Assembly (NCBI RefSeq): GCF_002895945.1
Contig: NZ_NPZB01000001.1
Span: forward strand, 449,501 to 513,500
Length of the DNA stretch: 64,000 nt
Reading direction: 5' to 3'
Source: Solilutibacter silvestris
GTDB lineage: Bacteria; Pseudomonadota; Gammaproteobacteria; Xanthomonadales; Xanthomonadaceae
Below, in pieces: positions 1 to 64,000 of the stretch. How positions within the stretch are numbered: position 1 is the stretch's first letter; the number at the start of each line of letters is the position of its first letter. The position numbers were made by a program, and so were the translations under genes. Below the pieces are notes generated by a model, which was given only the letters and a program-made list of their open reading frames with translations, made no database searches and was not told the origin of the DNA.

Positions 1-55
1 CGATGGCAAACTCCACGAGGATTGGGAGAAACTGTTGCGCAAACTCAGTGAATGA
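1..55 (+). CDS. dnaA: DnaA, C-terminal end (partial)
   Basis: The first 18 codons of the window, read in frame from base 2, give a short tail rich in Leu, Lys and Glu that ends in LLRKLSE and a TGA at 53-55. This matches the usual end of the replication initiator DnaA (final helix of the DNA-binding domain IV). The position directly before a DnaA-box-rich spacer and dnaN supports the call. The rest of the gene lies outside the window. Confidence 0.8.
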   Translation, partial: DGKLHEDWEKLLRKLSE

Positions 56-292
56 GTACCGGGGAATCCTGTGGACAACATCTGGACAGTTCGATCGCGC
101 CAAGTTGTCCACAACTTGTCCCAGTGCTTCCAGGCCACTTGTCCACGTCCTAACATTGAACAAATTCTGTTTTAAATCAATAAGTTGAACTGCTTTTCCA
201 CAACCTGACGCGACACTACCACCACCACCGTTTTTGATTTATCCACCTCTTTATAAAAGCAGTGGATCGATCCCGAACCCGGAAACACACCC
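56..292. other. oriC: Probable chromosomal replication origin (oriC), dnaA-dnaN spacer
   Basis: This spacer carries several DnaA-box-like 9-mers: TGTGGACAA at 70-78 (minus-strand box), TTGTCCACA at 105-113, TTGTCCACG at 139-147, TTTTCCACA at 194-202 and TTATCCACC at 239-247. The box at 105-113 lies in a perfect palindrome (101-118, 8-bp arms around CC). A T/A-rich stretch at about 151-190 could be the unwinding element. Origins in this family usually lie between dnaA and dnaN. The call is made from box density and context; strand-opening activity is inferred. Confidence 0.75.
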
Positions 293-1396
293 ATGCGCTT
301 GACCCTGCAACGCGAAGCCCTGCTGAAACCCCTGGCGCAGGTGGTGAACGTGGTGGAACGTCGCCAGACACTGCCCGTCCTGGCCAACCTGCTGGTCCAG
401 GTCAAACACGGCAACCTCGCCCTGACCGGCACCGACCTCGAAGTGGAGATGGTGTCGCGGACCACGCTGGAGGGCGATTCCGAAGACGGTGAAATCACCA
501 TCCCGGCCCGAAAGTGGTTCGACATCGTTCGCGCCCTGCCCGACGGCAGCAAGGTAACGATGAGCCAGACCGGCGACAAGATGAGCGTCCAGGCTGGACG
601 CAGTCGCTTCAGCCTCGCCACCCTGCCCGCCAACGATTTCCCCTCGATCGATGAAGTCGACGCCACCGAGCGCGTGGAGATCAGCGAATCCGCGCTCAAG
701 GAACTGATCGACCGCACCGCGTTCGCGATGGCCCAGCAGGACGTGCGCTACTACCTCAACGGTCTGTTGTTCGACCTGCGCGATGGCCTCCTGCGCTGCG
801 TCGCCACCGATGGCCACCGCCTCGCCCTGTGCGAAGCGCAGCTCAATGGCAGCAGCCACGCCAAGCGCCAGATCATCGTTCCGCGCAAGGGCGTGCAGGA
901 ACTGCAGCGTCTGCTCGAAGGCGGCGACCGCGTGCTCGAACTCGAACTCGGCCGCAACCACCTGCGCGTGAAGCGCGACGATGTCACCTTCACCAGCAAG
1001 CTGATCGACGGCAAATTTCCCGATTACGAAGCCGTGATCCCGATCGGTGCCGACAAGCTCGTGACCATGGATCGCGAAGAACTGCGCGCCGCCCTGCAGC
1101 GTGTCGCCATCCTCTCCAACGAGAAATACCGCGGCGTCCGTCTGGAAGTGACCCCGGGCCAGTTGCGCATCAGCTCGCACAATCCTGAGCAGGAAGAAGC
1201 CCAGGATGATGTCGAGGTCGATACCAAGGTTGAAGGGGTGACCATCGGCTTCAACGTCACCTACCTGCTGGAAGCCTTGTCTTCCCTGCGCGACGAGCGG
1301 GTCGTGCTGGCCCTGCGCGACGCCAACTCCTCGGCGCTGGTGCGCGAGGCCAGTAACGAGCGTTGCCGCCACGTGGTGATGCCGCTGCGCCTGTGA
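293..1396 (+). CDS. dnaN: DNA polymerase III beta subunit (sliding clamp)
   Basis: The 367-residue product is the usual length for the ring-shaped clamp that tethers DNA polymerase III to DNA and recruits other replication and repair proteins. Three successive clamp folds of about 120 residues can be followed, and the protein ends in the typical VVMPLRL tail that helps form the hydrophobic peptide-binding pocket. It follows oriC and precedes a strong hairpin terminator and recF, the standard order near a bacterial origin. Confidence 0.97.
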   Translation: MRLTLQREALLKPLAQVVNVVERRQTLPVLANLLVQVKHGNLALTGTDLEVEMVSRTTLEGDSEDGEITIPARKWFDIVRALPDGSKVTMSQTGDKMSVQAGRSRFSLATLPANDFPSIDEVDATERVEISESALKELIDRTAFAMAQQDVRYYLNGLLFDLRDGLLRCVATDGHRLALCEAQLNGSSHAKRQIIVPRKGVQELQRLLEGGDRVLELELGRNHLRVKRDDVTFTSKLIDGKFPDYEAVIPIGADKLVTMDREELRAALQRVAILSNEKYRGVRLEVTPGQLRISSHNPEQEEAQDDVEVDTKVEGVTIGFNVTYLLEALSSLRDERVVLALRDANSSALVREASNERCRHVVMPLRL

Positions 1397-1418
1397 TGGG
1401 ACCACCGTGATTCGAACC

Positions 1419-1434
1419 TGTTCCACGTGGAACA
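1419..1434. promoter_or_regulatory. parS: parS site 1 (ParB-binding palindrome)
   Basis: TGTTCCACGTGGAACA is a perfect 16-bp palindrome. It matches the chromosomal parS consensus TGTTNCACGTGNAACA bound by ParB/Spo0J to load the partition complex near the origin. It sits in the dnaN-recF spacer, 22 bp after the dnaN stop. Two more copies follow within 1.2 kb, which makes chance very unlikely. Confidence 0.9.
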
Positions 1435-1438
1435 TCCG

Positions 1439-1469
1439 CAACGCCCGGCCAGTCCGGGCGTTGTTGCTT
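1439..1469 (+). terminator. Intrinsic terminator after dnaN
   Basis: A perfect 10-bp stem (1439-1448 with 1454-1463) around a 5-nt loop is followed by a T-rich stretch (TTGCTTG). The T tract is short, so termination may be partial, with some read-through to recF. Confidence 0.55.
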
Positions 1470-1483
1470 GCGTGGGTTATGGC

Positions 1484-2587
1484 ATGAAGCTGCAGCAGCT
1501 TGAAATTGCCGATGTCCGCAGTATTCGGCAGGCCAGTGTGGAACCCGGCGATGGCCTGAATCTGCTTGTGGGCGGCAATGGCGCAGGCAAGACCAGCGTG
1601 CTGGAAGCCTTGCACCTGCTGGCCTATGGCCGCAGTTTCCGCGGTCGCGTGCGCGACGGCTTGATCCGCACGGGGGCGCCCGCCCTGCAGGTCTTTGCGC
1701 GCTGGACTGAACAGGACAGTAGTCGGCGGCGGCAGGTCGGCTTGCGCCACGCCGGCAACGAATGGGAAGGTCGGCTGGATGGCGCTGATGTCGGTCAGCT
1801 CAGCGAGCTGTGCACCGCTCTGGCCGCCGTCACTTTCGAACCGGGCAGCCATGCCCTGCTGTCCGGTGGTGGCGAGCCGCGTCGCCGCCTGCTCGACTGG
1901 GGATTGTTCCACGTGGAACCGGGATTCATGCCGGTCTGGCGGCGGCATGCTCGAGCGTTGAAGCAGCGCAATGCCCTGCTCAAGTCTGGCGGCGCCTTGG
2001 CTGCCCTCGATGCCTGGGATGGCGAGCTGGCAGCGGCCGGCGAATTGCTCGATCGCCACCGCCGGGCGTATGTCGAGGCACTGGAACCCCAGGTCGAACA
2101 TTGGGCGAAAGAATTGCTGCCCGAACTTGGCCCGGCACATCACGCCTATGTTCCTGGCTGGCGTCGCGAGGATCTCGCGCTGGCCGATGCGCTGTTGGTC
2201 AGCCGCGAGCGTGACCTGCAGCTGGGCTACACCACGATCGGCCCGCACCGCGCCGATTTGCAGCTCGGGTTCGCTGCACGTCCTGGCCACGAGGCCTTGT
2301 CACGCGGCCAGAGCAAGCTGGCTGCCCTCGCCTTGTTGCTGGCCCAGGCTGAGGATTTCCGCGCCCGCCGTGGCGAATGGCCGTTGATTCTCCTCGACGA
2401 TCTGGCCTCGGAACTTGACCGCCAGCATCGACATGCCTTGCTTTCGGCGCTGGTGGCCAGTGGCGCTCAGGTCTTCATCACCGGTACAGAGCTGGAGGCG
2501 CTGGCGCTTGATCCGGCATGGCCGAGTACGGTGTTCCACGTGGAACATGGATTGTGCGGGCGGCTTGATTCGTCTTCTGAGCGCTAA
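1484..2587 (+). CDS. recF: DNA replication and repair protein RecF
   Basis: RecF is an SMC/ABC-type ATPase that works with RecO and RecR to load RecA at single-strand gaps and stalled forks. The 367-residue product has the Walker A motif GGNGAGKTS near residues 30-38, an RFx-type segment (YGRSFRG) after it, an ABC signature-like LSRGQSK around residue 272 and a Walker B ILLDDLASELD near residue 305. I chose the ATG at 1484 because the protein then begins MKLQQLEIADVRS, the usual RecF start; the reading frame is open further upstream. Two of the three parS palindromes lie inside this gene and are translated as FHVE. Confidence 0.95.
   Translation: MKLQQLEIADVRSIRQASVEPGDGLNLLVGGNGAGKTSVLEALHLLAYGRSFRGRVRDGLIRTGAPALQVFARWTEQDSSRRRQVGLRHAGNEWEGRLDGADVGQLSELCTALAAVTFEPGSHALLSGGGEPRRRLLDWGLFHVEPGFMPVWRRHARALKQRNALLKSGGALAALDAWDGELAAAGELLDRHRRAYVEALEPQVEHWAKELLPELGPAHHAYVPGWRREDLALADALLVSRERDLQLGYTTIGPHRADLQLGFAARPGHEALSRGQSKLAALALLLAQAEDFRARRGEWPLILLDDLASELDRQHRHALLSALVASGAQVFITGTELEALALDPAWPSTVFHVEHGLCGRLDSSSER
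1905..1920. promoter_or_regulatory. parS: parS site 2 (inside recF)
   Basis: TGTTCCACGTGGAACC matches the parS palindrome at 15 of 16 positions; only the last base breaks the symmetry. It lies in the recF reading frame and is read as LFHVEP. Confidence 0.85.
2532..2547. promoter_or_regulatory. parS: parS site 3 (3' end of recF)
   Basis: TGTTCCACGTGGAACA is a second perfect 16-bp copy of the parS palindrome. It lies near the 3' end of recF, where it is read as VFHVEH. Confidence 0.9.
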
Positions 2588-2643
2588 CAGCTCGCGCAAA
2601 CCCCAGCAAAACAAGCGTTTCGCTCGATCCCGCAGCCCCCGGA

Positions 2644-5156
<2,513 letters not shown>

Positions 5157-5204
5157 AGCGACGAGTCGCCACAACGCGCGCGCGGCCAGTGGGCGGCCTG
5201 CCCG

Positions 5205-5272
5205 ATGCGCGGGCATACGAGGCAGGATGCCGAGTCGAGCCTCCATGGACGGATTCACGGCGTCCCGCGCAT
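5205..5272. repeat. Inverted-repeat element in the gyrB-M48 spacer
   Basis: A 9-bp perfect inverted repeat (ATGCGCGGG at 5205-5213, CCCGCGCAT at 5264-5272) encloses about 50 nt that include the 8-bp palindrome TCCATGGA (5242-5249). The rest of the 5157-5408 spacer holds no clear gene or RNA. The segment resembles short dispersed intergenic repeats I recall from Xanthomonadaceae genomes, but copy number cannot be checked here. Confidence 0.4.
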
Positions 5273-5408
5273 TGGGTCTGACCGACCACGCCAGCCAGTA
5301 CGTGCGAGAAACTCCGGCCACACCAGTCAGCGCAGCTTTGACACGCTCTTACACCGGCAGCGCCTAAAACACCGCAACTAGCCCATTCATCGCCTCGAGA
5401 CATTGTCC

Positions 5409-6227
5409 ATGCACCAGCCGAAACTTCGCGTTGCCGCACTCGCCGCCGCCTTCGGCCTGCTGGCGGGTTGTGCCACAACCACCACGACGTCGCCGACTGG
5501 ACGCCAACAGGTGGTGGGCGGCGTGTCCCAGCCGGAACTGGACCAGATGGGTGCGCAGGAGTTCGCCAAACTCAAGGCACAGAAACCGCAGACGCAGAAC
5601 CCGCGCGAACGCGCCTACGTCAATTGCGTCGTCAGCGACCTGGTGCAGCAATTGCCGCCGCAATGGCAGCATTACCAGTGGGAAACCGTGGTCTTCGTCG
5701 ACAGCGAACCGAATGCATTCGCCCTACCGGGCGCCAAGGTTGGCGTCAATACCGGCATCTTCAAGGTCGCGCGCGATCAGGACGAACTGGCGACCGTGAT
5801 CGCGCACGAAATCGGCCACGTCATTTCCAATCACCACAACGAACGCATCACCCGGGCACAGAACGCTCAGGGTGGCTTGATGCTGGCGCAAGTGTTGGCT
5901 GCGATGGCCGGAGTGGATCCCAATGCGGTCGGGCAGGTGGGCGGGACGATTGCGCAGACAGCCTTCCTGTTGCCCAACAGCCGTGCTCAGGAGAGCGAAG
6001 CGGACATCGTTGGCCAGCAATTGATGGCGCGCGCCGGTTTCGATCCGCGCAAGGCCGTCAACCTGTGGCAGAACATGATCGCCGAAGGCAGCGCCCGACC
6101 TCCGCAATGGTTGTCCACCCACCCAGACCCGCAGGCGCGCCTGGGCGAATTGAGCCGGCGGGCAGCAGGATTGATGCCGGTGTATGAACAGGCGCGCGCT
6201 GCTGGCCGCAGGCCAAAATGCGGTTAA
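5409..6227 (+). CDS. M48-family metalloprotease lipoprotein
   Basis: A 272-residue protein with a lipoprotein signal peptide (lipobox LAGC, Cys at about residue 21) followed by an M48 zinc-peptidase domain. The zinc motif HEIGHVISNHH (HExxH) and the downstream third-ligand segment ESEADIVG, typical of M48C/LoiP-BepA-like peptidases, are both present. Such proteins act in periplasmic quality control of outer-membrane proteins. I chose the ATG at 5409, two codons after a possible TTG, because the signal peptide then starts normally. It stands alone between gyrB and a TPR gene. Substrate unknown. Confidence 0.88.
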   Translation: MHQPKLRVAALAAAFGLLAGCATTTTTSPTGRQQVVGGVSQPELDQMGAQEFAKLKAQKPQTQNPRERAYVNCVVSDLVQQLPPQWQHYQWETVVFVDSEPNAFALPGAKVGVNTGIFKVARDQDELATVIAHEIGHVISNHHNERITRAQNAQGGLMLAQVLAAMAGVDPNAVGQVGGTIAQTAFLLPNSRAQESEADIVGQQLMARAGFDPRKAVNLWQNMIAEGSARPPQWLSTHPDPQARLGELSRRAAGLMPVYEQARAAGRRPKCG

Positions 6228-6357
6228 ACTCGACATCTTGAATTGAAGAATTGAACCGCCGCCGGACCGGGGAAACGAAAGTGGTTCGCTGTACCACGCC
6301 AGGGCGTAACTGCGCCATGGTCAATCTTTCGTCTTGAACAGTGTCAGGAGTCGTTTC

Positions 6358-7503
6358 ATGCGCCATACCCGCTTGTTGTCAATTGCCATGATCATTGCCT
6401 GTTCCGTCGTCGCATTGCCGGCGGCGGCACAAACAGACGCCCAAGACCGTGCCACTGCCGCCCAGAGTCGACTCATGCGTTCTGCCGCGGCCCAAGATCA
6501 GGACAACAACAAAACTGCGCGCCCCGACCACCGGAAGGACAAGGCCGTACAGGATGCGGTGCGCTACCCGCTGGCCACCCGCAAGGAACCGAAGCCGAAA
6601 GTCTCGGATGAGGGCGGCAAGCAGCTGAGCGAGATCAGCAAGGCATTCGCCGCGCAGGATTTCAGCAAGACCCGCAGCCTCGCCGATGACTTCCTGCCGA
6701 AAGCCAGCACGCCCTACGAAAAGTCGTTGGCGTATGAAATCGCCGGCAGCGCGGCGTTCTCGCAGAAGGATTTCGCGTCTGCGACAACCGATTTCCAGGA
6801 AGTCATCACCGCGAACGGCCTCGACAACAACGGCCATTACGACTCGATGAGCAATCTCGTCGCCAGCCTCAGCAATTCCGGCAAATACCCCGAAGCGCTG
6901 AAGGTGCTTGACCAGTTCCTGGCCGAGACCAAGACCACCGACAAACAGTACGCGGACATGCGCCTGTCCTTGCTCGCGCACACCGGCAACGCTGGCGATG
7001 CGGTCGCCGCCTACAAGCAGCGATTGGCGAAGGATCCCAATGATCGCGCCGCGTTGCAGAACCTGCTGGCGACCTACCAGCAAGGCAACAACAATGCCGA
7101 GATGCTGGCGCTGCTGCGTGACCGCTACAAGCAAAATTTGCTGACCACGCCCGAAGACCTGCGCTATTACTACATTGCCTTGCTGCAGAATTCCGGCACC
7201 AATTGGAAGGAAGCACAGGAAGTCCTCGACAGCGCTGTCGCCAAGGGCACGCTTCCGAAGAACGACCAGACGGCCACTGCCTACAGCGTCGTCGCACAAA
7301 GTGCATTCGCACAGGATCAGTGGAATATCGCGCTCGCCGACTACGCCAAGGCCGCGAGCATGTCGACCACCGGCGACGCCGATCTCAACCGCGCGCGCAT
7401 CCTGGCAGGGCAGGGCAAGAAGGCCGACGCCAAGGCTGCAGCGCAGGAAGCGTTAAAAAAAGGTGTAAAGGATCCGGCCGCTGCACAACGGTTCCTGAAG
7501 TAA
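6358..7503 (+). CDS. Exported TPR-repeat protein
   Basis: A 381-residue protein with a clear signal peptide (cleavage after LPAAAQ) and a body of alpha-helical repeats of tetratricopeptide type, for example the AYKQRLAKDPNDRAALQNLL and AKAASMSTTGDADLNRARIL units. It is probably a periplasmic scaffold. Its place directly before tonB-exbBD is shared with other Xanthomonadaceae, but I know of no established function. The ATG at 6358 was chosen over an upstream TTG because the signal peptide begins there. Confidence 0.8.
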   Translation: MRHTRLLSIAMIIACSVVALPAAAQTDAQDRATAAQSRLMRSAAAQDQDNNKTARPDHRKDKAVQDAVRYPLATRKEPKPKVSDEGGKQLSEISKAFAAQDFSKTRSLADDFLPKASTPYEKSLAYEIAGSAAFSQKDFASATTDFQEVITANGLDNNGHYDSMSNLVASLSNSGKYPEALKVLDQFLAETKTTDKQYADMRLSLLAHTGNAGDAVAAYKQRLAKDPNDRAALQNLLATYQQGNNNAEMLALLRDRYKQNLLTTPEDLRYYYIALLQNSGTNWKEAQEVLDSAVAKGTLPKNDQTATAYSVVAQSAFAQDQWNIALADYAKAASMSTTGDADLNRARILAGQGKKADAKAAAQEALKKGVKDPAAAQRFLK

Positions 7504-7640
7504 CCACAATTGCTTCACCCTGCGGAATGATGTGGAATGCAGGGTAGAAGTTGGTATAAGCTTCGGGGTTCCCGTCGCCGCATGGTGATCGGGGGCCACA
7601 AATTCCTGCTGGCGTCGTGCCCACTCCCCAGAGTTCTCGA

Positions 7641-8342
<702 letters not shown>

Positions 8343-8402
8343 GTTTCGATTCGTTCAAGTCTTCATCCCTTTCCACTTTTCGTCGACAAGAAGGTAAGCG
8401 CA

Positions 8403-9140
8403 ATGCTTCTCCAACAAGCCGCTCCCGCCGCCGCCGGTGGCAACAACGCCGCTGCTCTGCAGCAAATGGGCTTCGCCCAGCTGATCCACGGCTTCGATGC
8501 CGTCGGTTGGATCGTCTTCCTCACCTTGATGATTTTCTCTCTGTTGTCGATCTACTGGATCGTCATGAACTTCATCAAGAACGCCCGCATCCGCGGTAGC
8601 GCCGATCGCGTGGTCAACACGTTCTGGGAAACCCCGAACGCGCAGGACGCCGTCCGCTACATGGAAGAACAGCCGCGCAACGAGCCGTTCTCCAAGATCG
8701 CGCTGGATGCCGCCCAGGCTGCTGCCCACCACCAGCGCAGCGAAGGCTCGCGCCTGGCCGAGTCGCTGAACCGCTCCGAGTTCGTCGATCGTGCGCTGCG
8801 CCAGGCCGTGACCCGCGAATCGATGTACCTCGAATCCGGCCTGACCGTGCTTGCCACCGTCGGTGCGACCGCGCCGTTCGTCGGTCTGCTCGGTACGGTG
8901 TGGGGTATCTACCACGCGCTGATCGCCATCGGCGCCAGCGGCGACGCCTCGATCTCGGCCGTGGCCGGTCCGGTGGGTGAAGCGCTGATCATGACCGCGA
9001 TCGGTCTGTTCGTGGCAATCCCGGCGGTGTTGGCGTACAACTTCTTCAGCCGCCTGAACCGCACCACCAACGCGAAGTTCGATTCGTTCGCGCACGACCT
9101 GCACGACTTCTTCGCGACCGGTTCGCGCGTCGGCGGCTAA
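8403..9140 (+). CDS. exbB: ExbB, MotA/TolQ/ExbB proton-channel protein
   Basis: ExbB forms the pentameric inner-membrane channel that, with ExbD, powers TonB. The 245-residue product has three membrane helices: WIVFLTLMIFSLLSIYWIV (about 36-54), the conserved segment VGATAPFVGLLGTVWGI (about 157-173) and ALIMTAIGLFVAIPAVLAY (about 196-214). The short N-terminal Ala/Gln-rich extension is common in Xanthomonadaceae. It lies 60 nt after tonB and 46 nt before exbD1. Confidence 0.95.
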   Translation: MLLQQAAPAAAGGNNAAALQQMGFAQLIHGFDAVGWIVFLTLMIFSLLSIYWIVMNFIKNARIRGSADRVVNTFWETPNAQDAVRYMEEQPRNEPFSKIALDAAQAAAHHQRSEGSRLAESLNRSEFVDRALRQAVTRESMYLESGLTVLATVGATAPFVGLLGTVWGIYHALIAIGASGDASISAVAGPVGEALIMTAIGLFVAIPAVLAYNFFSRLNRTTNAKFDSFAHDLHDFFATGSRVGG

Positions 9141-9186
9141 TCACCGCCCACGCACGGCACAGCATCGATCCCCGAGGACGCCGAGA

Positions 9187-9621
9187 ATGGCTTTCAGTAC
9201 AGGCAACAGCAGTGGTGGACCCATGGCGGAAATCAACGTCACGCCCCTCGTGGACGTGATGTTGGTGCTCCTGATCATCTTCATGATCACCACGCCGCTG
9301 ATGAACCACAAAACCAAGGTCGAACTGCCGCGGGTCACCCTCGCGCCCACGTCTCACGTGGACGAGAAGACCGCGCCGGTGACGCTGTCGGTGAAGGATG
9401 GCGGCCAGCTGTTCCTCGACGACCAGCTGATGAGCGAAGGCGGTTTGCAGGATCGACTGGCGGTGATCGCGCAGCGCAAACCGCAGCCGTTGCTCAACAT
9501 CCGTGCCGACCGCGACACCAAGATGCAGATTCTCAAGAAGATGACTGCCATCGCGACCCAGGCCGGCATGCTCAACGTCGGCTACGTCACCATCCGGCCG
9601 AAGCCGGGCGACCAGAAGTAA
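9187..9621 (+). CDS. exbD: ExbD1, biopolymer transport protein
   Basis: A 144-residue ExbD/TolR family protein with a single N-terminal membrane helix, LVDVMLVLLIIFMITTP, that carries the proton-relay Asp of the family, then a periplasmic domain. It works with ExbB to energise TonB. The first third is nearly identical in DNA to the next gene, exbD2, from which it is separated by 10 nt. Confidence 0.94.
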   Translation: MAFSTGNSSGGPMAEINVTPLVDVMLVLLIIFMITTPLMNHKTKVELPRVTLAPTSHVDEKTAPVTLSVKDGGQLFLDDQLMSEGGLQDRLAVIAQRKPQPLLNIRADRDTKMQILKKMTAIATQAGMLNVGYVTIRPKPGDQK

Positions 9622-9631
9622 GGAGGCCGAC

Positions 9632-10039
9632 ATGGCATTTGCATCCAATTCCGGTGGCGGCGCGATGTCCGACATCAACGTCACGCCCCTCGTGGACGTG
9701 CTGTTGGTGCTCTTGATCATCTTCATGGTGACCATGCCGACCCAGACCTATCCGATCAAGCTCGATCTGCCGCAGGCGACCACCACGCCGCCGCCGCCGC
9801 CGAAGAAGCCGCCGGTCAAGGTCAGCATCGACGCGACCGGAACGGTGTCGTGGAACGGAACGGTGGTCGACTTGAAGGGCCTGGAAGCCCAGATGAAGGA
9901 CACCGTGGCGGAAGATCCGAGCGATACCCCGATGCTGCAGATCGAATCGGCCAACGAAGCGCCCTACGATATTTTCGCGAGGGTGCTGGCAGCCGCGAAG
10001 AACGCCAACATGGAAAAGATCGGCTTCGTGCAAAACTGA
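9632..10039 (+). CDS. exbD2: ExbD2, second ExbD paralogue
   Basis: A 135-residue ExbD/TolR protein with the same LVDVLLVLLIIFM helix as ExbD1 but a different periplasmic part that starts with a Pro/Lys-rich linker (TTTPPPPPKKPP). In Xanthomonas campestris the equivalent exbD2 is dispensable for iron uptake but needed for some plant-cell-wall and hypersensitive-response traits; whether this holds here is inference. It is the last gene of the operon and is followed by a double hairpin terminator. Confidence 0.9.
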   Translation: MAFASNSGGGAMSDINVTPLVDVLLVLLIIFMVTMPTQTYPIKLDLPQATTTPPPPPKKPPVKVSIDATGTVSWNGTVVDLKGLEAQMKDTVAEDPSDTPMLQIESANEAPYDIFARVLAAAKNANMEKIGFVQN

Positions 10040-10046
10040 TTTCAAG

Positions 10047-10116
10047 CGGGGAGTGCGAGCTCCCCGATCTTGTCGACGATGCCGCCTTCTTGTTGATCAA
10101 GGGGCGGCATTTTTTA
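10047..10116. terminator. Double hairpin terminator between exbD2 and pdxJ
   Basis: A first hairpin (7-bp perfect stem, 10047-10053 with 10060-10066) is followed by a second (ATGCCGCC at 10079-10086 with GGCGGCAT at 10103-10110) that ends in a T6 tract. The second hairpin overlaps the pdxJ stop codon (10097-10099) of the convergent gene, so it probably ends exbD2 transcription and may hinder antisense reading into pdxJ. Confidence 0.75.
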
Positions 10117-10855
10117 TGCAGTCGAGATAGGCGCGGACGGTGGCGTCCAGTCCGGCGTACAGCGCTTCCGACACTAGGGCGTGACCGATGGAGACTTCCA
10201 GCACGTCGGGAACTGCCCGCAGGAAATCGCCGAGATTGGATTGCGACAGATCGTGGCCGGCGTTGACGCCGAGACTGGCCGCTTGCGCAATGCGCGCAGT
10301 CCGCGCGCAGTCCGCCACGGAGGCGGCATCGCCGCGGGCATGCGCTTCTGCGAACGGGCCGGTATAGAGCTCGATGCGATCGGCGCCGCAATCGCGCGCG
10401 CGCGCGATGTCCGGCTGGCCGGTTGCATCGGCAAACAGGCTGACCCGGCATCCCAGCGCTTTCAGTTGCGCGACCAGCGGTGTGAGCGCATCACTGTCTC
10501 GCGCGAAATCGAAGCCGTGATCGGAGGTGAGCTGGCCGTCGCCATCCGGCACCAGTGTCGCCTGTGCCGGACGCACGGCGGCGCACAACGCGAAGAATCC
10601 CGGATAGCCGGGACGTGGCGGTGCGAACGGATTGCCTTCCAGGTTGTATTCGACGCGATAGTCGGCGCAGAGGCGGGCGAGGGCGTGGACGTCGGCCTCG
10701 CGGATGTGGCGGGCATCGGGGCGCGGATGCACGGTGATGCCCTGCGCACCGGCATCGAGGCAGGTACGCGCGGCGCGCACGACATCGGGTTCGCCACCGC
10801 CACGTGAATTGCGCAGCACGGCGATCTTGTTGACGTTGACGCTGAGTGCGGTCAT
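10097..10855 (-). CDS. pdxJ: Pyridoxine 5'-phosphate synthase
   Basis: PdxJ condenses 1-deoxy-D-xylulose 5-phosphate with 3-amino-2-oxopropyl phosphate to make pyridoxine 5'-phosphate, the last ring-forming step of the DXP-dependent vitamin B6 route. The 252-residue TIM-barrel protein starts with [17 protein letters not shown] and has the family motifs [14 protein letters not shown] (about 38-51) and [12 protein letters not shown] (about 200-211). Its ATG overlaps the stop of the upstream membrane gene (ATGA), so the two are probably co-transcribed. Confidence 0.95.
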
Positions 10856-11517
10856 GTCGGTTCGGCGTCGTCGCGCAAGGGCGTCAGCATCGGCACGTCG
10901 AGACCGGCGGCTTTGGGATCGATCGCCGGCTTCGCTGGTGCCTGCACTTCGCCGGCGTAGGGATTCCAGCCTTCGTCGCGCAGGTTCGGCTTCGGCACGT
11001 GGGCGACAGGTGTTGGCACTGGCATGGGTGGCGGAACGTTCTGGTGACGCACGGCAGCAATCGGCGAGGCAGGTTGCTGCGCCTCGCGTTGTTGCAGCTC
11101 GGCGAGACGCTGCGCCATCTCCGTCGCGCGCTGTTCGGCCTCGGCGGCGCGACGCTCCATTTCCTCGATGCGGCGTTGTGCTTCCGCGTGTTGCTGTTCC
11201 AGCGCATCGCGTTCGGCGACGCGCAGGGCGGCGGCGCGCATCTGGTCGGCATCAGGATGCGAAGCGGCGGGCAGGGGCGTGGGCACGGCGGGATTGGCGG
11301 CCTGGGCATCGCGCATGCGGCGGATGTCCTCCGCACTCATCGGCGTGTCGTCGATCGCGACGGTGCGTTCGGGAAACAGCAGCTTGTAGCGCAGCCAGGC
11401 GAAACCGCCCAAAGCGGCCAGCGCAGCCAGCATGCAAAGCACCATCAGGAGCGGCGAGTGGACGCTCCAGGCGACACAGAAGACAGCCAGCGACAGCGCG
11501 AGCAACAACCAGGACAT
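10852..11517 (-). CDS. Membrane-anchored coiled-coil protein of unknown function
   Basis: A 221-residue protein with two N-terminal membrane helices ([18 protein letters not shown] and a second up to GGFAWLRY), a central heptad-rich segment of Ala/Glu/Arg/Gln (about residues 90-145) that should form a coiled coil, and a Pro-rich tail. I chose the ATG at 11517 because a GGAGG Shine-Dalgarno sequence lies 5-6 nt before it; a GTG four codons upstream is possible. It overlaps pdxJ by 4 nt (ATGA). I do not recognise a family. Confidence 0.75.
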
Positions 11518-11561
11518 GGGAACCTCCACGGGCGGTTTGGCGGCAGTGTATCGGGCAGCGG

Positions 11562-13019
11562 CTAGAGGAGTGGCGAGAGCAGACGAGCAAGCGCTTCCGG
11601 CAGACGTTCGGTCAGGAATGCCTGCGGGCGCGACGCGCGCACGCGCGGGGCATGGGCGAATTCGGTTTCGATCTGGCGTGCCAGCGCAGCGGTCACGGTG
11701 GCGTCTTCGAACAGCACGGAGACTTCGAAGTTGAGGCGGAAGCTGCGGTTGTCGAAATTGGCGCTGCCGATGATGGCGACGTCGTCATCCGTCAACAAGG
11801 CCTTGGTGTGGAGCATGCGCGGGCCGTACTCATAGATCTTGACGCCGGCGGCCAGCAGGCGATCGTAGTAGGAACGCGCGGCCAGCGTGACCCAGCGGCT
11901 GTCGCTCATCTTCGGCACCATCAGTCGCACGTCGAGGCCCGACAGCGCGGCCGACGACAACGCCATCAATGCCGCTTCACCCGGCACGAAGTAGGGCGTG
12001 ACCAGCCACACGCGCTGGCGCGCCGCGTGAATCGTGCTGACCTGGAGACGATGGATCGCTTCCCAATCGGAGTCGGGACCGGAGGTCAGCACTTGTGCGC
12101 AGATCGGCCCGGATTCCAGCGCGGGCAGGCTGCGTGCGATTTCCGAAATGAAATCGTGTTCGCCGGTGGCGTAGATCCAGTCCTCGACGAACACTTGCTG
12201 CAGTTCCAGCACGACATCACCGGTCAGCCGCAGGTGCAGGTCGCGATAGGCGTCATCGCGCAGGGCGTCGTTTTCCTCGTCGGTGATGTTGATGCCGCCG
12301 GTGTAACCGATGCGACTGTCGATCACCACGATCTTGCGGTGCGTGCGCAGGTTGATCCATGGGCGCTTCCAGAATTTCCACAGCTGGCGGAAGCGCAACG
12401 AATGGAACCACGCAAGTTCGCCGCCCGCTGCGATCAATTCGCGGAAAAAGTGCGGCGGCATGCGCGACGAACCGACGGCATCCAGCAGCAGGCGCACCTT
12501 GACGCCGGCACGCGCGCGTTCGAGCAGCGCATCGTGCAAGGCCGTGCCGCTGTGGTCAGGCTGGAAGATGTAGTACTCGAGATGGATGTGCGACTGCGCC
12601 TTGCGGATGTCGTCGATCAACGCGGCATAGGTGGCGCTGCCATCGACCAGCAGGCGAACATCGTGCGCGGTCACCGCACGATAACCGGTGGTCGCCATCG
12701 CGAGCCGGTGCAACAGGGCATCTTCGCCGTCGCCGGAAGTGTCGGCGCCATCGGGATACATCTTGTTGTAGGCGCGCGGACGGCGCAGGCGCTGGCGGCT
12801 GATCTTCTGCGGGCCCAGCAGGTAGTAGACGACGAAGCCGAGGTAGGGCAGCAAGGCGAGGCTGAACAGCCAACTGAGCGTGGCGGCGGGTTCGCGTTTC
12901 TGCAGGATGATGTAGACGCCCAGCACCACGACGTAGCAGGCCCAGCCGAAACCGAGCCATGCGCGGATGTGCGGCGTCGCCAGCAAGGCAGTCCATGCGT
13001 GGTGGATGGCGTCCCACAT
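11562..13019 (-). CDS. cls: Cardiolipin synthase (ClsA-like)
   Basis: A 485-residue member of the phospholipase D superfamily that makes cardiolipin from two phosphatidylglycerols. Two membrane helices at the N-terminus (about residues 22-70) are followed by two HKD motifs, HRKIVVID near residue 240 and HTKALLTDD near residue 412. The NITDEEND and GSANFDNRSF segments are typical of bacterial Cls. Its start region has GAGGGCAA as ribosome-binding site. It is divergent from the radical SAM gene. Confidence 0.93.
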   Translation of the reverse strand: MWDAIHHAWTALLATPHIRAWLGFGWACYVVVLGVYIILQKREPAATLSWLFSLALLPYLGFVVYYLLGPQKISRQRLRRPRAYNKMYPDGADTSGDGEDALLHRLAMATTGYRAVTAHDVRLLVDGSATYAALIDDIRKAQSHIHLEYYIFQPDHSGTALHDALLERARAGVKVRLLLDAVGSSRMPPHFFRELIAAGGELAWFHSLRFRQLWKFWKRPWINLRTHRKIVVIDSRIGYTGGINITDEENDALRDDAYRDLHLRLTGDVVLELQQVFVEDWIYATGEHDFISEIARSLPALESGPICAQVLTSGPDSDWEAIHRLQVSTIHAARQRVWLVTPYFVPGEAALMALSSAALSGLDVRLMVPKMSDSRWVTLAARSYYDRLLAAGVKIYEYGPRMLHTKALLTDDDVAIIGSANFDNRSFRLNFEVSVLFEDATVTAALARQIETEFAHAPRVRASRPQAFLTERLPEALARLLSPLL

Positions 13020-13068
13020 CGTATTGCCCTCGCTGCATGCGTTCGCGCCTGGTGCGACGCCACGGGAC

Positions 13069-13074
13069 TAGGCT
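13069..13074 (+). promoter_or_regulatory. -10-like box 6 nt before the radical SAM start (leaderless candidate)
   Basis: TAGGCT is followed by exactly six bases and then the ATG at 13081. There is no Shine-Dalgarno sequence. This spacing would place the transcription start at or next to the A of ATG. Confidence 0.4.
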
Positions 13075-13080
13075 AACGCC

Positions 13081-14187
13081 ATGGACAGTCGGCGCAAAGT
13101 GCGGTTTCAACAGGCGGTCGCGATCAAGGGGCGCGGCGCGGCCTCGCAGGTGCCGGGACGCTTCGAGAAACGCACGACGATCGCCGAGGATGATGGCTGG
13201 GAAACGATGGCCGACGAGCAGGCGGCCGATCTTGAAGCACGACCGCAGACGACCATAACCGCCGAGCGTGCGCGCAGCATCATCAGCCGCAACGATTCAC
13301 CGGACATCGCCTTCGGCCAGTCTCTGAATCCGTATCGCGGATGCGAGCATGGCTGTGTCTACTGCTTCGCGCGACCGAGCCACGCCTATCTTGATCTCTC
13401 GCCCGGACTCGATTTCGAGACCAAGTTGTATGCCAAGCGCAATGCCGCGGAATTGCTGCGCAAGGAACTGGCGAAACCCGGCCACGTGCCGTCACCGATC
13501 GCACTTGGCATCAACACCGACGGCTGGCAACCGATCGAGCGCGACGAACGCATCAGTCGTGCCTGCCTGGAAGTGCTGCTGGAAACGCGTCATCCCGTCG
13601 GCATTGTCACCAAGGGCTCGGCGATCTTGCGCGATCTCGACTTGCTGGCGGAACTGGCCAAGTTGCGACTCGTCCATGTGATGGTGTCGGTGACATCGCT
13701 CGACAATGTGCTGTCATCGAAACTGGAACCGCGCGCCGCCGCGCCGCATACGCGCATCAAGATGATCGCGGCGTTGCGCGAGGCTGGCGTGCCCGCCGGT
13801 GTGCTGGTGGCGCCGGTGATCCCGATGATCACCGACATGGAACTGGAATGCATCCTCGAAGCCGCGCGTGCAGTCGATGCGTTGTCGGCGGGCTACGTGT
13901 TGCTGCGATTGCCGCACGAGCTGAAAACCGTGTGGCGCGAATGGCTGGAATTGCACTACCCGCAACGCGCCGCGCACGTGATGAGCCTGATCCGGCAGAT
14001 GCGCGGCGGCAAGGATTACGACAGTCGCTATGGCGTACGCGGGCGCGGCGAAGGGCCGTTCGCCGACTTGCTGGAAACGCGTTTTCGCAAGGCACGACAG
14101 CGCCTCGGTTTCCCCGGCATGCCGCCAGTGGACACGGGCCTGTTCACACCGCCACGCGAGGAGTCGCCGCAGGGCGCGTTGTTCTGA
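13081..14187 (+). CDS. PA0069-family radical SAM protein (SplB-like)
   Basis: A 368-residue radical S-adenosylmethionine enzyme. The cluster motif CEHGCVYC (CxxxCxxC, about residues 90-97) binds the [4Fe-4S] centre, within the family signature NPYRGCEHGCVYCFARPSH. The fold is that of spore-photoproduct-lyase-like proteins annotated as the PA0069 family, whose reaction is not established. It is tail-to-tail with the SLC13-type permease, with only 3 nt between stops. It may be translated from a leaderless mRNA. Confidence 0.88.
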   Translation: MDSRRKVRFQQAVAIKGRGAASQVPGRFEKRTTIAEDDGWETMADEQAADLEARPQTTITAERARSIISRNDSPDIAFGQSLNPYRGCEHGCVYCFARPSHAYLDLSPGLDFETKLYAKRNAAELLRKELAKPGHVPSPIALGINTDGWQPIERDERISRACLEVLLETRHPVGIVTKGSAILRDLDLLAELAKLRLVHVMVSVTSLDNVLSSKLEPRAAAPHTRIKMIAALREAGVPAGVLVAPVIPMITDMELECILEAARAVDALSAGYVLLRLPHELKTVWREWLELHYPQRAAHVMSLIRQMRGGKDYDSRYGVRGRGEGPFADLLETRFRKARQRLGFPGMPPVDTGLFTPPREESPQGALF

Positions 14188-14190
14188 CGA

Positions 14191-16005
14191 TCAATGGAAG
14201 ATGTGTGGCAGCAGTGGGCCGCCCAGCCACAACCAGCGCGCCATCCATGCGCAGACGAAGGCGACCATGATCGTGAGTGGCAGGCCGATGCGCAGGAAAT
14301 CCGAAAACTTGTATTGCCCGGGGCCGAGGATCAGCAGGCTGCCGTGATGGCCGATCGGGGTGATGAAGGCGACTACCGCGCCCAGGGCGGTGCACACCAC
14401 GAAGGGCGTCGGCGGCAGGTGCAACGCATGCGCCAACGACAACGCGATCGGGCCGAGCAATGCGGTGGTGGCGGCGTCCGACATCGGCTGTGTCAGCAAT
14501 GCGCCGGCGGTGAACAACATCACCAGGATCGCGAGGGGCGACCAGTCGTGCAACAGATGCATCAATCCGGTTGCGAGCAGTGCCGCGGTGCCGGTTTTCT
14601 CCATGGCGATGCCGAGCGGAATCACGCCGGCGATCATCACGTAGATGCGTACGTCGATCTCGCGATAGGCGCGCTTGAGATCGACGCAACGCGTGACCAC
14701 CATCAACACCGCGCCCATCAGGAAGGCCAGTGGTGGATCGATCCATTCGGTCGCGGCGCAGACGATGGTGACCAGCATGATCGCCAATGCCAACGGCGCG
14801 CGCAGTCGACGCATGCCCTCGCCGCGGAACGGCACCAGCATCAGGAAACCATGGTGCGCGGCGAGTTCGCTGAAACGCGCCGGCAATCCCCACAGCACCA
14901 ACACGTCGCCTTCGCGCAGGCGGGTGTCGATCAGCCGCGGCGCCAGCGATCCGCTGCGACGCCACAGGCCGGCGATCACCGCGCGGAACTGTCGCGAGAA
15001 ATCGAGATCGCGGATCGAACGCCCGATGAATTCCGAACCGGGCGCGACCACCGCCTGTACCAGCTGCGGTTCGCTTTCACCTTCAGCTTCGCCATTGGCC
15101 TTGGCACCGAAACGCGCGATCGCGTAGAGATCGAGGCCGGGATCGTCGTGCAGCGATTTCAATTCATCGGCGCCCGCTTCGATCAGCAGGATGTCGCCGC
15201 CCAGCAACGGGCTGGCATCGCCGAGATCGTTGCGTTCGTCGTGGTCGCGCAACCAGCCGATCACGTGCACTTCCGGGCCGATCGCGCGCTTGAGTTCCGC
15301 CAGCGTGCGCGTCGCCCAGCGGCCGCCGGGCAGCACCAGCAATTCGGTGCGATAGCGGTCGATACGCAGATAGTCGCTTTCGTCGTGCTTGCCGCTGCGC
15401 CGTGGCAGCAGCCAGCGCATCAACTGGATATAGATCATCGAGAACAGCACCAGCGCGATGCCGATCGGCGTGATCGAAAAGATGCCGAGGCCCTCGCCGC
15501 CGGCGCGTTGCAACATGTTGTCGGCGAGCAGGAAGGCCGGCGCGCTCACCAGCGTCAGCGTGGTGCCCATCGACGCCGCCAGCGCCATCGGCATCAGCAG
15601 GCGCGACGCCGGCATGCTGTTCTGGCGTGCGTGGCGCAGCAGGATCGGCATCAGCATCGCCGTGACCATGACGTGGTGGGTGAACGCCGACAGCAGCGCC
15701 ACCGTCGGCATCACCACGGCGATCGTGCGCCATTCGTTGCCGCCCGACATCCTGCCGATCCATTGGCCGATGCGTTCGGTGATGCCGGTGGCGGCGAGGC
15801 CTGCGGAAATCACGAACACCGCAGCGACGATGATCGCCGGTTCGCTGGAGAATCCCGACAGCGCTTCTTTCGGGCCGATCACGCGCGTTACCACCAGCGC
15901 CAGCAGGATCAGCATCGCGGTGACGTCGACGCGCAGCCGCTCGCTCACGAACAGATACAAACCGCCGGCAAGGATCAGCAGGAACAGGATCTGCGACATG
16001 GCCAT
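14191..16005 (-). CDS. SLC13/DASS-type permease with two TrkA-C domains
   Basis: A protein of about 604 residues with a first block of membrane helices (about 1-190), two tandem cytosolic RCK_C/TrkA-C regulatory domains (about 220-390, for example HVIGWLRDHDER and LREGDVLVLWG) and a second block of helices with the SLC13-like segment TQPMSDAATTALLGPIAL. This layout is that of the divalent-anion/Na+ symporter group often named SLC13 family permease; substrate (sulfate, dicarboxylate or other) cannot be told from sequence. I chose ATG 16005, or 15999 two codons later; the longer open frame upstream has no membrane character. Confidence 0.85.
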   Translation of the reverse strand: MAMSQILFLLILAGGLYLFVSERLRVDVTAMLILLALVVTRVIGPKEALSGFSSEPAIIVAAVFVISAGLAATGITERIGQWIGRMSGGNEWRTIAVVMPTVALLSAFTHHVMVTAMLMPILLRHARQNSMPASRLLMPMALAASMGTTLTLVSAPAFLLADNMLQRAGGEGLGIFSITPIGIALVLFSMIYIQLMRWLLPRRSGKHDESDYLRIDRYRTELLVLPGGRWATRTLAELKRAIGPEVHVIGWLRDHDERNDLGDASPLLGGDILLIEAGADELKSLHDDPGLDLYAIARFGAKANGEAEGESEPQLVQAVVAPGSEFIGRSIRDLDFSRQFRAVIAGLWRRSGSLAPRLIDTRLREGDVLVLWGLPARFSELAAHHGFLMLVPFRGEGMRRLRAPLALAIMLVTIVCAATEWIDPPLAFLMGAVLMVVTRCVDLKRAYREIDVRIYVMIAGVIPLGIAMEKTGTAALLATGLMHLLHDWSPLAILVMLFTAGALLTQPMSDAATTALLGPIALSLAHALHLPPTPFVVCTALGAVVAFITPIGHHGSLLILGPGQYKFSDFLRIGLPLTIMVAFVCAWMARWLWLGGPLLPHIFH

Positions 16006-16097
16006 CGCGACATTGTGCCGTGGATGCGCCCGGCACGCCTCCACGCGAACGTGATATCGGCGCGATACACTGCCTGCTTCACAACGGCGGCAGCGCA

Positions 16098-16769
16098 ATG
16101 GGCGACGACGACAAGCGTGATGATGACGGAACGCGCACCTTGCGTTCCGGCTTGGCACGCGTCGTTTCGCATGACCTGCGCGCGCCGCTGCGTGCGATCA
16201 AGGGCTTTGCCAAATTGCTCGACGCAGGTGGCGGCCTTGACGACAGTGGCCGCGACCATCTGTCGCGCATCCGTGTAGCAGCGGACCAGCTCGATGGAAT
16301 GATGGTCGATCTCGTCGATTGGCTGCGCACGGATGCCGCGGAGATCAAGCGTGCGCCGGTCGATCTCAGCCTGCTCGCCGATTGGGCGGTCATGGATCTG
16401 CTGGATGCGCATCCCGGACGCGACGCGCAGGTCGATGTGCAACCGGAGATGCAAGCGATCGGCGACGAGCACCTGCTGCGCCAGATGCTGCAGCGCCTGT
16501 TGCACGTATCATGGTCGCGTGCAGGAGTGGACGCGCCAATCCGCATCACCGTCAGCGCCAGCGACGATGCCGGCGCGACATTGCTGCGCATCCACGACAG
16601 CGGCCATGAGGCGGCAGAACCGGCGAGCGAATTCGCGGCGTTGCGCGATCCACGCGATCACGACATCGGCATGACCATCGCGCGGCGGATCGCCGAGCGT
16701 CACGGTGGCGCGCTGGAATCGGAGTCCAATGCAGACGGAACAACAGTGCGAGTGCGCCTGCCGGATTGA
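16098..16769 (+). CDS. Small soluble orphan histidine kinase
   Basis: A 223-residue protein with a HisKA dimerisation domain (phospho-acceptor motif SHDLRAPLRAIKGFAKLLD, His near residue 25) and a short HATPase domain. The ATPase boxes are partly eroded: the N box reads LLHVSWSR with no clear Asn, the G1 box is HDSGHE, and the G2 box is DIGMTIA instead of GLGL. No sensor domain, membrane segment or neighbouring response regulator is seen. Its stop abuts the fbp stop of the opposite strand with no gap. ATG 16098 follows a -10-like TACACT (16066-16071). Confidence 0.75.
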   Translation: MGDDDKRDDDGTRTLRSGLARVVSHDLRAPLRAIKGFAKLLDAGGGLDDSGRDHLSRIRVAADQLDGMMVDLVDWLRTDAAEIKRAPVDLSLLADWAVMDLLDAHPGRDAQVDVQPEMQAIGDEHLLRQMLQRLLHVSWSRAGVDAPIRITVSASDDAGATLLRIHDSGHEAAEPASEFAALRDPRDHDIGMTIARRIAERHGGALESESNADGTTVRVRLPD

Positions 16770-17804
16770 TCAACCGCGATCGTGTTTCAGGTGGTAGCGC
16801 GTCGCTTCCTCGACTTCCTTCTTCGATCCCAGGAACACCGGCACGCGCTGGTGCAAACCGCTCGGCGCGATGTCCATGATGCGGGTACGGCCATCGGTCG
16901 CGGCGCCGCCGGCCTGTTCCACCAGGAAGCTCATCGGGTTGGCCTCGTACATCAACCGCAACTTGCCCGGCTTCGACGGATCCTTCCTGTCCCACGGATA
17001 GATGAAGATGCCGCCGCGCGTCAGGATACGATGCACGTCGGCGACCATGCTGGCGATCCAGCGCATGTTGAAATCCTTGCCGCGCACGCCGTCCTTGCCG
17101 GCCAGCAGATCGTCGACGTAATGCTGCATTGGCGCGTCCCAATGGCGCCGGTTCGACATGTTGATGGCGAACTCCTGCGTCTCTTGCGGCACCATCATCC
17201 CGCGCTGGGTCAGGATGAAACTGCCATGCTCGCGATCGAGGGTGAACGCATGCGTGCCGTTGCCGACCGTCAGCACCATCATCGTCGATGGCCCGTAGAT
17301 GCAATATCCCGCCGCCACCTGTGTCGTCCCGGCCTGCAGATAGTGTTGGTCTTCCGGCGTGTTGACGCCATCGGGGCAGTGCAGCACCGAGAAGATCGTC
17401 CCGACCGAGACGTTGACGTCGATGTTGGAGGAACCATCGAGCGGATCGAACAGCAACAGGTAGTTGCCGCGCGGATACACGTCGGGAATCGGCTGGCTGT
17501 GTTCCATCTCCTCCGATGCCAGGCCGGCGAGATGGCCGCCCCAGGCGTTGGCTTCCAGCAGCACGTCGTTGGCGATCACGTCGAGTTTCTTCTGCGCTTC
17601 GCCCTGCACGTTGCCGGTGCCGGCATCACCGAGCACGCCGCCCAACGCGCCCTTGCCGACCGCGACGGCAATCGTCTTGCAGGCGCGCGCCACTACTTCG
17701 ATCAGCAGGCGCAGGTCGGCATTGACGCGACCGGCGCGTTGCTCGTCGATCAGGTAGTGGGTGAGCGAGATCGGCTTGGCGTTCGAGGTGGAATCAGGCG
17801 ACAT
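16770..17804 (-). CDS. fbp: Fructose-1,6-bisphosphatase, class I
   Basis: The enzyme removes the 1-phosphate from fructose 1,6-bisphosphate, the irreversible step of gluconeogenesis. The 344-residue product has the metal- and phosphate-binding signature [11 protein letters not shown] (about residues 118-128), the upstream ASEEME segment and the GGIFIYP motif near 285, and is of normal length for a class I enzyme. Single gene, convergent with the orphan kinase. A possible -10 (ATAATG) lies about 30 nt before the ATG. Confidence 0.96.
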
Positions 17805-17862
17805 GGCGCGGTCCCGGGGATGAAGCCGCCATTATCCCGGACTTGCGGGGCAATGCGCCGGA

Positions 17863-18753
17863 TCAGACGTCGCCGTCGGTGGCCCAGCCCTCGCCCGTAC
17901 CGCGATGGATCACGCTGTCGGTCGCCAGCACTTCACCTGCGGGGATCGATTCCAGCGCCGACAGCCGCGCGTAGATCGGGGTGAAATCGGGGCCCGTCGC
18001 TTCGATCAGCTGTTCGTAACTGTCGATGACGAAATAAGTTTTCTGGAAGGTATCGATGCGGTAGCGCGTGCGCATGATCCGTTCCAGGTCAAAGGCGATC
18101 CGGTTCGGTGCATCACTTTCCAGTGAATGGATCGATTCACCCTTCGACGAAACGATGCCGCTGCCGTAGATGTGCAGGCCGTCCTTCTGTCGGATCAATC
18201 CGAATTCCACCGTGTACCAGTACAGGCGCGTCAGCATTTGCAACGCTTCCGGGCCGATGCCGTGCGCCTTTACGCCGCCGCGGCCGTAGGCTTCCATGTA
18301 GTCGGCGAACACCGGCAGCATCAGCAGCGGCACGTGGCCGAACAGATCGTGGAAGAGATCGGGCTCCTCGATGTAATCGATCTGGTCGGGACGACGGATC
18401 CACCAGCTCACCGGGAACCGGCGGTTGGCGAGGTGATCGAAGAAATCGAGTTCCGGGAGCAGGCCTTCGACGCCGATCAGGGTCCAGCCGCTGGTGGCTT
18501 CGAGGATCTTGTTGAGTTCGGAGAATTTCGGGATGGCGTCCGGCGTCATTCCCATCGCGTCCTGCGCGCGCAGGAATTCGTCACTGGCGCGACCGGCCAG
18601 CACTTCGCGCTGGCGCTGGTACAACTGGCGCCAGACGTCGTGGTCGGCGGCGCTGTAATCGTCCCACGGCTGTTCGACGATGCCGGTGGCGTAGACCGGA
18701 ACCTTGCCCTTGTCGGTGACGATGTTTTCCAGTCGCTGCGGTTTCGCGTTCAT
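17863..18753 (-). CDS. phhA: Phenylalanine 4-monooxygenase
   Basis: This pterin- and iron-dependent hydroxylase converts phenylalanine to tyrosine. The 296-residue product matches the short bacterial monomeric form: the iron ligands are His135 and His140 in DLFHDLFGHVPLL and Glu183 in YTVEFGLI. I chose the ATG at 18753, where the family's usual start lies; the open frame upstream is not protein-like. A -10-like TAAAAT (18761-18766, minus strand) ends 7 nt before this ATG, with no Shine-Dalgarno sequence. Confidence 0.94.
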   Translation of the reverse strand: MNAKPQRLENIVTDKGKVPVYATGIVEQPWDDYSAADHDVWRQLYQRQREVLAGRASDEFLRAQDAMGMTPDAIPKFSELNKILEATSGWTLIGVEGLLPELDFFDHLANRRFPVSWWIRRPDQIDYIEEPDLFHDLFGHVPLLMLPVFADYMEAYGRGGVKAHGIGPEALQMLTRLYWYTVEFGLIRQKDGLHIYGSGIVSSKGESIHSLESDAPNRIAFDLERIMRTRYRIDTFQKTYFVIDSYEQLIEATGPDFTPIYARLSALESIPAGEVLATDSVIHRGTGEGWATDGDV

Positions 18754-18760
18754 GGCGGCG

Positions 18761-18766
18761 ATTTTA
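18761..18766 (-). promoter_or_regulatory. -10-like box 7 nt before phhA (leaderless candidate)
   Basis: On the minus strand TAAAAT is followed by seven bases and the phhA ATG. No Shine-Dalgarno sequence is present in the gap. Confidence 0.4.
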
Positions 18767-18807
18767 CGCCCGGGCGACGGCACGGAGCGTGGCGTTATCA
18801 TCGGAAA

Positions 18808-18837
18808 CAAAAAAACGGCCACCCGAAGGCGGCCGTT
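18808..18837 (-). terminator. Intrinsic terminator of beta-barrel gene 1
   Basis: On the minus strand a 10-bp stem (18828-18837 with 18814-18823, one G-T pair) closes a TTCG loop and is followed by a T run (18808-18813). This is a strong Rho-independent terminator 22 nt after the stop codon. The same core occurs after the paralogous gene. Confidence 0.9.
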
Positions 18838-18859
18838 CCACAACCGAAGTTGCAAGGAC

Positions 18860-19477
18860 TCAGAAGCGGTATTCGAAATCCGCACCCAAGGTCTGGGCGT
18901 TGTAGCTGACCTTGTTGCCGGTGGTCGGCACGCGCACGCGGCCATGGAAGTAGTCGTAGTTCAGGCCCACGCCCATGTTGCGGTTGAAGTCGTAGCCCAC
19001 CCCGACGCCGGCATACGGCTGGTTGCTGCCGCTCGACACCGAATAGTTGGTGGTGATGCCGTTGGTGGTGTTGCTGGCGCTCGACTTGTAGTTGGAGTGC
19101 ATGTAGCCGACGCGGCCGCTGCCGTAGAAGCCGGTGTCCAGCGCCTGCTCGCCGAAGCGCACCTTGCCGACCACGCCCGCGCCGTAGCCGTCGACCTTGG
19201 TGTTCTGGTCGATGCCGAGGTTGTGGGTGGTCTTGTCGTAGTAACGGCCGTAGAAACCTTCGGCGCCGAAGTTGCGGTTGAACATGTAACCGCCGCGGAT
19301 GTTGTACGAGGTGTCCTTGACGTGGTCGGAGCTGGTGGTGTCCTTCAGCTTGGTCTTGCCCAGCTCGCCGCGAACGAAGCCCTGGCCGACGCTGTCGGTG
19401 GACTGGGCGAATGCGGCCGGGGCAGCCAAGGCGGCAGCCAGCGCAGTCAGGGCGAGAGTGGTCTGGAACTTCTTCAT
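18860..19477 (-). CDS. Outer-membrane beta-barrel protein 1
   Basis: A 205-residue protein with a signal peptide (MKKFQTTLALTALAAALAAP, cleaved after AFAQ) and alternating short beta-strands with Gly/Tyr/Asn turns (NIRGGYMF, VGYDFNRNMGVGLNYDYFHG), ending in Phe as outer-membrane barrels do (FEYRF). It looks like an eight-stranded OmpA/OmpX-type barrel. I chose the ATG at 19477, after a GAAAGGAAAG ribosome-binding site. A diverged copy lies directly upstream at 19783-20463. Function unknown. Confidence 0.85.
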   Translation of the reverse strand: MKKFQTTLALTALAAALAAPAAFAQSTDSVGQGFVRGELGKTKLKDTTSSDHVKDTSYNIRGGYMFNRNFGAEGFYGRYYDKTTHNLGIDQNTKVDGYGAGVVGKVRFGEQALDTGFYGSGRVGYMHSNYKSSASNTTNGITTNYSVSSGSNQPYAGVGVGYDFNRNMGVGLNYDYFHGRVRVPTTGNKVSYNAQTLGADFEYRF

Positions 19478-19782
19478 GGTCTTTCCTTTCACATGTAAAC
19501 GCTCGTTGGGAGCGCGGTAAGGCCATGCTGCGATGCAAGGAGGGAAAAAGGAAGACTTGTAAAGATTTTATAAATCAACGGTTTAGTAACATTTCTGGAA
19601 GCTGTATGGAAACCACGGGTTCCCCGGAGGCGACAGATTTCATTCAGTTTTAACGTGGATGGAAATGGCGAAATCCTCGCCAAACCCCATTCAGGAAGCG
19701 ATGGAAGATTTGACCCGGGGTTTAACGCAAAACGACCGCCCGAAGGCGGCCGTTCCATATCGATTTCGCCGGTTGGGGGAAA
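19478..19782 (-). promoter_or_regulatory. Upstream region of beta-barrel gene 1, with duplicated block
   Basis: This 305-nt spacer holds the 5' region of barrel gene 1 and, at its far end, the terminator of barrel gene 2. Bases about 19565-19620 (AT-rich, minus strand AAATGTTACTAAACCGTTG then ATTTATAA) resemble the region upstream of the second barrel gene at about 20556-20605 (AAATGTTGTTAACCAATTG then ATTTACAA). The conserved block probably holds promoter or operator elements. No further gene is seen. Confidence 0.5.
19727..19754 (-). terminator. Intrinsic terminator of beta-barrel gene 2
   Basis: Minus-strand stem of 10 bp with one A-C mismatch (19745-19754 with 19731-19740), TTCG loop, then a short T run. 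It is almost the same hairpin as the one after barrel gene 1, which suggests that the duplication included the terminator. Confidence 0.8.
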
Positions 19783-20463
19783 TCAGAAGCGATGTTCCAG
19801 ATCCACGCCGACGGTCCTGGCGTTGAAGTTTTCCTTGTTGCCGGTGACCGGCGAGCGCGACTTGCCCTGGAAGTAGTCGTAGTTCACGCCGACGCCGGTG
19901 TTGCGGCTGATGTCATAGCCGACGCCCACGCCGTAGTACGGCTGGTTGCTGTGGCTGGTGCGCGAGAACTCGGTGGTGGTGCCGTTGTTGTCGGCGGAGA
20001 TGCTCTGCTTGTAGCTGGAACGCATCATGCCGGTGCGGCCGCTGGCATAGAAGCCGGTATCCCGTGCCTGGTCGCCAACGCGGACCTTGCCGACCACGCC
20101 GGCGCCGACACCATCGAGTTTGGTGTTGCCGTCATAGCCGGGGTGCTTGTCGGTCTTGTCGTAATAGCGGCCGTAGAAGCCTTCGACACCGATGTTGTGG
20201 TTGAACATGTAGCCGCCGCGGATGTTGCCGGAGGTGTCCTTGATCTTGTTGTCGGCACCGGCTTGCTTCAGCTGGGTTTTGCCCAGCTCGCTGCGGATGA
20301 AGGCTTGGCCGCTTTCCCCGCTATTGCTGTCCGACGTCGCGGTCGTGCTTTCGCTTTGCGCGGTATTGGTCGTCACCGTGGTGGCGGACTGCGCGAATGC
20401 GGCTGGAGCGCCCAGCGCGGCGGCCAAGGTGGTCAGGACGACGGTGGTCTGGATCTTCTTCAT
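19783..20463 (-). CDS. Outer-membrane beta-barrel protein 2 (paralogue)
   Basis: A 226-residue protein closely related to the gene product at 18860-19477: same signal peptide type (MKKIQTTVVLTTLAAALGAP), same barrel segments (NIRGGYMFNHNIGVEGFYGRYYDKT, YDISRNTGVGVNYDYFQG) and same C-terminal Phe (LEHRF). It differs by a Ser/Thr-rich insert after the signal peptide (about residues 26-48, TTVTTNTAQSESTTATSDSN). Tandem duplication is the simple reading. The substrate or partner is not evident. Confidence 0.85.
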   Translation of the reverse strand: MKKIQTTVVLTTLAAALGAPAAFAQSATTVTTNTAQSESTTATSDSNSGESGQAFIRSELGKTQLKQAGADNKIKDTSGNIRGGYMFNHNIGVEGFYGRYYDKTDKHPGYDGNTKLDGVGAGVVGKVRVGDQARDTGFYASGRTGMMRSSYKQSISADNNGTTTEFSRTSHSNQPYYGVGVGYDISRNTGVGVNYDYFQGKSRSPVTGNKENFNARTVGVDLEHRF

Positions 20464-20635
20464 GCGTCTTTACCTCTTGCTTCGGGGGAACGCGCGCCTT
20501 GCGGCACGCGAGGGGCATGCTCCACCCTTGAAGCTGAAGAGAAAAGGACTGCGAAGTTCTTGTAAATCAATTGGTTAACAACATTTCCGCAGCCTGTACG
20601 GAAATTGCAGCCGCGCCAACAAGGACAGTCCTGAT

Positions 20636-21346
20636 TCAGGCGCTAGGATTGGATGGCGGTCCATTCGTGCTTTGGGGCATCAATTCGGGGTCGTGATCCG
20701 CGGCTGCTTCATCCTCCAACTCATAGCTGTAGACGCGCCGCGGTGGCGGCGGATCGGCGTGGCGGAACAGCAATGCGGCGACCACGCCGGCGATGGCGCC
20801 GCCGAGGTGCGACTGCCAGGACACGCCCGGTTGCAAAGGCAGCACTGTCAGCAATGCGCCGCCGTAGAGCAGGTAGACGATCATCGCGGCGGCGACCGCG
20901 GCCTGTTCCCTGCGGACGATGCCCAACACCAGCGTCATCAGCATCAACCCTTGGGTGATCCCGCTGGCACCGAGGTGATGTTCGCCGGGTGCGCCCAACA
21001 GCCAGGCGGACAGCCCCGAGCCCAGCCACAGCAGCGGCAGGGCACGCAGGCTGGCACGCGGGTAGACGCTGCCGGCGAGGGTGCCGAGGATGAGGACGGC
21101 GATGGCGTTCGACAGCACGTGATCCCACGAACCGTGCAGCAACGGCGCGGTGAGGATGCCGACAAGGCCGCCAGCGGAGTGCGGTTGCACGGTGAGCGCC
21201 GGATGCTCGCCGCCGCCGAGGGCGTGGATCAGCAGCAGCACCAGGATCGCGATGAGGCTGCAGGTGAGGGCGCGGCGCAGGCGCCCGGCATCGAGCCGAC
21301 GTTGCCGGCGCGGATCGGTGGGGGTGGCGGTTTCGTGCAGGACCAT
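20636..21346 (-). CDS. Rhomboid-family intramembrane serine protease
   Basis: A 236-residue membrane protein with six predicted helices. The rhomboid features are present: HGSWDHVLSN (about 71-80), the catalytic Ser128 in GASG and the catalytic His180 in SHLGGAIAG. Rhomboids cut transmembrane segments of other membrane proteins. The C-terminal tail (about 200-236) is acidic and cytosolic. Divergent from the rRNA methyltransferase gene. Substrate unknown. Confidence 0.9.
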   Translation of the reverse strand: MVLHETATPTDPRRQRRLDAGRLRRALTCSLIAILVLLLIHALGGGEHPALTVQPHSAGGLVGILTAPLLHGSWDHVLSNAIAVLILGTLAGSVYPRASLRALPLLWLGSGLSAWLLGAPGEHHLGASGITQGLMLMTLVLGIVRREQAAVAAAMIVYLLYGGALLTVLPLQPGVSWQSHLGGAIAGVVAALLFRHADPPPPRRVYSYELEDEAAADHDPELMPQSTNGPPSNPSA

Positions 21347-21401
21347 TCACCGGACATGGCGACGCATCGCTGCGTGCGCAAGGTGGCCGTGCATTCACCG
21401 C

Positions 21402-21407
21402 TAAACT
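21402..21407 (+). promoter_or_regulatory. -10-like box 6 nt before the rRNA methyltransferase (leaderless candidate)
   Basis: TAAACT, then six bases (GGCGGG), then ATG at 21414. The GGCGGG touches the ATG and is too close to act as a normal ribosome-binding site. Confidence 0.4.
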
Positions 21408-21413
21408 GGCGGG

Positions 21414-22583
21414 ATGAACGAAGCCCTGCCCGTGGTACGCCTGAAGAACGCCTGGAACTCCACGCATCCGTGGATTTTCCAGCGGTTGGTCGAGAAACCG
21501 GCGCAACGCCCGAAACCGGGTTCGATCGTCGACGTGCTGAACGTCGACGGACAGTGGATCGGTCGCGGTTTCTACAACGGCCATTCGCGGATCGCGGTGC
21601 GCATCCTCGAACGCGATCCCGATGTCACCATCGACCAGGCGTGGTTCGAGGCGAAGATCGGCGAGGCGATCCGCTTGCGCCGCGAGTTCCTGAAACTGGA
21701 CGACGTCAGCAACGCCTGGCGCGTGGTGCACAGCGAAGGCGATGGCATTTCCGGTCTGGTGGTCGATCGCTATGACGACCTGATCGTCGTCGAATTCTTC
21801 AGCGCCGGCGCATGGCGGCATCGCGAAATCATCTTCAATGCGCTGCGCAGCCATTTCCCCGGTTGCCGCTTCCACAGTTTCGCCGACGAGCACATCCAGA
21901 AGCAGGAGAGTTTCGACTACCGCGACACGCTCGGCACCGAAGCGGCGCTGGTGACCGAATATGGCGTGAAGTTCCGCGCCGATCCGGCCGGTGCACACAA
22001 GACCGGATTCTTCGCCGACCAGCGCGAGAATCGCGAGTGGCTTGGGCGTCAGTGCGCGGGCCGGCGCGTGCTCGATCTGTGCTGCAACACCGGTGGTTTC
22101 GGCATCTATGCCGCAGTGCATGGCGCGAGCGAAGTGGTCGGCATCGACATCGATGCGGCGGTGCTCGACATCGCGCGCGCCAACGCCAAGCTCAACAACG
22201 TGAAACCGCGGTTTATCCAGGCCGACATCTTCCCGTGGTTGCGCGACGCGGCAATCAATGGCGAACAGTTCGATGTGGTGATCCTCGATCCGGCGAAGAT
22301 GACCCGCGATCGCGAGCAGGTGATCAACGCGCTGAAGAAATATCTCGACATGAACAAGTTGGCGCTGGGCGTGGTGAAGCCGGGCGGATTGTTCGCCACC
22401 TTCAGCTGCACCGGGTTGGTGAGCGAGGAGCAGTTCACCGACATGTTGCGGCGCGCGGCGTTCTACGCCGGGCGCACGGTGCAGGTGTTGAAGGTCGCCG
22501 GCGCCGGACCGGATCATCCGTGGCTGGCGCAGGTGCAGGAATCGCGTTACCTCAAGGCAGTGTTCTGCCGCGTGCTCGACTGA
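21414..22583 (+). CDS. Class I SAM-dependent rRNA methyltransferase (RlmI-like)
   Basis: A 389-residue protein with an N-terminal PUA RNA-binding domain (about 1-80, HPWIFQRLVE and GFYNGHSRIAVRIL) and a Rossmann methyltransferase domain with AHKTGFFADQRENR, the SAM-binding VLDLCCNTGGFGIYAA (about 221-236) and DVVILDPAKMTRDRE. This matches the RlmI family, which makes 5-methylcytosine in 23S rRNA; exact target inferred by family only. It may be translated from a leaderless mRNA. Confidence 0.9.
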   Translation: MNEALPVVRLKNAWNSTHPWIFQRLVEKPAQRPKPGSIVDVLNVDGQWIGRGFYNGHSRIAVRILERDPDVTIDQAWFEAKIGEAIRLRREFLKLDDVSNAWRVVHSEGDGISGLVVDRYDDLIVVEFFSAGAWRHREIIFNALRSHFPGCRFHSFADEHIQKQESFDYRDTLGTEAALVTEYGVKFRADPAGAHKTGFFADQRENREWLGRQCAGRRVLDLCCNTGGFGIYAAVHGASEVVGIDIDAAVLDIARANAKLNNVKPRFIQADIFPWLRDAAINGEQFDVVILDPAKMTRDREQVINALKKYLDMNKLALGVVKPGGLFATFSCTGLVSEEQFTDMLRRAAFYAGRTVQVLKVAGAGPDHPWLAQVQESRYLKAVFCRVLD

Positions 22584-22586
22584 GAA

Positions 22587-23153
22587 TCACTCGGCGAGAA
22601 CGTAGCCGTCGGCGTTGGCGTGTTTTGGCTTGTTGCCGACGCGCACGCAGACCTGATCACCGCACATCGTGATCGCGCCACTGCGGGTCGCCTGCAGGAT
22701 CGCCTGGGCAAATTCGGCACGCTGCAACTCCTGCTGGCTGCGCCACATCATCCATGCGCTGCCGCCAGCGGCGATTGCCGCGGCGATGATCAGTGCCAGC
22801 GAGGCGATGGTGACCAAGCGCCGTTGTGACGCCCGCAACGCGAGGGTTTCGGCCTGCAATGCGCGCGCGGCATCGGTGGTTTGGCGCGATGCTGCAGACA
22901 ACGCATCGAGCGAGGGACGCAGGCCGGCATCTGCGCCTTGCGATACCGCCATGCGGGTTTCATCGCGAATCGCGGCAACCGCGCCGTTCGAAAGATCGCG
23001 CCCCTGTTCGACCAAGGTCAGCGCCGCCGATTCCACCGCGTGTGCATTCGCTTCGGTCACATCGGCGACGCGATCGGCGCGTTGTTCCAGCAGGTCGGTG
23101 AACGCCGCCATCCGCAGCGCGAGTTCCTGCAAATCGTTGTTATCCATCGTCAT
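22587..23153 (-). CDS. Single-pass membrane protein, end of the DUF2235 operon
   Basis: A 188-residue protein whose ATG (23153) overlaps the stop of the DUF2235 gene (ATGA). The first 115 residues are helical and rich in Ala, Glu and Gln, like a coiled coil (RMAAFTDLLEQRADRVADVT, ALQAETLALRASQRR); one strong membrane helix follows (VTIASLALIIAAAIAAGGSAW, about residues 116-136), then a short tail with two Cys (MCGDQVCVRVG). I do not recognise a family. Translational coupling suggests that it works with the upstream lipase, for example as an adaptor or a second protective protein. Confidence 0.7.
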   Translation of the reverse strand: MTMDNNDLQELALRMAAFTDLLEQRADRVADVTEANAHAVESAALTLVEQGRDLSNGAVAAIRDETRMAVSQGADAGLRPSLDALSAASRQTTDAARALQAETLALRASQRRLVTIASLALIIAAAIAAGGSAWMMWRSQQELQRAEFAQAILQATRSGAITMCGDQVCVRVGNKPKHANADGYVLAE

Positions 23154-24562
23154 CGTTGCATTACCGGTGCGTGTTGCGTTGGTGGCTGTTGCGACTGTTG
23201 TTGTGCGAGCTGCGCCGCCAGTTGCGATTCGCGCTGTTGCTCGTTGGCGTCGCGCCCTTGTTGCAGCCATGTTTGCGCGGCGTCGCTGCCCAGCCACGGC
23301 GAACTGGCGGCGCGCATGCCGGCGGCATCACCGCGCAGGGCGGCATCGGTCATCTGGCGGAAGATGTCGCCGCTTGATGTTGCACGGGATTGCGCCTGGT
23401 CCGGCATTGGTGGTGGCGCCTGCTGTTCGGGCAAGCGGACCGGTCGATATTCGACTTGACTGGCGAGCTGCGGATCGACCGGTGCTTTGTGGAAACAGTC
23501 GGATAGCGGTTGCGCGATCTTGCACTGGTTGTCTGCACCGAGTTGATCGGTATAGCCACGTTCGTGGTGCTGATCGTAATAGCTTGTCGAATAGACAGGA
23601 AGGTGGTCTTCGGAATGAAGTTTCTGATACTTCGCAGGGTCCTGAACCACGGCCTGTGGCTTCAAGAAGTCGTGATCGGACAGGGAGTTGAGATAGGCGA
23701 CGCCCATGTTGGCGCTGAGCACACCGAGACCGTTGTATTTATAGGAGTCGCCGGCGGTACTGTGCGGGCCGGGCACATGGACACTGAGGAAACGATTGTT
23801 TTCCGAAAAACCATCGGGGAACAGGCGGTCGCCCTTGAAATCGTTGCGTTTGTCGTCCGAGCGAATGTCGAAGGCGCCGACTGTTGATGGCGCGAGGCGG
23901 CGATCGTATTCGGTATTGTTGGTCGAGACCGGATCGAACAGCATCACCGCTTGCAGGGTTTGCTTGGGTGGTGCCAATGGCGGCTGGTTGGCGTTGTACT
24001 TGGCTGAGGTGACCAAGCCATAGTGGTCGCGATGGATGACCGCGTTATCGGGGTCGAGGATGCCGCGTTCCTCGACCATCCGGTTGAGCGCCGCCACTTC
24101 TTCTGCACCACGGCTGAAACCGACGCCAGCAACACGGATCTGGGCTTGCGGGTCTTCCTGCAACCACTGCTTCGACTGCGTGCAAAGCTGGTAATACGCG
24201 GTTTCCACACGTTCGTCGAAACTGGTTGCCCGCCAGCCGTCCCAGGCACGAGGGATCAAATGATCCTGGGTACCGATGCCTTCGACGTAGCCGGAATAAA
24301 TTGCCGGGTTCCGGTTATGGATGAGTTGGTCGTGGATCTTCGCAACAGCACTCCAGTTTTCCGGTTTGTCCTTGCGCATGCTGTTTCCGGTGCCATCCAG
24401 TGCTGCGATATACAAACGTTCATGCGGATTACCTGCGTGCAGCAGCACGGGGACCTGCATCTGGCCCAGCTGTTGACGCGCTTCCGCGTACTGTTGCAGA
24501 TCGGCGGTGGTGGCCTGATCCCTGCGGACGTGATCTTCGTCTCTGCCGAATACGTTCCCCAT
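23150..24562 (-). CDS. DUF2235 (Tle1-like) alpha/beta hydrolase, putative lipase effector
   Basis: A 470-residue protein with features of the DUF2235/Tle1 phospholipase group: the N-terminal ALDGTGNS segment (about 54-61), the nucleophile elbow GVGFSRGAE (Ser about 150), and an HVPGPHSTAGDSY segment (about 261-273) that likely holds the catalytic His. Family members include type VI secretion lipase effectors. No signal peptide is seen. The C-terminal 90 residues are Gln/Pro-rich. I looked for the Xanthomonadales type IV effector domain (XVIPCD) and did not see its conserved FAVQG-type core. The gene follows a lipoprotein gene by 17 nt and overlaps the next gene by 4 nt. Base composition looks less GC-rich than its neighbours. 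Confidence 0.8.
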   Translation of the reverse strand: MGNVFGRDEDHVRRDQATTADLQQYAEARQQLGQMQVPVLLHAGNPHERLYIAALDGTGNSMRKDKPENWSAVAKIHDQLIHNRNPAIYSGYVEGIGTQDHLIPRAWDGWRATSFDERVETAYYQLCTQSKQWLQEDPQAQIRVAGVGFSRGAEEVAALNRMVEERGILDPDNAVIHRDHYGLVTSAKYNANQPPLAPPKQTLQAVMLFDPVSTNNTEYDRRLAPSTVGAFDIRSDDKRNDFKGDRLFPDGFSENNRFLSVHVPGPHSTAGDSYKYNGLGVLSANMGVAYLNSLSDHDFLKPQAVVQDPAKYQKLHSEDHLPVYSTSYYDQHHERGYTDQLGADNQCKIAQPLSDCFHKAPVDPQLASQVEYRPVRLPEQQAPPPMPDQAQSRATSSGDIFRQMTDAALRGDAAGMRAASSPWLGSDAAQTWLQQGRDANEQQRESQLAAQLAQQQSQQPPTQHAPVMQR

Positions 24563-24579
24563 GTCTCCCCCAAAACGTT

Positions 24580-25227
24580 TCAGTAAGTCTTGCTGTAGAC
24601 CTTGATCAGGTCATTGCGGAAATCGCTGTACTTGTTGCCCGGAATCTGCAGGTGCTTCGTGGCAATGTGCGCCAGCATGTAGACATTCACGGTGCGGTTG
24701 TCGATCTCGATGATGATGCCGGGGTCGCCGATGCTGGCATTGGGAGACACCTCATCGCGCGGCACGTTGTGACGGATCAGGCGATCCTTGAATATTTGGT
24801 CGAGATCGACGGTGGCATGCAACATGGTGCCATCCTTGGAGACCCAATTCAGATCTGCCGGTGGAGGAAAGTTGGGTAGAGAAAGCCGCCATGCCGTAAA
24901 CAGGTCGGCATGGCGATGTCCAAATGACGCGAGAGATGGCTCAGGTCCATCCGATGTATACGGAAAGTTCGCATAGACCACGCGATAGGACTGGACATCG
25001 AACGCGCCCATCGTGAAGTTGTGGCGGACGAACTTCAGCGGCCATTCCCACAGTTGGCCATGGGCGGGCGACGTGCTCGTGTCGGAAGGCGTGCGGTCGG
25101 TCGGTGAGGTCATGGCGGATGAACATCCCTGGATAGCCATCAACAGTATCGATGCAGCAAGCAGACTGCGTGCAGGAGGCAAGTGGTGTGTCTTCGCTGC
25201 GGCTGGATGCATGGAGTGAACCCTCAT
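24580..25227 (-). CDS. Putative immunity lipoprotein of the DUF2235 operon
   Basis: A 215-residue protein with a lipoprotein signal (lipobox AIQGC, Cys about 35) and a globular domain of about 170 residues rich in aromatic residues and Asp (for example WEWPLKFVRHNF, TWRLSLPNFPP-like strands, DPGIIIEIDNRTVNVY). I do not recognise a named family. A periplasmic lipoprotein next to a lipase effector is the usual arrangement for immunity against Tle-type effectors, so I infer that role. Its ATG overlaps the stop of the preceding small gene (25224-25227, ATGA). Confidence 0.6.
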   Translation of the reverse strand: MRVHSMHPAAAKTHHLPPARSLLAASILLMAIQGCSSAMTSPTDRTPSDTSTSPAHGQLWEWPLKFVRHNFTMGAFDVQSYRVVYANFPYTSDGPEPSLASFGHRHADLFTAWRLSLPNFPPPADLNWVSKDGTMLHATVDLDQIFKDRLIRHNVPRDEVSPNASIGDPGIIIEIDNRTVNVYMLAHIATKHLQIPGNKYSDFRNDLIKVYSKTY

Positions 25228-25562
25228 TTCGGCGTATGGCGCGTGAGGTTCGACACCTCGTCGAACTCCAGCAACAGTTGCTTGCGCGGATCACGCGCTT
25301 CCAGCTGTTGTCGGGTGAGGAGGCCGCCGAGATCCGCCTGTATTTCCGGTCGAAGGGGAATGTCGGCATTGCGGAACGACGCCAGCGCAGCCTCGGAAAC
25401 GGGGCGCGCGGCGATCGCGACCTTTTCCACCTCGTCGTCGGAAGACAGATTCGCCCCGCACAGGGATTCCCTGGACCAGGCGGCGGCCGACAGCATGGAC
25501 AGCAGGCCCAGCACCACAAGGCGGCCATGGACGGATATGTGACGGCGGTCGCGGATTCCCAT
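25224..25562 (-). CDS. Small exported protein at the head of the DUF2235 operon
   Basis: A 112-residue protein with an N-terminal signal-like hydrophobic stretch (RLVVLGLLSMLSAAAW, about 14-29) and a short acidic/Leu-rich mature part (about 80 residues) with one Cys just after the predicted cleavage site (SLCGANL). No family recognised. The 4-nt overlap with the lipoprotein gene places it first in the operon. It could be a second immunity or chaperone-like component; this is inference. Confidence 0.6.
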   Translation of the reverse strand: MGIRDRRHISVHGRLVVLGLLSMLSAAAWSRESLCGANLSSDDEVEKVAIAARPVSEAALASFRNADIPLRPEIQADLGGLLTRQQLEARDPRKQLLLEFDEVSNLTRHTPK

Positions 25563-25654
25563 GGCCGCAACTTCTCACGCGACGCCCGGGCTGTCAATCG
25601 GGGAATTCCGACGGCAGGGCACAATGATGCCTCCCGATTCCATTCCGTCCCGAC

Positions 25655-26368
25655 ATGGCCAAGCTCTCCCGCCCCCATCACGAAGGCCACCGCAACGACA
25701 GCATCGGCTGGATGCGCGCGACCGTGCTCGGCGCCAATGACGGCTTGATCTCCACCAGTTCGCTGTTGATGGGCGTCGCCGCGGCCGGCGCCGCGCCGCG
25801 CGCACTGGCGATGACCGGCGTGGCCGCGTTGGTGGCCGGGGCGTTGTCGATGGCGGCGGGCGAATACGTTTCGGTGAGTACGCAGGCCGATACCGAGCGT
25901 GCCGATACCGAAAAGGAACGGCGCGAGTTGGAGGAAATGCCGGACGCCGAACTCCGTGAACTCACCCATATCTACATGCAGCGCGGCCTGTCGCGCGAGC
26001 TGGCGGCGCAAGTCGCCGAGGAAATGACTGCCCACGATGCGCTGGGCACCCACTTGCGCGATGAACTCGGCATCGTCGGCCATCTGTCGGCCAATCCGGT
26101 GCAGGCGGCGTTGGCGTCGGCGTCGGCGTTTTCGACGGGCGCGTTGCTGCCGATCGCGATTGCGTGGCTGTTCGCCGGGCAAGTTGGATTCAGCTGGATC
26201 CTGATCCTCGCGACATTGGCATTGCTGGCCGTGCTGGGCGCCATGGCGGGCTGGCTGGGCGGCGCATCGAAATGGAAAGGCGCGTTGCGGGTGCTGTTCT
26301 GGGGTGCCGCGGCGATGGCGGTCACGTCGGGCATCGGGCATCTGTTCGGGACCGCACTGGCGGGTTGA
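25655..26368 (+). CDS. VIT1/CCC1-family metal transporter
   Basis: A 237-residue membrane protein of the vacuolar-iron-transporter family, which exports Fe2+ or Mn2+ from the cytoplasm. The family's first helix segment GANDGLISTSSLLMGVAAAG (about 26-45) and AGALSMAAGEYVSVSTQADTE (about 61-81) are clear, followed by an amphipathic Glu-rich metal-binding hook (about 80-135) and three further helices. Metal specificity cannot be assigned. It stands alone between the DUF2235 operon and rmuC. Confidence 0.9.
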   Translation: MAKLSRPHHEGHRNDSIGWMRATVLGANDGLISTSSLLMGVAAAGAAPRALAMTGVAALVAGALSMAAGEYVSVSTQADTERADTEKERRELEEMPDAELRELTHIYMQRGLSRELAAQVAEEMTAHDALGTHLRDELGIVGHLSANPVQAALASASAFSTGALLPIAIAWLFAGQVGFSWILILATLALLAVLGAMAGWLGGASKWKGALRVLFWGAAAMAVTSGIGHLFGTALAG

Positions 26369-26393
26369 TCTCGGCCATTGAGACGCCCGCCGC

Positions 26394-26399
26394 TACACT
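26394..26399 (+). promoter_or_regulatory. -10-like box 6 nt before rmuC (leaderless candidate)
   Basis: TACACT, then GCGCGC, then ATG at 26406. No Shine-Dalgarno sequence is present. Confidence 0.45.
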
Positions 26400-26405
26400 G
26401 CGCGC

Positions 26406-27755
26406 ATGCCTGAAACGTCCACGCTCATCCTGATTCTCCTCGTCGCGGTGGCGATCGCCATCGTCCTGCTGGTCGTGTTGTTGCTGCGCAAGCCCGATGC
26501 CGCATTGGCGGAATTGCGTGAACGCCTGGAAGACGCCTTGCGCGAGGAACAGCGGTCGGGCCGCGGTGAATTGCGCGAATCGCTGGAGTCGAGCGCGACC
26601 GCGCAGTCGCGTCGCATCAATGACCTCACCGAACGCACCGACACCCGTCTCGATGCGTTCCAGAAAGCATTGAGCGATGACGCCCACAACGCCCGTCTCG
26701 ACACCACGACGCGGCAGCAACAGTTCGCCGATGCGCTGGGCCAGCGCCTGCGCGAGCTCGGCGATCGCAATACGCAAACACTGGGCGAGCTGCGCACGAC
26801 CCTGGAAACGCAGTTGAAGGCGTTGCAAGCCGACAACGCGCAGAAGCTCGAGCAGATGCGCGCGACGGTCGATGAGAAACTGCAAAGCACGCTGGAAACC
26901 CGTTTGGGTGAATCGTTCCGATTGGTGTCGGAGCGGCTGGAGGCGGTGCAGCGCGGCCTTGGCGAGATGCAGCAACTGGCCACCGGTGTCGGCGATCTCA
27001 AGCGCGTGCTCACCAACGTCAAGACACGCGGCACCTTCGGCGAAGTGCAGCTGGGTGCATTACTGGAACAGGTGCTGACGCTGGAGCAGTACGCCGGCAA
27101 CGTGACGACGCGTCCGGGCAGCAACGAGCGGGTCGAATACGCGGTGCGCTTGCCGGGACAGTTGGAGGGCGGGACCGTATGGTTGCCGATCGACGCCAAG
27201 TTCCCGCACGAAGACTACGAGCGACTGCTGGATGCGCAGGAGCGCGCCGATGCCGATGCCGCGAATGATGCCGGCGCCGCATTGGAACGCCGCATCCGCG
27301 ACGAGGCGAAGAAGATCCGCGACAAATACATCGAGCCGCCGCACACCACCGATTTCGCGCTGCTGTTCCTGCCGACCGAGGGCCTGTACGCCGAAGTGCT
27401 GCGTCGTCCCGGCTTGTTCGACATGCTGCAACGCGAGTTGCGCGTCACTCCGGTCGGGCCGACTACGTTACTTGCGGTGCTCAACAGCCTGCAGATGGGC
27501 TTCCGCACGCTGGCGATCGAGAAGCGCTCCAGCGAGGTGTGGCAAACGCTCGGCGCGATCAAGAGCGAGTTCGGGAAATTCGGCGTGGCACTCGATGCGG
27601 TGAAGAAGAAGCTGACCGAGGCCAGCAACAAGATCGATGAAACCGGCGTGCGCAGCCGTGCGATCGAGCGCAAGTTGCGGGATGTGGAGGTGTTGCCGAG
27701 CGATGTCGCGTTACCGCTGCTGGGACTTGATGCAGGCGATACCGACCAGGAATGA
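26406..27755 (+). CDS. rmuC: DNA recombination protein RmuC
   Basis: A 449-residue protein with one N-terminal membrane helix (LILILLVAVAIAIVLLVVLLL, about 6-26), a long coiled coil (about 35-190) and the conserved RmuC nuclease-like domain (about 195-425; for example GTFGEVQLGALLEQVL, VWLPIDAKFPHEDYERL, LFLPTEGLYAEVL). RmuC limits inversions at short inverted repeats in E. coli and is a PD-(D/E)XK-like protein. Length and layout are normal. Its end lies 12 nt from the stop of the convergent mlaA. Confidence 0.93.
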   Translation: MPETSTLILILLVAVAIAIVLLVVLLLRKPDAALAELRERLEDALREEQRSGRGELRESLESSATAQSRRINDLTERTDTRLDAFQKALSDDAHNARLDTTTRQQQFADALGQRLRELGDRNTQTLGELRTTLETQLKALQADNAQKLEQMRATVDEKLQSTLETRLGESFRLVSERLEAVQRGLGEMQQLATGVGDLKRVLTNVKTRGTFGEVQLGALLEQVLTLEQYAGNVTTRPGSNERVEYAVRLPGQLEGGTVWLPIDAKFPHEDYERLLDAQERADADAANDAGAALERRIRDEAKKIRDKYIEPPHTTDFALLFLPTEGLYAEVLRRPGLFDMLQRELRVTPVGPTTLLAVLNSLQMGFRTLAIEKRSSEVWQTLGAIKSEFGKFGVALDAVKKKLTEASNKIDETGVRSRAIERKLRDVEVLPSDVALPLLGLDAGDTDQE

Positions 27756-27767
27756 TCGGGCGTTGCC

Positions 27768-28757
27768 TCAGTCCGGCTTGGTCTGCAGGTATTCCGGCAG
27801 AGGCGCCACGGCGTCGTCGGGTTTGTCCTCGTTCCACAGCTGGTAATTGCGGCGTTGCCACCAGGCATCGCGGAACAGGCGGTAATCGTCGATCGCACCT
27901 TCGCGCAGGGCGTCGGTGGACAGCAGTTGCGCGCGGATGTTGATCACCGAAACGGTTTGCAGCGCCACCTGGCCGGCGACGCTGCGGGTATTGCGCAGCG
28001 GCGTGAGTTGCATGTCCCCGACCATGCCCACGGCATCGCGCACGGTGCGTGGCCCGAACACCGGGAGCACCAGGTAACGCGATTTTTTCCAGCCCCAAGT
28101 CGCGAAGGTTTGGCCGAGGTCTCCGCTCTTGTCGGGGATGTGCATCGCGGTGGCGACATCGAACAGGCCGCCGATGCCGAAGGTGCTGTTCACCAGGAAC
28201 CGGAACAGCGAGCCGCCGGCTTGCGAGGGCCTGCCTTGCAGCACCGCGTTGACGGTGTTGCTGGGACCGCCGAGGTTGCGGAAGAAATTGGAGACGCCGG
28301 TGCGGATCGGGCGCGGCATCACATGCGAGTAAACGACCGCGACCGGATGGATCATCGCGTGGTCGACGGCGTTGTTGATCGCGTGCATCTTGCGATTGAA
28401 GGGTTCCCACGGATCCCACGCCTGCGACGATCCCTGCGCCGCCGTGCCGCCGGCATCGCCATACAACGCTTGGTAGTCGGCCTCCGCGCTGGTGGCCGCC
28501 GGGTCGTTGGCGGTCGTGGTTTTTTGCACCGCGTTCGTCGCCGCATCCGTGCTGACGGGGGCTGCCGATGTCGTCGTGTCCGCAACGGCCGCTACTGATG
28601 CCGGTGTTGCGTTGCTGTCGTTCTGCGCCGGTGTCGCCGGAACCACGGTGCCGGCGGATGCCGCATCCGCGCGAGTGCCGCCTTGTTGCGCGCAGGCGGT
28701 CAGCGCCAGGACGAGTGCGGCGGCGATGACGGGGCGGTGGGTGCGGACGGAAACCAT
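27768..28757 (-). CDS. mlaA: MlaA (VacJ) outer-membrane lipoprotein
   Basis: MlaA is the outer-membrane part of the Mla system that removes mislocalised phospholipids from the outer leaflet. The 329-residue product has a lipobox (ALTAC) and the MlaA core from about residue 115 (DPWEPFNRKMHAINNAVD, GISNFFRNLGGPSNTVNAVLQG-like). Unlike the common form of about 250 residues, it has an extra linker of about 85 residues rich in Thr, Ala, Asp and Ser between the lipid anchor and the core. It is the last gene of the mlaFEDCBA run, 21 nt after mlaB. Confidence 0.92.
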   Translation of the reverse strand: MVSVRTHRPVIAAALVLALTACAQQGGTRADAASAGTVVPATPAQNDSNATPASVAAVADTTTSAAPVSTDAATNAVQKTTTANDPAATSAEADYQALYGDAGGTAAQGSSQAWDPWEPFNRKMHAINNAVDHAMIHPVAVVYSHVMPRPIRTGVSNFFRNLGGPSNTVNAVLQGRPSQAGGSLFRFLVNSTFGIGGLFDVATAMHIPDKSGDLGQTFATWGWKKSRYLVLPVFGPRTVRDAVGMVGDMQLTPLRNTRSVAGQVALQTVSVINIRAQLLSTDALREGAIDDYRLFRDAWWQRRNYQLWNEDKPDDAVAPLPEYLQTKPD

Positions 28758-28778
28758 GGTTGTTGCCGGAATGGGAAT

Positions 28779-29063
28779 TCAGTGGGCGAAATTCAAGCGT
28801 GCATCAAGGCGATAGGCGGCACGCAGCTCTTCGTATCCCGTCGGCGTGCCGATAAGTATGGCCTGCGGATGATGATCCGCCAGCCAGCCGACCAGCGCCA
28901 TGCCGGCGCTGTCGATGCGCGAGACCCGGTTCAGGTCGATCGTGGAAACCACCCCGGCTTTCGCCAGCTTCGGCCACAGCGCTGCGAGTGCCGGACGCAG
29001 CAACGCCCCGTCAAAGACGAGGCGTCCACCCTGCATTTCGATGCTGGCGGCAGCGTCGGTCAT
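28779..29063 (-). CDS. mlaB: MlaB, STAS-domain protein
   Basis: A 94-residue STAS-domain protein with the signature segment VSRIDSAGMALVGWL (about 47-61). MlaB binds the MlaF ATPase and stabilises the MlaFEDB complex. It starts 2 nt after the mlaC stop and is followed by mlaA. Small but well supported by context and motif. Confidence 0.88.
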   Translation of the reverse strand: MTDAAASIEMQGGRLVFDGALLRPALAALWPKLAKAGVVSTIDLNRVSRIDSAGMALVGWLADHHPQAILIGTPTGYEELRAAYRLDARLNFAH

Positions 29064-29065
29064 TT

Positions 29066-29713
29066 CTACTTGGTGCTCGCCTGGATCTGGCCGTTGGCGA
29101 GATCCTGCGCCACCGCCTTGATGCCCTTCTGTGACAGCGGGGCGTCGAACTGGTTGCGGAAGGTCTGCACGAAGGACACGCCTTCCACCTGCACGTCGAA
29201 GACCTTCCACTGGCCGTTGACCTGATGCATGAAGTAGGTCACCGGCACCGGATCGCCGCCGCCGCGCAGCAGTTCGCTGTTGACGCGCACGCCGACATTG
29301 TTCGGCAGCGCCGATTCCGACTTCACCCGCGGGGTCAGTCTGGTGTTGAAGTCGAGCAGCGAGGAACCATAGCGCTGCATCAGGTTGTCGCCGAGCGCGG
29401 TCGAGAACGCGGCGACATCGGCCGGCGCGGCGCCGCGGGCATGGCGACCCAGCACCAGGCGCGCGGCGTAATCGCGATCGAACATCTGGTTGAATTCGCT
29501 GTTGACGAAGCTGCTCAGCGCGGCGCGATTCTTGGTGAACTCGGCGCGACGCTTTTCCAGTGTGGTGATGATGCGCTGGCTGTTCGTCAACACCATCTGG
29601 CTCGGCACGCCGAGTTGCGCATGGGCGACGACGTTCTGCTGCGCGGATGCAGCCACCGGCACGGCGATGGCCAGCGCAGCGGTGAGCGACAGGGCGAGGA
29701 GACTGCGGTTCAT
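29066..29713 (-). CDS. mlaC: MlaC, periplasmic phospholipid-binding protein
   Basis: A 215-residue exported protein (signal peptide with cleavage after VAASAQ) of the MlaC/Ttg2D family, which carries phospholipids between the MlaA and MlaFEDB complexes. Family features such as FTKNRAALSSFVNSEFNQMFD, ARLVLGRHARG and WKVFDVQVEGVSFVQTFRNQF are clear. Its ATG overlaps the mlaD stop (ATGA). Confidence 0.93.
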   Translation of the reverse strand: MNRSLLALSLTAALAIAVPVAASAQQNVVAHAQLGVPSQMVLTNSQRIITTLEKRRAEFTKNRAALSSFVNSEFNQMFDRDYAARLVLGRHARGAAPADVAAFSTALGDNLMQRYGSSLLDFNTRLTPRVKSESALPNNVGVRVNSELLRGGGDPVPVTYFMHQVNGQWKVFDVQVEGVSFVQTFRNQFDAPLSQKGIKAVAQDLANGQIQASTK

Positions 29714-30243
29714 GGCTTGGATTCCTGAGTGGATTTGGCGTCATCGGCGGACGCAGCCGGCGCATCATTGCCCGGCTTGGCACCACCGCCGCTGAACATG
29801 TATTTGCCGACCAGCTGCAGCAGGTCGACCGCTGGCTGGGTGAAGGTGATCTCGCCACCGGCCTTCAGCACGTTGGGATCGCCGCCCGGCGTCAGGCCGA
29901 TGTAGGACTCGCCGAGCAGGCCGCTGGTGAACACGCCGGCGGTGGTATCGACCGGCAGATCCTTGTATTTCGACTGCATGGCGATCGTCACCACCGCGTC
30001 GTATTTCTGCGGATCGAGCTGGATGTCGGACACGCTGCCGACGGTGACGCCGCCGATCTTCACCGGCGCCGACTGCCGCAACTGGCCGATGGCGGAGAAG
30101 TGCGCCTTCAACGGATAGGTGGCGCTGCCGCCGATGCCGAACTTGCCGTTGGTGGAGGCGAACGCCAGCACCAGCAGGGTGCCCAGGGCGAGCAGCAGGA
30201 AGGCGCCGACGGCGAATTCGAGGCGTGGACCGCGAATGCTCAT
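29710..30243 (-). CDS. mlaD: MlaD, MCE-domain protein
   Basis: A 177-residue protein with one N-terminal membrane helix (FAVGAFLLLALGTLLVLAFAS, about 10-30) and an MCE domain (about 38-120; LRQSAPVKIGGVTVGSVSDIQL) followed by the VDLLQLVGKYMF helix. MlaD forms a hexameric ring that handles phospholipids in the periplasm. The tail is acidic and Ala-rich. It lies 40 nt downstream of mlaE. Confidence 0.93.
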   Translation of the reverse strand: MSIRGPRLEFAVGAFLLLALGTLLVLAFASTNGKFGIGGSATYPLKAHFSAIGQLRQSAPVKIGGVTVGSVSDIQLDPQKYDAVVTIAMQSKYKDLPVDTTAGVFTSGLLGESYIGLTPGGDPNVLKAGGEITFTQPAVDLLQLVGKYMFSGGGAKPGNDAPAASADDAKSTQESKP

Positions 30244-30283
30244 GGCTGGATCTCCATGACGTTGAAGGGGTTGGAATGTGCGT

Positions 30284-31039
30284 TCATCGGAACATCAGCG
30301 CCGAAAGGACGAAGTTGAACATCAGGACCAGCAGCGAGGCGTTGACCACCGCGCGGGTGGTCGCCACCGAAGTGCCCTCGATGGTCGGTTCGGCGTGGAA
30401 GCCGACGTAAGACGACACCAGTGCGGCGATCGCGCCGAACACCGCGGCCTTGAGGAAGGCCGGCAGGAAGTCGTGTTGCACGTCCACCGCATCCTTCATC
30501 ACTTGCCAGAAGGTGCCGGCATCGAGGCCGATCACGTGCACCGATTCGAACCAGCCGGCGGCGATCGCGGCAGAGCAGAAGAACGCGACCAGCAGCGGCA
30601 CCGCCAGCACCGCCGCCCAGAAGCGCGGCACCACGACTTTCGCCACCGGATCGATCGCCATCAGGCCGAGCGCGGTGATCTGGTCGGTGGCGCGCATCAA
30701 GCCGAGTTCGGCGGCGATCGACGAACCGGCGCGACCGATGAACAGCAGCGCGGTGAGCACCGGAGCCAGTTCGCGATACAGCCCGAGGCCGAGCATCGCG
30801 CTGACCTGGTTGCTGGCGCCGTAGGTATCGAGTGCGCGATAGCCGAGCAGCGTCACCGAGAGACCGACGAAGGCGCCACCAACCAGGATGATCGGCAACG
30901 AACGCGCGCCGATCTTGTAGACCTCGCGAACGAACTCCGCGGCCATGTCGCGGGTCGGCGGAAACGACGCGCGCAGCACGCTGAGCGAGAACAGTCCGGC
31001 CTGTCCGAGCGATCGCAGGATGTCGGTCACGGGTGTCAT
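30284..31039 (-). CDS. mlaE: MlaE, permease of the phospholipid ABC transporter
   Basis: A 251-residue membrane protein of the MlaE family, with segments such as VGGAFVGLSVTLLGYRAL and GRAGSSIAAELGLMRATDQI, the latter being the family's most conserved motif. It forms the membrane core of the MlaFEDB complex. Its ATG overlaps the mlaF stop by 4 nt. Confidence 0.94.
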   Translation of the reverse strand: MTPVTDILRSLGQAGLFSLSVLRASFPPTRDMAAEFVREVYKIGARSLPIILVGGAFVGLSVTLLGYRALDTYGASNQVSAMLGLGLYRELAPVLTALLFIGRAGSSIAAELGLMRATDQITALGLMAIDPVAKVVVPRFWAAVLAVPLLVAFFCSAAIAAGWFESVHVIGLDAGTFWQVMKDAVDVQHDFLPAFLKAAVFGAIAALVSSYVGFHAEPTIEGTSVATTRAVVNASLLVLMFNFVLSALMFR

Positions 31040-31836
31040 GTGGCCACCGGCCGCGCCGCGGCATCGAAGGGAATTGGCCCGTCCGGCGCGCCGTCGAGGA
31101 ACTGGCGGACGAAGGCATCGTGGCTGGCTTGCAATTCCGCCGGTGAGCCGGTGAAGACGATGCGGCCATCGGCGATCACCACCGCCTGGTCGGTGATCGG
31201 CAGGGTTTCGTGCACATGGTGGCTGACGATGATGCTGGTCAGGCCGAGCGTGGCGTTGAGGCGGGCGATCAGGCTCATGATCACGCCCGACGCGATCGGA
31301 TCAAGGCCGGTCAGCGGTTCGTCGTAGATCATCAGTGGTGGATCGAGCGCCAGCGCGCGCGCCAGCGCAACACGACGCGCCATGCCGCCCGACAGTTCGC
31401 GCGGATAGAGATCGGCGGCATGGCGCAGGCCGACCGCGTGCAGCTTCATCGCCACCAGACGATCGATCACCGCGTCCGGCAGGTCGGTATGCGCGCGCAA
31501 TGGCAGAGCCACGTTTTCGGCGGCCGTGAGATCGGTGAGCAGGCCATTGCCCTGCAACAGCACGCCGACCTGCTTGCGCAGTTCCAGCAGCGCACGCCGA
31601 TCGCGCGGCAACGGCTGGCCGAACAGTTCAACCGAACCGCCGCTCGGCAGCAGTTCGCCGGTGAGCGCGGAGAGCAAGGTCGATTTGCCGCTGCCGGACG
31701 GGCCGAGCACGGCGGTGATGCTGCCGCGCGCAACGCTGAGGTTCACATCACCCAGCACCACGCGTCCGCCGCGCACCAGGCGCAGGTCGGTCAGTTGGAC
31801 GGCAGGGGCGACAGGCTCGCGCAAACGTATGGACAC
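31036..31836 (-). CDS. mlaF: MlaF, ATPase of the phospholipid ABC transporter
   Basis: A 266-residue ABC ATPase with Walker A GPSGSGKST (about 41-49), signature ELSGGMARR (about 141-149) and Walker B LMIYDEPLTGLDP, ending with the FVRQFLDGAPDGPIPF segment typical of MlaF. The start is uncertain: the GTG at 31836 fits the usual distance to the first strand of the ATPase fold; the open frame runs on upstream without ATPase-like sequence. It heads the mlaFEDCBA operon, divergent from recC. Confidence 0.9.
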   Translation of the reverse strand: MSIRLREPVAPAVQLTDLRLVRGGRVVLGDVNLSVARGSITAVLGPSGSGKSTLLSALTGELLPSGGSVELFGQPLPRDRRALLELRKQVGVLLQGNGLLTDLTAAENVALPLRAHTDLPDAVIDRLVAMKLHAVGLRHAADLYPRELSGGMARRVALARALALDPPLMIYDEPLTGLDPIASGVIMSLIARLNATLGLTSIIVSHHVHETLPITDQAVVIADGRIVFTGSPAELQASHDAFVRQFLDGAPDGPIPFDAAARPVAT

Positions 31837-31997
31837 TTCTTCCCCGAATACCTGCACAGAGTGCGTGGGGCAAGCTGAATGGAGCCCCGCCAATACTGCG
31901 CAATGATGATGTGGGTGGCGCATGTGCAACAGATGGCCATGATCGGAGCCGGCGATCTCAGTCAATGCGATTTGGCTCCGGCACAATGCCGGCAACG

Positions 31998-34900
31998 ATG
32001 AATCACCCCGCCGCGCCCGACTTCCGCCTCTACCAATCGAATGCGCTCGACGTGCTGGCGGGGTTGCTGGCGGATAGGTTGCGGACGCCAGCCGCCGGCC
32101 AGTCACTGCTGACCCCGGACATCATCCTGATCCCGCAGGCGGCGATGCGGCGTTGGTTGCAGGCGACCCTGGCGCAGCGGCATGGCATCAGCGCCAATCT
32201 GGAATTCCTCACCCCGGGCGAATTCGTCGCGCGCGCCCTCGATGCCAATCTCGGCAAGAGCGCTGACGATCTCGATGCGGCGACGCTGCATTGGCGTCTG
32301 TACGCGGCACTGGGCGATCCGGCCTTGCTGGCGCAGCCGGCGATGGCGCAACTCTCCACCTATCTGGCCGACGGCGACGCGGTGAAGCGCTGGGCCTTGG
32401 CTGGCGAACTGGCCAACGTCTTCGAGAAATACCAGGCGTGGCGTCGTGACTGGTTGCTGCGCTGGGAAGACGGCGCCGATCCCGCCGATCCGCAGGCGCT
32501 GCTGTGGCGCGCGGTCGCGGCTGGCCGTTCGCATCGGGCACGACGCATCCAGGACTATCTCGCGCGTTACACCGCTGGCGATGCGCTGCCTGCCGGGTTG
32601 CCGTCACGGCTATTCGTCTTCGCCACTCTCAACGTCTCGCCCGACGTGTTGCGGGTGATTGCCACGCAGGCGCGGGTCGGGACCCTGCATTTCTACCTGC
32701 CGACGCCCAGCGCGGAATATTGGGGAGATCTGCAATCGCTCGGCGCACGCCTGCACGCGGGCGAGGCGCCGTTCGCCGATGGCGACGAGAATCCGTTGCT
32801 GCGCGATTGGGGCGCGGCCGGACGCGATTTCATGGCCTTGCTCGGCAGTGGCGAGGTGGTGCATCCGTCCGCGGAATTTTTCGCGCATGCCGATCCGGCA
32901 CTGGGCGGCGGCGAGCTGCGCGGCAGCCTGCTGCGGCGGATGCAGGGCGATCTGTTCCATCGTCGCGCCGCGACGGTGGACGACGATGGCGTACGCATCG
33001 CCGGCGATGATCCCAGCCTGCAATTCCACGCCTGCCACACACGACTGCGAGAATTGCAGGTGTTGCACGACCGTTTGCGCGCCTTGCTGGAGGACAAACG
33101 TTTCGATCCGCCGCTGCAACCGCGCGAGATCGCGGTGTTGGCACCGGACATCGATCCCTACGTGCCGCACCTCGATGCGGTCTTCGGCAGCCATGGCGCT
33201 GGCGATCCGATTCCCTACACCGTGGCCGATGCCAGTCCGCTGGTGGAAGAACCGCTGGCCGAAGTTTTCCTGCGCCTGCTGGCATTGCCGGTCTCGCGTT
33301 TCGGTCTGGAGGAAACGCTGGACCTGCTGGCGAGTGCGCCGCTGGCCGAAGCCTCCGGTCTGGATGCCGACGATTTCGAACGCCTGCATGCGTGGTTGCA
33401 GGATGCCGGCGTGCGCTGGGGTATCGATGCCGCGCACCGCACGCACCATGGTGCGCCGAACGATGACGCCTACACCTGGCAGTTCGCGCTGGATCGCCTG
33501 TTGCTGGGTCATGCCAGTGACAGCGAGGACTTCATCACTGGTGAGAGCAGCACTGGTGAAAGCAGCGCCGGTGTCGCGCCGTGGACCAACCTCGAAGGCA
33601 GTGCACTGGCCGCACTTGATGCGGTGTTGCGCCTGCTGCGCGTGCTCGCCCGGCACCAGCGCCTGTTCGGCGAGGCGATGTCGCCGGCGCAGTGGCGCGA
33701 GCGTTTGCTGGCGCTGCTCGACGCCTTGCTGCCACGCTCGCCCGCGACCGTGCAGGGACAGCGCGCGCTGGATCGCCTGCGCACGACGATCAATGCCTTC
33801 GCGGAGGATGCCGAACGTGCCGGATTCACCGCTCCGATTGCCGGGGAAGTCGTGCGCGCGCATTTCACGGCGGAGTTGTCCGCAGCCGATACCCGCGCGC
33901 CGTTGCTCACCGGCGGCGTCAGTTTCGCGCGGATGGTGCCGATGCGCCTGCTGCCGTTTCGCGTGATCTGCCTGCTGGGCATGAACGACGGCGATTTCCC
34001 GCGCCGTGATCCCGCCGCTGGCCTCAACCGCCTCACCGCCGAACTCGGCAGCGGCAAGCGGCGCCGCGGTGATCGTTCCACCCGCGACGACGATCGCTTC
34101 CTCTTTCTGCAATTGTTTGCCGCGGCGCAGGACGTGTTCTATCTGAGCTGGCTTGGCGCCGATCCGCGCGATGGCAGCGTGCGCGAACCCTCGGTGCTGG
34201 TGACGGAATTGCTTGCGGCGGCGAGTGCGTACCACGCGCGACCACAGCAGGCGGCGAAGCAGCTGGTGCTGCGGCATTCGCTGCAACCGTTTTCGCCCGC
34301 TGCGTTTGGCGCCGACGATCCGCGTTTCTTCAGCTATCGCGGCGGTTGGCGACCGGCGGCGACCTCGCTGTCGGGCCCACGGACGCGCGTCGCTCCATGG
34401 ATGGATGCGGCTGCTGCATTCGCGCCACCGCCGGAAGACCGTACCGAGTTGTCACTGGGCGCATTGCGCGGTTTCCTGCTCGATCCGACAGGAACGTTCC
34501 TGCGCCAACGCCTGCATCTGCGCTTGCCCGAAATCGAAGCAGCCGGCGAAGACGTCGAACCCTTGCAGGCGCCGGGACGCGGATTGCAACGCAGTCGCCT
34601 GCAGCGCGCGGTGTTCGACGGATTGGTCGGCGGCGCGACTCCATCGGCACTGCAAGGATCGCTGCGCGCGCGCGGCCTGTTGCCGTCGGGTGCGCCGGGG
34701 CGACACGTGCTGGACGAGTTGGTGGCGGAAATCGATCCGTACGCGCGGGCGTTCGGTCACTGGCGTGGAACTGCCGTCGCCAGCACCTTGTCGTTGGAAA
34801 CCGAGATCGATGGCGTGCGCCTGCATGGCCGCATCACCGACGCATGGCCGCAGGGACTGATGCGGCTGCGCTTCGGCGAGATGAATGGTCCGGCGGCGAT

Positions 34901-35396
34901 TCGCCACGGACTCGATTGGTTGTTGGCGGAAGCGGCTGGCGTGGAGCTGCCGTTCGACGAATTGTTCGATGATGGCGATGACGGCATCGGGCCGCATACG
35001 CGTCCGTCGATCGGTCGCGAAGCGGCACGCGATGCCTTGCGCGCATTGCTGGTGCTTCGCGACGACGGACTGCGCCAGCCATTGCCGTTCGCGCCGTACA
35101 GCGCGTGGGAATTGTTCAAGCTGGCAACCGCCGGAAAGGTCGCGCAAGGTGTGAAAAAAGCTGCGGAAAAATGGCATGGCAGCGCGCGCGGCTGGGCCGA
35201 AGGCGATGACGCGGCCTTGCGCCTTGCGCTCCGTGGTCGCGGTCCTTTCGCCGATGCCGACAGCTTGCGCGATTTCGCCGCAGTGAGCGGCAAGATCTTC
35301 GGTGCGGTGACGCGCGGCCATGCCGTGCCCATCGAGATCGACGGCATCGGCGAAATCGAACTTCCGCAGCGCGATGATGCTGAGGATGGCGAATGA
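31998..35396 (+). CDS. recC: Exodeoxyribonuclease V subunit gamma (RecC)
   Basis: A protein of about 1132 residues; RecC is the subunit of RecBCD that splits the duplex and recognises Chi. It has the RecC N-terminal features (LYQSNALDVLAGLLADRL, LTPGEFVARALDAN), the helicase-like middle part (VSFARMVPMRLLPFRVICLLGMNDGDFPRRD) and the C-terminal inactive nuclease-like domain. I chose ATG 31998; ATG 31986 is an alternative. First gene of recC-recB-recD; its last bases overlap recB (ATGA). Confidence 0.93.
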   Translation: MNHPAAPDFRLYQSNALDVLAGLLADRLRTPAAGQSLLTPDIILIPQAAMRRWLQATLAQRHGISANLEFLTPGEFVARALDANLGKSADDLDAATLHWRLYAALGDPALLAQPAMAQLSTYLADGDAVKRWALAGELANVFEKYQAWRRDWLLRWEDGADPADPQALLWRAVAAGRSHRARRIQDYLARYTAGDALPAGLPSRLFVFATLNVSPDVLRVIATQARVGTLHFYLPTPSAEYWGDLQSLGARLHAGEAPFADGDENPLLRDWGAAGRDFMALLGSGEVVHPSAEFFAHADPALGGGELRGSLLRRMQGDLFHRRAATVDDDGVRIAGDDPSLQFHACHTRLRELQVLHDRLRALLEDKRFDPPLQPREIAVLAPDIDPYVPHLDAVFGSHGAGDPIPYTVADASPLVEEPLAEVFLRLLALPVSRFGLEETLDLLASAPLAEASGLDADDFERLHAWLQDAGVRWGIDAAHRTHHGAPNDDAYTWQFALDRLLLGHASDSEDFITGESSTGESSAGVAPWTNLEGSALAALDAVLRLLRVLARHQRLFGEAMSPAQWRERLLALLDALLPRSPATVQGQRALDRLRTTINAFAEDAERAGFTAPIAGEVVRAHFTAELSAADTRAPLLTGGVSFARMVPMRLLPFRVICLLGMNDGDFPRRDPAAGLNRLTAELGSGKRRRGDRSTRDDDRFLFLQLFAAAQDVFYLSWLGADPRDGSVREPSVLVTELLAAASAYHARPQQAAKQLVLRHSLQPFSPAAFGADDPRFFSYRGGWRPAATSLSGPRTRVAPWMDAAAAFAPPPEDRTELSLGALRGFLLDPTGTFLRQRLHLRLPEIEAAGEDVEPLQAPGRGLQRSRLQRAVFDGLVGGATPSALQGSLRARGLLPSGAPGRHVLDELVAEIDPYARAFGHWRGTAVASTLSLETEIDGVRLHGRITDAWPQGLMRLRFGEMNGPAAIRHGLDWLLAEAAGVELPFDELFDDGDDGIGPHTRPSIGREAARDALRALLVLRDDGLRQPLPFAPYSAWELFKLATAGKVAQGVKKAAEKWHGSARGWAEGDDAALRLALRGRGPFADADSLRDFAAVSGKIFGAVTRGHAVPIEIDGIGEIELPQRDDAEDGE

Positions 35397-38300
35397 ACAT
35401 CGAAGCGCGCGATCCGTATCTCGATCTTCCGTTGACTGGCGTTCGCCTGATCGAAGCCAGCGCCGGCACCGGCAAGACCTTCACCCTGGCCACGCTGGCG
35501 ACCCGACTGGTGGTCGAGCGCGGCCTGCGCATCGGCGAAGTGCTGGCGGTGACCTTCACCGAAGCGGCGACGCAGGAATTGCGCAAGCGCATCCGCGAAC
35601 GCCTGCAACTCGCGCTCGAGGTGCTGGACGCAGCGGCCACGGGCGACGAGACGCAAGAGACGACGCTGACGCGGCACATCCTCGACGTGCATCTGGCGCG
35701 GGGAGATGAAAGTCGCGACGCCCTGCGCCGACGCCTGCGCCAGGCCGTGCTGGAATCCGATCTCGCCGCCATCTTCACCATCCACGGCTTCTGCATGCGC
35801 GTATTGCGCGAACATGCAGTGGAAACCGGGCGCGCCTTTGCCGCCCCGGAATTGCTGGCCAATGATCGCGACCTGCGTAGCGAAGTCGCCGCCGACCTGT
35901 GGCGCGCGCACGCCATCGATGCCGCGTCCGTCGATGATCTGTTCGCGTTGTGGGGCCAGGGTCATGAGGCATTGGCGAAAGACCTGTCGGCGCTGATGCG
36001 TGAGCCGGTGTTGCTGCCGCCGGACTTGCCGCTGCCCGCGGATCCTGCGCCGGCATTGCGCGAGACCAGCGAAGCGCTGGCGCAAGCGTTCCGCGCCCAT
36101 GGCGAAGATTTCCGCATGGCACTATTGTCGGCGCTCGATGGAAAAGTCCTCAACGCCCAAAGCTACAAACCTGATTGGATCCACGCGTTGTTCGATGCGG
36201 CGAAACAGTGGTCGGAATCCGGTGATGGCGACACTCCGTTCGAACACGACAAGCTCGCCAACCTGCAACACGAGGCGCTGCTGGCGAAAACCAACAAGGC
36301 GCAGACCGGAAAGACGCCGGAATCGCCGTTGTTCGCGGCGATTGCGCCTTATCTCGAAGCACTGCGAATGCAGCGCGAATACGTCGCCCGCCGTCGCGTC
36401 GCTTTGCTCCATCGCCTCCGCGCCGACACCCATGCGCGCATGGCGACCCTCAAGCAGCAGCGCCGCGTGCAGACCTATGACGATCTGATCGACGGTGTTG
36501 CCGATGCCCTCGCCGGCAGCGATGGCGATGTGCTCGCAGCGCGACTGCGCGCGCAATACCAGGTCGCGCTGGTGGATGAATTCCAGGATACCGACGCACG
36601 GCAATGGGCGATCTTCAATCACGTCTTCGGCGCCGGCAGCGGCGCACCCGCGTTGTTCCTGATCGGCGATCCAAAGCAGGCGATCTACGGCTTCCGTGGC
36701 GGCGACGTGCACGCCTACCTCGTCGCCCGCGACACCGCCGCCGAAGCGCCGTTGTTATCGCACAACTTTCGTTCGCGGCCTGCGCTGCTGGCCGCCATCG
36801 CGACGTTATACGGCAATGTAAGTAATTTCGTTTGCGAAAAACCCGAGATCCGCTTCCATCCGGTCGAGCCGGGTGGCTCCCGCAGCAACGAGGATTTCCT
36901 GCGCGATGGCGAATCCGCGCCGGCATTGACCGTCTGGCAAGCCCCGCAGACCGGGGAATTCGACGCCAAAGGCAAACCGAAGCCATGGAGCGCCGACGCC
37001 TCGCGTGAACGCGCTACCGATGCCTGCGTGGCCGCGATCCACGCCGTGTTGACGGATGCACGCATCGGCAAGGCGACGTTGAAAGACAAGAACGGCATGC
37101 GCGCGGTGCAGCCCGGTGACATCGCTGTGCTGGTGCGCTCGCATCGCGAAGCCACGATGATCCAGCAAGCGCTGGCCATGGTCGGCATTCCGGCGGTCGC
37201 TGCCGGCAAACAAAGTCTGTTCGCCACCGCCGAAGCACGCGAACTCCACGCGCTGCTGCTGGCATTGCTGCACACCGGCGACGATGGCCGTCTGCGCGCG
37301 GCGCTGGCCACCGTGCTGGTTGGCGCAGATGCAGCGGCGATCGAAAAACTGGACCACGATGTCGTCGCCAGCCATGCGTGGCAACAGGAGGCACAGGCGT
37401 GGCGCGAACGCTGGAATCGCGCCGGCATCCTCGCGCTGGTCTGTGATCTCTGCGCGCGCCATGGCGAACACCTGCTTGGCTTGTTCGACGGCGAACGCCG
37501 CCTCAGCAACTACCTGCAACTCGCCGAGCTGCTGCAGGAAGCGCAGCGACAGGCACTGGGCTTGCACGGATTGGTCGATTGGCTCGAACGTCGCATCGCC
37601 AGCGCCGATAGCGAAGACGAAACGCAATTGCTGCGCCTGGAATCCGACGCGCGCCGCGTGCAGATCGTTACCCTGCACAAGAGCAAGGGGCTGGAATACC
37701 CGCTGGTGTTCCTGCCTTTCGCCGGTATCGGGCGCAGGGGATCTTCGCCCGGTCGCCATTGCGTGGCGCACGATGAAGAAGGCTGCCGGCGTCTGCACTG
37801 GAAGTTCGATCTTCCGGAAGCGCAATGGCAGGTCGCCAGCGACGAATGGAAGGAAGAACAATCCGCGGAGGACGCGCGCCTGCTCTATGTCGGTCTCACT
37901 CGTGCCGAACATGCGCTGTGGATCGCCAGCGGCATGTTCTACAACCATGACAAGACCGCACTGGCGAAGATGCTGCGTGATCCGGCGGCGTTCGCGGCCA
38001 GCGCCGGCATCGTCTTCGATGCACGTTCGCCGTCACCTGACCTGCCGCGTTTGTCGCCCGCGACCGATACCACGGTGCCCCCAGCGCGAGTGGCCACGCG
38101 GCCCCTGTCGAACGACTGGTGGGTCTACAGTTTCAGCCAGTTGGCGAAAGCCGACGGCGGCGATGCCAGCAGTGCATCGACACTCCCGGCCGGTGGTGGC
38201 AACGACGAACCCGATGCGGTGGAAGACACTGTTGACGATGGCCAATTCGATCCGCGTTTTGCCGGCAACCGCTACGGCGTGGCGCTGCATGCGGCGTTGG

Positions 38301-39001
38301 AGCATACCGATTTCGCAAGGTGGCAGGGCTGGAGTGCGGGTGATGGCGCGCCGGATGGCGAAGCAGACATCATCGCCAAAGCCTTGCGCGAAGAGGGCTA
38401 TGGCGCCGATGTGCTGGAGGATGGCGTCGTGTTGACCGCGCAACTGATCGGCAACACGCTCACAGTTGGCTTGCCGGAAGGCGTGCGCCTGTGCGATGTG
38501 CCGGCGGGCGCGCGACGTGCGGAAATCGAATTCCAGTTCGCGCTGCAGCCGGTGCAGATCGATGCGTTGCTGGAACTGCTGCACGGCCACGGCGTGGTGC
38601 GCGATCGCCACGGCTTCGGCCTGCGCCAGCGACTGGAAGGGCTGATGACGGGCTTGATCGATCTCACCTACCACGTCGATGGCAAGTGGTACGTGCTCGA
38701 CTACAAATCCAACCGCCTGCCAACGTATGACGCGCCTGCCTTGCAACGGGCGATGGCGCACAGCGAGTACGACTTGCAGGCATTGATCTACACGCTGGCA
38801 TTGCATCGCTGGCTGCGTTTCCGCCTCGGCGATGAGTACGACTACGCCCGCGATTTCGGCGGCATCCGCTATCTGTTCTGTCGTGGCCTCGATGCCACGC
38901 GCAGCGATTCGCCCGGCATCCATGCGCAACGTTTCTCGCCGGAACTGGTGCATGCGCTCGATGCGTTGTTCGGCCATGTCGTCACGGGAGTCGCCGCATG
39001 A
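35393..39001 (+). CDS. recB: Exodeoxyribonuclease V subunit beta (RecB)
   Basis: A 1202-residue helicase-nuclease, the 3'-5' motor and the nuclease of RecBCD. Visible motifs are Walker A IEASAGTGKTFTLATL (about 19-34), motif II ALVDEFQDTDARQW (about 390-403), GDPKQAIYGFRGGD, motif V VQIVTLHKSKGLEYP and the nuclease core WYVLDYKSNRL (about 1100). Length is normal. It overlaps both neighbours by 4 nt, so the three subunits are translationally coupled. Confidence 0.96.
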   Translation: MNIEARDPYLDLPLTGVRLIEASAGTGKTFTLATLATRLVVERGLRIGEVLAVTFTEAATQELRKRIRERLQLALEVLDAAATGDETQETTLTRHILDVHLARGDESRDALRRRLRQAVLESDLAAIFTIHGFCMRVLREHAVETGRAFAAPELLANDRDLRSEVAADLWRAHAIDAASVDDLFALWGQGHEALAKDLSALMREPVLLPPDLPLPADPAPALRETSEALAQAFRAHGEDFRMALLSALDGKVLNAQSYKPDWIHALFDAAKQWSESGDGDTPFEHDKLANLQHEALLAKTNKAQTGKTPESPLFAAIAPYLEALRMQREYVARRRVALLHRLRADTHARMATLKQQRRVQTYDDLIDGVADALAGSDGDVLAARLRAQYQVALVDEFQDTDARQWAIFNHVFGAGSGAPALFLIGDPKQAIYGFRGGDVHAYLVARDTAAEAPLLSHNFRSRPALLAAIATLYGNVSNFVCEKPEIRFHPVEPGGSRSNEDFLRDGESAPALTVWQAPQTGEFDAKGKPKPWSADASRERATDACVAAIHAVLTDARIGKATLKDKNGMRAVQPGDIAVLVRSHREATMIQQALAMVGIPAVAAGKQSLFATAEARELHALLLALLHTGDDGRLRAALATVLVGADAAAIEKLDHDVVASHAWQQEAQAWRERWNRAGILALVCDLCARHGEHLLGLFDGERRLSNYLQLAELLQEAQRQALGLHGLVDWLERRIASADSEDETQLLRLESDARRVQIVTLHKSKGLEYPLVFLPFAGIGRRGSSPGRHCVAHDEEGCRRLHWKFDLPEAQWQVASDEWKEEQSAEDARLLYVGLTRAEHALWIASGMFYNHDKTALAKMLRDPAAFAASAGIVFDARSPSPDLPRLSPATDTTVPPARVATRPLSNDWWVYSFSQLAKADGGDASSASTLPAGGGNDEPDAVEDTVDDGQFDPRFAGNRYGVALHAALEHTDFARWQGWSAGDGAPDGEADIIAKALREEGYGADVLEDGVVLTAQLIGNTLTVGLPEGVRLCDVPAGARRAEIEFQFALQPVQIDALLELLHGHGVVRDRHGFGLRQRLEGLMTGLIDLTYHVDGKWYVLDYKSNRLPTYDAPALQRAMAHSEYDLQALIYTLALHRWLRFRLGDEYDYARDFGGIRYLFCRGLDATRSDSPGIHAQRFSPELVHALDALFGHVVTGVAA

Positions 39002-40764
39002 GCCTGTTGCGCGCCCTGCAGCAAAGCGGAGCCTTGCGCACCCTCGACGATGCCTTGGCGCAAAGCCTGCGCCGGCTCGATCCAGCCACGCCCGATACCG
39101 TATTGGCCGCCGCTGCATTGGCATCACTCGCGGTTGCGCAGGGCCATGCCGCGTTCGATCCGGCGCAACCGCGACAAGTCGTCGACATCGATCTGCCGTG
39201 GCCGGATGCCGCAACCTGGTTGCAGGCATTGGAGGCATCGCGCTTCGTCGCCGTGCCCGAGCATGCCGACACGGAATCCGCCGCCACGCCGCTGGTGCTC
39301 GAACACGGCCTGCTCTACCTGCGCCGGTATCGCGAATACGAACGCCGGTTGGCGTCGGGCTTGCAACGCATCGCGGCGCAGCCGATGGGAAGCGACCATG
39401 CCGCTGCCCAATCTCTGTTCGAAACGCTGTTCCCCGATACGCATGACGATGATCGCCAAGCGCGCGCCGCTGCACTGGCGTTGCAGCGCGCGCTGGTGCT
39501 GATCACCGGCGGCCCCGGTACCGGCAAGACCACCGCCATCGCGCGATTGTTGGTCCTGCGCATCGCCGCGGCGATCCATGCCGGCAAACCAGTGCCGCGC
39601 ATCGCCCTGGCCGCGCCCACCGGTCGCGCCGCCGAACGCATGGCGGAAAGCGTGCAGCGCGCCGCGCAACAGATGGCGGCAGCCGGCATCGATGCCGACC
39701 TGCTCGCGGCGTTGCCTTCCGGTGCCAGCACCCTGCATCGGTTGCTCGGGCCCGTGCGCGGCTCGCCGCGTTTCCGCCACGATGCCGGTAATCCCCTGCC
39801 GTGCGACATCGTGGTGGTGGACGAAGCGTCGATGGTCGACCTGCCGCTGATGTGCAAACTGGTCGAAGCGATCGCCGCTGGTGCGCAACTGATTTTGCTC
39901 GGCGATGCCGACCAGCTGCCGTCGGTGGAAGCCGGCGACGTGCTGGCAGCGATCCTCGGCGCGGCCGGCGATGGCTTGCAAACACAGGACGACGAAGCAT
40001 CGCCGCGCTCCCTGCGCGGCAGCCGCGTGCACTTGTTGCGCGGCTGGCGGCAAAGCGATGCCTTGCAGCTCGCGCCACTGGCCGAAGCCGTGCGCGATGG
40101 CGACGCGCTGGCAGCTCTGGCCCTGCTCCGCGGCGGCACGCTGTCGAACGTCCACTTCCACGAAAACGTCGACGATCCGCTGCAGGCGCAGCCGGCGTTG
40201 CTGACGCACTGGCGCGCACTGGCCTCGTGCTCCGATCCGGCCGTCGCGCTGGAACTGGCCGGCCATTTGCGTCTGCTGACGGCCTTGCGCGAGGGTCCGC
40301 AAGGGGCGCGTGGCCTCAACACGCGCATCGCCGCGCAACTGTCCGGTCGCCGCATCGGCACGCCGCCAGCGTGGTTTCCCGGCCGCCTGCTGCTCATCAC
40401 CGAAAACAGCGAGCGCCATCAGTTGTTCAACGGCGACGTCGGCATCTGCCTGGCGGACGAACATGGCGCCCCGTTGGTGTGGTTCGCCGGTCGTGACGGC
40501 GTGCGCGCCTTCCATCCCGCCGCGTTGCCCGCGCACGAATCCGCCTTCGCCATGACCGTGCACAAGGCACAAGGCAGCGAATTCGATGACATCTGGCTGC
40601 AACTGCCACGCAGCGACAGTCGCGTCCTCAGTCGCGAACTCCTCTATACCGCGATCACCCGCGCCCGCAACACGCTGCACATCGCTGGTAGCGCGGACGT
40701 GATCGTGGCCGCGCTGTCGCGACAGGCCAGCCGGGTAACGGGGCTGGGCTGGCGGCTGGGGTGA
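38998..40764 (+). CDS. recD: Exodeoxyribonuclease V subunit alpha (RecD)
   Basis: A 588-residue 5'-3' superfamily 1B helicase. It has Walker A ITGGPGTGKTTAIARLL (about 169-185), IVVVDEASMVDLPLM (motif II), ILLGDADQLPSVEAGDVL (motif III) and AMTVHKAQGSEFDDIWLQLP (motif V/VI), as in RecD1. It overlaps recB by ATGA and ends the operon; folE follows 55 nt later. Confidence 0.95.
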   Translation: MSLLRALQQSGALRTLDDALAQSLRRLDPATPDTVLAAAALASLAVAQGHAAFDPAQPRQVVDIDLPWPDAATWLQALEASRFVAVPEHADTESAATPLVLEHGLLYLRRYREYERRLASGLQRIAAQPMGSDHAAAQSLFETLFPDTHDDDRQARAAALALQRALVLITGGPGTGKTTAIARLLVLRIAAAIHAGKPVPRIALAAPTGRAAERMAESVQRAAQQMAAAGIDADLLAALPSGASTLHRLLGPVRGSPRFRHDAGNPLPCDIVVVDEASMVDLPLMCKLVEAIAAGAQLILLGDADQLPSVEAGDVLAAILGAAGDGLQTQDDEASPRSLRGSRVHLLRGWRQSDALQLAPLAEAVRDGDALAALALLRGGTLSNVHFHENVDDPLQAQPALLTHWRALASCSDPAVALELAGHLRLLTALREGPQGARGLNTRIAAQLSGRRIGTPPAWFPGRLLLITENSERHQLFNGDVGICLADEHGAPLVWFAGRDGVRAFHPAALPAHESAFAMTVHKAQGSEFDDIWLQLPRSDSRVLSRELLYTAITRARNTLHIAGSADVIVAALSRQASRVTGLGWRLG

Positions 40765-40807
40765 TTGATCGTTGGGGTGACGATCACGCCGCATCGTCCT
40801 GCCGCGC

Positions 40808-40813
40808 TACCAT
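40808..40813 (+). promoter_or_regulatory. -10-like box 6 nt before folE (leaderless candidate)
   Basis: TACCAT, then TCCGCC, then the folE ATG at 40820. No Shine-Dalgarno sequence is present in the gap. Confidence 0.45.
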
Positions 40814-40819
40814 TCCGCC

Positions 40820-41425
40820 ATGGACGAACCCGACTCCCCCGACCGCCGCAACGGCGTCAGTCGCAATGATGCCGAAGCCGCCGTGCGCACCCTGCTGCGT
40901 TGGGCCGGCGACGATCCGACCCGCGAGGGCCTGCTCGATACGCCCAAGCGCGTGGTCAAGGCCTACGGCGACTGGTTCAGCGGCTACGCCATCGATCCCG
41001 ACGATTACCTGCAGCGCACCTTCGAGGAAGTCGAGGGCTACGACGAAATGATCGTGTTGCGCGACATCGAATACGAAAGCCATTGCGAACATCACATGGC
41101 GCCGATCATCGGTCGCGTCCATGTCGGCTACCTGCCGAAAGGTCGCGTGGTCGGCATCAGCAAACTGGCGCGCGTGGTCGAGGCCTACGCACGGCGCTTC
41201 CAGGTGCAGGAAAAAATGACCGCGCAGATCGCCCAGTGCATCCAGCGCGCGCTGCGTCCACAGGGCGTTGCGGTGGTGGTGGAAGGCGCGCACGAATGCA
41301 TGACCACCCGCGGCATCCACAAGCGCGGTGTCAGCATGATGACCTCGAGCATGCTCGGTACCTTCCGTGAAGACGCCCGCACCCGCAACGAATTCCTCGG
41401 CTTCATCCAGCCCGGCCGGCGCTGA
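40820..41425 (+). CDS. folE: GTP cyclohydrolase I
   Basis: The enzyme turns GTP into 7,8-dihydroneopterin triphosphate, the first step of tetrahydrofolate and pterin synthesis. The 201-residue product has the zinc ligands Cys89 and His92 in [11 protein letters not shown] and Cys160 in [10 protein letters not shown], and the substrate-binding segment [20 protein letters not shown]. Length is normal. Its product also leads toward pterin cofactors; PhhA, encoded elsewhere in the window, needs a pterin, but no direct link is shown. Confidence 0.97.
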
Positions 41426-41527
41426 ATGGGACGAACCGAGTTCACAGAGCGCGGGAAAATCGCTTGTCCGGCCCGCACGCCTCTGCCAGTATCTGCCGGC
41501 ACCGCTTGAATCGCAGGGGATAGCGCA

Positions 41528-42118
41528 ATGACCGGCAAGAAGAATGGAAAGCAAGCCCCGGACACCGTGGCCGACGTCGCCACTGGCGCCACCAGCCCGC
41601 CCGGCGAGCACAAGATGGAGCAGATCCGCGAGCTGATGTTCGGCAGCGTGGTCCGCGATTTCGAGCGCCGCCTGGGCGAGCTCCACGATCGCTTCGAAGC
41701 CGAATCCGCGCGCATCCTCGCCGATGGCCAGAAGCGCGTCGCCGAACTCGAGGCGCGCCAGGCCGCGCAGATCGAACGCCTGCAGGGCCAGTTGCGGCAG
41801 GAATCCGCCGCCCGTACTGGCGCCCTGGAAGACGTCGATACCCGCTTCGGCCAGTCCCTGCGCACCCAATCGAACGAAATCACCGCGGCGTTGCAGCGCC
41901 ACGAGGACGATGCCGTCTCCAGCGAAGCGCGCCTGCGCGAAGCGATGGCGCAGCTGGAACAACAGCTGACGCAGGCATTGCAGGGCGCGAAGGACCAGTT
42001 CGCCTCTGGCCATCGTCGCCTCGGCGATGAAAAACTCGCCCGCGAGGACATGGCCGACATGATGGCGGAACTGGCGTTGCGCCTGCGTGGTGCGCAGGAC
42101 GGCGCCGGACACGGCTGA
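41528..42118 (+). CDS. Coiled-coil protein, first gene of the GTPase operon
   Basis: A 196-residue soluble protein. After a short Pro/Ala-rich start (about 1-30) it is one long charged helix (about 31-180) with heptads of Leu, Ala, Glu, Arg and Gln (FERRLGELHDRFEAESARIL, LEARQAAQIERLQGQLRQES), so it probably forms a coiled-coil rod. A good ribosome-binding site (AGGGGA) lies 7 nt before the ATG. It is 10 nt upstream of the OmpA-domain gene and shares its direction with the GTPase. No family assigned; a scaffold role is inference. Confidence 0.75.
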   Translation: MTGKKNGKQAPDTVADVATGATSPPGEHKMEQIRELMFGSVVRDFERRLGELHDRFEAESARILADGQKRVAELEARQAAQIERLQGQLRQESAARTGALEDVDTRFGQSLRTQSNEITAALQRHEDDAVSSEARLREAMAQLEQQLTQALQGAKDQFASGHRRLGDEKLAREDMADMMAELALRLRGAQDGAGHG

Positions 42119-42128
42119 GGCCCCCGCG

Positions 42129-43835
42129 ATGAGCGGCGAATACGACCGCCTGCGCCATCTGCTGGTCGATGCGGAGAGCAGCCGCCTCGATGCGCTCGAG
42201 GAAAAGCTGGGCGAGACGGCGGCGGAATTCGCCACGGTCCCCGATCGCCTCGCCGAAGACATCGAGCGCAACGTCCACGGCGGACAGCGCACACGCTTGG
42301 GCGACGCACTGGCCGAAGCGACCGCAGGCTCGCTGGAACTGGCGGTGCGGCGCAAGCCGGAAACGGTGGTCAACGCCGTCTATCCGGTGATCGGCCCGGC
42401 GATCCGCCGTTCCATCGCCGAAGCATTGAGCGAGATGGCCGACGGTTTCGACCGCTCGATGCGCGAAACCTTCAGCCTGCGCGCGCTGCGCTGGCGCTTC
42501 GAAGCGTGGCGCAGCGGCATTCCCTATGCCTGGGTGGTGTTGCGCCAGACCACGCGCTACCAGGTCGAACACCTGTTCCTGATCGAGCCGGGCAGCGGCC
42601 TGCTGCTTGGCCATGTCACCGCGAAGGGCCTGCCGGAACTCGACGCCGACGCGGTCGCCGGGATGTTCACCGCGATCAACCAGTTCGTCCGCGATTCGGT
42701 GTCGGTCGATGGTCGCGATGGCGGCATCGGTTCGGCGATGGTGGGCGGCTACCACCTAGCCGTCAGCGAAGGCCCGCAGGCGCGCCTGGTCGCCTTCGTC
42801 CGCGGCATGCCCGAGCAACGCTTCGGCGTGCGCCTCGACGAAGCCAACGAAGCGCTGCACGCGCACCATGGCAGCGAACTGACGGCGAATGGCCAGGCGG
42901 GAGATCCCGAACATCCGCTGCTCGAGCAGGCGCAACTCGATGCGCTCAATCCCCGCCACGAAACCCCGACCGTGTCGCGGCAAGGCCAGCGCCGGATCGT
43001 CTACATCGTGCTGGCCGTACTCGTCATCGCGGCGCTCATCTATGCCTTGCTGCAATTGCGTTGGCATGCACGATCGTCGGCGTTGCACGATCATCTGGCC
43101 GCCGAACCGGGGCTGGTGATCACCGGTTGGGATGATGGTCATCGCAACCGGCTGGTGATCGACGGGCTGATGGATCCACAGGCCGAAGGCGTGAAGACGT
43201 GGATGGCCGCGCATGCCGGTGACGTCGGCGTCACCTGGCACATGCGACCGTATGCCTCGCTCGAACCGGCCATCATCCGCCGCCGCGTTGCCGGGCGACT
43301 GGGTTTGAACGAGGCCAACGTGGAATACACGCAATCCGAAGGGATCGTCCGCCTGCGCGGTGAAGTGCCGTTCCCGCGCTGGTACGCGGCGACGCGACCG
43401 GATGCGCTGCAATTGGATTCGGCGCGCCTCGACAGCAGCGGTCTTGGCTATCCGGGCAAGCCGAAGATCGATGCGCTGATCCGGCGAATCGAATCCGCCG
43501 CGATCACCTTCGGCAGCGGCACCGCGCAGCCCGACAGCGGCACGGAGCAGACCGTCGCCGGGTTGATGCACGACATCGACACACTGGTCGCCGAAGGGCA
43601 GCCGCGCGGGATCGCGTTCCGCTTCAAGGCGTCCGGATTCACCGATGAGGCCGGCAGTTACGAGCAGAATCGGAGCCTGCGCCAGCAACGTTCGGAATGG
43701 CTGGCGTCACGCGCGCTGAAGGCGCTGAAGTCGCCATCGACGATCACCATCGATCAGTCCGCCATCTACATCCTGCCCGGTTCCAGCACGCGCGCGACCT
43801 CGCTCGCGGTCGAACCTTTCCCGGCGAAGCCATGA
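42129..43835 (+). CDS. Inner-membrane protein with C-terminal OmpA-like domain
   Basis: A 568-residue protein. Residues about 1-130 are helical; about 135-230 form a compact domain (RYQVEHLFLIEPGSGLLLGH, AGMFTAINQFVRDSV, GPQARLVAFVRG) that looks like a Roadblock/longin-type fold by pattern (inference). One membrane helix lies at about 289-310 (IVYIVLAVLVIAALIYALLQL). The C-terminal part (about 480-568) has an OmpA-like peptidoglycan-binding signature, SGFTDEAGSYEQNRSLRQQR. No signal peptide, so the N-terminus should be cytosolic and the OmpA domain periplasmic. Its stop overlaps the start of the GTPase gene (ATGA at 43832). Confidence 0.82.
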   Translation: MSGEYDRLRHLLVDAESSRLDALEEKLGETAAEFATVPDRLAEDIERNVHGGQRTRLGDALAEATAGSLELAVRRKPETVVNAVYPVIGPAIRRSIAEALSEMADGFDRSMRETFSLRALRWRFEAWRSGIPYAWVVLRQTTRYQVEHLFLIEPGSGLLLGHVTAKGLPELDADAVAGMFTAINQFVRDSVSVDGRDGGIGSAMVGGYHLAVSEGPQARLVAFVRGMPEQRFGVRLDEANEALHAHHGSELTANGQAGDPEHPLLEQAQLDALNPRHETPTVSRQGQRRIVYIVLAVLVIAALIYALLQLRWHARSSALHDHLAAEPGLVITGWDDGHRNRLVIDGLMDPQAEGVKTWMAAHAGDVGVTWHMRPYASLEPAIIRRRVAGRLGLNEANVEYTQSEGIVRLRGEVPFPRWYAATRPDALQLDSARLDSSGLGYPGKPKIDALIRRIESAAITFGSGTAQPDSGTEQTVAGLMHDIDTLVAEGQPRGIAFRFKASGFTDEAGSYEQNRSLRQQRSEWLASRALKALKSPSTITIDQSAIYILPGSSTRATSLAVEPFPAKP

Positions 43836-44335
43836 AGTCGATTTCCCGCAAGATCATTCTTCTTGGCGATTTCGCCGTCGGCAAGACCAGCACGGTGGCG
43901 CGCAGCGTGCGCAACACCTTCTCGGACACCTACCTGACCACGGTCGGCGTGCGCGTCGACAGCAAGGCGATGGCGATCGACGATGACTTGCATCTGCGCA
44001 TGGTGCTGTGGGATATCGCCGGCGCCAACACGCTCGACCAGTTGCGCAGCAACTACGTGATGGGCGCGCAAGGCATCCTGCTGGTGGCCGACGGCACCCG
44101 CGAAGACACGGTGGACACGGCACTGGAACTGCGCGAACAGGCGTGGCGGCTGTTGGGTCGTGAAGTGCCGGTCGTGCTGATGCTCAACAAGTCCGATCTC
44201 GCCGATGCCTGGGCCATTTCGCAGGACCGGATCCGCGAATTGCAGGCGCAATTGCCGACCTTCACCGCCAGTGCCAAGACCGCGACCGGCGTGGAGGAGG
44301 CATTCGCGGCACTCGCGCGGGAACTGCTGCCTTGA
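43832..44335 (+). CDS. Ras/Rab-like small GTPase
   Basis: A 167-residue single-domain GTPase of the Ras superfamily. G1 is GDFAVGKTS (12-20), the G2 Thr lies in TYLTTVG (33-39), G3 is WDIAG (60-64), G4 is NKSD (119-122) and G5 is SAK (147-149). The residue after DxxG, the catalytic Gln of Ras, is Ala65. No lipidation motif is present at the C-terminus. The ATG overlaps the stop of the OmpA-domain gene, and its stop overlaps the next gene. Bacterial members of this superfamily include MglA and the Rup families; I cannot place it more exactly. Confidence 0.88.
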   Translation: MKSISRKIILLGDFAVGKTSTVARSVRNTFSDTYLTTVGVRVDSKAMAIDDDLHLRMVLWDIAGANTLDQLRSNYVMGAQGILLVADGTREDTVDTALELREQAWRLLGREVPVVLMLNKSDLADAWAISQDRIRELQAQLPTFTASAKTATGVEEAFAALARELLP

Positions 44336-45798
44336 ATGCGAAACGGCAACAGACGGCGACCGCCGCCGCGCAGCGTCGCGACACCGCATTGCCGATCGTG
44401 GTCACGCTGGATGGCGACGGCGGGATCATCGACATCGTGGGTGATCTCGCCACCTTCATCGGTGGTGACGACAGCGTGGACACGGTGGTCGCCCGGCTGT
44501 ACGCGCTGACGTACGGGGAAGGTGGCCTGCCCGAGCGGCTGGGTGCGGTCGAACTGTCGGAAAACCGTTACGCCGACATCAACATTTTTTTCGAGGACGA
44601 ATCCCGGCATTTCGTCCTGCGCGATGTCTCCGCGGCGATGCAGTCGTTGCGCGCGCGCCAGCAACTCGATCATGAAGCCGAACTCGAGCAGCAGCGGATG
44701 CCGAAATCGGCAGCCAGGATGCACGCCCGCGAAGGCGATATCGCGCAGGGCGATCGCGTGTTCCGGCAAGGCGCCGGCCTGCTCGAAATGGTGTCGACGG
44801 AGATGCGCGAGGCGTTGCTGTTGCTGTCCGGCCATGTGCAACTGCTGGCGCGCCGGGTGCAAGGCGATCCAACCGCGCTGGCTTCGGCGGCAGCGATGCA
44901 GCACGCGGTGATGCGCCTGGATGCGTTGTCGGCGAATGCGCTGATCGGCTTGGGAGAACTGGCGACGGGCAGGGAGCAGCGCGGCATGATCAGCCTCGAC
45001 GGCCTCGCCGGATTCCTGCAGGACTCGTTCGCGCTGCAGGCCGGCATGCGCGGCATCCATCTCGAATTGCGCGTCCCCGAGACGCCGGCATTGATCGAAG
45101 TGGACGACCTCGCATTGCGGCGGCTGCTGGTCAACCTGACCGTGCACGCGCTGGATGGCATGGATCATGGCGAGTTGCGGATCGCCCTGCTGGCGAAGGA
45201 TGGCAGCCTCGAAATCGAACTCGAAGCCGAGCCGGACGGATTGTCGGCGGAGCGCTTCGGCGAACTGGTCACCACCGTCGATCTGTTGCATTCCAATGCG
45301 CATGGCAACTTGTTGCTGGCCGCCAGCCAGGCGTTGCTGCAGCGACTGCAAGCGAAAGTGGAACTGGTCGAACGCGTGCAGGGCGGCAACCTGCTGTGGA
45401 TCCGCGTTCCGGTGTCGACTTCGGCGAAAGGCGTCGGCCTGGATTCCGATGGCGGCGCACCGCGCGATTTCGATGCGCGCGTGGTGGCGGTTGCCCTCGA
45501 TGATCGCGTGCTGGCGGCGCGTGTCGTTGCCGCCTTGCAGGCCAAGGGCATCCCCGCCATCGAAACGCAGTCCGCGGGCAGGATCGCGGCATTCCAGCGT
45601 GGCGGCGATTTGCGCGCGATCGTGGTCGACGCAGGACATGAGTTGACCGCGTCCGGCATCGCCACGATGATGCTGGTCGAGCACGGCGGACGCGCAGGGG
45701 AGCGCGACGGTTGGGCATACGATCGCGGCATCGTCCGCGTGACGGATGCGATCGGGGACGATGCCTTGCGGGAAGCGCTGGATGCGTTGCTGGCATGA
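44332..45798 (+). CDS. Degenerate histidine-kinase-like protein of the GTPase operon
   Basis: A 488-residue protein, probably starting at TTG 44332 that overlaps the GTPase stop (TTGA). An N-terminal PAS-like region (about 18-105) is followed by a DHp-like helical region where the usual SHE is STE (MVSTEMREALLLLSGHVQLL), so the phospho-acceptor His is missing. The HATPase-like region lacks a normal N box (LLVNLTVHALDG). The C-terminal 120 residues (RVVAVALDDRVLAARVVAAL, LRAIVVDAGHEL) resemble a receiver domain. It is likely a regulatory pseudokinase. A later start codon cannot be excluded. Confidence 0.7.
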   Translation: MNAKRQQTATAAAQRRDTALPIVVTLDGDGGIIDIVGDLATFIGGDDSVDTVVARLYALTYGEGGLPERLGAVELSENRYADINIFFEDESRHFVLRDVSAAMQSLRARQQLDHEAELEQQRMPKSAARMHAREGDIAQGDRVFRQGAGLLEMVSTEMREALLLLSGHVQLLARRVQGDPTALASAAAMQHAVMRLDALSANALIGLGELATGREQRGMISLDGLAGFLQDSFALQAGMRGIHLELRVPETPALIEVDDLALRRLLVNLTVHALDGMDHGELRIALLAKDGSLEIELEAEPDGLSAERFGELVTTVDLLHSNAHGNLLLAASQALLQRLQAKVELVERVQGGNLLWIRVPVSTSAKGVGLDSDGGAPRDFDARVVAVALDDRVLAARVVAALQAKGIPAIETQSAGRIAAFQRGGDLRAIVVDAGHELTASGIATMMLVEHGGRAGERDGWAYDRGIVRVTDAIGDDALREALDALLA

Positions 45799-45813
45799 CG
45801 ACGAGGGGAGTGG

Positions 45814-46719
45814 ATGATCCAGATTGACGGCATGGCAACCTTCGTTGCCGTGGTCGAGGCGGGCAGCCTGACCGCTGCCGCCACGCGCCTGAACACCACG
45901 AAATCAGTGGTGAGCCGGCGTCTTGTCGATCTGGAAACGGAACTGGGCGCGATCCTGCTCGAGCGCGGAACGCGCGGCGCGCGCGCGACCGAAGTCGGCG
46001 CGGTGTATTACGCCAAGTGCGTACGCATCCTCGAAGCGATCCACTCGTCGAGCGAATTCGTTTCCGGGTTCAACGACATCGTGGCCGGGACCCTGAAGGT
46101 CGCCATGGCGCGTTCGTTCCACGAAGCGTCGATCGCGGCAGTCCTCAATCGCTTCGCCGCGCAATATCCCGACATCGTGCTGCAGGTGGAAACACCGGAG
46201 TCGGGCCGGCTCGACGACGGCGATTTCGACGTCGCGCTGCAGCCGGGCGAACCGTCCGGCCCCGATCTCATCGCCCGCACCTTGTTCGAATTCGCCAACG
46301 TCCTCTGCGCCAGTCCCGACTACCTTCAGCGCCGCGGCATGCCACGCATGCCTGCGGAGATGGCCGACCATGACGCGCTGGTCGATGGTGACGGCAAGGC
46401 GATCGGCTGGAGTCATCGCGAACATGGCCAGTGGCTGCCACTGCGGACGCGGGAACACCTGCGCAGCAGCGATCGCCGGCAACTGGTGTCTGCCGTCCGC
46501 GAAGGACTCGGCATTCTCCTGGCGCCGGAATCGGTGGTGGCCGAAGATCTCTCCGCCGGGCGGCTGCAGCGTGTCTTGGCCGATGCCGAACTCCCACCGG
46601 GGCGGATCTCGATCCTGTATCCGCGCAGTCGCCGGACCTCGAGGAAAGTGCAGCTGTTGCTGGCATTCCTGCGCGAGGCGTTTCCAGCGGACGAGGCGAT
46701 GATCGCGGATCCCGATTGA
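45814..46719 (+). CDS. LysR-family transcriptional regulator
   Basis: A 301-residue regulator with an N-terminal winged helix-turn-helix (MATFVAVVEAGSLTAAATRL, then KSVVSRRLVDLETELGAILLERG) and a periplasmic-binding-like effector domain from about residue 90. It begins 15 nt after the kinase-like gene with a strong GAGGGGAG ribosome-binding site, so it may share the GTPase-operon transcript. Target and inducer are not evident. Confidence 0.9.
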   Translation: MIQIDGMATFVAVVEAGSLTAAATRLNTTKSVVSRRLVDLETELGAILLERGTRGARATEVGAVYYAKCVRILEAIHSSSEFVSGFNDIVAGTLKVAMARSFHEASIAAVLNRFAAQYPDIVLQVETPESGRLDDGDFDVALQPGEPSGPDLIARTLFEFANVLCASPDYLQRRGMPRMPAEMADHDALVDGDGKAIGWSHREHGQWLPLRTREHLRSSDRRQLVSAVREGLGILLAPESVVAEDLSAGRLQRVLADAELPPGRISILYPRSRRTSRKVQLLLAFLREAFPADEAMIADPD

Positions 46720-46754
46720 CGCGTCCGATTGATGCGTTGCGGCTGATGCCAGGC

Positions 46755-46966
46755 GTTCGCATTGCGCGAACACCGGGTCCTTCCTGGCCACCTAGCCGCG
46801 AACACGGCGAGATCCCAACATCGTGCTGGCCAAGCCGCGACTCCGGCTTGCGTGTCGCCCGCATCCTCCCTGCCGGGCAGACCCAGATCGCTGTCCTCGG
46901 CGATCCGGACCAGAGGGAGGTTCGCCTCCCTCTGGCTCTGTTCGCGAAACGCGAACCCGGTGTTCG
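46755..46966. repeat. Palindrome-dense structured element with terminal inverted repeats
   Basis: A 12-bp perfect inverted repeat (CGAACACCGGGT at 46767-46778, ACCCGGTGTTCG at 46955-46966) encloses several hairpins: 46831-46850 (7-bp stem), 46886-46905 (6-bp stem) and 46910-46935 (perfect 11-bp stem with TTCG loop). Each end carries a further small hairpin, GTTCGC/GCGAAC at 46755-46771 and GTTCGCG-AAA-CGCGAAC at 46940-46956. No coding signal is convincing here. It resembles a REP/MITE-like dispersed element or a structured RNA. Confidence 0.6.
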
Positions 46967-47041
46967 TCCGGGCCGGAAGCCAACTCCCTGAAACCTCCGG
47001 ACAATGCCGAAATCGAAAGCAGCGGCGTTGCGAAACTTGTC

Positions 47042-47302
47042 ATGAGCGTGGTCGATCCCATTGAATCTGCGCGTGCGTTGCAGATGACGATCAACCGGCT
47101 GTTCAAGTCCGACATGGGCGAAGTCCGCTTGATCATCAGGGGCCACGGCGTACTCGAGGCCAAGACGCTGTACACCTTGTGCAAGGTGGGGATCCAGGCA
47201 GCCCTGGACGACACCCTGCTTGAAGTAGAGGAAGACCAGGGCGGGGGCAGCCAAAACGGGGGGATGCCGGGGAGAGGCGCTGAGGGGAGCGCCTCTCCTT
47301 GA
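47042..47302 (+). CDS. Small hypothetical protein
   Basis: An 86-codon ORF from ATG 47042. The first 65 residues look protein-like (RALQMTINRLFKSDMGEVRL, LEAKTLYTLCKVGIQAALDD) with GC-rich third positions, but the last 20 are low-complexity Gly/Ser/Pro and overlap a terminator-like hairpin. No clear Shine-Dalgarno sequence. The open frame continues upstream into the structured repeat. No family recognised; it may be a real small gene or a passenger of the repeat. Confidence 0.4.
   Translation: MSVVDPIESARALQMTINRLFKSDMGEVRLIIRGHGVLEAKTLYTLCKVGIQAALDDTLLEVEEDQGGGSQNGGMPGRGAEGSASP
47271..47300 (+). terminator. Hairpin before the DUF2239 gene
   Basis: A perfect 11-bp stem (GGAGAGGCGCT at 47271-47281 with AGCGCCTCTCC at 47288-47298) around a GAGGGG loop, followed by only TT. 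Its position before a promoter-like AT-rich stretch (TTGACA 47299-47304, TATAAAAT 47317-47324, spacing shorter than the usual 17) suggests a boundary between transcription units. Confidence 0.5.
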
Positions 47303-47353
47303 CATTTTGATCCGGGTATAAAATGATGGCGTATCTTTCCAAGATCCCGCCTG

Positions 47354-47950
47354 ATGTCCTGGAACCTCCACACCCGTTGCACCGCTTTCGTTGACGGCCA
47401 GCGCGTCGCCGCCGGCGAGTTGCGCCATGTCGCGATCAAGGCCAAACAGGCCGTGGATGCGCGCGCAGAAGCCCGGCTGCTGGTCTTCGATGATCGCGAT
47501 GGCAGCCAGATCGAGCTGGATTTGCGCGGCAACATGTCCGACCTGATGCAACGCCTCAGTGGCGACGCGCCGATCACCCCGCCGCAGGATGAAACGCCGA
47601 TCCGTCGCGGCCGTGGTCGCCCGCGTTTGGGCGTGACCGCGCGCGAAGTCACGCTGCTGCCGCGCCATTGGCAATGGTTGAACGCGCAACCCGGTGGGGC
47701 CTCGGTGGCGCTGCGCAAACTGGTGGAAGACGCGCGCCGCCGCAACGCCGAGTCGGATCGCGCCCGCGGCTGCCAGGAAGCGGCCTATCGCTTCATGCAT
47801 GCGATGGCCGGCGATCTGCCCGGCTTCGAGGACGCCACCCGCGCGCTGTTCGCGCAGGATGTCGCCGCGCTCGAACAACACATGGTCGGCTGGCCCGACG
47901 ATATCCGCGAGCATGCGTTGATGCTCGCTGCCGACGCGCTGCACCACTGA
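47354..47950 (+). CDS. DUF2239 family protein
   Basis: A 198-residue cytosolic protein matching the DUF2239 family by layout: a start with CTAFVDGQRVAAGEL, a middle RRGRGRPRLGVTAREVTLLPRHWQWL segment (about 83-109) and a C-terminal helical part (QEAAYRFMHAMAGDLPGFEDATRALF). The RGRGRPRLG piece is AT-hook-like and may bind nucleic acid. Biological role is not established. The MFS gene follows 8 nt later. Confidence 0.85.
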   Translation: MSWNLHTRCTAFVDGQRVAAGELRHVAIKAKQAVDARAEARLLVFDDRDGSQIELDLRGNMSDLMQRLSGDAPITPPQDETPIRRGRGRPRLGVTAREVTLLPRHWQWLNAQPGGASVALRKLVEDARRRNAESDRARGCQEAAYRFMHAMAGDLPGFEDATRALFAQDVAALEQHMVGWPDDIREHALMLAADALHH

Positions 47951-47958
47951 GATCCCGA

Positions 47959-49239
47959 ATGGACATCACCCCACTGCCGCAGGTGCGTCGCGCCGCCGTT
48001 GCCTTCATCTTCATCACCGTCATGCTCGATGTGCTGGCGATCGGCGTGATCATCCCGGTGCTGCCGCACATCATCAAGGACATGGCCGGTGGCAGCTTCA
48101 TCGAAGCCACGCGCTGGAGCGGCTGGTTCGGCACCGCCTTCATGGTGATGCAATTCGTGTTCACGCCGGTGCAGGGCGCGCTGTCCGACCACTTCGGCCG
48201 CCGTCCGATCATCCTGTTGTCGAACCTCGGCCTTGGCCTCGACTTCATCCTGATGGCGCTGGTGAACACGTTGCCGTTGCTGTTCATCGGACGGATCATT
48301 TCCGGCATCACCTCGGCCAGCTTCAGCACCGCGAATGCCTACATCGCCGATGTCACGCCGTTCGAGAAACGCGCCGCAGCTTTCGGAATGATGGGTGCGG
48401 CGTTCGGGCTCGGTTTCATCATTGGCCCAGCATTGGGCAGCACGTTGTCGCACTGGGGACCGCGCGTGCCGTTCTGGGGCGCGGCGGTCCTTTCGCTGGC
48501 CAACTTCTGCTACGGCCTGTTGGTGTTGCCGGAATCGCTGCCGAAGGATCGTCGCGTCGCCACCGACTGGAAGCGCGCGAATCCGGTCGGTTCGCTGATG
48601 CTGCTCAAGCGCTATCCGCAAGTGTTCACCATGGCGTGGGTGGTGTTCCTGTTTGCGCTGGCGCAATTCGCCTACAACAGCACCTTCGTGCTCAATGTCG
48701 ATTACCGCTTCCATTGGGGTGAACAGCAGGTCGGCTACGTGCTGGGGCTGGTCGGCGTGCTCACCGCGGTGGTGCAGGGTTTCCTGGTCGGCAAGATCAT
48801 CAAGAAACTGGGGGAACGCCGCGCGCTCTTGGTCGGCACCTTGTGCGGGCTGATCGCGCTCACCGGCTATGGCCTGACCTCGCACGGCTGGGTCTTCCTT
48901 GCGCTGATGCCGCTCGGTGCGTTGATGGGCATGGCCGGACCGGTGGTGCAATCGGTGATGACGCGCCAGGTCGATCCGCACGAACAGGGGCGCTTGCAGG
49001 GTGCGCTGGCGTCGTTGCAGAGCGTCGCCGGGATGATCGGGCCGCTGCTGTTCACCGGCGTGTTCGCCCACTTCATCGATCCGAAGACGCCGCTGCAGAT
49101 CCCCGGTTCGCCCTTCCTGCTGGCGGCGCTGCTGGTTGCGCTGGCGTTGGTGGTGGCGTGGAAGAGCATGCGCGGCACGCCCGTAGCGGCAGTCGAGGAA
49201 TTGCCGGTGGCCGCGCCACAGGAAGTCCTCCCGCCCTGA
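47959..49239 (+). CDS. MFS transporter, TCR/Tet type
   Basis: A 426-residue, 12-helix major-facilitator protein. The TetA-like features are VMLDVLAIGVIIPVLPHI in helix 1 (about 18-35), the loop motif GALSDHFGRRPIILLS (motif A) and GRIISGITSASFSTANAYIADV (motif C region). Related proteins are drug/H+ antiporters that export tetracycline or other compounds; the actual substrate here is unknown and resistance should not be assumed. ATG 47959 is chosen since the DUF2239 gene ends just before it. Confidence 0.9.
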   Translation: MDITPLPQVRRAAVAFIFITVMLDVLAIGVIIPVLPHIIKDMAGGSFIEATRWSGWFGTAFMVMQFVFTPVQGALSDHFGRRPIILLSNLGLGLDFILMALVNTLPLLFIGRIISGITSASFSTANAYIADVTPFEKRAAAFGMMGAAFGLGFIIGPALGSTLSHWGPRVPFWGAAVLSLANFCYGLLVLPESLPKDRRVATDWKRANPVGSLMLLKRYPQVFTMAWVVFLFALAQFAYNSTFVLNVDYRFHWGEQQVGYVLGLVGVLTAVVQGFLVGKIIKKLGERRALLVGTLCGLIALTGYGLTSHGWVFLALMPLGALMGMAGPVVQSVMTRQVDPHEQGRLQGALASLQSVAGMIGPLLFTGVFAHFIDPKTPLQIPGSPFLLAALLVALALVVAWKSMRGTPVAAVEELPVAAPQEVLPP

Positions 49240-49331
49240 TCGATCCACGCGATCGGGAGGTGACTTCCGGCACGGGTGCGGCGCTGGCCGCTGCGTAGGA
49301 TGGGACGGTTATCCACCGGAGCCCGCCCATC

Positions 49332-51239
49332 ATGTTGCGCCGCAGCCTGCCCGCCCTCGCCATCCTCCCCCTTGCACTCGCGTCCGCCCTCGCCCAGGCA
49401 CAGGTTCCCGAACCGAAGGACGTCGATTTCCCCGGCGGCCCGGTGACCATCGAAGTCGATGCCACCGATCTCGCCCAGCGCATCTTCCGGGTGAAGGAAA
49501 CCATCCCGGCCAGCCCGGGCACGTTGACGCTGCTGTATCCGCAGTGGATCCCCGGCCAGCACAGCCCGAGCGGCCCGATCGACAAGATGGCGGGCTTCGT
49601 GTTCACCGCCAATGGCAAGCGCCTGGCCTGGAAGCGCGATCCCGCCAACGTCTATGCCTTCAATGTCGAAGTGCCGGCCGGCGTTTCCAGCGTGACTGCC
49701 GAATACCAGTTCCTGTCGGCGACCAGCAGTGCCGAAGGCGGCGCGCAGATGACGCCGAAGTTGCTCAACCTGAAGTGGAACACCGTGCTGTTGTATCCGG
49801 CCGGTTACTACGGCGCACGCATTCCGTTCGTGGCCAAGGTGCGCTACCCGACCGGCTGGACGGCGTTCACCGCGCTCGATGTCGCCTCGCGTGCCGGCGA
49901 CGTCGTCACCTACAAGCAGGAACCGTTCGACATCCTCGTCGATTCGCCGGTGTTCGCCGGTCGTTACGCCAAGGACTACGACCTGACGCCGGAAGGCAGC
50001 AAGGTGCCTGTGCATCTCAGCGTGGTCGCCGACGAGCCCGACCAGCTGATCGCCAAGCCCAAGCATCTCGACCAGCACAAGGAACTGGTGCGCCAGGCGC
50101 TCAAGCTCTACGGCGCCCAGCACTACGATCACTACAACCTGCTGTTCTCGCTGTCGAACCAATTGACCGGCAACGGCCTCGAACACCAGCGCTCCAGCGA
50201 GAACGGCGTCGATACCGCCTACTTCAAGGACTGGAACGAAAAGGACGGCAGCTATGATCTGTTGCCGCACGAATACACCCACTCGTGGAACGGCAAGTAC
50301 CGTCGCGGCGCCGACCTGTGGGTGCCGAACCTCAATACGCCGATGCAGGATTCGTTGCTGTGGGTGTACGAAGGCCAGACCCAGTACTGGGGCAACGTGC
50401 TGGCCGCGCGTTCCGGCCTGCGCCCGATGGATCGCTCGCGCGACACCCTCGCCATGGTCGTCGCCACCTATCAGGACAACCGTCCCGGCCTGCAATGGCG
50501 CAGTGTGCAGGACACCACCAACGATCCGACCATCGCCCAGCGTCGTCCCAAGCCGTATCGCGGCTGGCAGATGAGCGAGGACTACTACTCCGCCGGCCAG
50601 CTGATCTGGTTGGGCGCCGACGCGATCATCCGCCAGAAGACCAACAACCAGAAGTCGCTGGATGATTTCGCCAAGGCGTTCTTCGGCGTCAACGATGGCG
50701 AATGGCGCAAGCAGAACACCTACAAGTTCGAGGACGTGGTCGGCACGCTCAACGGCGTCGTGCCCTACGACTGGGCCAGCTACCTGCGTGATCGCCTCGA
50801 TGGCCGCGTGCCGTTCGCCAACACCATCGAGTCCACCGGCTGGAAGCTGGTCTACAAGGATGAGCCGAACGCCGCCGCCAAGGCCGGCGGTCGTCGCGGC
50901 GGTGGCGGTGGTGGCGACTTCGTCTATTCCATCGGCCTGATGCTGGACAAGGATGGCAAGGTCGGCGACACGCGCTGGGACAGCCCGGCCTTCAATGCCG
51001 GCATCGGCACCGGTGCCACGATTGTCGCGGTGAACGATGGCGAATACAGCAAGGACGCGCTCTCGGATGCGATCAAGGCGGCCAAGACCGACAAGGCGCC
51101 GATCAAATTGCTGGTCAAGGATTTCGACCGCTACCGCACGGTCAGCCTCGACTACCACGGCGGCCTGCGCTACCCGGCGCTGGAACGCATCCCCAATACT
51201 CAGGATTATCTGACAGACATCTTCTCGCCGAAGAAGTAA
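49332..51239 (+). CDS. M61-family metallopeptidase with PDZ domain
   Basis: A 635-residue exported protein (signal peptide cleaved after LAQAQ) of the M61 glycyl-aminopeptidase group. The zinc site is HEYTH (His313, Glu314, His317) with Glu347 in VYEGQTQYWG as third ligand. An N-terminal beta domain (about 30-190) precedes the catalytic part, and a PDZ-like segment (about 515-600, DKDGKVGDTRWDSPAFNAGI) follows. It probably acts on periplasmic peptides. Single gene. Confidence 0.9.
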   Translation: MLRRSLPALAILPLALASALAQAQVPEPKDVDFPGGPVTIEVDATDLAQRIFRVKETIPASPGTLTLLYPQWIPGQHSPSGPIDKMAGFVFTANGKRLAWKRDPANVYAFNVEVPAGVSSVTAEYQFLSATSSAEGGAQMTPKLLNLKWNTVLLYPAGYYGARIPFVAKVRYPTGWTAFTALDVASRAGDVVTYKQEPFDILVDSPVFAGRYAKDYDLTPEGSKVPVHLSVVADEPDQLIAKPKHLDQHKELVRQALKLYGAQHYDHYNLLFSLSNQLTGNGLEHQRSSENGVDTAYFKDWNEKDGSYDLLPHEYTHSWNGKYRRGADLWVPNLNTPMQDSLLWVYEGQTQYWGNVLAARSGLRPMDRSRDTLAMVVATYQDNRPGLQWRSVQDTTNDPTIAQRRPKPYRGWQMSEDYYSAGQLIWLGADAIIRQKTNNQKSLDDFAKAFFGVNDGEWRKQNTYKFEDVVGTLNGVVPYDWASYLRDRLDGRVPFANTIESTGWKLVYKDEPNAAAKAGGRRGGGGGGDFVYSIGLMLDKDGKVGDTRWDSPAFNAGIGTGATIVAVNDGEYSKDALSDAIKAAKTDKAPIKLLVKDFDRYRTVSLDYHGGLRYPALERIPNTQDYLTDIFSPKK

Positions 51240-51349
51240 TCTGTTTGCCGGAGGGGACCGGGGCGGTCCGCGCGTGAGGCTGATCGTGCCTGGTTAAATC
51301 AGGCATTCACGCGCGGACTGTTACCGTGGATTCGGCAATATCCGGGGAT

Positions 51350-52261
51350 ATGAGAATGCGTACGTGGTGGTTGGCGATCGCGCTGGTACTGGCAGCGTCC
51401 GGTGTCCAGGCGGAAGCCCAGAAGACAACGACCAAGGCGAAGGCGAAACCGGCGGCGGCGGCGGACAAGACGCCGGCCGTGCCCGTTCCGGCAACCCAGC
51501 AGGACATCGATGCCGATGCCGCGATCCTCAAGCCGGGCAGTTTTTCGTGGGCGCCCGAGCGCTCACCGAAGGGGCCGGTGGTGCTGGTGGTGAGCCTGCC
51601 AGAACAGCGCATGCACGTGTACCGCAATGGCGTGCGTATCGCGGTGACCACGGTCAGTACCGGCATCAAGGGCCGCGATACCCCGCCCGGCAGCTATGAA
51701 ATCCTGCAGAAGCAGTTGATGCACCATTCCAATCTGTATGACGACGCGCCAATGCCGTTCATGCAGCGCATCACCTGGGACGGATTGGCGCTGCACGCCG
51801 GCCGCCTGCCTGGCCATCCCGCCAGCCACGGCTGCGTGCGCTTGCCGCGCGCCTTCGCCGAGAAGCTTTACGAGGTGACCAGGGTCGGTGCGCGCGTGGT
51901 GATCAGCGAGGACAGCGGCCTCGGCGATCTCGACAATCTGGTGCATCCGGGCCCGGACGCGCCGATCGATGCAATCAGCGGCCTGCCGCTTCCCGATGTT
52001 GCGGCGGGCGTGTTGCCGGCGCCGAAGCAGCTGGCGACCAGGGACGATGGCACGTCCGGCGGCAAGAAGAAGGCCAAGGACACCGCGACCGAGGATGCTC
52101 CGGCGGTCGATGCTGCCGCAGTCACGCCGCCACCCGAGTCCAAACCTGAACCGTTGCCAACGCCAATTGATGACCCGGCCACGAAGGTGCAGAAGCCGGC
52201 CGACGACAGTAAAAATCAGGAAATTCCGGTTGCGCCGACCCCGGACAAGCCCAGCCGCTAG
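51350..52261 (+). CDS. L,D-transpeptidase (YkuD domain)
   Basis: A protein of about 303 residues with signal peptide (ALVLAASGVQAEA) and a YkuD L,D-transpeptidase domain (about 80-190). The active-site motif is SHGCVRLP, with catalytic Cys at about 162 and the preceding His in LALHAG. Such enzymes form 3-3 peptidoglycan cross-links or attach proteins to the cell wall. The C-terminal 100 residues are Pro/Lys/Ala-rich, probably disordered. ATG 51350 or 51356 is the likely start. A second transpeptidase of another subfamily follows. Confidence 0.88.
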   Translation: MRMRTWWLAIALVLAASGVQAEAQKTTTKAKAKPAAAADKTPAVPVPATQQDIDADAAILKPGSFSWAPERSPKGPVVLVVSLPEQRMHVYRNGVRIAVTTVSTGIKGRDTPPGSYEILQKQLMHHSNLYDDAPMPFMQRITWDGLALHAGRLPGHPASHGCVRLPRAFAEKLYEVTRVGARVVISEDSGLGDLDNLVHPGPDAPIDAISGLPLPDVAAGVLPAPKQLATRDDGTSGGKKKAKDTATEDAPAVDAAAVTPPPESKPEPLPTPIDDPATKVQKPADDSKNQEIPVAPTPDKPSR

Positions 52262-52346
52262 GGCGTTTCCGGCAATCTGAATGGGGTTCCGGAACTGTCC
52301 CGGGATCGCGCATTCAGACAAATCAAGCGCTTGTGCATGTATTGTC

Positions 52347-53204
52347 ATGCACATGAGGAAACTTCACGCGGTCTTCATCTCGCTGGCGGCGTCCACGTTG
52401 GTGAGCTGCTCAACTGTTCCCGAGCATGGTGCGACCGCGTCGTCGTCCGTCGTTGTCGCGCCCGTGGCGCGTCAGGCGCAGGGCGTAATTGAGCGTTTTC
52501 CGGATGCGCCTGCTGCCCAACTCGATCCCAACGCGGCCACGCTGACGAGGCTGGAATCGCTGGCGCCGGAAGCCGATCCCGGCGTGCTGGCGCTGGCGCT
52601 GGAAGCGCGCAACTGCGCGATCCGCAATGGTGAAGTCGATCAGGACGCCAAGCTGGCAGTGATCGACTATTCGCGACCGTCCACCGACAAGCGCCTGTGG
52701 GTGTTCGACGTCGCCCGCGACCAGCTGCTGTTTCGCGAACTGGTCGCCCATGGCCAAGGCAGCGGCGACAACGTCGCCACCCGCTTCTCCAATCAGGACA
52801 ACAGCCACCAGAGCAGCCTTGGCCTGTTCCTGACCGCAGAAACCTATATTGGCAACAACGGCTATTCGCTCAAGCTCGACGGCGTCGAGCGTGGTTTCAA
52901 CGACAACGCCCGTTCGCGCGCCATCGTCATGCACGGTGCGTGGTACGTCAGCCCCGACATGGCGGCGAGCAAGGGCCGCATCGGTCGCAGCCACGGCTGT
53001 CCGGCGCTGAGCCAGGGCATCGCGCGGCGGGTGATCGACACCATGAAGGGCAAGCAGCTGCTGTTCTCCTACGCCAACGACACGGCATGGCTGCATCGCG
53101 GGCAATCCTTCGCCTGCGATGGCCGCAGCGCCGACCAGATCCTTGCCGCCGCCCGCGCGCTGCGTGGTGGTGGCGCGCAACGGGTGGCGGTCGCGGCGCC
53201 GTAG
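52347..53204 (+). CDS. Murein L,D-transpeptidase catalytic-domain lipoprotein
   Basis: A protein of about 285 residues with a short lipoprotein signal (STLVSCS) and a catalytic domain of the murein L,D-transpeptidase family (DUF4950-like/YcbB-related group). The active-site motif is SHGCPALS with catalytic Cys near residue 218; the preceding segment AIVMHGAWYV carries the conserved His. The start is at ATG 52347 or 52353. Adjacent to another L,D-transpeptidase of different type. Confidence 0.85.
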   Translation: MHMRKLHAVFISLAASTLVSCSTVPEHGATASSSVVVAPVARQAQGVIERFPDAPAAQLDPNAATLTRLESLAPEADPGVLALALEARNCAIRNGEVDQDAKLAVIDYSRPSTDKRLWVFDVARDQLLFRELVAHGQGSGDNVATRFSNQDNSHQSSLGLFLTAETYIGNNGYSLKLDGVERGFNDNARSRAIVMHGAWYVSPDMAASKGRIGRSHGCPALSQGIARRVIDTMKGKQLLFSYANDTAWLHRGQSFACDGRSADQILAAARALRGGGAQRVAVAAP

Positions 53205-53224
53205 GGGAATCAACAGTGGACATG

Positions 53225-53251
53225 AAAAACCCCGCTTGATGCGGGGTTTTT
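53225..53251. terminator. Bidirectional intrinsic terminator
   Basis: A GC-rich stem (ACCCCGC with GCGGGGT) around TTGAT, with an A run before and a T run after, so it can end transcription of the transpeptidase gene on the plus strand and of the convergent oxidoreductase gene on the minus strand. Confidence 0.9.
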
Positions 53252-53272
53252 CGTTTCAGCAAGAGTGACGAA

Positions 53273-56200
53273 TCACGCCACCTGCACCACCCGCAGCGGG
53301 TTGCGCCATTCCTTCAGCAATTCCGCCTCGCGCGCTTTCGCCTGTTCGACATGCGCTTCCTTGATGTGACCGTAGCCGCGAATGTGTTCGGGCACGCTGG
53401 CGATCTCCGCGGCGAGTCCGACGTTGCCGGAATCCAGCGTCTTCAGCAGCGACTCGATGGTTGATTGGTAGTCGGCGATCAACTGGCGTTCCATCTTGCG
53501 TTCGGCGGTGTAGCCGAACACGTCGAAGGTGCCTCCGCGCAGTGACTTCAGCTTCGCCAGTTGCTTGAACGCCTTCATCATCCACGGGCCGTACTGCTTC
53601 TTGATCAGGCGTCCCTTGGCATCCTTCTTGGCGAACAGCGGCGGCGCGAGATGGAGCTTCACGGTGACGTCGCCTTCGAACTGCTGGGCGATGCGGCGCT
53701 GGAATTCGCCGCTGGTATAGAGGCGCGCGACTTCGTATTCGTCCTTGTAGGCCATCAGCTTGAACAGGTAGCGACCGACCGCTTCGGTGAGCACGGTGGA
53801 ACCCGGGGCATGGCGATGTTCGAAATCGCGGACGTTGGCGACGAAGGCGCGATAGTGTTCCGCGTACGCGGCGTCCTGGTAGTCGCCGAGGAAACCGACG
53901 CGGCGCGAGATCACTTCGTCGAGCGAACGCGACAGGCGGGCGTCGTCCAGCGGCAGGTAGGCCACACCTTCGTCGAAGTGTGCCGGCACCTGGCGCAGTT
54001 CGCGTTCCTGGTAGAAGGTCGCGGTCGCCGACAGTCCCGATTCGTGACCTTCGTTGGCGGTCGGCGCCAGCATCGGCAACCGGTGCGGCGTCGCTTCGGC
54101 TTTCGTTGGCGCGTTGTGGACGATGCCGGCGGCTTCGGCCACTGCGGCCATGTCGACCGCGGCGAGACGTCCCCACGCGAACGCGGTCTTGTTCATCGCC
54201 ACTGCGGCGCCGTTCAACTCGACCGCACGCATCAACGCCTCGAACGAAATCGGCACCAGTCCCTGCTGCCACGCATAGCCGAGGATGAACAGGTTGGCGG
54301 CGATGGCATCGCCCATCAACGCGGTCGCGAGCTGCGTTGCATCGACCGTCATCGGCGCCTTGCCGTCGAGCGCAGCGCGCACGGCGGAGATGATGTCGGC
54401 AGCGGGGAACTGCATGTCGGGGCGGGTTGTGAAGGTGCCGGGCATCGCCTCGTAGGTGTTGAGGACCACGGCGGTGCGATCGGCGCGGATCTTCGACAGC
54501 GCCCAGTAATCGTTGACTACCACCATGTCGCAACCAAGCACGAGGTCGGCTTCGCCGGCGGCGATGCGCACGGCGTGGATGTCGTCCGGCGTGCGTGCGA
54601 TGCGGATGTGTGTCGTGACCGCGCCGCCCTTCTGGGCGAGGCCGGTTTGATCGAGCACGCTCGCGCCCTTGGCTTCGAGATGACCGGCCATGCCGAGCAA
54701 CGCGCCGATGGTGACGACGCCCGTGCCGCCGACGCCGGTGATCAGGATGTTCCACGGTTTGTCGAGGTTGGTCTTGAATGCCGGCATCGGAATATCTTCG
54801 AGGCGATGCGCGACATTGGCCTTGCGACCCTTCTTCAACTGGCCGCCTTCGACGGTGACGAAGCTCGGGCAGAAACCTTCGACGCAGCTGAAGTCCTTGT
54901 TGCAGTTCGACTGGTCGATGTCGCGCTTGCGGCCGAATTCGGTTTCCTTGGGCAGCACCGAGACGCAGAACGATTTCTCGCCGCAATCGCCGCAGCCTTC
55001 GCAGACCAGCGAGTTGATGACGACGCGCTTCTGCGGATCGACCAGCTTGCCGCGCTTGCGACGACGACGCTTCTCGGTGGCGCAGGTCTGGTCGTAGATC
55101 AGCACCGAGGTGCCTTTCACCTTGCGCAACTGTTCCTGCACCGCTTCGAGATCACGGCGATCGTGGAACTCGACTTCCTTCGGGAACAGGTAACGCTGGC
55201 GCGTCCACTTGGTGATGTCGTCGGACAGCAGCACGATGGTGTGCACGCCTTCCGCCAGCATCTGTTGCGCGATCTGCGGCACGGTGAGGGTGCCGTCGAC
55301 TGGTTGGCCGCCGGTCATCGCCACCGCATCGTTGTAGAGGATCTTGTAGGTGATGTTGACGCCGGCCGCGATCGACTGGCGGATCGCCAGCGAACCGCTG
55401 TGGAAATAGGTGCCGTCGCCGAGATTCTGGAAGATGTGCTCGGTTTCGGTGAAGGCCGATTGTCCGGCCCACGTCACGCCTTCGCCGCCCATGTGGGTGA
55501 AGGTATCGGTGTCGCGATCCATCCACGTCACCATGTAATGGCAGCCGATGCCGGCCTGTGCGCGCGAACCTTCCGGCACCTTGGTCGAGGTGTTGTGCGG
55601 GCAACCCGAGCAGTAGTGCGGCACGCGCGGGAAGTTGGCGCGCGGCAATGCCAGTTCGCCTTCCTTGCCTTCCATCCATGCCAGCACGTTGCGGATCTGT
55701 TCGGAATCATGGAAACGCTGGATGCGCTGGGCGATGACGGCGGCGATGCGCGCCGGCGTGAGTTCGCCGGTCGACGGCAGGATCCACTCGCCGTTCTCGT
55801 CGTACTTGCCGACGATGCTCGGGCGTGCACCATCGAAGTTGTAGAACAGTTCCTTCATCTGCGACTCGATGAAGCTGTGCTTTTCCTCGACGACGAGAAT
55901 GTCCTGCAGGCCGCGTGCAAACGCACGGATGCCCTGCGGTTCCAGCGGCCAGGTCATCGCCACCTTGTAGACGCGGATGCCGAGATCGGCGCAGGCCTTG
56001 GCGTCGAGTCCGAGGTATTCCAGCGCCTGCAACACGTCGAGATAACTCTTGCCGGTGGTGACGATGCCGAGTCGTGCATTCGGCGAATCGACGACCACGC
56101 GATCGAGCTTGTTCACCCGCGCGAACGCCTGTGCGGCCTTGACCGCGTAACGATGCAGGCGCATTTCCTGATCCAGCGGCGGATCGGGCCAGCGGATATT

Positions 56201-56968
56201 CAAGCCACCCGGCGGCAGTTCGAATTCGTCGTCACCCGGCAGCACGATCTGCTGCGCGAACGGATTGACGTCGACCGAGGCCGACGATTCCACCGTCTCG
56301 GCGATCGTCTTGAAACCGACCCAGCGACCGGTGAAGCGCGACATCGCGAATCCCAGCAGGCCCATCTCGAGGATGTCCTGCACGCCGGCGGGATTGAGCA
56401 CCGGCATCATCGCGCTGACGAATTCGTGTTCGCTGCCGTGGGGCAAGGTCGAGCTGCGGCAGGCGTGGTCGTCGGCGGCCAGCGCCAGCACGCCGCCATG
56501 CCGTGAGGTGCCGGCGGCATTGGCGTGCTTGAACACGTCGCCGCAGCGATCAACGCCCGGACCCTTGCCGTACCACATGCCGAACACGCCATCGACCTTG
56601 GCGCCCGGGAACAGCCCGGTCTGCTGCGTGCCCCAGACCATCGTAGCGCCGAGGTCCTCGTTGAGGCCGGGCTGGAAGCGGATGTCGTTCTGTTCGAGGT
56701 ATTTGCGCGCGCGCCACAGCTCCAGATCGAAGCCACCCAGCGGCGAACCGCGATAGCCGCTGATGAAGCCGGCGGTGTTCAGCCCCGCGGCAACATCGCG
56801 CAGGTGCTGCATCATCGGCAGGCGCACCAACGCCTGCACGCCCGACAGGTAGATGCGGCCTTCGACGCGCGCGTACTTGTCGTCGAGGGTGTAGTCGCGG
56901 TCGTTGACGCCGTGGGTCAGGGTGCCGGCGGCGGATTCGGGGGAGGAAAGTTCTGCGGTGCTGGTCAT
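53273..56968 (-). CDS. Fused indolepyruvate ferredoxin oxidoreductase family protein
   Basis: A 1231-residue single-chain 2-oxoacid oxidoreductase. The N-terminal two thirds carry the pyrimidine-binding and thiamine-diphosphate domains (GCPHNTSTKVPEGSRAQAG, GDGTYFHSGSLAIRQS), then a cysteine-rich ferredoxin-like region (CEGCGDCGEKSFC, SNCNKDFSC) for iron-sulfur clusters, and a gamma-type domain (ITGVGGTGVVTIGALLGMAG). Enzymes of this class convert aryl or branched 2-oxoacids to acyl-CoA in amino-acid degradation. Related full-length fused forms are common in proteobacteria. Single gene, divergent from parA. Confidence 0.92.
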   Translation of the reverse strand: MTSTAELSSPESAAGTLTHGVNDRDYTLDDKYARVEGRIYLSGVQALVRLPMMQHLRDVAAGLNTAGFISGYRGSPLGGFDLELWRARKYLEQNDIRFQPGLNEDLGATMVWGTQQTGLFPGAKVDGVFGMWYGKGPGVDRCGDVFKHANAAGTSRHGGVLALAADDHACRSSTLPHGSEHEFVSAMMPVLNPAGVQDILEMGLLGFAMSRFTGRWVGFKTIAETVESSASVDVNPFAQQIVLPGDDEFELPPGGLNIRWPDPPLDQEMRLHRYAVKAAQAFARVNKLDRVVVDSPNARLGIVTTGKSYLDVLQALEYLGLDAKACADLGIRVYKVAMTWPLEPQGIRAFARGLQDILVVEEKHSFIESQMKELFYNFDGARPSIVGKYDENGEWILPSTGELTPARIAAVIAQRIQRFHDSEQIRNVLAWMEGKEGELALPRANFPRVPHYCSGCPHNTSTKVPEGSRAQAGIGCHYMVTWMDRDTDTFTHMGGEGVTWAGQSAFTETEHIFQNLGDGTYFHSGSLAIRQSIAAGVNITYKILYNDAVAMTGGQPVDGTLTVPQIAQQMLAEGVHTIVLLSDDITKWTRQRYLFPKEVEFHDRRDLEAVQEQLRKVKGTSVLIYDQTCATEKRRRRKRGKLVDPQKRVVINSLVCEGCGDCGEKSFCVSVLPKETEFGRKRDIDQSNCNKDFSCVEGFCPSFVTVEGGQLKKGRKANVAHRLEDIPMPAFKTNLDKPWNILITGVGGTGVVTIGALLGMAGHLEAKGASVLDQTGLAQKGGAVTTHIRIARTPDDIHAVRIAAGEADLVLGCDMVVVNDYWALSKIRADRTAVVLNTYEAMPGTFTTRPDMQFPAADIISAVRAALDGKAPMTVDATQLATALMGDAIAANLFILGYAWQQGLVPISFEALMRAVELNGAAVAMNKTAFAWGRLAAVDMAAVAEAAGIVHNAPTKAEATPHRLPMLAPTANEGHESGLSATATFYQERELRQVPAHFDEGVAYLPLDDARLSRSLDEVISRRVGFLGDYQDAAYAEHYRAFVANVRDFEHRHAPGSTVLTEAVGRYLFKLMAYKDEYEVARLYTSGEFQRRIAQQFEGDVTVKLHLAPPLFAKKDAKGRLIKKQYGPWMMKAFKQLAKLKSLRGGTFDVFGYTAERKMERQLIADYQSTIESLLKTLDSGNVGLAAEIASVPEHIRGYGHIKEAHVEQAKAREAELLKEWRNPLRVVQVA

Positions 56969-57124
56969 GCGGGCGGCCTCGCGCAGGCCCGGACGCGCCG
57001 TGGCGGCGGGTCGGGCGTGAAGGAAAGCGCAATTTTACAGCCTGCGACCTTTCGACGGCCTGCTAAGCCCTCTTGGCGGGGCCGATGCTAAGCTCCGGCC
57101 AGAGCCCATGACAGGTGTTGGTGG

Positions 57125-57757
57125 ATGAAGACCGTACTGGTGGCAAGCTCCAAGGGTGGCGTCGGCAAGACGACACTTGCAACCAACCTGGCCGCCCACG
57201 CGGCCGTGCACGGCAAGCACGCCGTGCTGATCGACGCCGATCCACAGCATTCCAGCATGCGCTGGGCTGAACGCCGCGCCCATTACGACCATGCCGTGTT
57301 GCCAGTCGATGGCACCCGCAAGCAGTGGATCAAGCGCATTCCCGAGGACACCCAGCGCGTGGTGGTCGACACCCCGGCCGGTTCCCACAGCGGGTTGTTG
57401 GACGAATTCCTTGAATCCGCCGATGCCGTCCTCGTGCCGATCGGCCCGTCCGCGCTCGACATCGAGGCCACCGTGCACTTCCTCAATGATCTCGCCGGCC
57501 ATCCGCAAATCAAGAAGGGCAAGGTCCCGGTCGGCGTGGTCGCCAATCGCTTGCGGCCGTGGACCAACGCCTCGCAGCAGGCGGTCGAGGTGATGCAGAG
57601 CTGGTCGATCCCGGTGGTCGGCCAACTGCGCGACAGCCAGGCCTACGTGATGATGGCCGGCCTCGGTCGCAGCATCTTCGACTACAACTCCGCGCAGATC
57701 CGCGAACATCAGGCCGATTGGGCGCCGTTGCTGCAGTGGTTGAACCGCGCGAGATAA
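57125..57757 (+). CDS. Orphan ParA-family ATPase
   Basis: A 210-residue Walker-type ATPase. It has the deviant Walker A KGGVGKTT (about 10-17), the ParA-type IDADPQ (37-42) and VVVDTPAG (about 79-86). It is shorter than chromosomal ParA and is not next to a parB gene; such orphans position cargo such as plasmids, chemoreceptor clusters or carboxysomes. No cargo gene is evident here. It lies divergent from the oxidoreductase and convergent with nagA. Confidence 0.85.
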   Translation: MKTVLVASSKGGVGKTTLATNLAAHAAVHGKHAVLIDADPQHSSMRWAERRAHYDHAVLPVDGTRKQWIKRIPEDTQRVVVDTPAGSHSGLLDEFLESADAVLVPIGPSALDIEATVHFLNDLAGHPQIKKGKVPVGVVANRLRPWTNASQQAVEVMQSWSIPVVGQLRDSQAYVMMAGLGRSIFDYNSAQIREHQADWAPLLQWLNRAR

Positions 57758-57801
57758 GAACGCGCGCGTGGCGCTGCCGGTGGTAGCGTATTGCCGCGCG
57801 T

Positions 57802-58941
57802 TCAGCGCCCGCCGATCCACGTTCCCCTGACCTGCAGATCGCGGTCGAGCCAGACCAGATCGGCGCGATAGCCCGGCGCGATCTTGCCCAACTCGTCACC
57901 GAGCCCAAGGAATTCGGCCGGGTACTGCGATGCCATGCGGCAGGCTTCGTCCAGCGGCAGGCCGACGCGCTGCACGGTATTGCGCACGGCGCCGGCCATG
58001 TCGAGTGCGGAACCGGCCAACCCGCCTTCGGCGGTGGTGCACTTGCCGTCGCGGCAGGTCATCGGGATTCCGTACAACGTAAAGTCTTCGCGTTTGCCAC
58101 CCACCGGCGGCATCGCATCGGTGACCAGCATCATCTTGCCGCGCGGTTTCGCCGCGATCGCGATCCGCAGCGCGGCGTCGCTGACGTGATAGCCATCGAT
58201 GATGATTCCGCACCAGCTGTCGGGATCCTCGATCGACGCGCCGACGCCGCCCGGTTCACGGCTGCCCATCGGCGTCATCGCGTTGAACAGATGGGTGACG
58301 CCCCGCACGCCGGCGGCGAAGGCATCGCGCAATTGTTCGTAACTCGCGGCGGTGTGGCCGGCGCAGACCAGCACGCCGCGTTCGGCCAGCGCGCGCAGCA
58401 CTTCGTGCCTGTCGTCGTGCGCGAAGCGTTCCGGCGCCAGCGTGACCATGGTGCGGCCGTTGCCGAGTGACGCCACCAGATCGAGTTCGGTCGCATCGGG
58501 CGTGTGGAACTTGTGCGGATCGTGCACGCCCTTGCGCGCTTCGGCCAGCCACGGTCCTTCGAGATGGATGCCGAGCACGCCGGGCACGCCCTGATCGATG
58601 GCATCGCGCACGGCGGCGATGGCCGCGCGCATCACCGCGACATCATCGCTGATCAGCGTCGGCATCAGGCCGGTGGTGCCGAACTTGCGATGCGCCTCGG
58701 CGATCCGGCGCACGCCATCGACCGTCGGCGTGTCGTTCAACAACACATCGCCGCCACCGTTGACCTGGGTATCGATGAAGCCGGGCACCAGCAGGCCGTC
58801 CTCCAGATCCACGACGGTCGCGCTGGTAGCGCGCAAATCGCGCGCGACGTCGATGATGCGGCCGTTTTCGACCAGCACATCGAGTCCGCGTTCGAAGCCT
58901 TGCGGGGTCAACACCTGGGCATTGCGAAAGAGTGTCGTCAT
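57802..58941 (-). CDS. nagA: N-acetylglucosamine-6-phosphate deacetylase
   Basis: NagA removes the acetyl group from GlcNAc-6-phosphate. The 379-residue amidohydrolase has the metal-binding HLEGPW (Glu of the metal site), CAGHTAA and THLFNAM segments, and the catalytic Asp in LVTDAMPP. I chose the ATG at 58941, which overlaps the stop of the SIS gene by one base (TGATG), so the two are coupled. The longer open frame upstream is antisense-like and not used. Last gene of nagQ-nagB-II-nagA. Confidence 0.94.
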   Translation of the reverse strand: MTTLFRNAQVLTPQGFERGLDVLVENGRIIDVARDLRATSATVVDLEDGLLVPGFIDTQVNGGGDVLLNDTPTVDGVRRIAEAHRKFGTTGLMPTLISDDVAVMRAAIAAVRDAIDQGVPGVLGIHLEGPWLAEARKGVHDPHKFHTPDATELDLVASLGNGRTMVTLAPERFAHDDRHEVLRALAERGVLVCAGHTAASYEQLRDAFAAGVRGVTHLFNAMTPMGSREPGGVGASIEDPDSWCGIIIDGYHVSDAALRIAIAAKPRGKMMLVTDAMPPVGGKREDFTLYGIPMTCRDGKCTTAEGGLAGSALDMAGAVRNTVQRVGLPLDEACRMASQYPAEFLGLGDELGKIAPGYRADLVWLDRDLQVRGTWIGGR

Positions 58942-59984
58942 CACACCGTCTCCGTGACTTTGTTGAGATGCGGCGGCACGTCGGGATCGTGGCCGCGCGC
59001 GATCGCCAGCGCGTTCGCTGCACGATAGAACGCCTGCACCGTCAGCAGCGGCGTGACAGCCGGATGCGGCGACGTCGGCAACGGCAACACGCCTTCGCCA
59101 CTCGCGCCCGGACGTGCCAGCCACACCGGCGCGCCGCGCGAGCGGAAATCGTCGGCGACGGCGGCGGTGCTGGCACCGGTGTCGTCGTCCTGCGCGAAGA
59201 CCAGCACCGGGAAATCGGGGCCGACGATCGCCATCGGGCCGTGTTTCACTTCCGCCGACGAGAACGCCTCGGCGTGCAGTCCGCAGGTTTCCTTGAACTT
59301 CAGCGCGGCTTCCTGCGCGGCGGCGAGGCCGAATCCGCGGCCAATCACGAACAGGCTGCGCGCCAGGCGCAAGCCACTGACCAGCGACGACCAATCCTCA
59401 TTCCATGCATCGCGCAAGGCATCGGGCAACGATTTTGTCGCCGCCAGCAACGCGGCGTCTCCACTCCAATGCGCGGTGAGTTGCAGCAAGGCCGCCAGCG
59501 AGCACAGATAGCTCTTGGTCGCGGCAACGCTGTTTTCCGGGCCGGCGTGCAGCGGGATCACGGTATCGGCGAGTTTGGCCAGCGGTGAATCGGCGACGTT
59601 GACCAGTGCGACCACCATCGCGCCGGAGGCCTTGGCGATTTCGGCGTTGCGCAACAGGTCGGGGCTCTTGCCCGACTGCGAGATGGCGATGAACAGCGCA
59701 CCATCGAGTTTCGGCGCGACCGCGTACACCGATCCCACCGATGGCGACGCCGATGCGGTGATCAATCCCAGCGTGGTCTCGAACAGATACTTGCCGTAGG
59801 TGGCGGCGTGATCGGAGCTGCCGCGCGCGCAAGTGACGATGAAGCGCGGCGGTTGCGCGCGCAGGCGTGCAGCGAGCGTTTCGATGACAGTGGCATTGGC
59901 GACGAATTGGCGAGCGATGGCATCGGCTGCTTCCGCAGCTTCGGCGTGCATTTTCGTCGTGTCGGGATCAGGCAATCGGGTCAT
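58941..59984 (-). CDS. nagB-II: Glucosamine-6-phosphate deaminase of the SIS type (NagB-II)
   Basis: A 347-residue protein with two SIS sugar-isomerase domains (CARGSSDHAATYGKYLFE at about 52-69; ISQSGKSPDLL at about 100-110; VIGRGFGLAAAQEAALKFKE at about 212-231). It lacks the glutamine amidotransferase domain of GlmS. This form replaces the unrelated NagB deaminase in Xanthomonas and other GlcNAc users: GlcN-6-P to fructose-6-P and ammonia. Between nagQ and nagA. Confidence 0.9.
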   Translation of the reverse strand: MTRLPDPDTTKMHAEAAEAADAIARQFVANATVIETLAARLRAQPPRFIVTCARGSSDHAATYGKYLFETTLGLITASASPSVGSVYAVAPKLDGALFIAISQSGKSPDLLRNAEIAKASGAMVVALVNVADSPLAKLADTVIPLHAGPENSVAATKSYLCSLAALLQLTAHWSGDAALLAATKSLPDALRDAWNEDWSSLVSGLRLARSLFVIGRGFGLAAAQEAALKFKETCGLHAEAFSSAEVKHGPMAIVGPDFPVLVFAQDDDTGASTAAVADDFRSRGAPVWLARPGASGEGVLPLPTSPHPAVTPLLTVQAFYRAANALAIARGHDPDVPPHLNKVTETV

Positions 59985-60018
59985 CAGCTATGGGTTCGAA
60001 AGAGAAGAAGAGGTGTCG

Positions 60019-60762
60019 TTATTCGGCGTGCAATTCGGCAACGAAGTCATAGGCATCGCCGCGATAGAAGGAGCGGGTGAATTCGACGACGCGGCCATCG
60101 GCGAGGAAGGCGCGACGTTCGATGAACAAGCCGGGGCTGCCTTCCGGCAACTGCATCAGCCGCGCCTGTTCGGCATCGAAGGCGATCGCGCGCAACCGTT
60201 GCAACGCACGCACGGGATGGATGCCGCGCGCCGCGAATGCTTCGTACAACGACAGGCCGATCTCCGCCGAATCCGGCAACACCGATTGCGGCACGGTGGT
60301 GCGTTCCAGTGCCAGCGGTTGTCCGGCAGCAGTGCGCAAGCGGTAACTGCGGACGACCAGTACGCCCGGCGACAAGTTCAAAGCCATTGCTTCTTCCGGC
60401 GTGACTTCGCCGATGCCGTGTTCGAGGACCTGCGAACGCGGATCGAGGCCGCGAGCACGCAAATCATTGGTGAAGCTGGTGAGCTGCGAGAACGATTTGA
60501 CGATGCGTTCGGCGACGAAGGTACCGGCACCCTGGCGCTGCACCAACAGGCCATCCGCGACGAGCCCCGAGATCGCCTTGCGCACGGTGACGCGCGAGAC
60601 ATCGAGCAGCTTGGCCAGATCGCGCTCACCGGGCAGGGCCTGTTGCGGTTCCAGTTCGCCGTTTTCGATGGCGTGCTGCAGTGTTCGCCGCAGGTGCTGG
60701 TAGGTCGGTGCGCGGCGGGCGGCGCGCTGGCGCTGGAATTCGGCGGCGAGGTAGGAATCCAT
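60019..60762 (-). CDS. nagQ: GntR-family regulator NagQ (UTRA domain)
   Basis: A 247-residue regulator with an N-terminal GntR winged helix (TYQHLRRTLQHAIENGELEP, RDLAKLLDVSRVTVRKAISG) and a C-terminal UTRA ligand-binding domain. In Xanthomonas NagQ controls GlcNAc genes in response to a pathway sugar phosphate. I chose ATG 60762 (MDSYLAAEFQRQ); the frame continues upstream in unlikely sequence. Divergent from the HAD gene, with repeated TTGGTAT/ATACCAA half-sites between the two. Confidence 0.9.
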   Translation of the reverse strand: MDSYLAAEFQRQRAARRAPTYQHLRRTLQHAIENGELEPQQALPGERDLAKLLDVSRVTVRKAISGLVADGLLVQRQGAGTFVAERIVKSFSQLTSFTNDLRARGLDPRSQVLEHGIGEVTPEEAMALNLSPGVLVVRSYRLRTAAGQPLALERTTVPQSVLPDSAEIGLSLYEAFAARGIHPVRALQRLRAIAFDAEQARLMQLPEGSPGLFIERRAFLADGRVVEFTRSFYRGDAYDFVAELHAE

Positions 60763-60770
60763 GGTCTGAC

Positions 60771-60836
60771 AATACCAATTGAATACCAAAATGGCAACAA
60801 TGTGCGATAAATCCCAAATTGGTATCTTATTGGTAT
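60771..60836. promoter_or_regulatory. Probable NagQ operator array
   Basis: Two copies of ATACCAA (60772-60778 and 60783-60789) and two copies of the reverse complement TTGGTAT (60819-60825 and 60830-60836) lie in the nagQ-HAD divergent spacer. Within each pair the repeats are 11 bp apart, one helical turn. The right pair overlaps the region upstream of the HAD promoter. GntR/NagQ operators of this sequence type are known in related bacteria; identity of the binder is inferred. Confidence 0.6.
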
Positions 60837-60840
60837 CTCA

Positions 60841-60849
60841 TGCTAGAAT
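60841..60849 (+). promoter_or_regulatory. Extended -10 promoter of the HAD gene
   Basis: TGCTAGAAT fits TGN plus a TAGAAT -10 box, 30 nt before the chosen HAD start. The TTGGTAT operators overlap the -35 region of this promoter, so NagQ binding would repress it (inference). Confidence 0.5.
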
Positions 60850-60878
60850 GCGCCAACACCGGCCAGCCGAGGGTTTCG

Positions 60879-61556
60879 ATGCGCGTCGCCCGCACCAGTT
60901 TCCTGTTCGATCTCGACGGCACCCTTGTCGACAGCGTCTATCAACACGTGATGGCGTGGAAGGAAGCCCTCGATGCCGAAGGCATTCCACTGTCGATCTG
61001 GCGCATCCACCGCAAGATCGGCATGAGTGGCGGCCTGTTCGCACGCATGCTGTTGCGTGAAACCGGACTGGAACTGGACGAAGCCCGACTCGAACGCCTG
61101 CGTCATCTGCATGCCGCGGCCTATGTCCGCCAGCCGGTTGCAGTGCGACCGCTGCCCGGTGCAATCGAATTGCTGCGCTATCTCGACGAAGCCGGCATCG
61201 CCTGGGCGATCGCCACCAGTGGCCGCATGGAAACCGCGAAGGTGAATCTCGATGCGCTCGGTGTCGACCCAGCGCGCGTGCCGGTGATCACCCGCGACAT
61301 GGTCAAGCACGCCAAGCCCGATCCCGATCTGTTCCTCGCTGCAGCGGACCGCCTCGGCGTCGACATCCGTGATTCGCTGGTGGTCGGCGACAGCATCTGG
61401 GACCTGTTGGCGGCGCAGCGTGCGAATGCGCTCGGCATCGGCCTGCTCAGCGGTGGCTACGGTCGCGAGGAACTCGAGCGCGCTGGCGGTTTCCGCGTCT
61501 ACGACGATCCCGCCGACTTGTTGCTTCACATCGACGAGGTGTGTTCGCGTCCCTGA
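60879..61556 (+). CDS. HAD-superfamily phosphatase in the nag locus
   Basis: A 225-residue HAD-IA hydrolase. Motif I is FDLDGTLVDS (about 9-18), motif II ATSGR, motif III KHAKPDPD and motif IV VGDSIWDLLAAQRA. It is like small-molecule phosphatases or beta-phosphoglucomutases. I chose ATG 60879 with a GAGGG ribosome-binding site 5 nt upstream; ATG 60840 is possible but its upstream half lies in the promoter. Its position, divergent from nagQ with the shared operator array and convergent with nagR (3 nt between stops), suggests a role in GlcNAc metabolism or sugar-phosphate detoxification. Confidence 0.85.
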   Translation: MRVARTSFLFDLDGTLVDSVYQHVMAWKEALDAEGIPLSIWRIHRKIGMSGGLFARMLLRETGLELDEARLERLRHLHAAAYVRQPVAVRPLPGAIELLRYLDEAGIAWAIATSGRMETAKVNLDALGVDPARVPVITRDMVKHAKPDPDLFLAAADRLGVDIRDSLVVGDSIWDLLAAQRANALGIGLLSGGYGREELERAGGFRVYDDPADLLLHIDEVCSRP

Positions 61557-61559
61557 AGG

Positions 61560-62600
61560 TCAGGCCTTCGGTCGCGGTGGCGCGGTCGAACCGCGCACCA
61601 CCAGTTCCGGACTGAACCCTTCGTTCGATGACGTCGGCTTCGGCGCGTTCTCGCGCAATTCCTGCAGCAGCCGTTGCGCGGCGTGGCGCGCGATCTCTTC
61701 GGTCGCCTGTCGCGCGGTGGTGAGCGCCGGCCAACTCTGCTTGGAGAACGGACTGTCCTCGAAACCGGCGATCGAAAGATCGTAGGGCACGTTCATGCCG
61801 CTGGAGCGCGCAGCCGCCAGCACGCCGGCGGCGATTTCATCATTGCTGCCGAAGACCGCCGTCGGACGATCCGCCAGCGCCAGCAATCGCCGTGCACCGC
61901 GGAAGCCGTCATCGAAGGAGTAGTCGCCTTCGATCACCAATGCGTCGTCGTAGGCGATGCCGTAATCGCGCAACGCATCCTCGTAACCCTTGTGGCGTTC
62001 CCATGAGGATCCGTGTGACTTGCCACCCCAGAGGAATCCGATGCGACTGTGACCGAGCTGGATCAGGTGTTCGGTGATCTCGTAGGCGGCGTCGCGATCG
62101 TCCACGAAGACGCAGGCACTGCCGTCCTGCGGATCGGCGGCGGCGGAGACGATTCGCACCAGCGAGATGCCGTGGTCGACCAGTTCCTTCACCAATTCGT
62201 TGCGTTCCGACATCGGCGGGGCCAGCACCACGCCGGCCAAGCGCGCGTGCTGGGCGATGGCGATCAGTTCGCGCGCGAGATTGGGCGATGACGAATCGCA
62301 GGGATGGATCTGCAGGCCGTAACCGTTCTCGCGGCACACCGACAGCACGCCGTTCTGCACCGCGATGACGTAATACGGATTGGGATTGTCGTACATCAGG
62401 CCGATCGCATACGACTGCGCACTGCGCAGGCTGCGCGCCGAGGGATCGGGCTGATAGTCGAGTTCGGCGATGGCGACCTGCACGCGATCGCGCGTGCTCG
62501 CCTGGACGCCGGCCTCGTTGTTGATGACGCGCGACACCGTCTTCAGTGACACCTGCGCGCGTTCGGCGACATCCTTGATGGTGAATCTGCGCAATGTCAC
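61560..62600 (-). CDS. nagR: LacI-family regulator NagR
   Basis: A 346-residue LacI/GalR repressor with the N-terminal helix-turn-helix TIKDVAERAQVSLKTVSRVI and hinge, then a periplasmic-binding-like core. I chose GTG 62600, where the protein begins just before the DNA-binding domain; upstream codons are not LacI-like. It lies 22 nt downstream of nagP on the same strand. In Xanthomonas NagR represses GlcNAc uptake and catabolism genes. Confidence 0.88.
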   Translation of the reverse strand: MTLRRFTIKDVAERAQVSLKTVSRVINNEAGVQASTRDRVQVAIAELDYQPDPSARSLRSAQSYAIGLMYDNPNPYYVIAVQNGVLSVCRENGYGLQIHPCDSSSPNLARELIAIAQHARLAGVVLAPPMSERNELVKELVDHGISLVRIVSAAADPQDGSACVFVDDRDAAYEITEHLIQLGHSRIGFLWGGKSHGSSWERHKGYEDALRDYGIAYDDALVIEGDYSFDDGFRGARRLLALADRPTAVFGSNDEIAAGVLAAARSSGMNVPYDLSIAGFEDSPFSKQSWPALTTARQATEEIARHAAQRLLQELRENAPKPTSSNEGFSPELVVRGSTAPPRPKA

Positions 62601-62622
62601 GGGATGAATCGTCTCTCTCGGG

Positions 62623-63906
62623 TCACGATCCCATCTTCGCACGCCCGGCGTCATGGCCGCGCAAGGCGAAATAGAGGATGTAGAGATAGCAGGGCACCAT
62701 CAGCAGCAGGAACACCAGTTGGAAATCGTGCGTCTGTTTCAGGTGCACGAACAGCTGCGGGATCACCGCGCCGCCGGCAATCCCCATGATCAGCAGCGCC
62801 GAACCGTATTCGGTGAAACGGCCCAGGCCCTGGATGCCGAGCGGGAAGATCGCCGGCCACATCATCGCGTTGGCGAAGCCGAGCGCGGCGACGAATGCCA
62901 CCGAAGCGTAGCCCTTGGTCAGGAACGCACCGACGACGAGCAACACGCCGAGAATCGCCGACCACGCCAGATAGCGTTCCTGCGAGATGAAGCGCGGGAT
63001 CGCGATCAGTCCGACCACATAGCCCAGCAACATGCCGAACAACGTGAACGAGGTGAAGAATTTGGTCTGGTCGAGCGGCAGGCCGAAACCGGCGCCATAG
63101 GTGCCGATGGCGTCACCCGCCATCACTTCGACGCCGACGTAGACGAAGATGCACAGCGCGCCCAGCCACACGTGCGGATACTGGAAGAGGCTGGTCTTGC
63201 CGCGACCGCCCCCGTTGCTGTTCACTTCCTCGGCGCGGATTTCCGGCAACGGCGAGAACAGGATGCCGACCGCGAGCAGCGCCAGCAGGCCGGCCATGAT
63301 CATGTACGGGCCGTGGATGCGCGCGGCAAAGGCGTCGAGCAGCTGCGTCTTGGTCGCGGCATCGGCGCTGGCGACCTGCGCCGAGAGATCGCCCATGCCA
63401 TGCATCACCAATGCGCCGATCACCAGCGGCGCGATCATGCCGGCCAGCTTGTTGCAGATGCCCATCACCGCGATGCGCTGCGCCGCGCCTTCGATCGGGC
63501 CAAGGATGCTGATGTAGGGATTGGACGCCGTCTGCAGGATCGCGAGGCCGGCGCCGATGATGAAGACGCCGGCGACCGCGCCGGGATACACGCGCTGGGT
63601 GGTGAATTGCCCGAACACCAGTGCGCCGACCGCCATCAGGAACAGGCCGATCGCCATGCCTTTCTTCATGCCGGTGCGGCGCAGGATCAGCGACGAGGGC
63701 AGCGCCAGGCAGAAGTAGGAAATGTAGAACGCGCTGGGGATCAGGAAGGCCAGGGTTTCGCTGACGTCGAAGGCGAGCTTGGCGAACGAGATCAGCGGGC
63801 CGTTGAGCCAGGTGACGAAACCGAAGATGAAGAACAGCGCGCCGACGATCGCGATCGATCCGGTATTGCTGCGCGCGCTGCTGGCGGTGTTGGAGGTGGT
63901 GGACAT
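62623..63906 (-). CDS. nagP: GlcNAc transporter NagP (FHS-type MFS)
   Basis: A 427-residue, 12-helix sugar:H+ symporter of the fucose/glucose-galactose permease group (GFVTWLNGPLISFAKLAFDVS in helix 1, LILRRTGMKKGMAIGLFLM, LQTASNPYISILGPIEGAAQRIAVMGI). NagP-type members bring N-acetylglucosamine into the cell. Start at ATG 63906. First gene of nagP-nagR; no nagK kinase is seen in the window. Confidence 0.92.
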   Translation of the reverse strand: MSTTSNTASSARSNTGSIAIVGALFFIFGFVTWLNGPLISFAKLAFDVSETLAFLIPSAFYISYFCLALPSSLILRRTGMKKGMAIGLFLMAVGALVFGQFTTQRVYPGAVAGVFIIGAGLAILQTASNPYISILGPIEGAAQRIAVMGICNKLAGMIAPLVIGALVMHGMGDLSAQVASADAATKTQLLDAFAARIHGPYMIMAGLLALLAVGILFSPLPEIRAEEVNSNGGGRGKTSLFQYPHVWLGALCIFVYVGVEVMAGDAIGTYGAGFGLPLDQTKFFTSFTLFGMLLGYVVGLIAIPRFISQERYLAWSAILGVLLVVGAFLTKGYASVAFVAALGFANAMMWPAIFPLGIQGLGRFTEYGSALLIMGIAGGAVIPQLFVHLKQTHDFQLVFLLLMVPCYLYILYFALRGHDAGRAKMGS

Positions 63907-63960
63907 TGCTGGTTGGCTCCCGGTGCGCCGGCGGTGTGGTGACGAATGGTTGGCCCGGTA

Positions 63961-63988
63961 CGCCAACAATTGGCGCAACGTTGTCAGA
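63961..63988. promoter_or_regulatory. Possible operator upstream of nagP
   Basis: Two palindromes lie 55-80 bp before nagP: CGCCAA-CAA-TTGGCG (63961-63975, perfect 6-bp arms) and CAACGTTG (63976-63983) inside GCGCAACGTTGTCA. The second has the central CG of LacI-type sites and one half resembling TGACAACG. A NagR operator is plausible. The last 12 bases of the window show no gene. Confidence 0.35.
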
Positions 63989-64000
63989 GACGCGGCATCA

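Follow-up and report, generated by a model that had tools for sequence, protein, structure and literature searches.

A cluster of four closely spaced genes in Solilutibacter silvestris raises the question of what a small GTPase does between a membrane protein and a degenerate kinase, and whether such a set is known from elsewhere. The window, i.e., the whole 64,000-nucleotide stretch of DNA analysed, is taken from contig 1 (positions 449501-513500); the genome measures 2.85 Mb. Genes A to D all lie on the + strand, spaced by 10, -4, and -4 nt, and every reading frame of the module is open in the window:

41528-42118, + strand: gene A, open reading frame of 196 aa; charged helical, probably coiled-coil, with a conserved N-terminal block (IRELMFGSVVRDFERR)
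42129-43835, + strand: gene B, open reading frame of 568 aa counting from the ATG used; membrane protein
43832-44335, + strand: gene C, open reading frame of 167 aa; Rab/Ras-like GTPase, by its sequence of Group 1 Rup type
44332-45798, + strand: gene D, open reading frame of 488 aa with a TTG start; output protein
45814-46719, + strand: LysR-type regulator (Pfam LysR_substrate, 1.7e-36), the unit's fifth gene in the window's family

The original prediction took A to D as one unit, and both the spacing and a linkage far above chance bear this out. The genes and their order are real, while the unit is larger than proposed, with the LysR gene following D in the window's family. The 4-nt overlap of B and C recurs in 8 of the 11 first relatives, with start codons chosen by script.

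Gene C clearly belongs to the Ras family as predicted (Pfam Ras, 2.3e-29). Its nearest solved proteins are a Thorarchaeota Rab (1.6e-24) and Rab1, and an 11-member profile of C prefers Rab-23 (4.1e-37), Rab-7, and the Thorarchaeota Rab among solved proteins. The diagnostic feature is the third GTPase motif:

44009-44023, + strand: G3 motif of C, W-D-I-A-G, followed by Ala at the site of the Ras catalytic Gln

In an alignment of 73 GTPases, from which L072 was left out as too short, all 73 share the P-loop GK[TS]S, the Asp and Gly of G3, and NKxD. Directly after DxxG, Gln occurs in just 1 of them, the window's copy having Ala. Eukaryote-like G1-G5 motifs without the catalytic G3 Gln match the signature published for Group 1 Rup GTPases, and on this sequence evidence C is a Group 1 Rup-type GTPase. 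The relevant parts of PMC4316618 and PMC4915359 report Rup GTPases to be the nearest prokaryotic relatives of eukaryotic Rab, Ras, Rho, and Ran.

The claim that the system is undescribed is ruled out by PMC4316618: the sections concerned, by Wuichet and Sogaard-Andersen, already describe these four genes around Group 1 Rup GTPases and suggest both that a signalling complex is formed and that a Gln acts in trans. Those sections know of no characterised Rup member. Our search of the open-access literature, with subscription papers mostly outside its scope, found neither an experimental study of a Rup protein nor a mention of a longin/roadblock domain in protein B.

Protein A is a charged protein, free of proline between residues 46 and 185, and the R, F, and G of its N-terminal block are kept in 74 of 76 homologues. 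The coiled-coil rod originally proposed thus stands as a charged, proline-free helical stretch, with a crude heptad count lending the coiled coil itself weak support; A is presumably a scaffold. The charged helical stretches also give weak matches to the defence-related models ZorA3 (1.1e-5) and LeoA (0.0022) in PADLOC and NCBIfam, and the OmpA-like end of B to ZorB1 (0.021 and 0.035). A defence system or stator (Zorya/MotAB) was considered, and PADLOC and NCBIfam offered no more for it than these weak matches. GAP1 GTPase conflict systems were set aside, as their components, as described in the parts of PMC7159879 concerned, differ.

The membrane protein and its predicted longin/roadblock domain

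Protein B is divided by its single strong hydrophobic stretch into a cytosolic part, comprising a helical region and a predicted longin/roadblock region, and a C-terminal part with an OmpA-like end:

42555-42959, + strand: predicted longin/roadblock domain of B, residues 143-277, from a predicted model
42996-43064, + strand: membrane-spanning helix of B, at residues ~290-312; hydropathy peaks at 3.07 across the 19 residues that start at 290, and basic residues lie just ahead
43500-43748, + strand: C-terminal OmpA-like domain of B, with approximate limits at residues ~458 and ~540

B would thus span the inner membrane, with its OmpA-like end probably holding peptidoglycan. The transmembrane stretch agrees with the inner-membrane protein first proposed, as do the OmpA motif columns (G503, D506, G509, N514, and R521), which are invariant in all 30 aligned B proteins. 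The OmpA assignment itself holds at the level of these columns but not of Pfam: the OmpA model matches 16 of the 30, and the window's B, whose OmpA domain is divergent and below Pfam detection, matches no Pfam family. An OmpA end on the Rup membrane protein is frequent but not constant according to the sections of PMC4316618 that treat it. Pfam finds a BON domain between the membrane helix and the OmpA end in 2 of the 30 proteins only, and we therefore do not claim one for B.

In the cytosolic region, the predicted model of residues 143-277 (pTM 0.57) resembles solved longin/roadblock members in Foldseek, with target-normalised TM-scores that reach no more than 0.47-0.63 in 18 of the 19 top matches. 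The Pfam roadblock model (PF03259) does not match the window's B, reaches E <= 1 in 2 of 71 B members (best 0.022, with unrelated families in the same list scoring as well), and has no match above cut-off in the window's genome. A profile of the N-domain of B found nothing among solved protein sequences; B itself matched a single solved chain, at an E value of 0.57. With hhalign, using 26 of the 30 roadblock loci (4 were dropped as short), B was the best of the four module profiles against roadblock, at an E value of 0.008 and a probability of 5%; the remaining profiles scored 0.055, 0.14, and 0.65, and the reversed control 0.26. The cytosolic part of B is therefore a predicted longin/roadblock domain, resting on the structural model. 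This gives the resemblance to MglA-MglB that had been noted from the genes a predicted structural basis. The domain might bind C and govern its nucleotide state, much as MglB, TRAPP, or Mon1-Ccz1 act on their own GTPases, a role we infer from linkage and predicted fold together. A shared fold is no proof of binding, and longin domains also have other work.

Linkage, distribution, and genomic site

How far does the linkage extend? With B alone as query in named genomes, the best 80 of 380 relatives were kept, giving 80 loci. Among these, an A homologue lies upstream of B in 76, and in the other 4 (L034, L084, L092, and L108) B is at or near a contig end. C is near B in 73, on the opposite strand in three (L073, L086, and L112). 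It is missing in 7, three of them at contig ends (L049, L063, and L095); in L075, L084, L091, and L100 no GTPase was found beside B despite room. Linked A, B, and C span gammaproteobacteria, acidobacteria, gemmatimonadota, verrucomicrobia, and cyanobacteria (taxa as given in the sequence records), and one planctomycete has the three linked with the GTPase on the opposite strand. Linkage is hence conserved well beyond close relatives.

An even sample of the class gave a similar picture, with B in 30 of 369 genomes. Across the 28 loci read (the window and G046 excluded, and at least 3 of the 28 being contigs already among the 80), A precedes B in 25, C follows it in 25, and the output N-domain is present in 22. 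One miss of C, L179, sits at a contig end; in L174 and L176 no GTPase was found beside B. The B homologues of L174, L176, and L178 lie within unusually long open frames of 888-982 codons. Named and unnamed loci overlap (e.g., L033/L022, L058/L023, and L078/L167), so that rows are not all independent. Four plasmid records were matched, every one below 60% identity.

Closer to the window, B occurs in 13 of 395 genomes of the family, one match being weak (G154, E 8e-4, not among the modules read) and one a remnant. The genus has B in 3 of 17 genomes, some of them incomplete, while the GTPase profile matches 4 of the 17, one only weakly. The site of the unit is bounded in the window by two further genes:

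40820-41425: folE, just before the unit
47354-47950: DUF2239 gene, beyond LysR

The interval between them (41426-47353) holds the five-gene unit and ~0.6 kb after LysR. Among 14 congeners without the module, some of them incomplete, folE is followed directly by the DUF2239 gene in 9; the latter is ~1 kb further from folE in 1 and was not found within 1.5 kb of folE in 4. The module-bearing L033 has no DUF2239 match within 3 kb beyond LysR. Loss and gain of the module cannot be told apart at this site. L163 (G117), which is in no count, has a B remnant of ~120-190 residues with a LysR fragment ~5 kb off, apparently a module in decay.

The output protein and its lost kinase residues

Protein D consists of a PAS-like N-terminal domain, a pseudo-histidine-kinase, and a degenerate receiver-like end; the structural match of the N-domain to either a PAS or a second longin fold is weak. 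Three features matter here:

44395-44625, + strand: PAS-like N-terminal domain of D
44659-44664, + strand: Gln110-Gln111 of D, on the helix following the PAS-like domain
44797-44799, + strand: Thr156 of D, at the position of the phospho-accepting His of intact relatives

The degenerate kinase proposed for D is confirmed. Its kinase matches are weak (HATPase_c 0.0055; a PhoR model 6.4e-7, far below that model's cut-off) and all three catalytic residues are gone, with Thr at the phospho-His, His at the N-box Asn, and Ala at the Asp of DxGxG. We compared 40 D proteins, comprising full-length matches and four added LysR-linked ones (L157, L161, L162, and L039). All 28 kinases not linked to LysR keep the phospho-His, the N-box Asn, and the DxGxG Asp, whereas the 12 LysR-linked proteins have lost them in 11, 12, and 11 cases, respectively. 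Their receiver-like end looks degenerate or absent in those inspected. Q111 is present in all 40, the LysR-linked 12 included.

LysR follows D in the complete family modules read (the window, L033-L039, L157, L161, and L162) and in L040, which is placed only to order. Using tblastn, no LysR homologue was found beside D in the remaining loci of the 80 and the first relatives; L097 has one weak LysR match, before B. L046 and L058 (Lysobacteraceae in their records) and L050 (Xanthomonas sp.) have intact kinases and no LysR, the window's family being a genome-search grouping that puts L046 and L058 in other families of the order. The 12 LysR-linked modules look like one lineage, and since LysR presence and kinase loss coincide in apparently one lineage, their association may reflect a single event.

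Could D simply be a pseudogene in the making, within a decaying unit that has no present function? D is the fastest-evolving of the proteins (66-69% identity to two congeners, versus 88-89% for C), and B is present in so few genomes of the genus. Yet all frames are open, the omega of D is 0.21-0.27 (0.04-0.17 for C), and the replacements are themselves conserved in the LysR-linked proteins, with His at the N-box in 10 of 12, P-x-G at DxGxG in 11 of 12, and Q111 in all 12. Decay is thus improbable, and D is under purifying selection, the pseudokinase being maintained.

Across 53 N-domain rows (two repeat genomes), Q111 is present in all and Q110 in 52. This adaptor domain occurs in 51 of the 80 loci, and a second type of N-domain in 16 more. 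In the second type, 20 of 22 rows have a comparable Gln, L075 and L100 having Lys instead. L069, whose PP2C protein has no domain of this kind, and the truncated L073 were omitted from its alignment, in which L169/L080 and L168/L109 are duplicate contigs judging by their length. In L083 and L044, the Gln-bearing adaptor domain is an open frame of its own, followed by a separate kinase-homology frame.

An invariant Gln on D is what one would expect of a GAP acting in trans, and this opens a reading close to the original Rup idea: the N-domain of D alone is the GAP, and the longin/roadblock domain of B only dimerises B or is a passive scaffold. That the two second-type exceptions fall in L075 and L100, loci where no GTPase was found, fits as well, but these two are near-identical relatives, so that their loss of Gln counts as one event. 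Moreover, linkage of B with C is seen in most loci and in several phyla, and the predicted fold of B is that of known small-GTPase regulators. We regard this reading as unlikely, though worth keeping in mind, and prefer B as the regulator of C.

The proteins that follow the GTPase also bear on what the module is for. The outputs of relatives are kinases that keep their catalytic residues, enzymes of the c-di-GMP type, phosphatases, or cyclases. L069 and L087 (Gemmatimonadota) have a PP2C-type phosphatase gene after the GTPase, without a recognised adaptor domain. A GTPase with a predicted longin/roadblock partner and a wall anchor would also suit a positioning or polarity machine like MglA-MglB; however, the gene after the GTPase mostly encodes a signalling protein, as the counts of both N-domain types show, and we give this alternative little credence. 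Exchangeable enzymatic outputs, as read from sequence, favour signalling over positioning.

A proposed relay and its relation to known systems

Taken as a whole, we consider it reasonably probable that the locus is a Group 1 Rup module in which a wall-anchored longin/roadblock protein B regulates C and D is the effector, in the five-gene form of the window's family. GTP-loaded C would engage the PAS-like N-domain of D via the helix with the invariant Gln pair, and the catalytic Gln missing from C may come from one of the two, as suggested by Wuichet and Sogaard-Andersen. Because a pseudokinase lacks catalysis, the signal would have to travel by protein contact, perhaps to the adjacent LysR regulator. 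Gene order, conserved positions, motifs, and the lost kinase residues are observed and the folds come from prediction; all interactions, the direction of signalling, the ligand, and any LysR role are what we infer.

What is new with respect to PMC4316618, as far as its relevant sections go, is the predicted longin/roadblock domain of B and the five-gene form with pseudokinase and LysR, particular to the window's family. More tentatively, with a chance we put at somewhat below even, several phyla may hold a Rab-like GTPase with a wall-anchored longin/roadblock regulator and interchangeable outputs coupled through a Gln-bearing PAS-like adaptor. This would be a bacterial counterpart of TRAPP/Mon1-Ccz1-Rab and the missing Rup regulator, with a kinase-free relay in the window's family, perhaps through LysR. 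If B does carry a longin/roadblock domain, bacteria pair Rab-type GTPases with this fold beyond the MglA branch as well. That would bear on the origin of eukaryotic membrane-traffic switches, and work on purified proteins could then address the Rup regulator question directly. As for the pseudokinase variant, it is a natural experiment separating GTPase coupling from kinase catalysis. Longin/roadblock-GTPase pairs are discussed in PMC3521125, PMC4917890, and PMC10933270, protein B being absent from the passages concerned.

The closest known relatives are the Group 1 Rup neighbourhoods, which, in the sections of PMC4316618 describing them, share the coiled coil, the membrane/OmpA protein, the GTPase without G3 Gln, and an output with an invariant N-terminal Gln. 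Those sections, however, assign no fold to the domain of B and regard Rup as uncoupled from MglB, whereas we predict a longin/roadblock fold. In addition, the window's kinase has no catalytic residues, a LysR gene is added, and relatives show outputs beyond the published kinase and c-di-GMP types. MglA-MglB of Myxococcus and Thermus likewise sets a small GTPase gene beside a protein of, here predicted, roadblock-like fold, but the G3 Asp present in 73 of 73 module GTPases is lacking in MglA (relevant part of PMC4316618), and B is a large membrane protein missed by the roadblock Pfam model. The actinobacterial conservon CvnA-D, as far as the descriptions consulted go, is also a four-gene unit with a kinase, a roadblock protein, and a small GTPase. 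It differs in that our module has a Rup-type GTPase, an OmpA end, and a coiled-coil gene, has no separate MglB homologue, and has a kinase that is not the membrane protein. Finally, the eukaryotic longin-domain Rab GEFs TRAPP, Mon1-Ccz1, and CPLANE combine a Rab-like GTPase with a partner of the fold predicted for B; the module, by contrast, is bacterial, has that partner as a single membrane-anchored chain, and leads to a signalling output instead of vesicle traffic.
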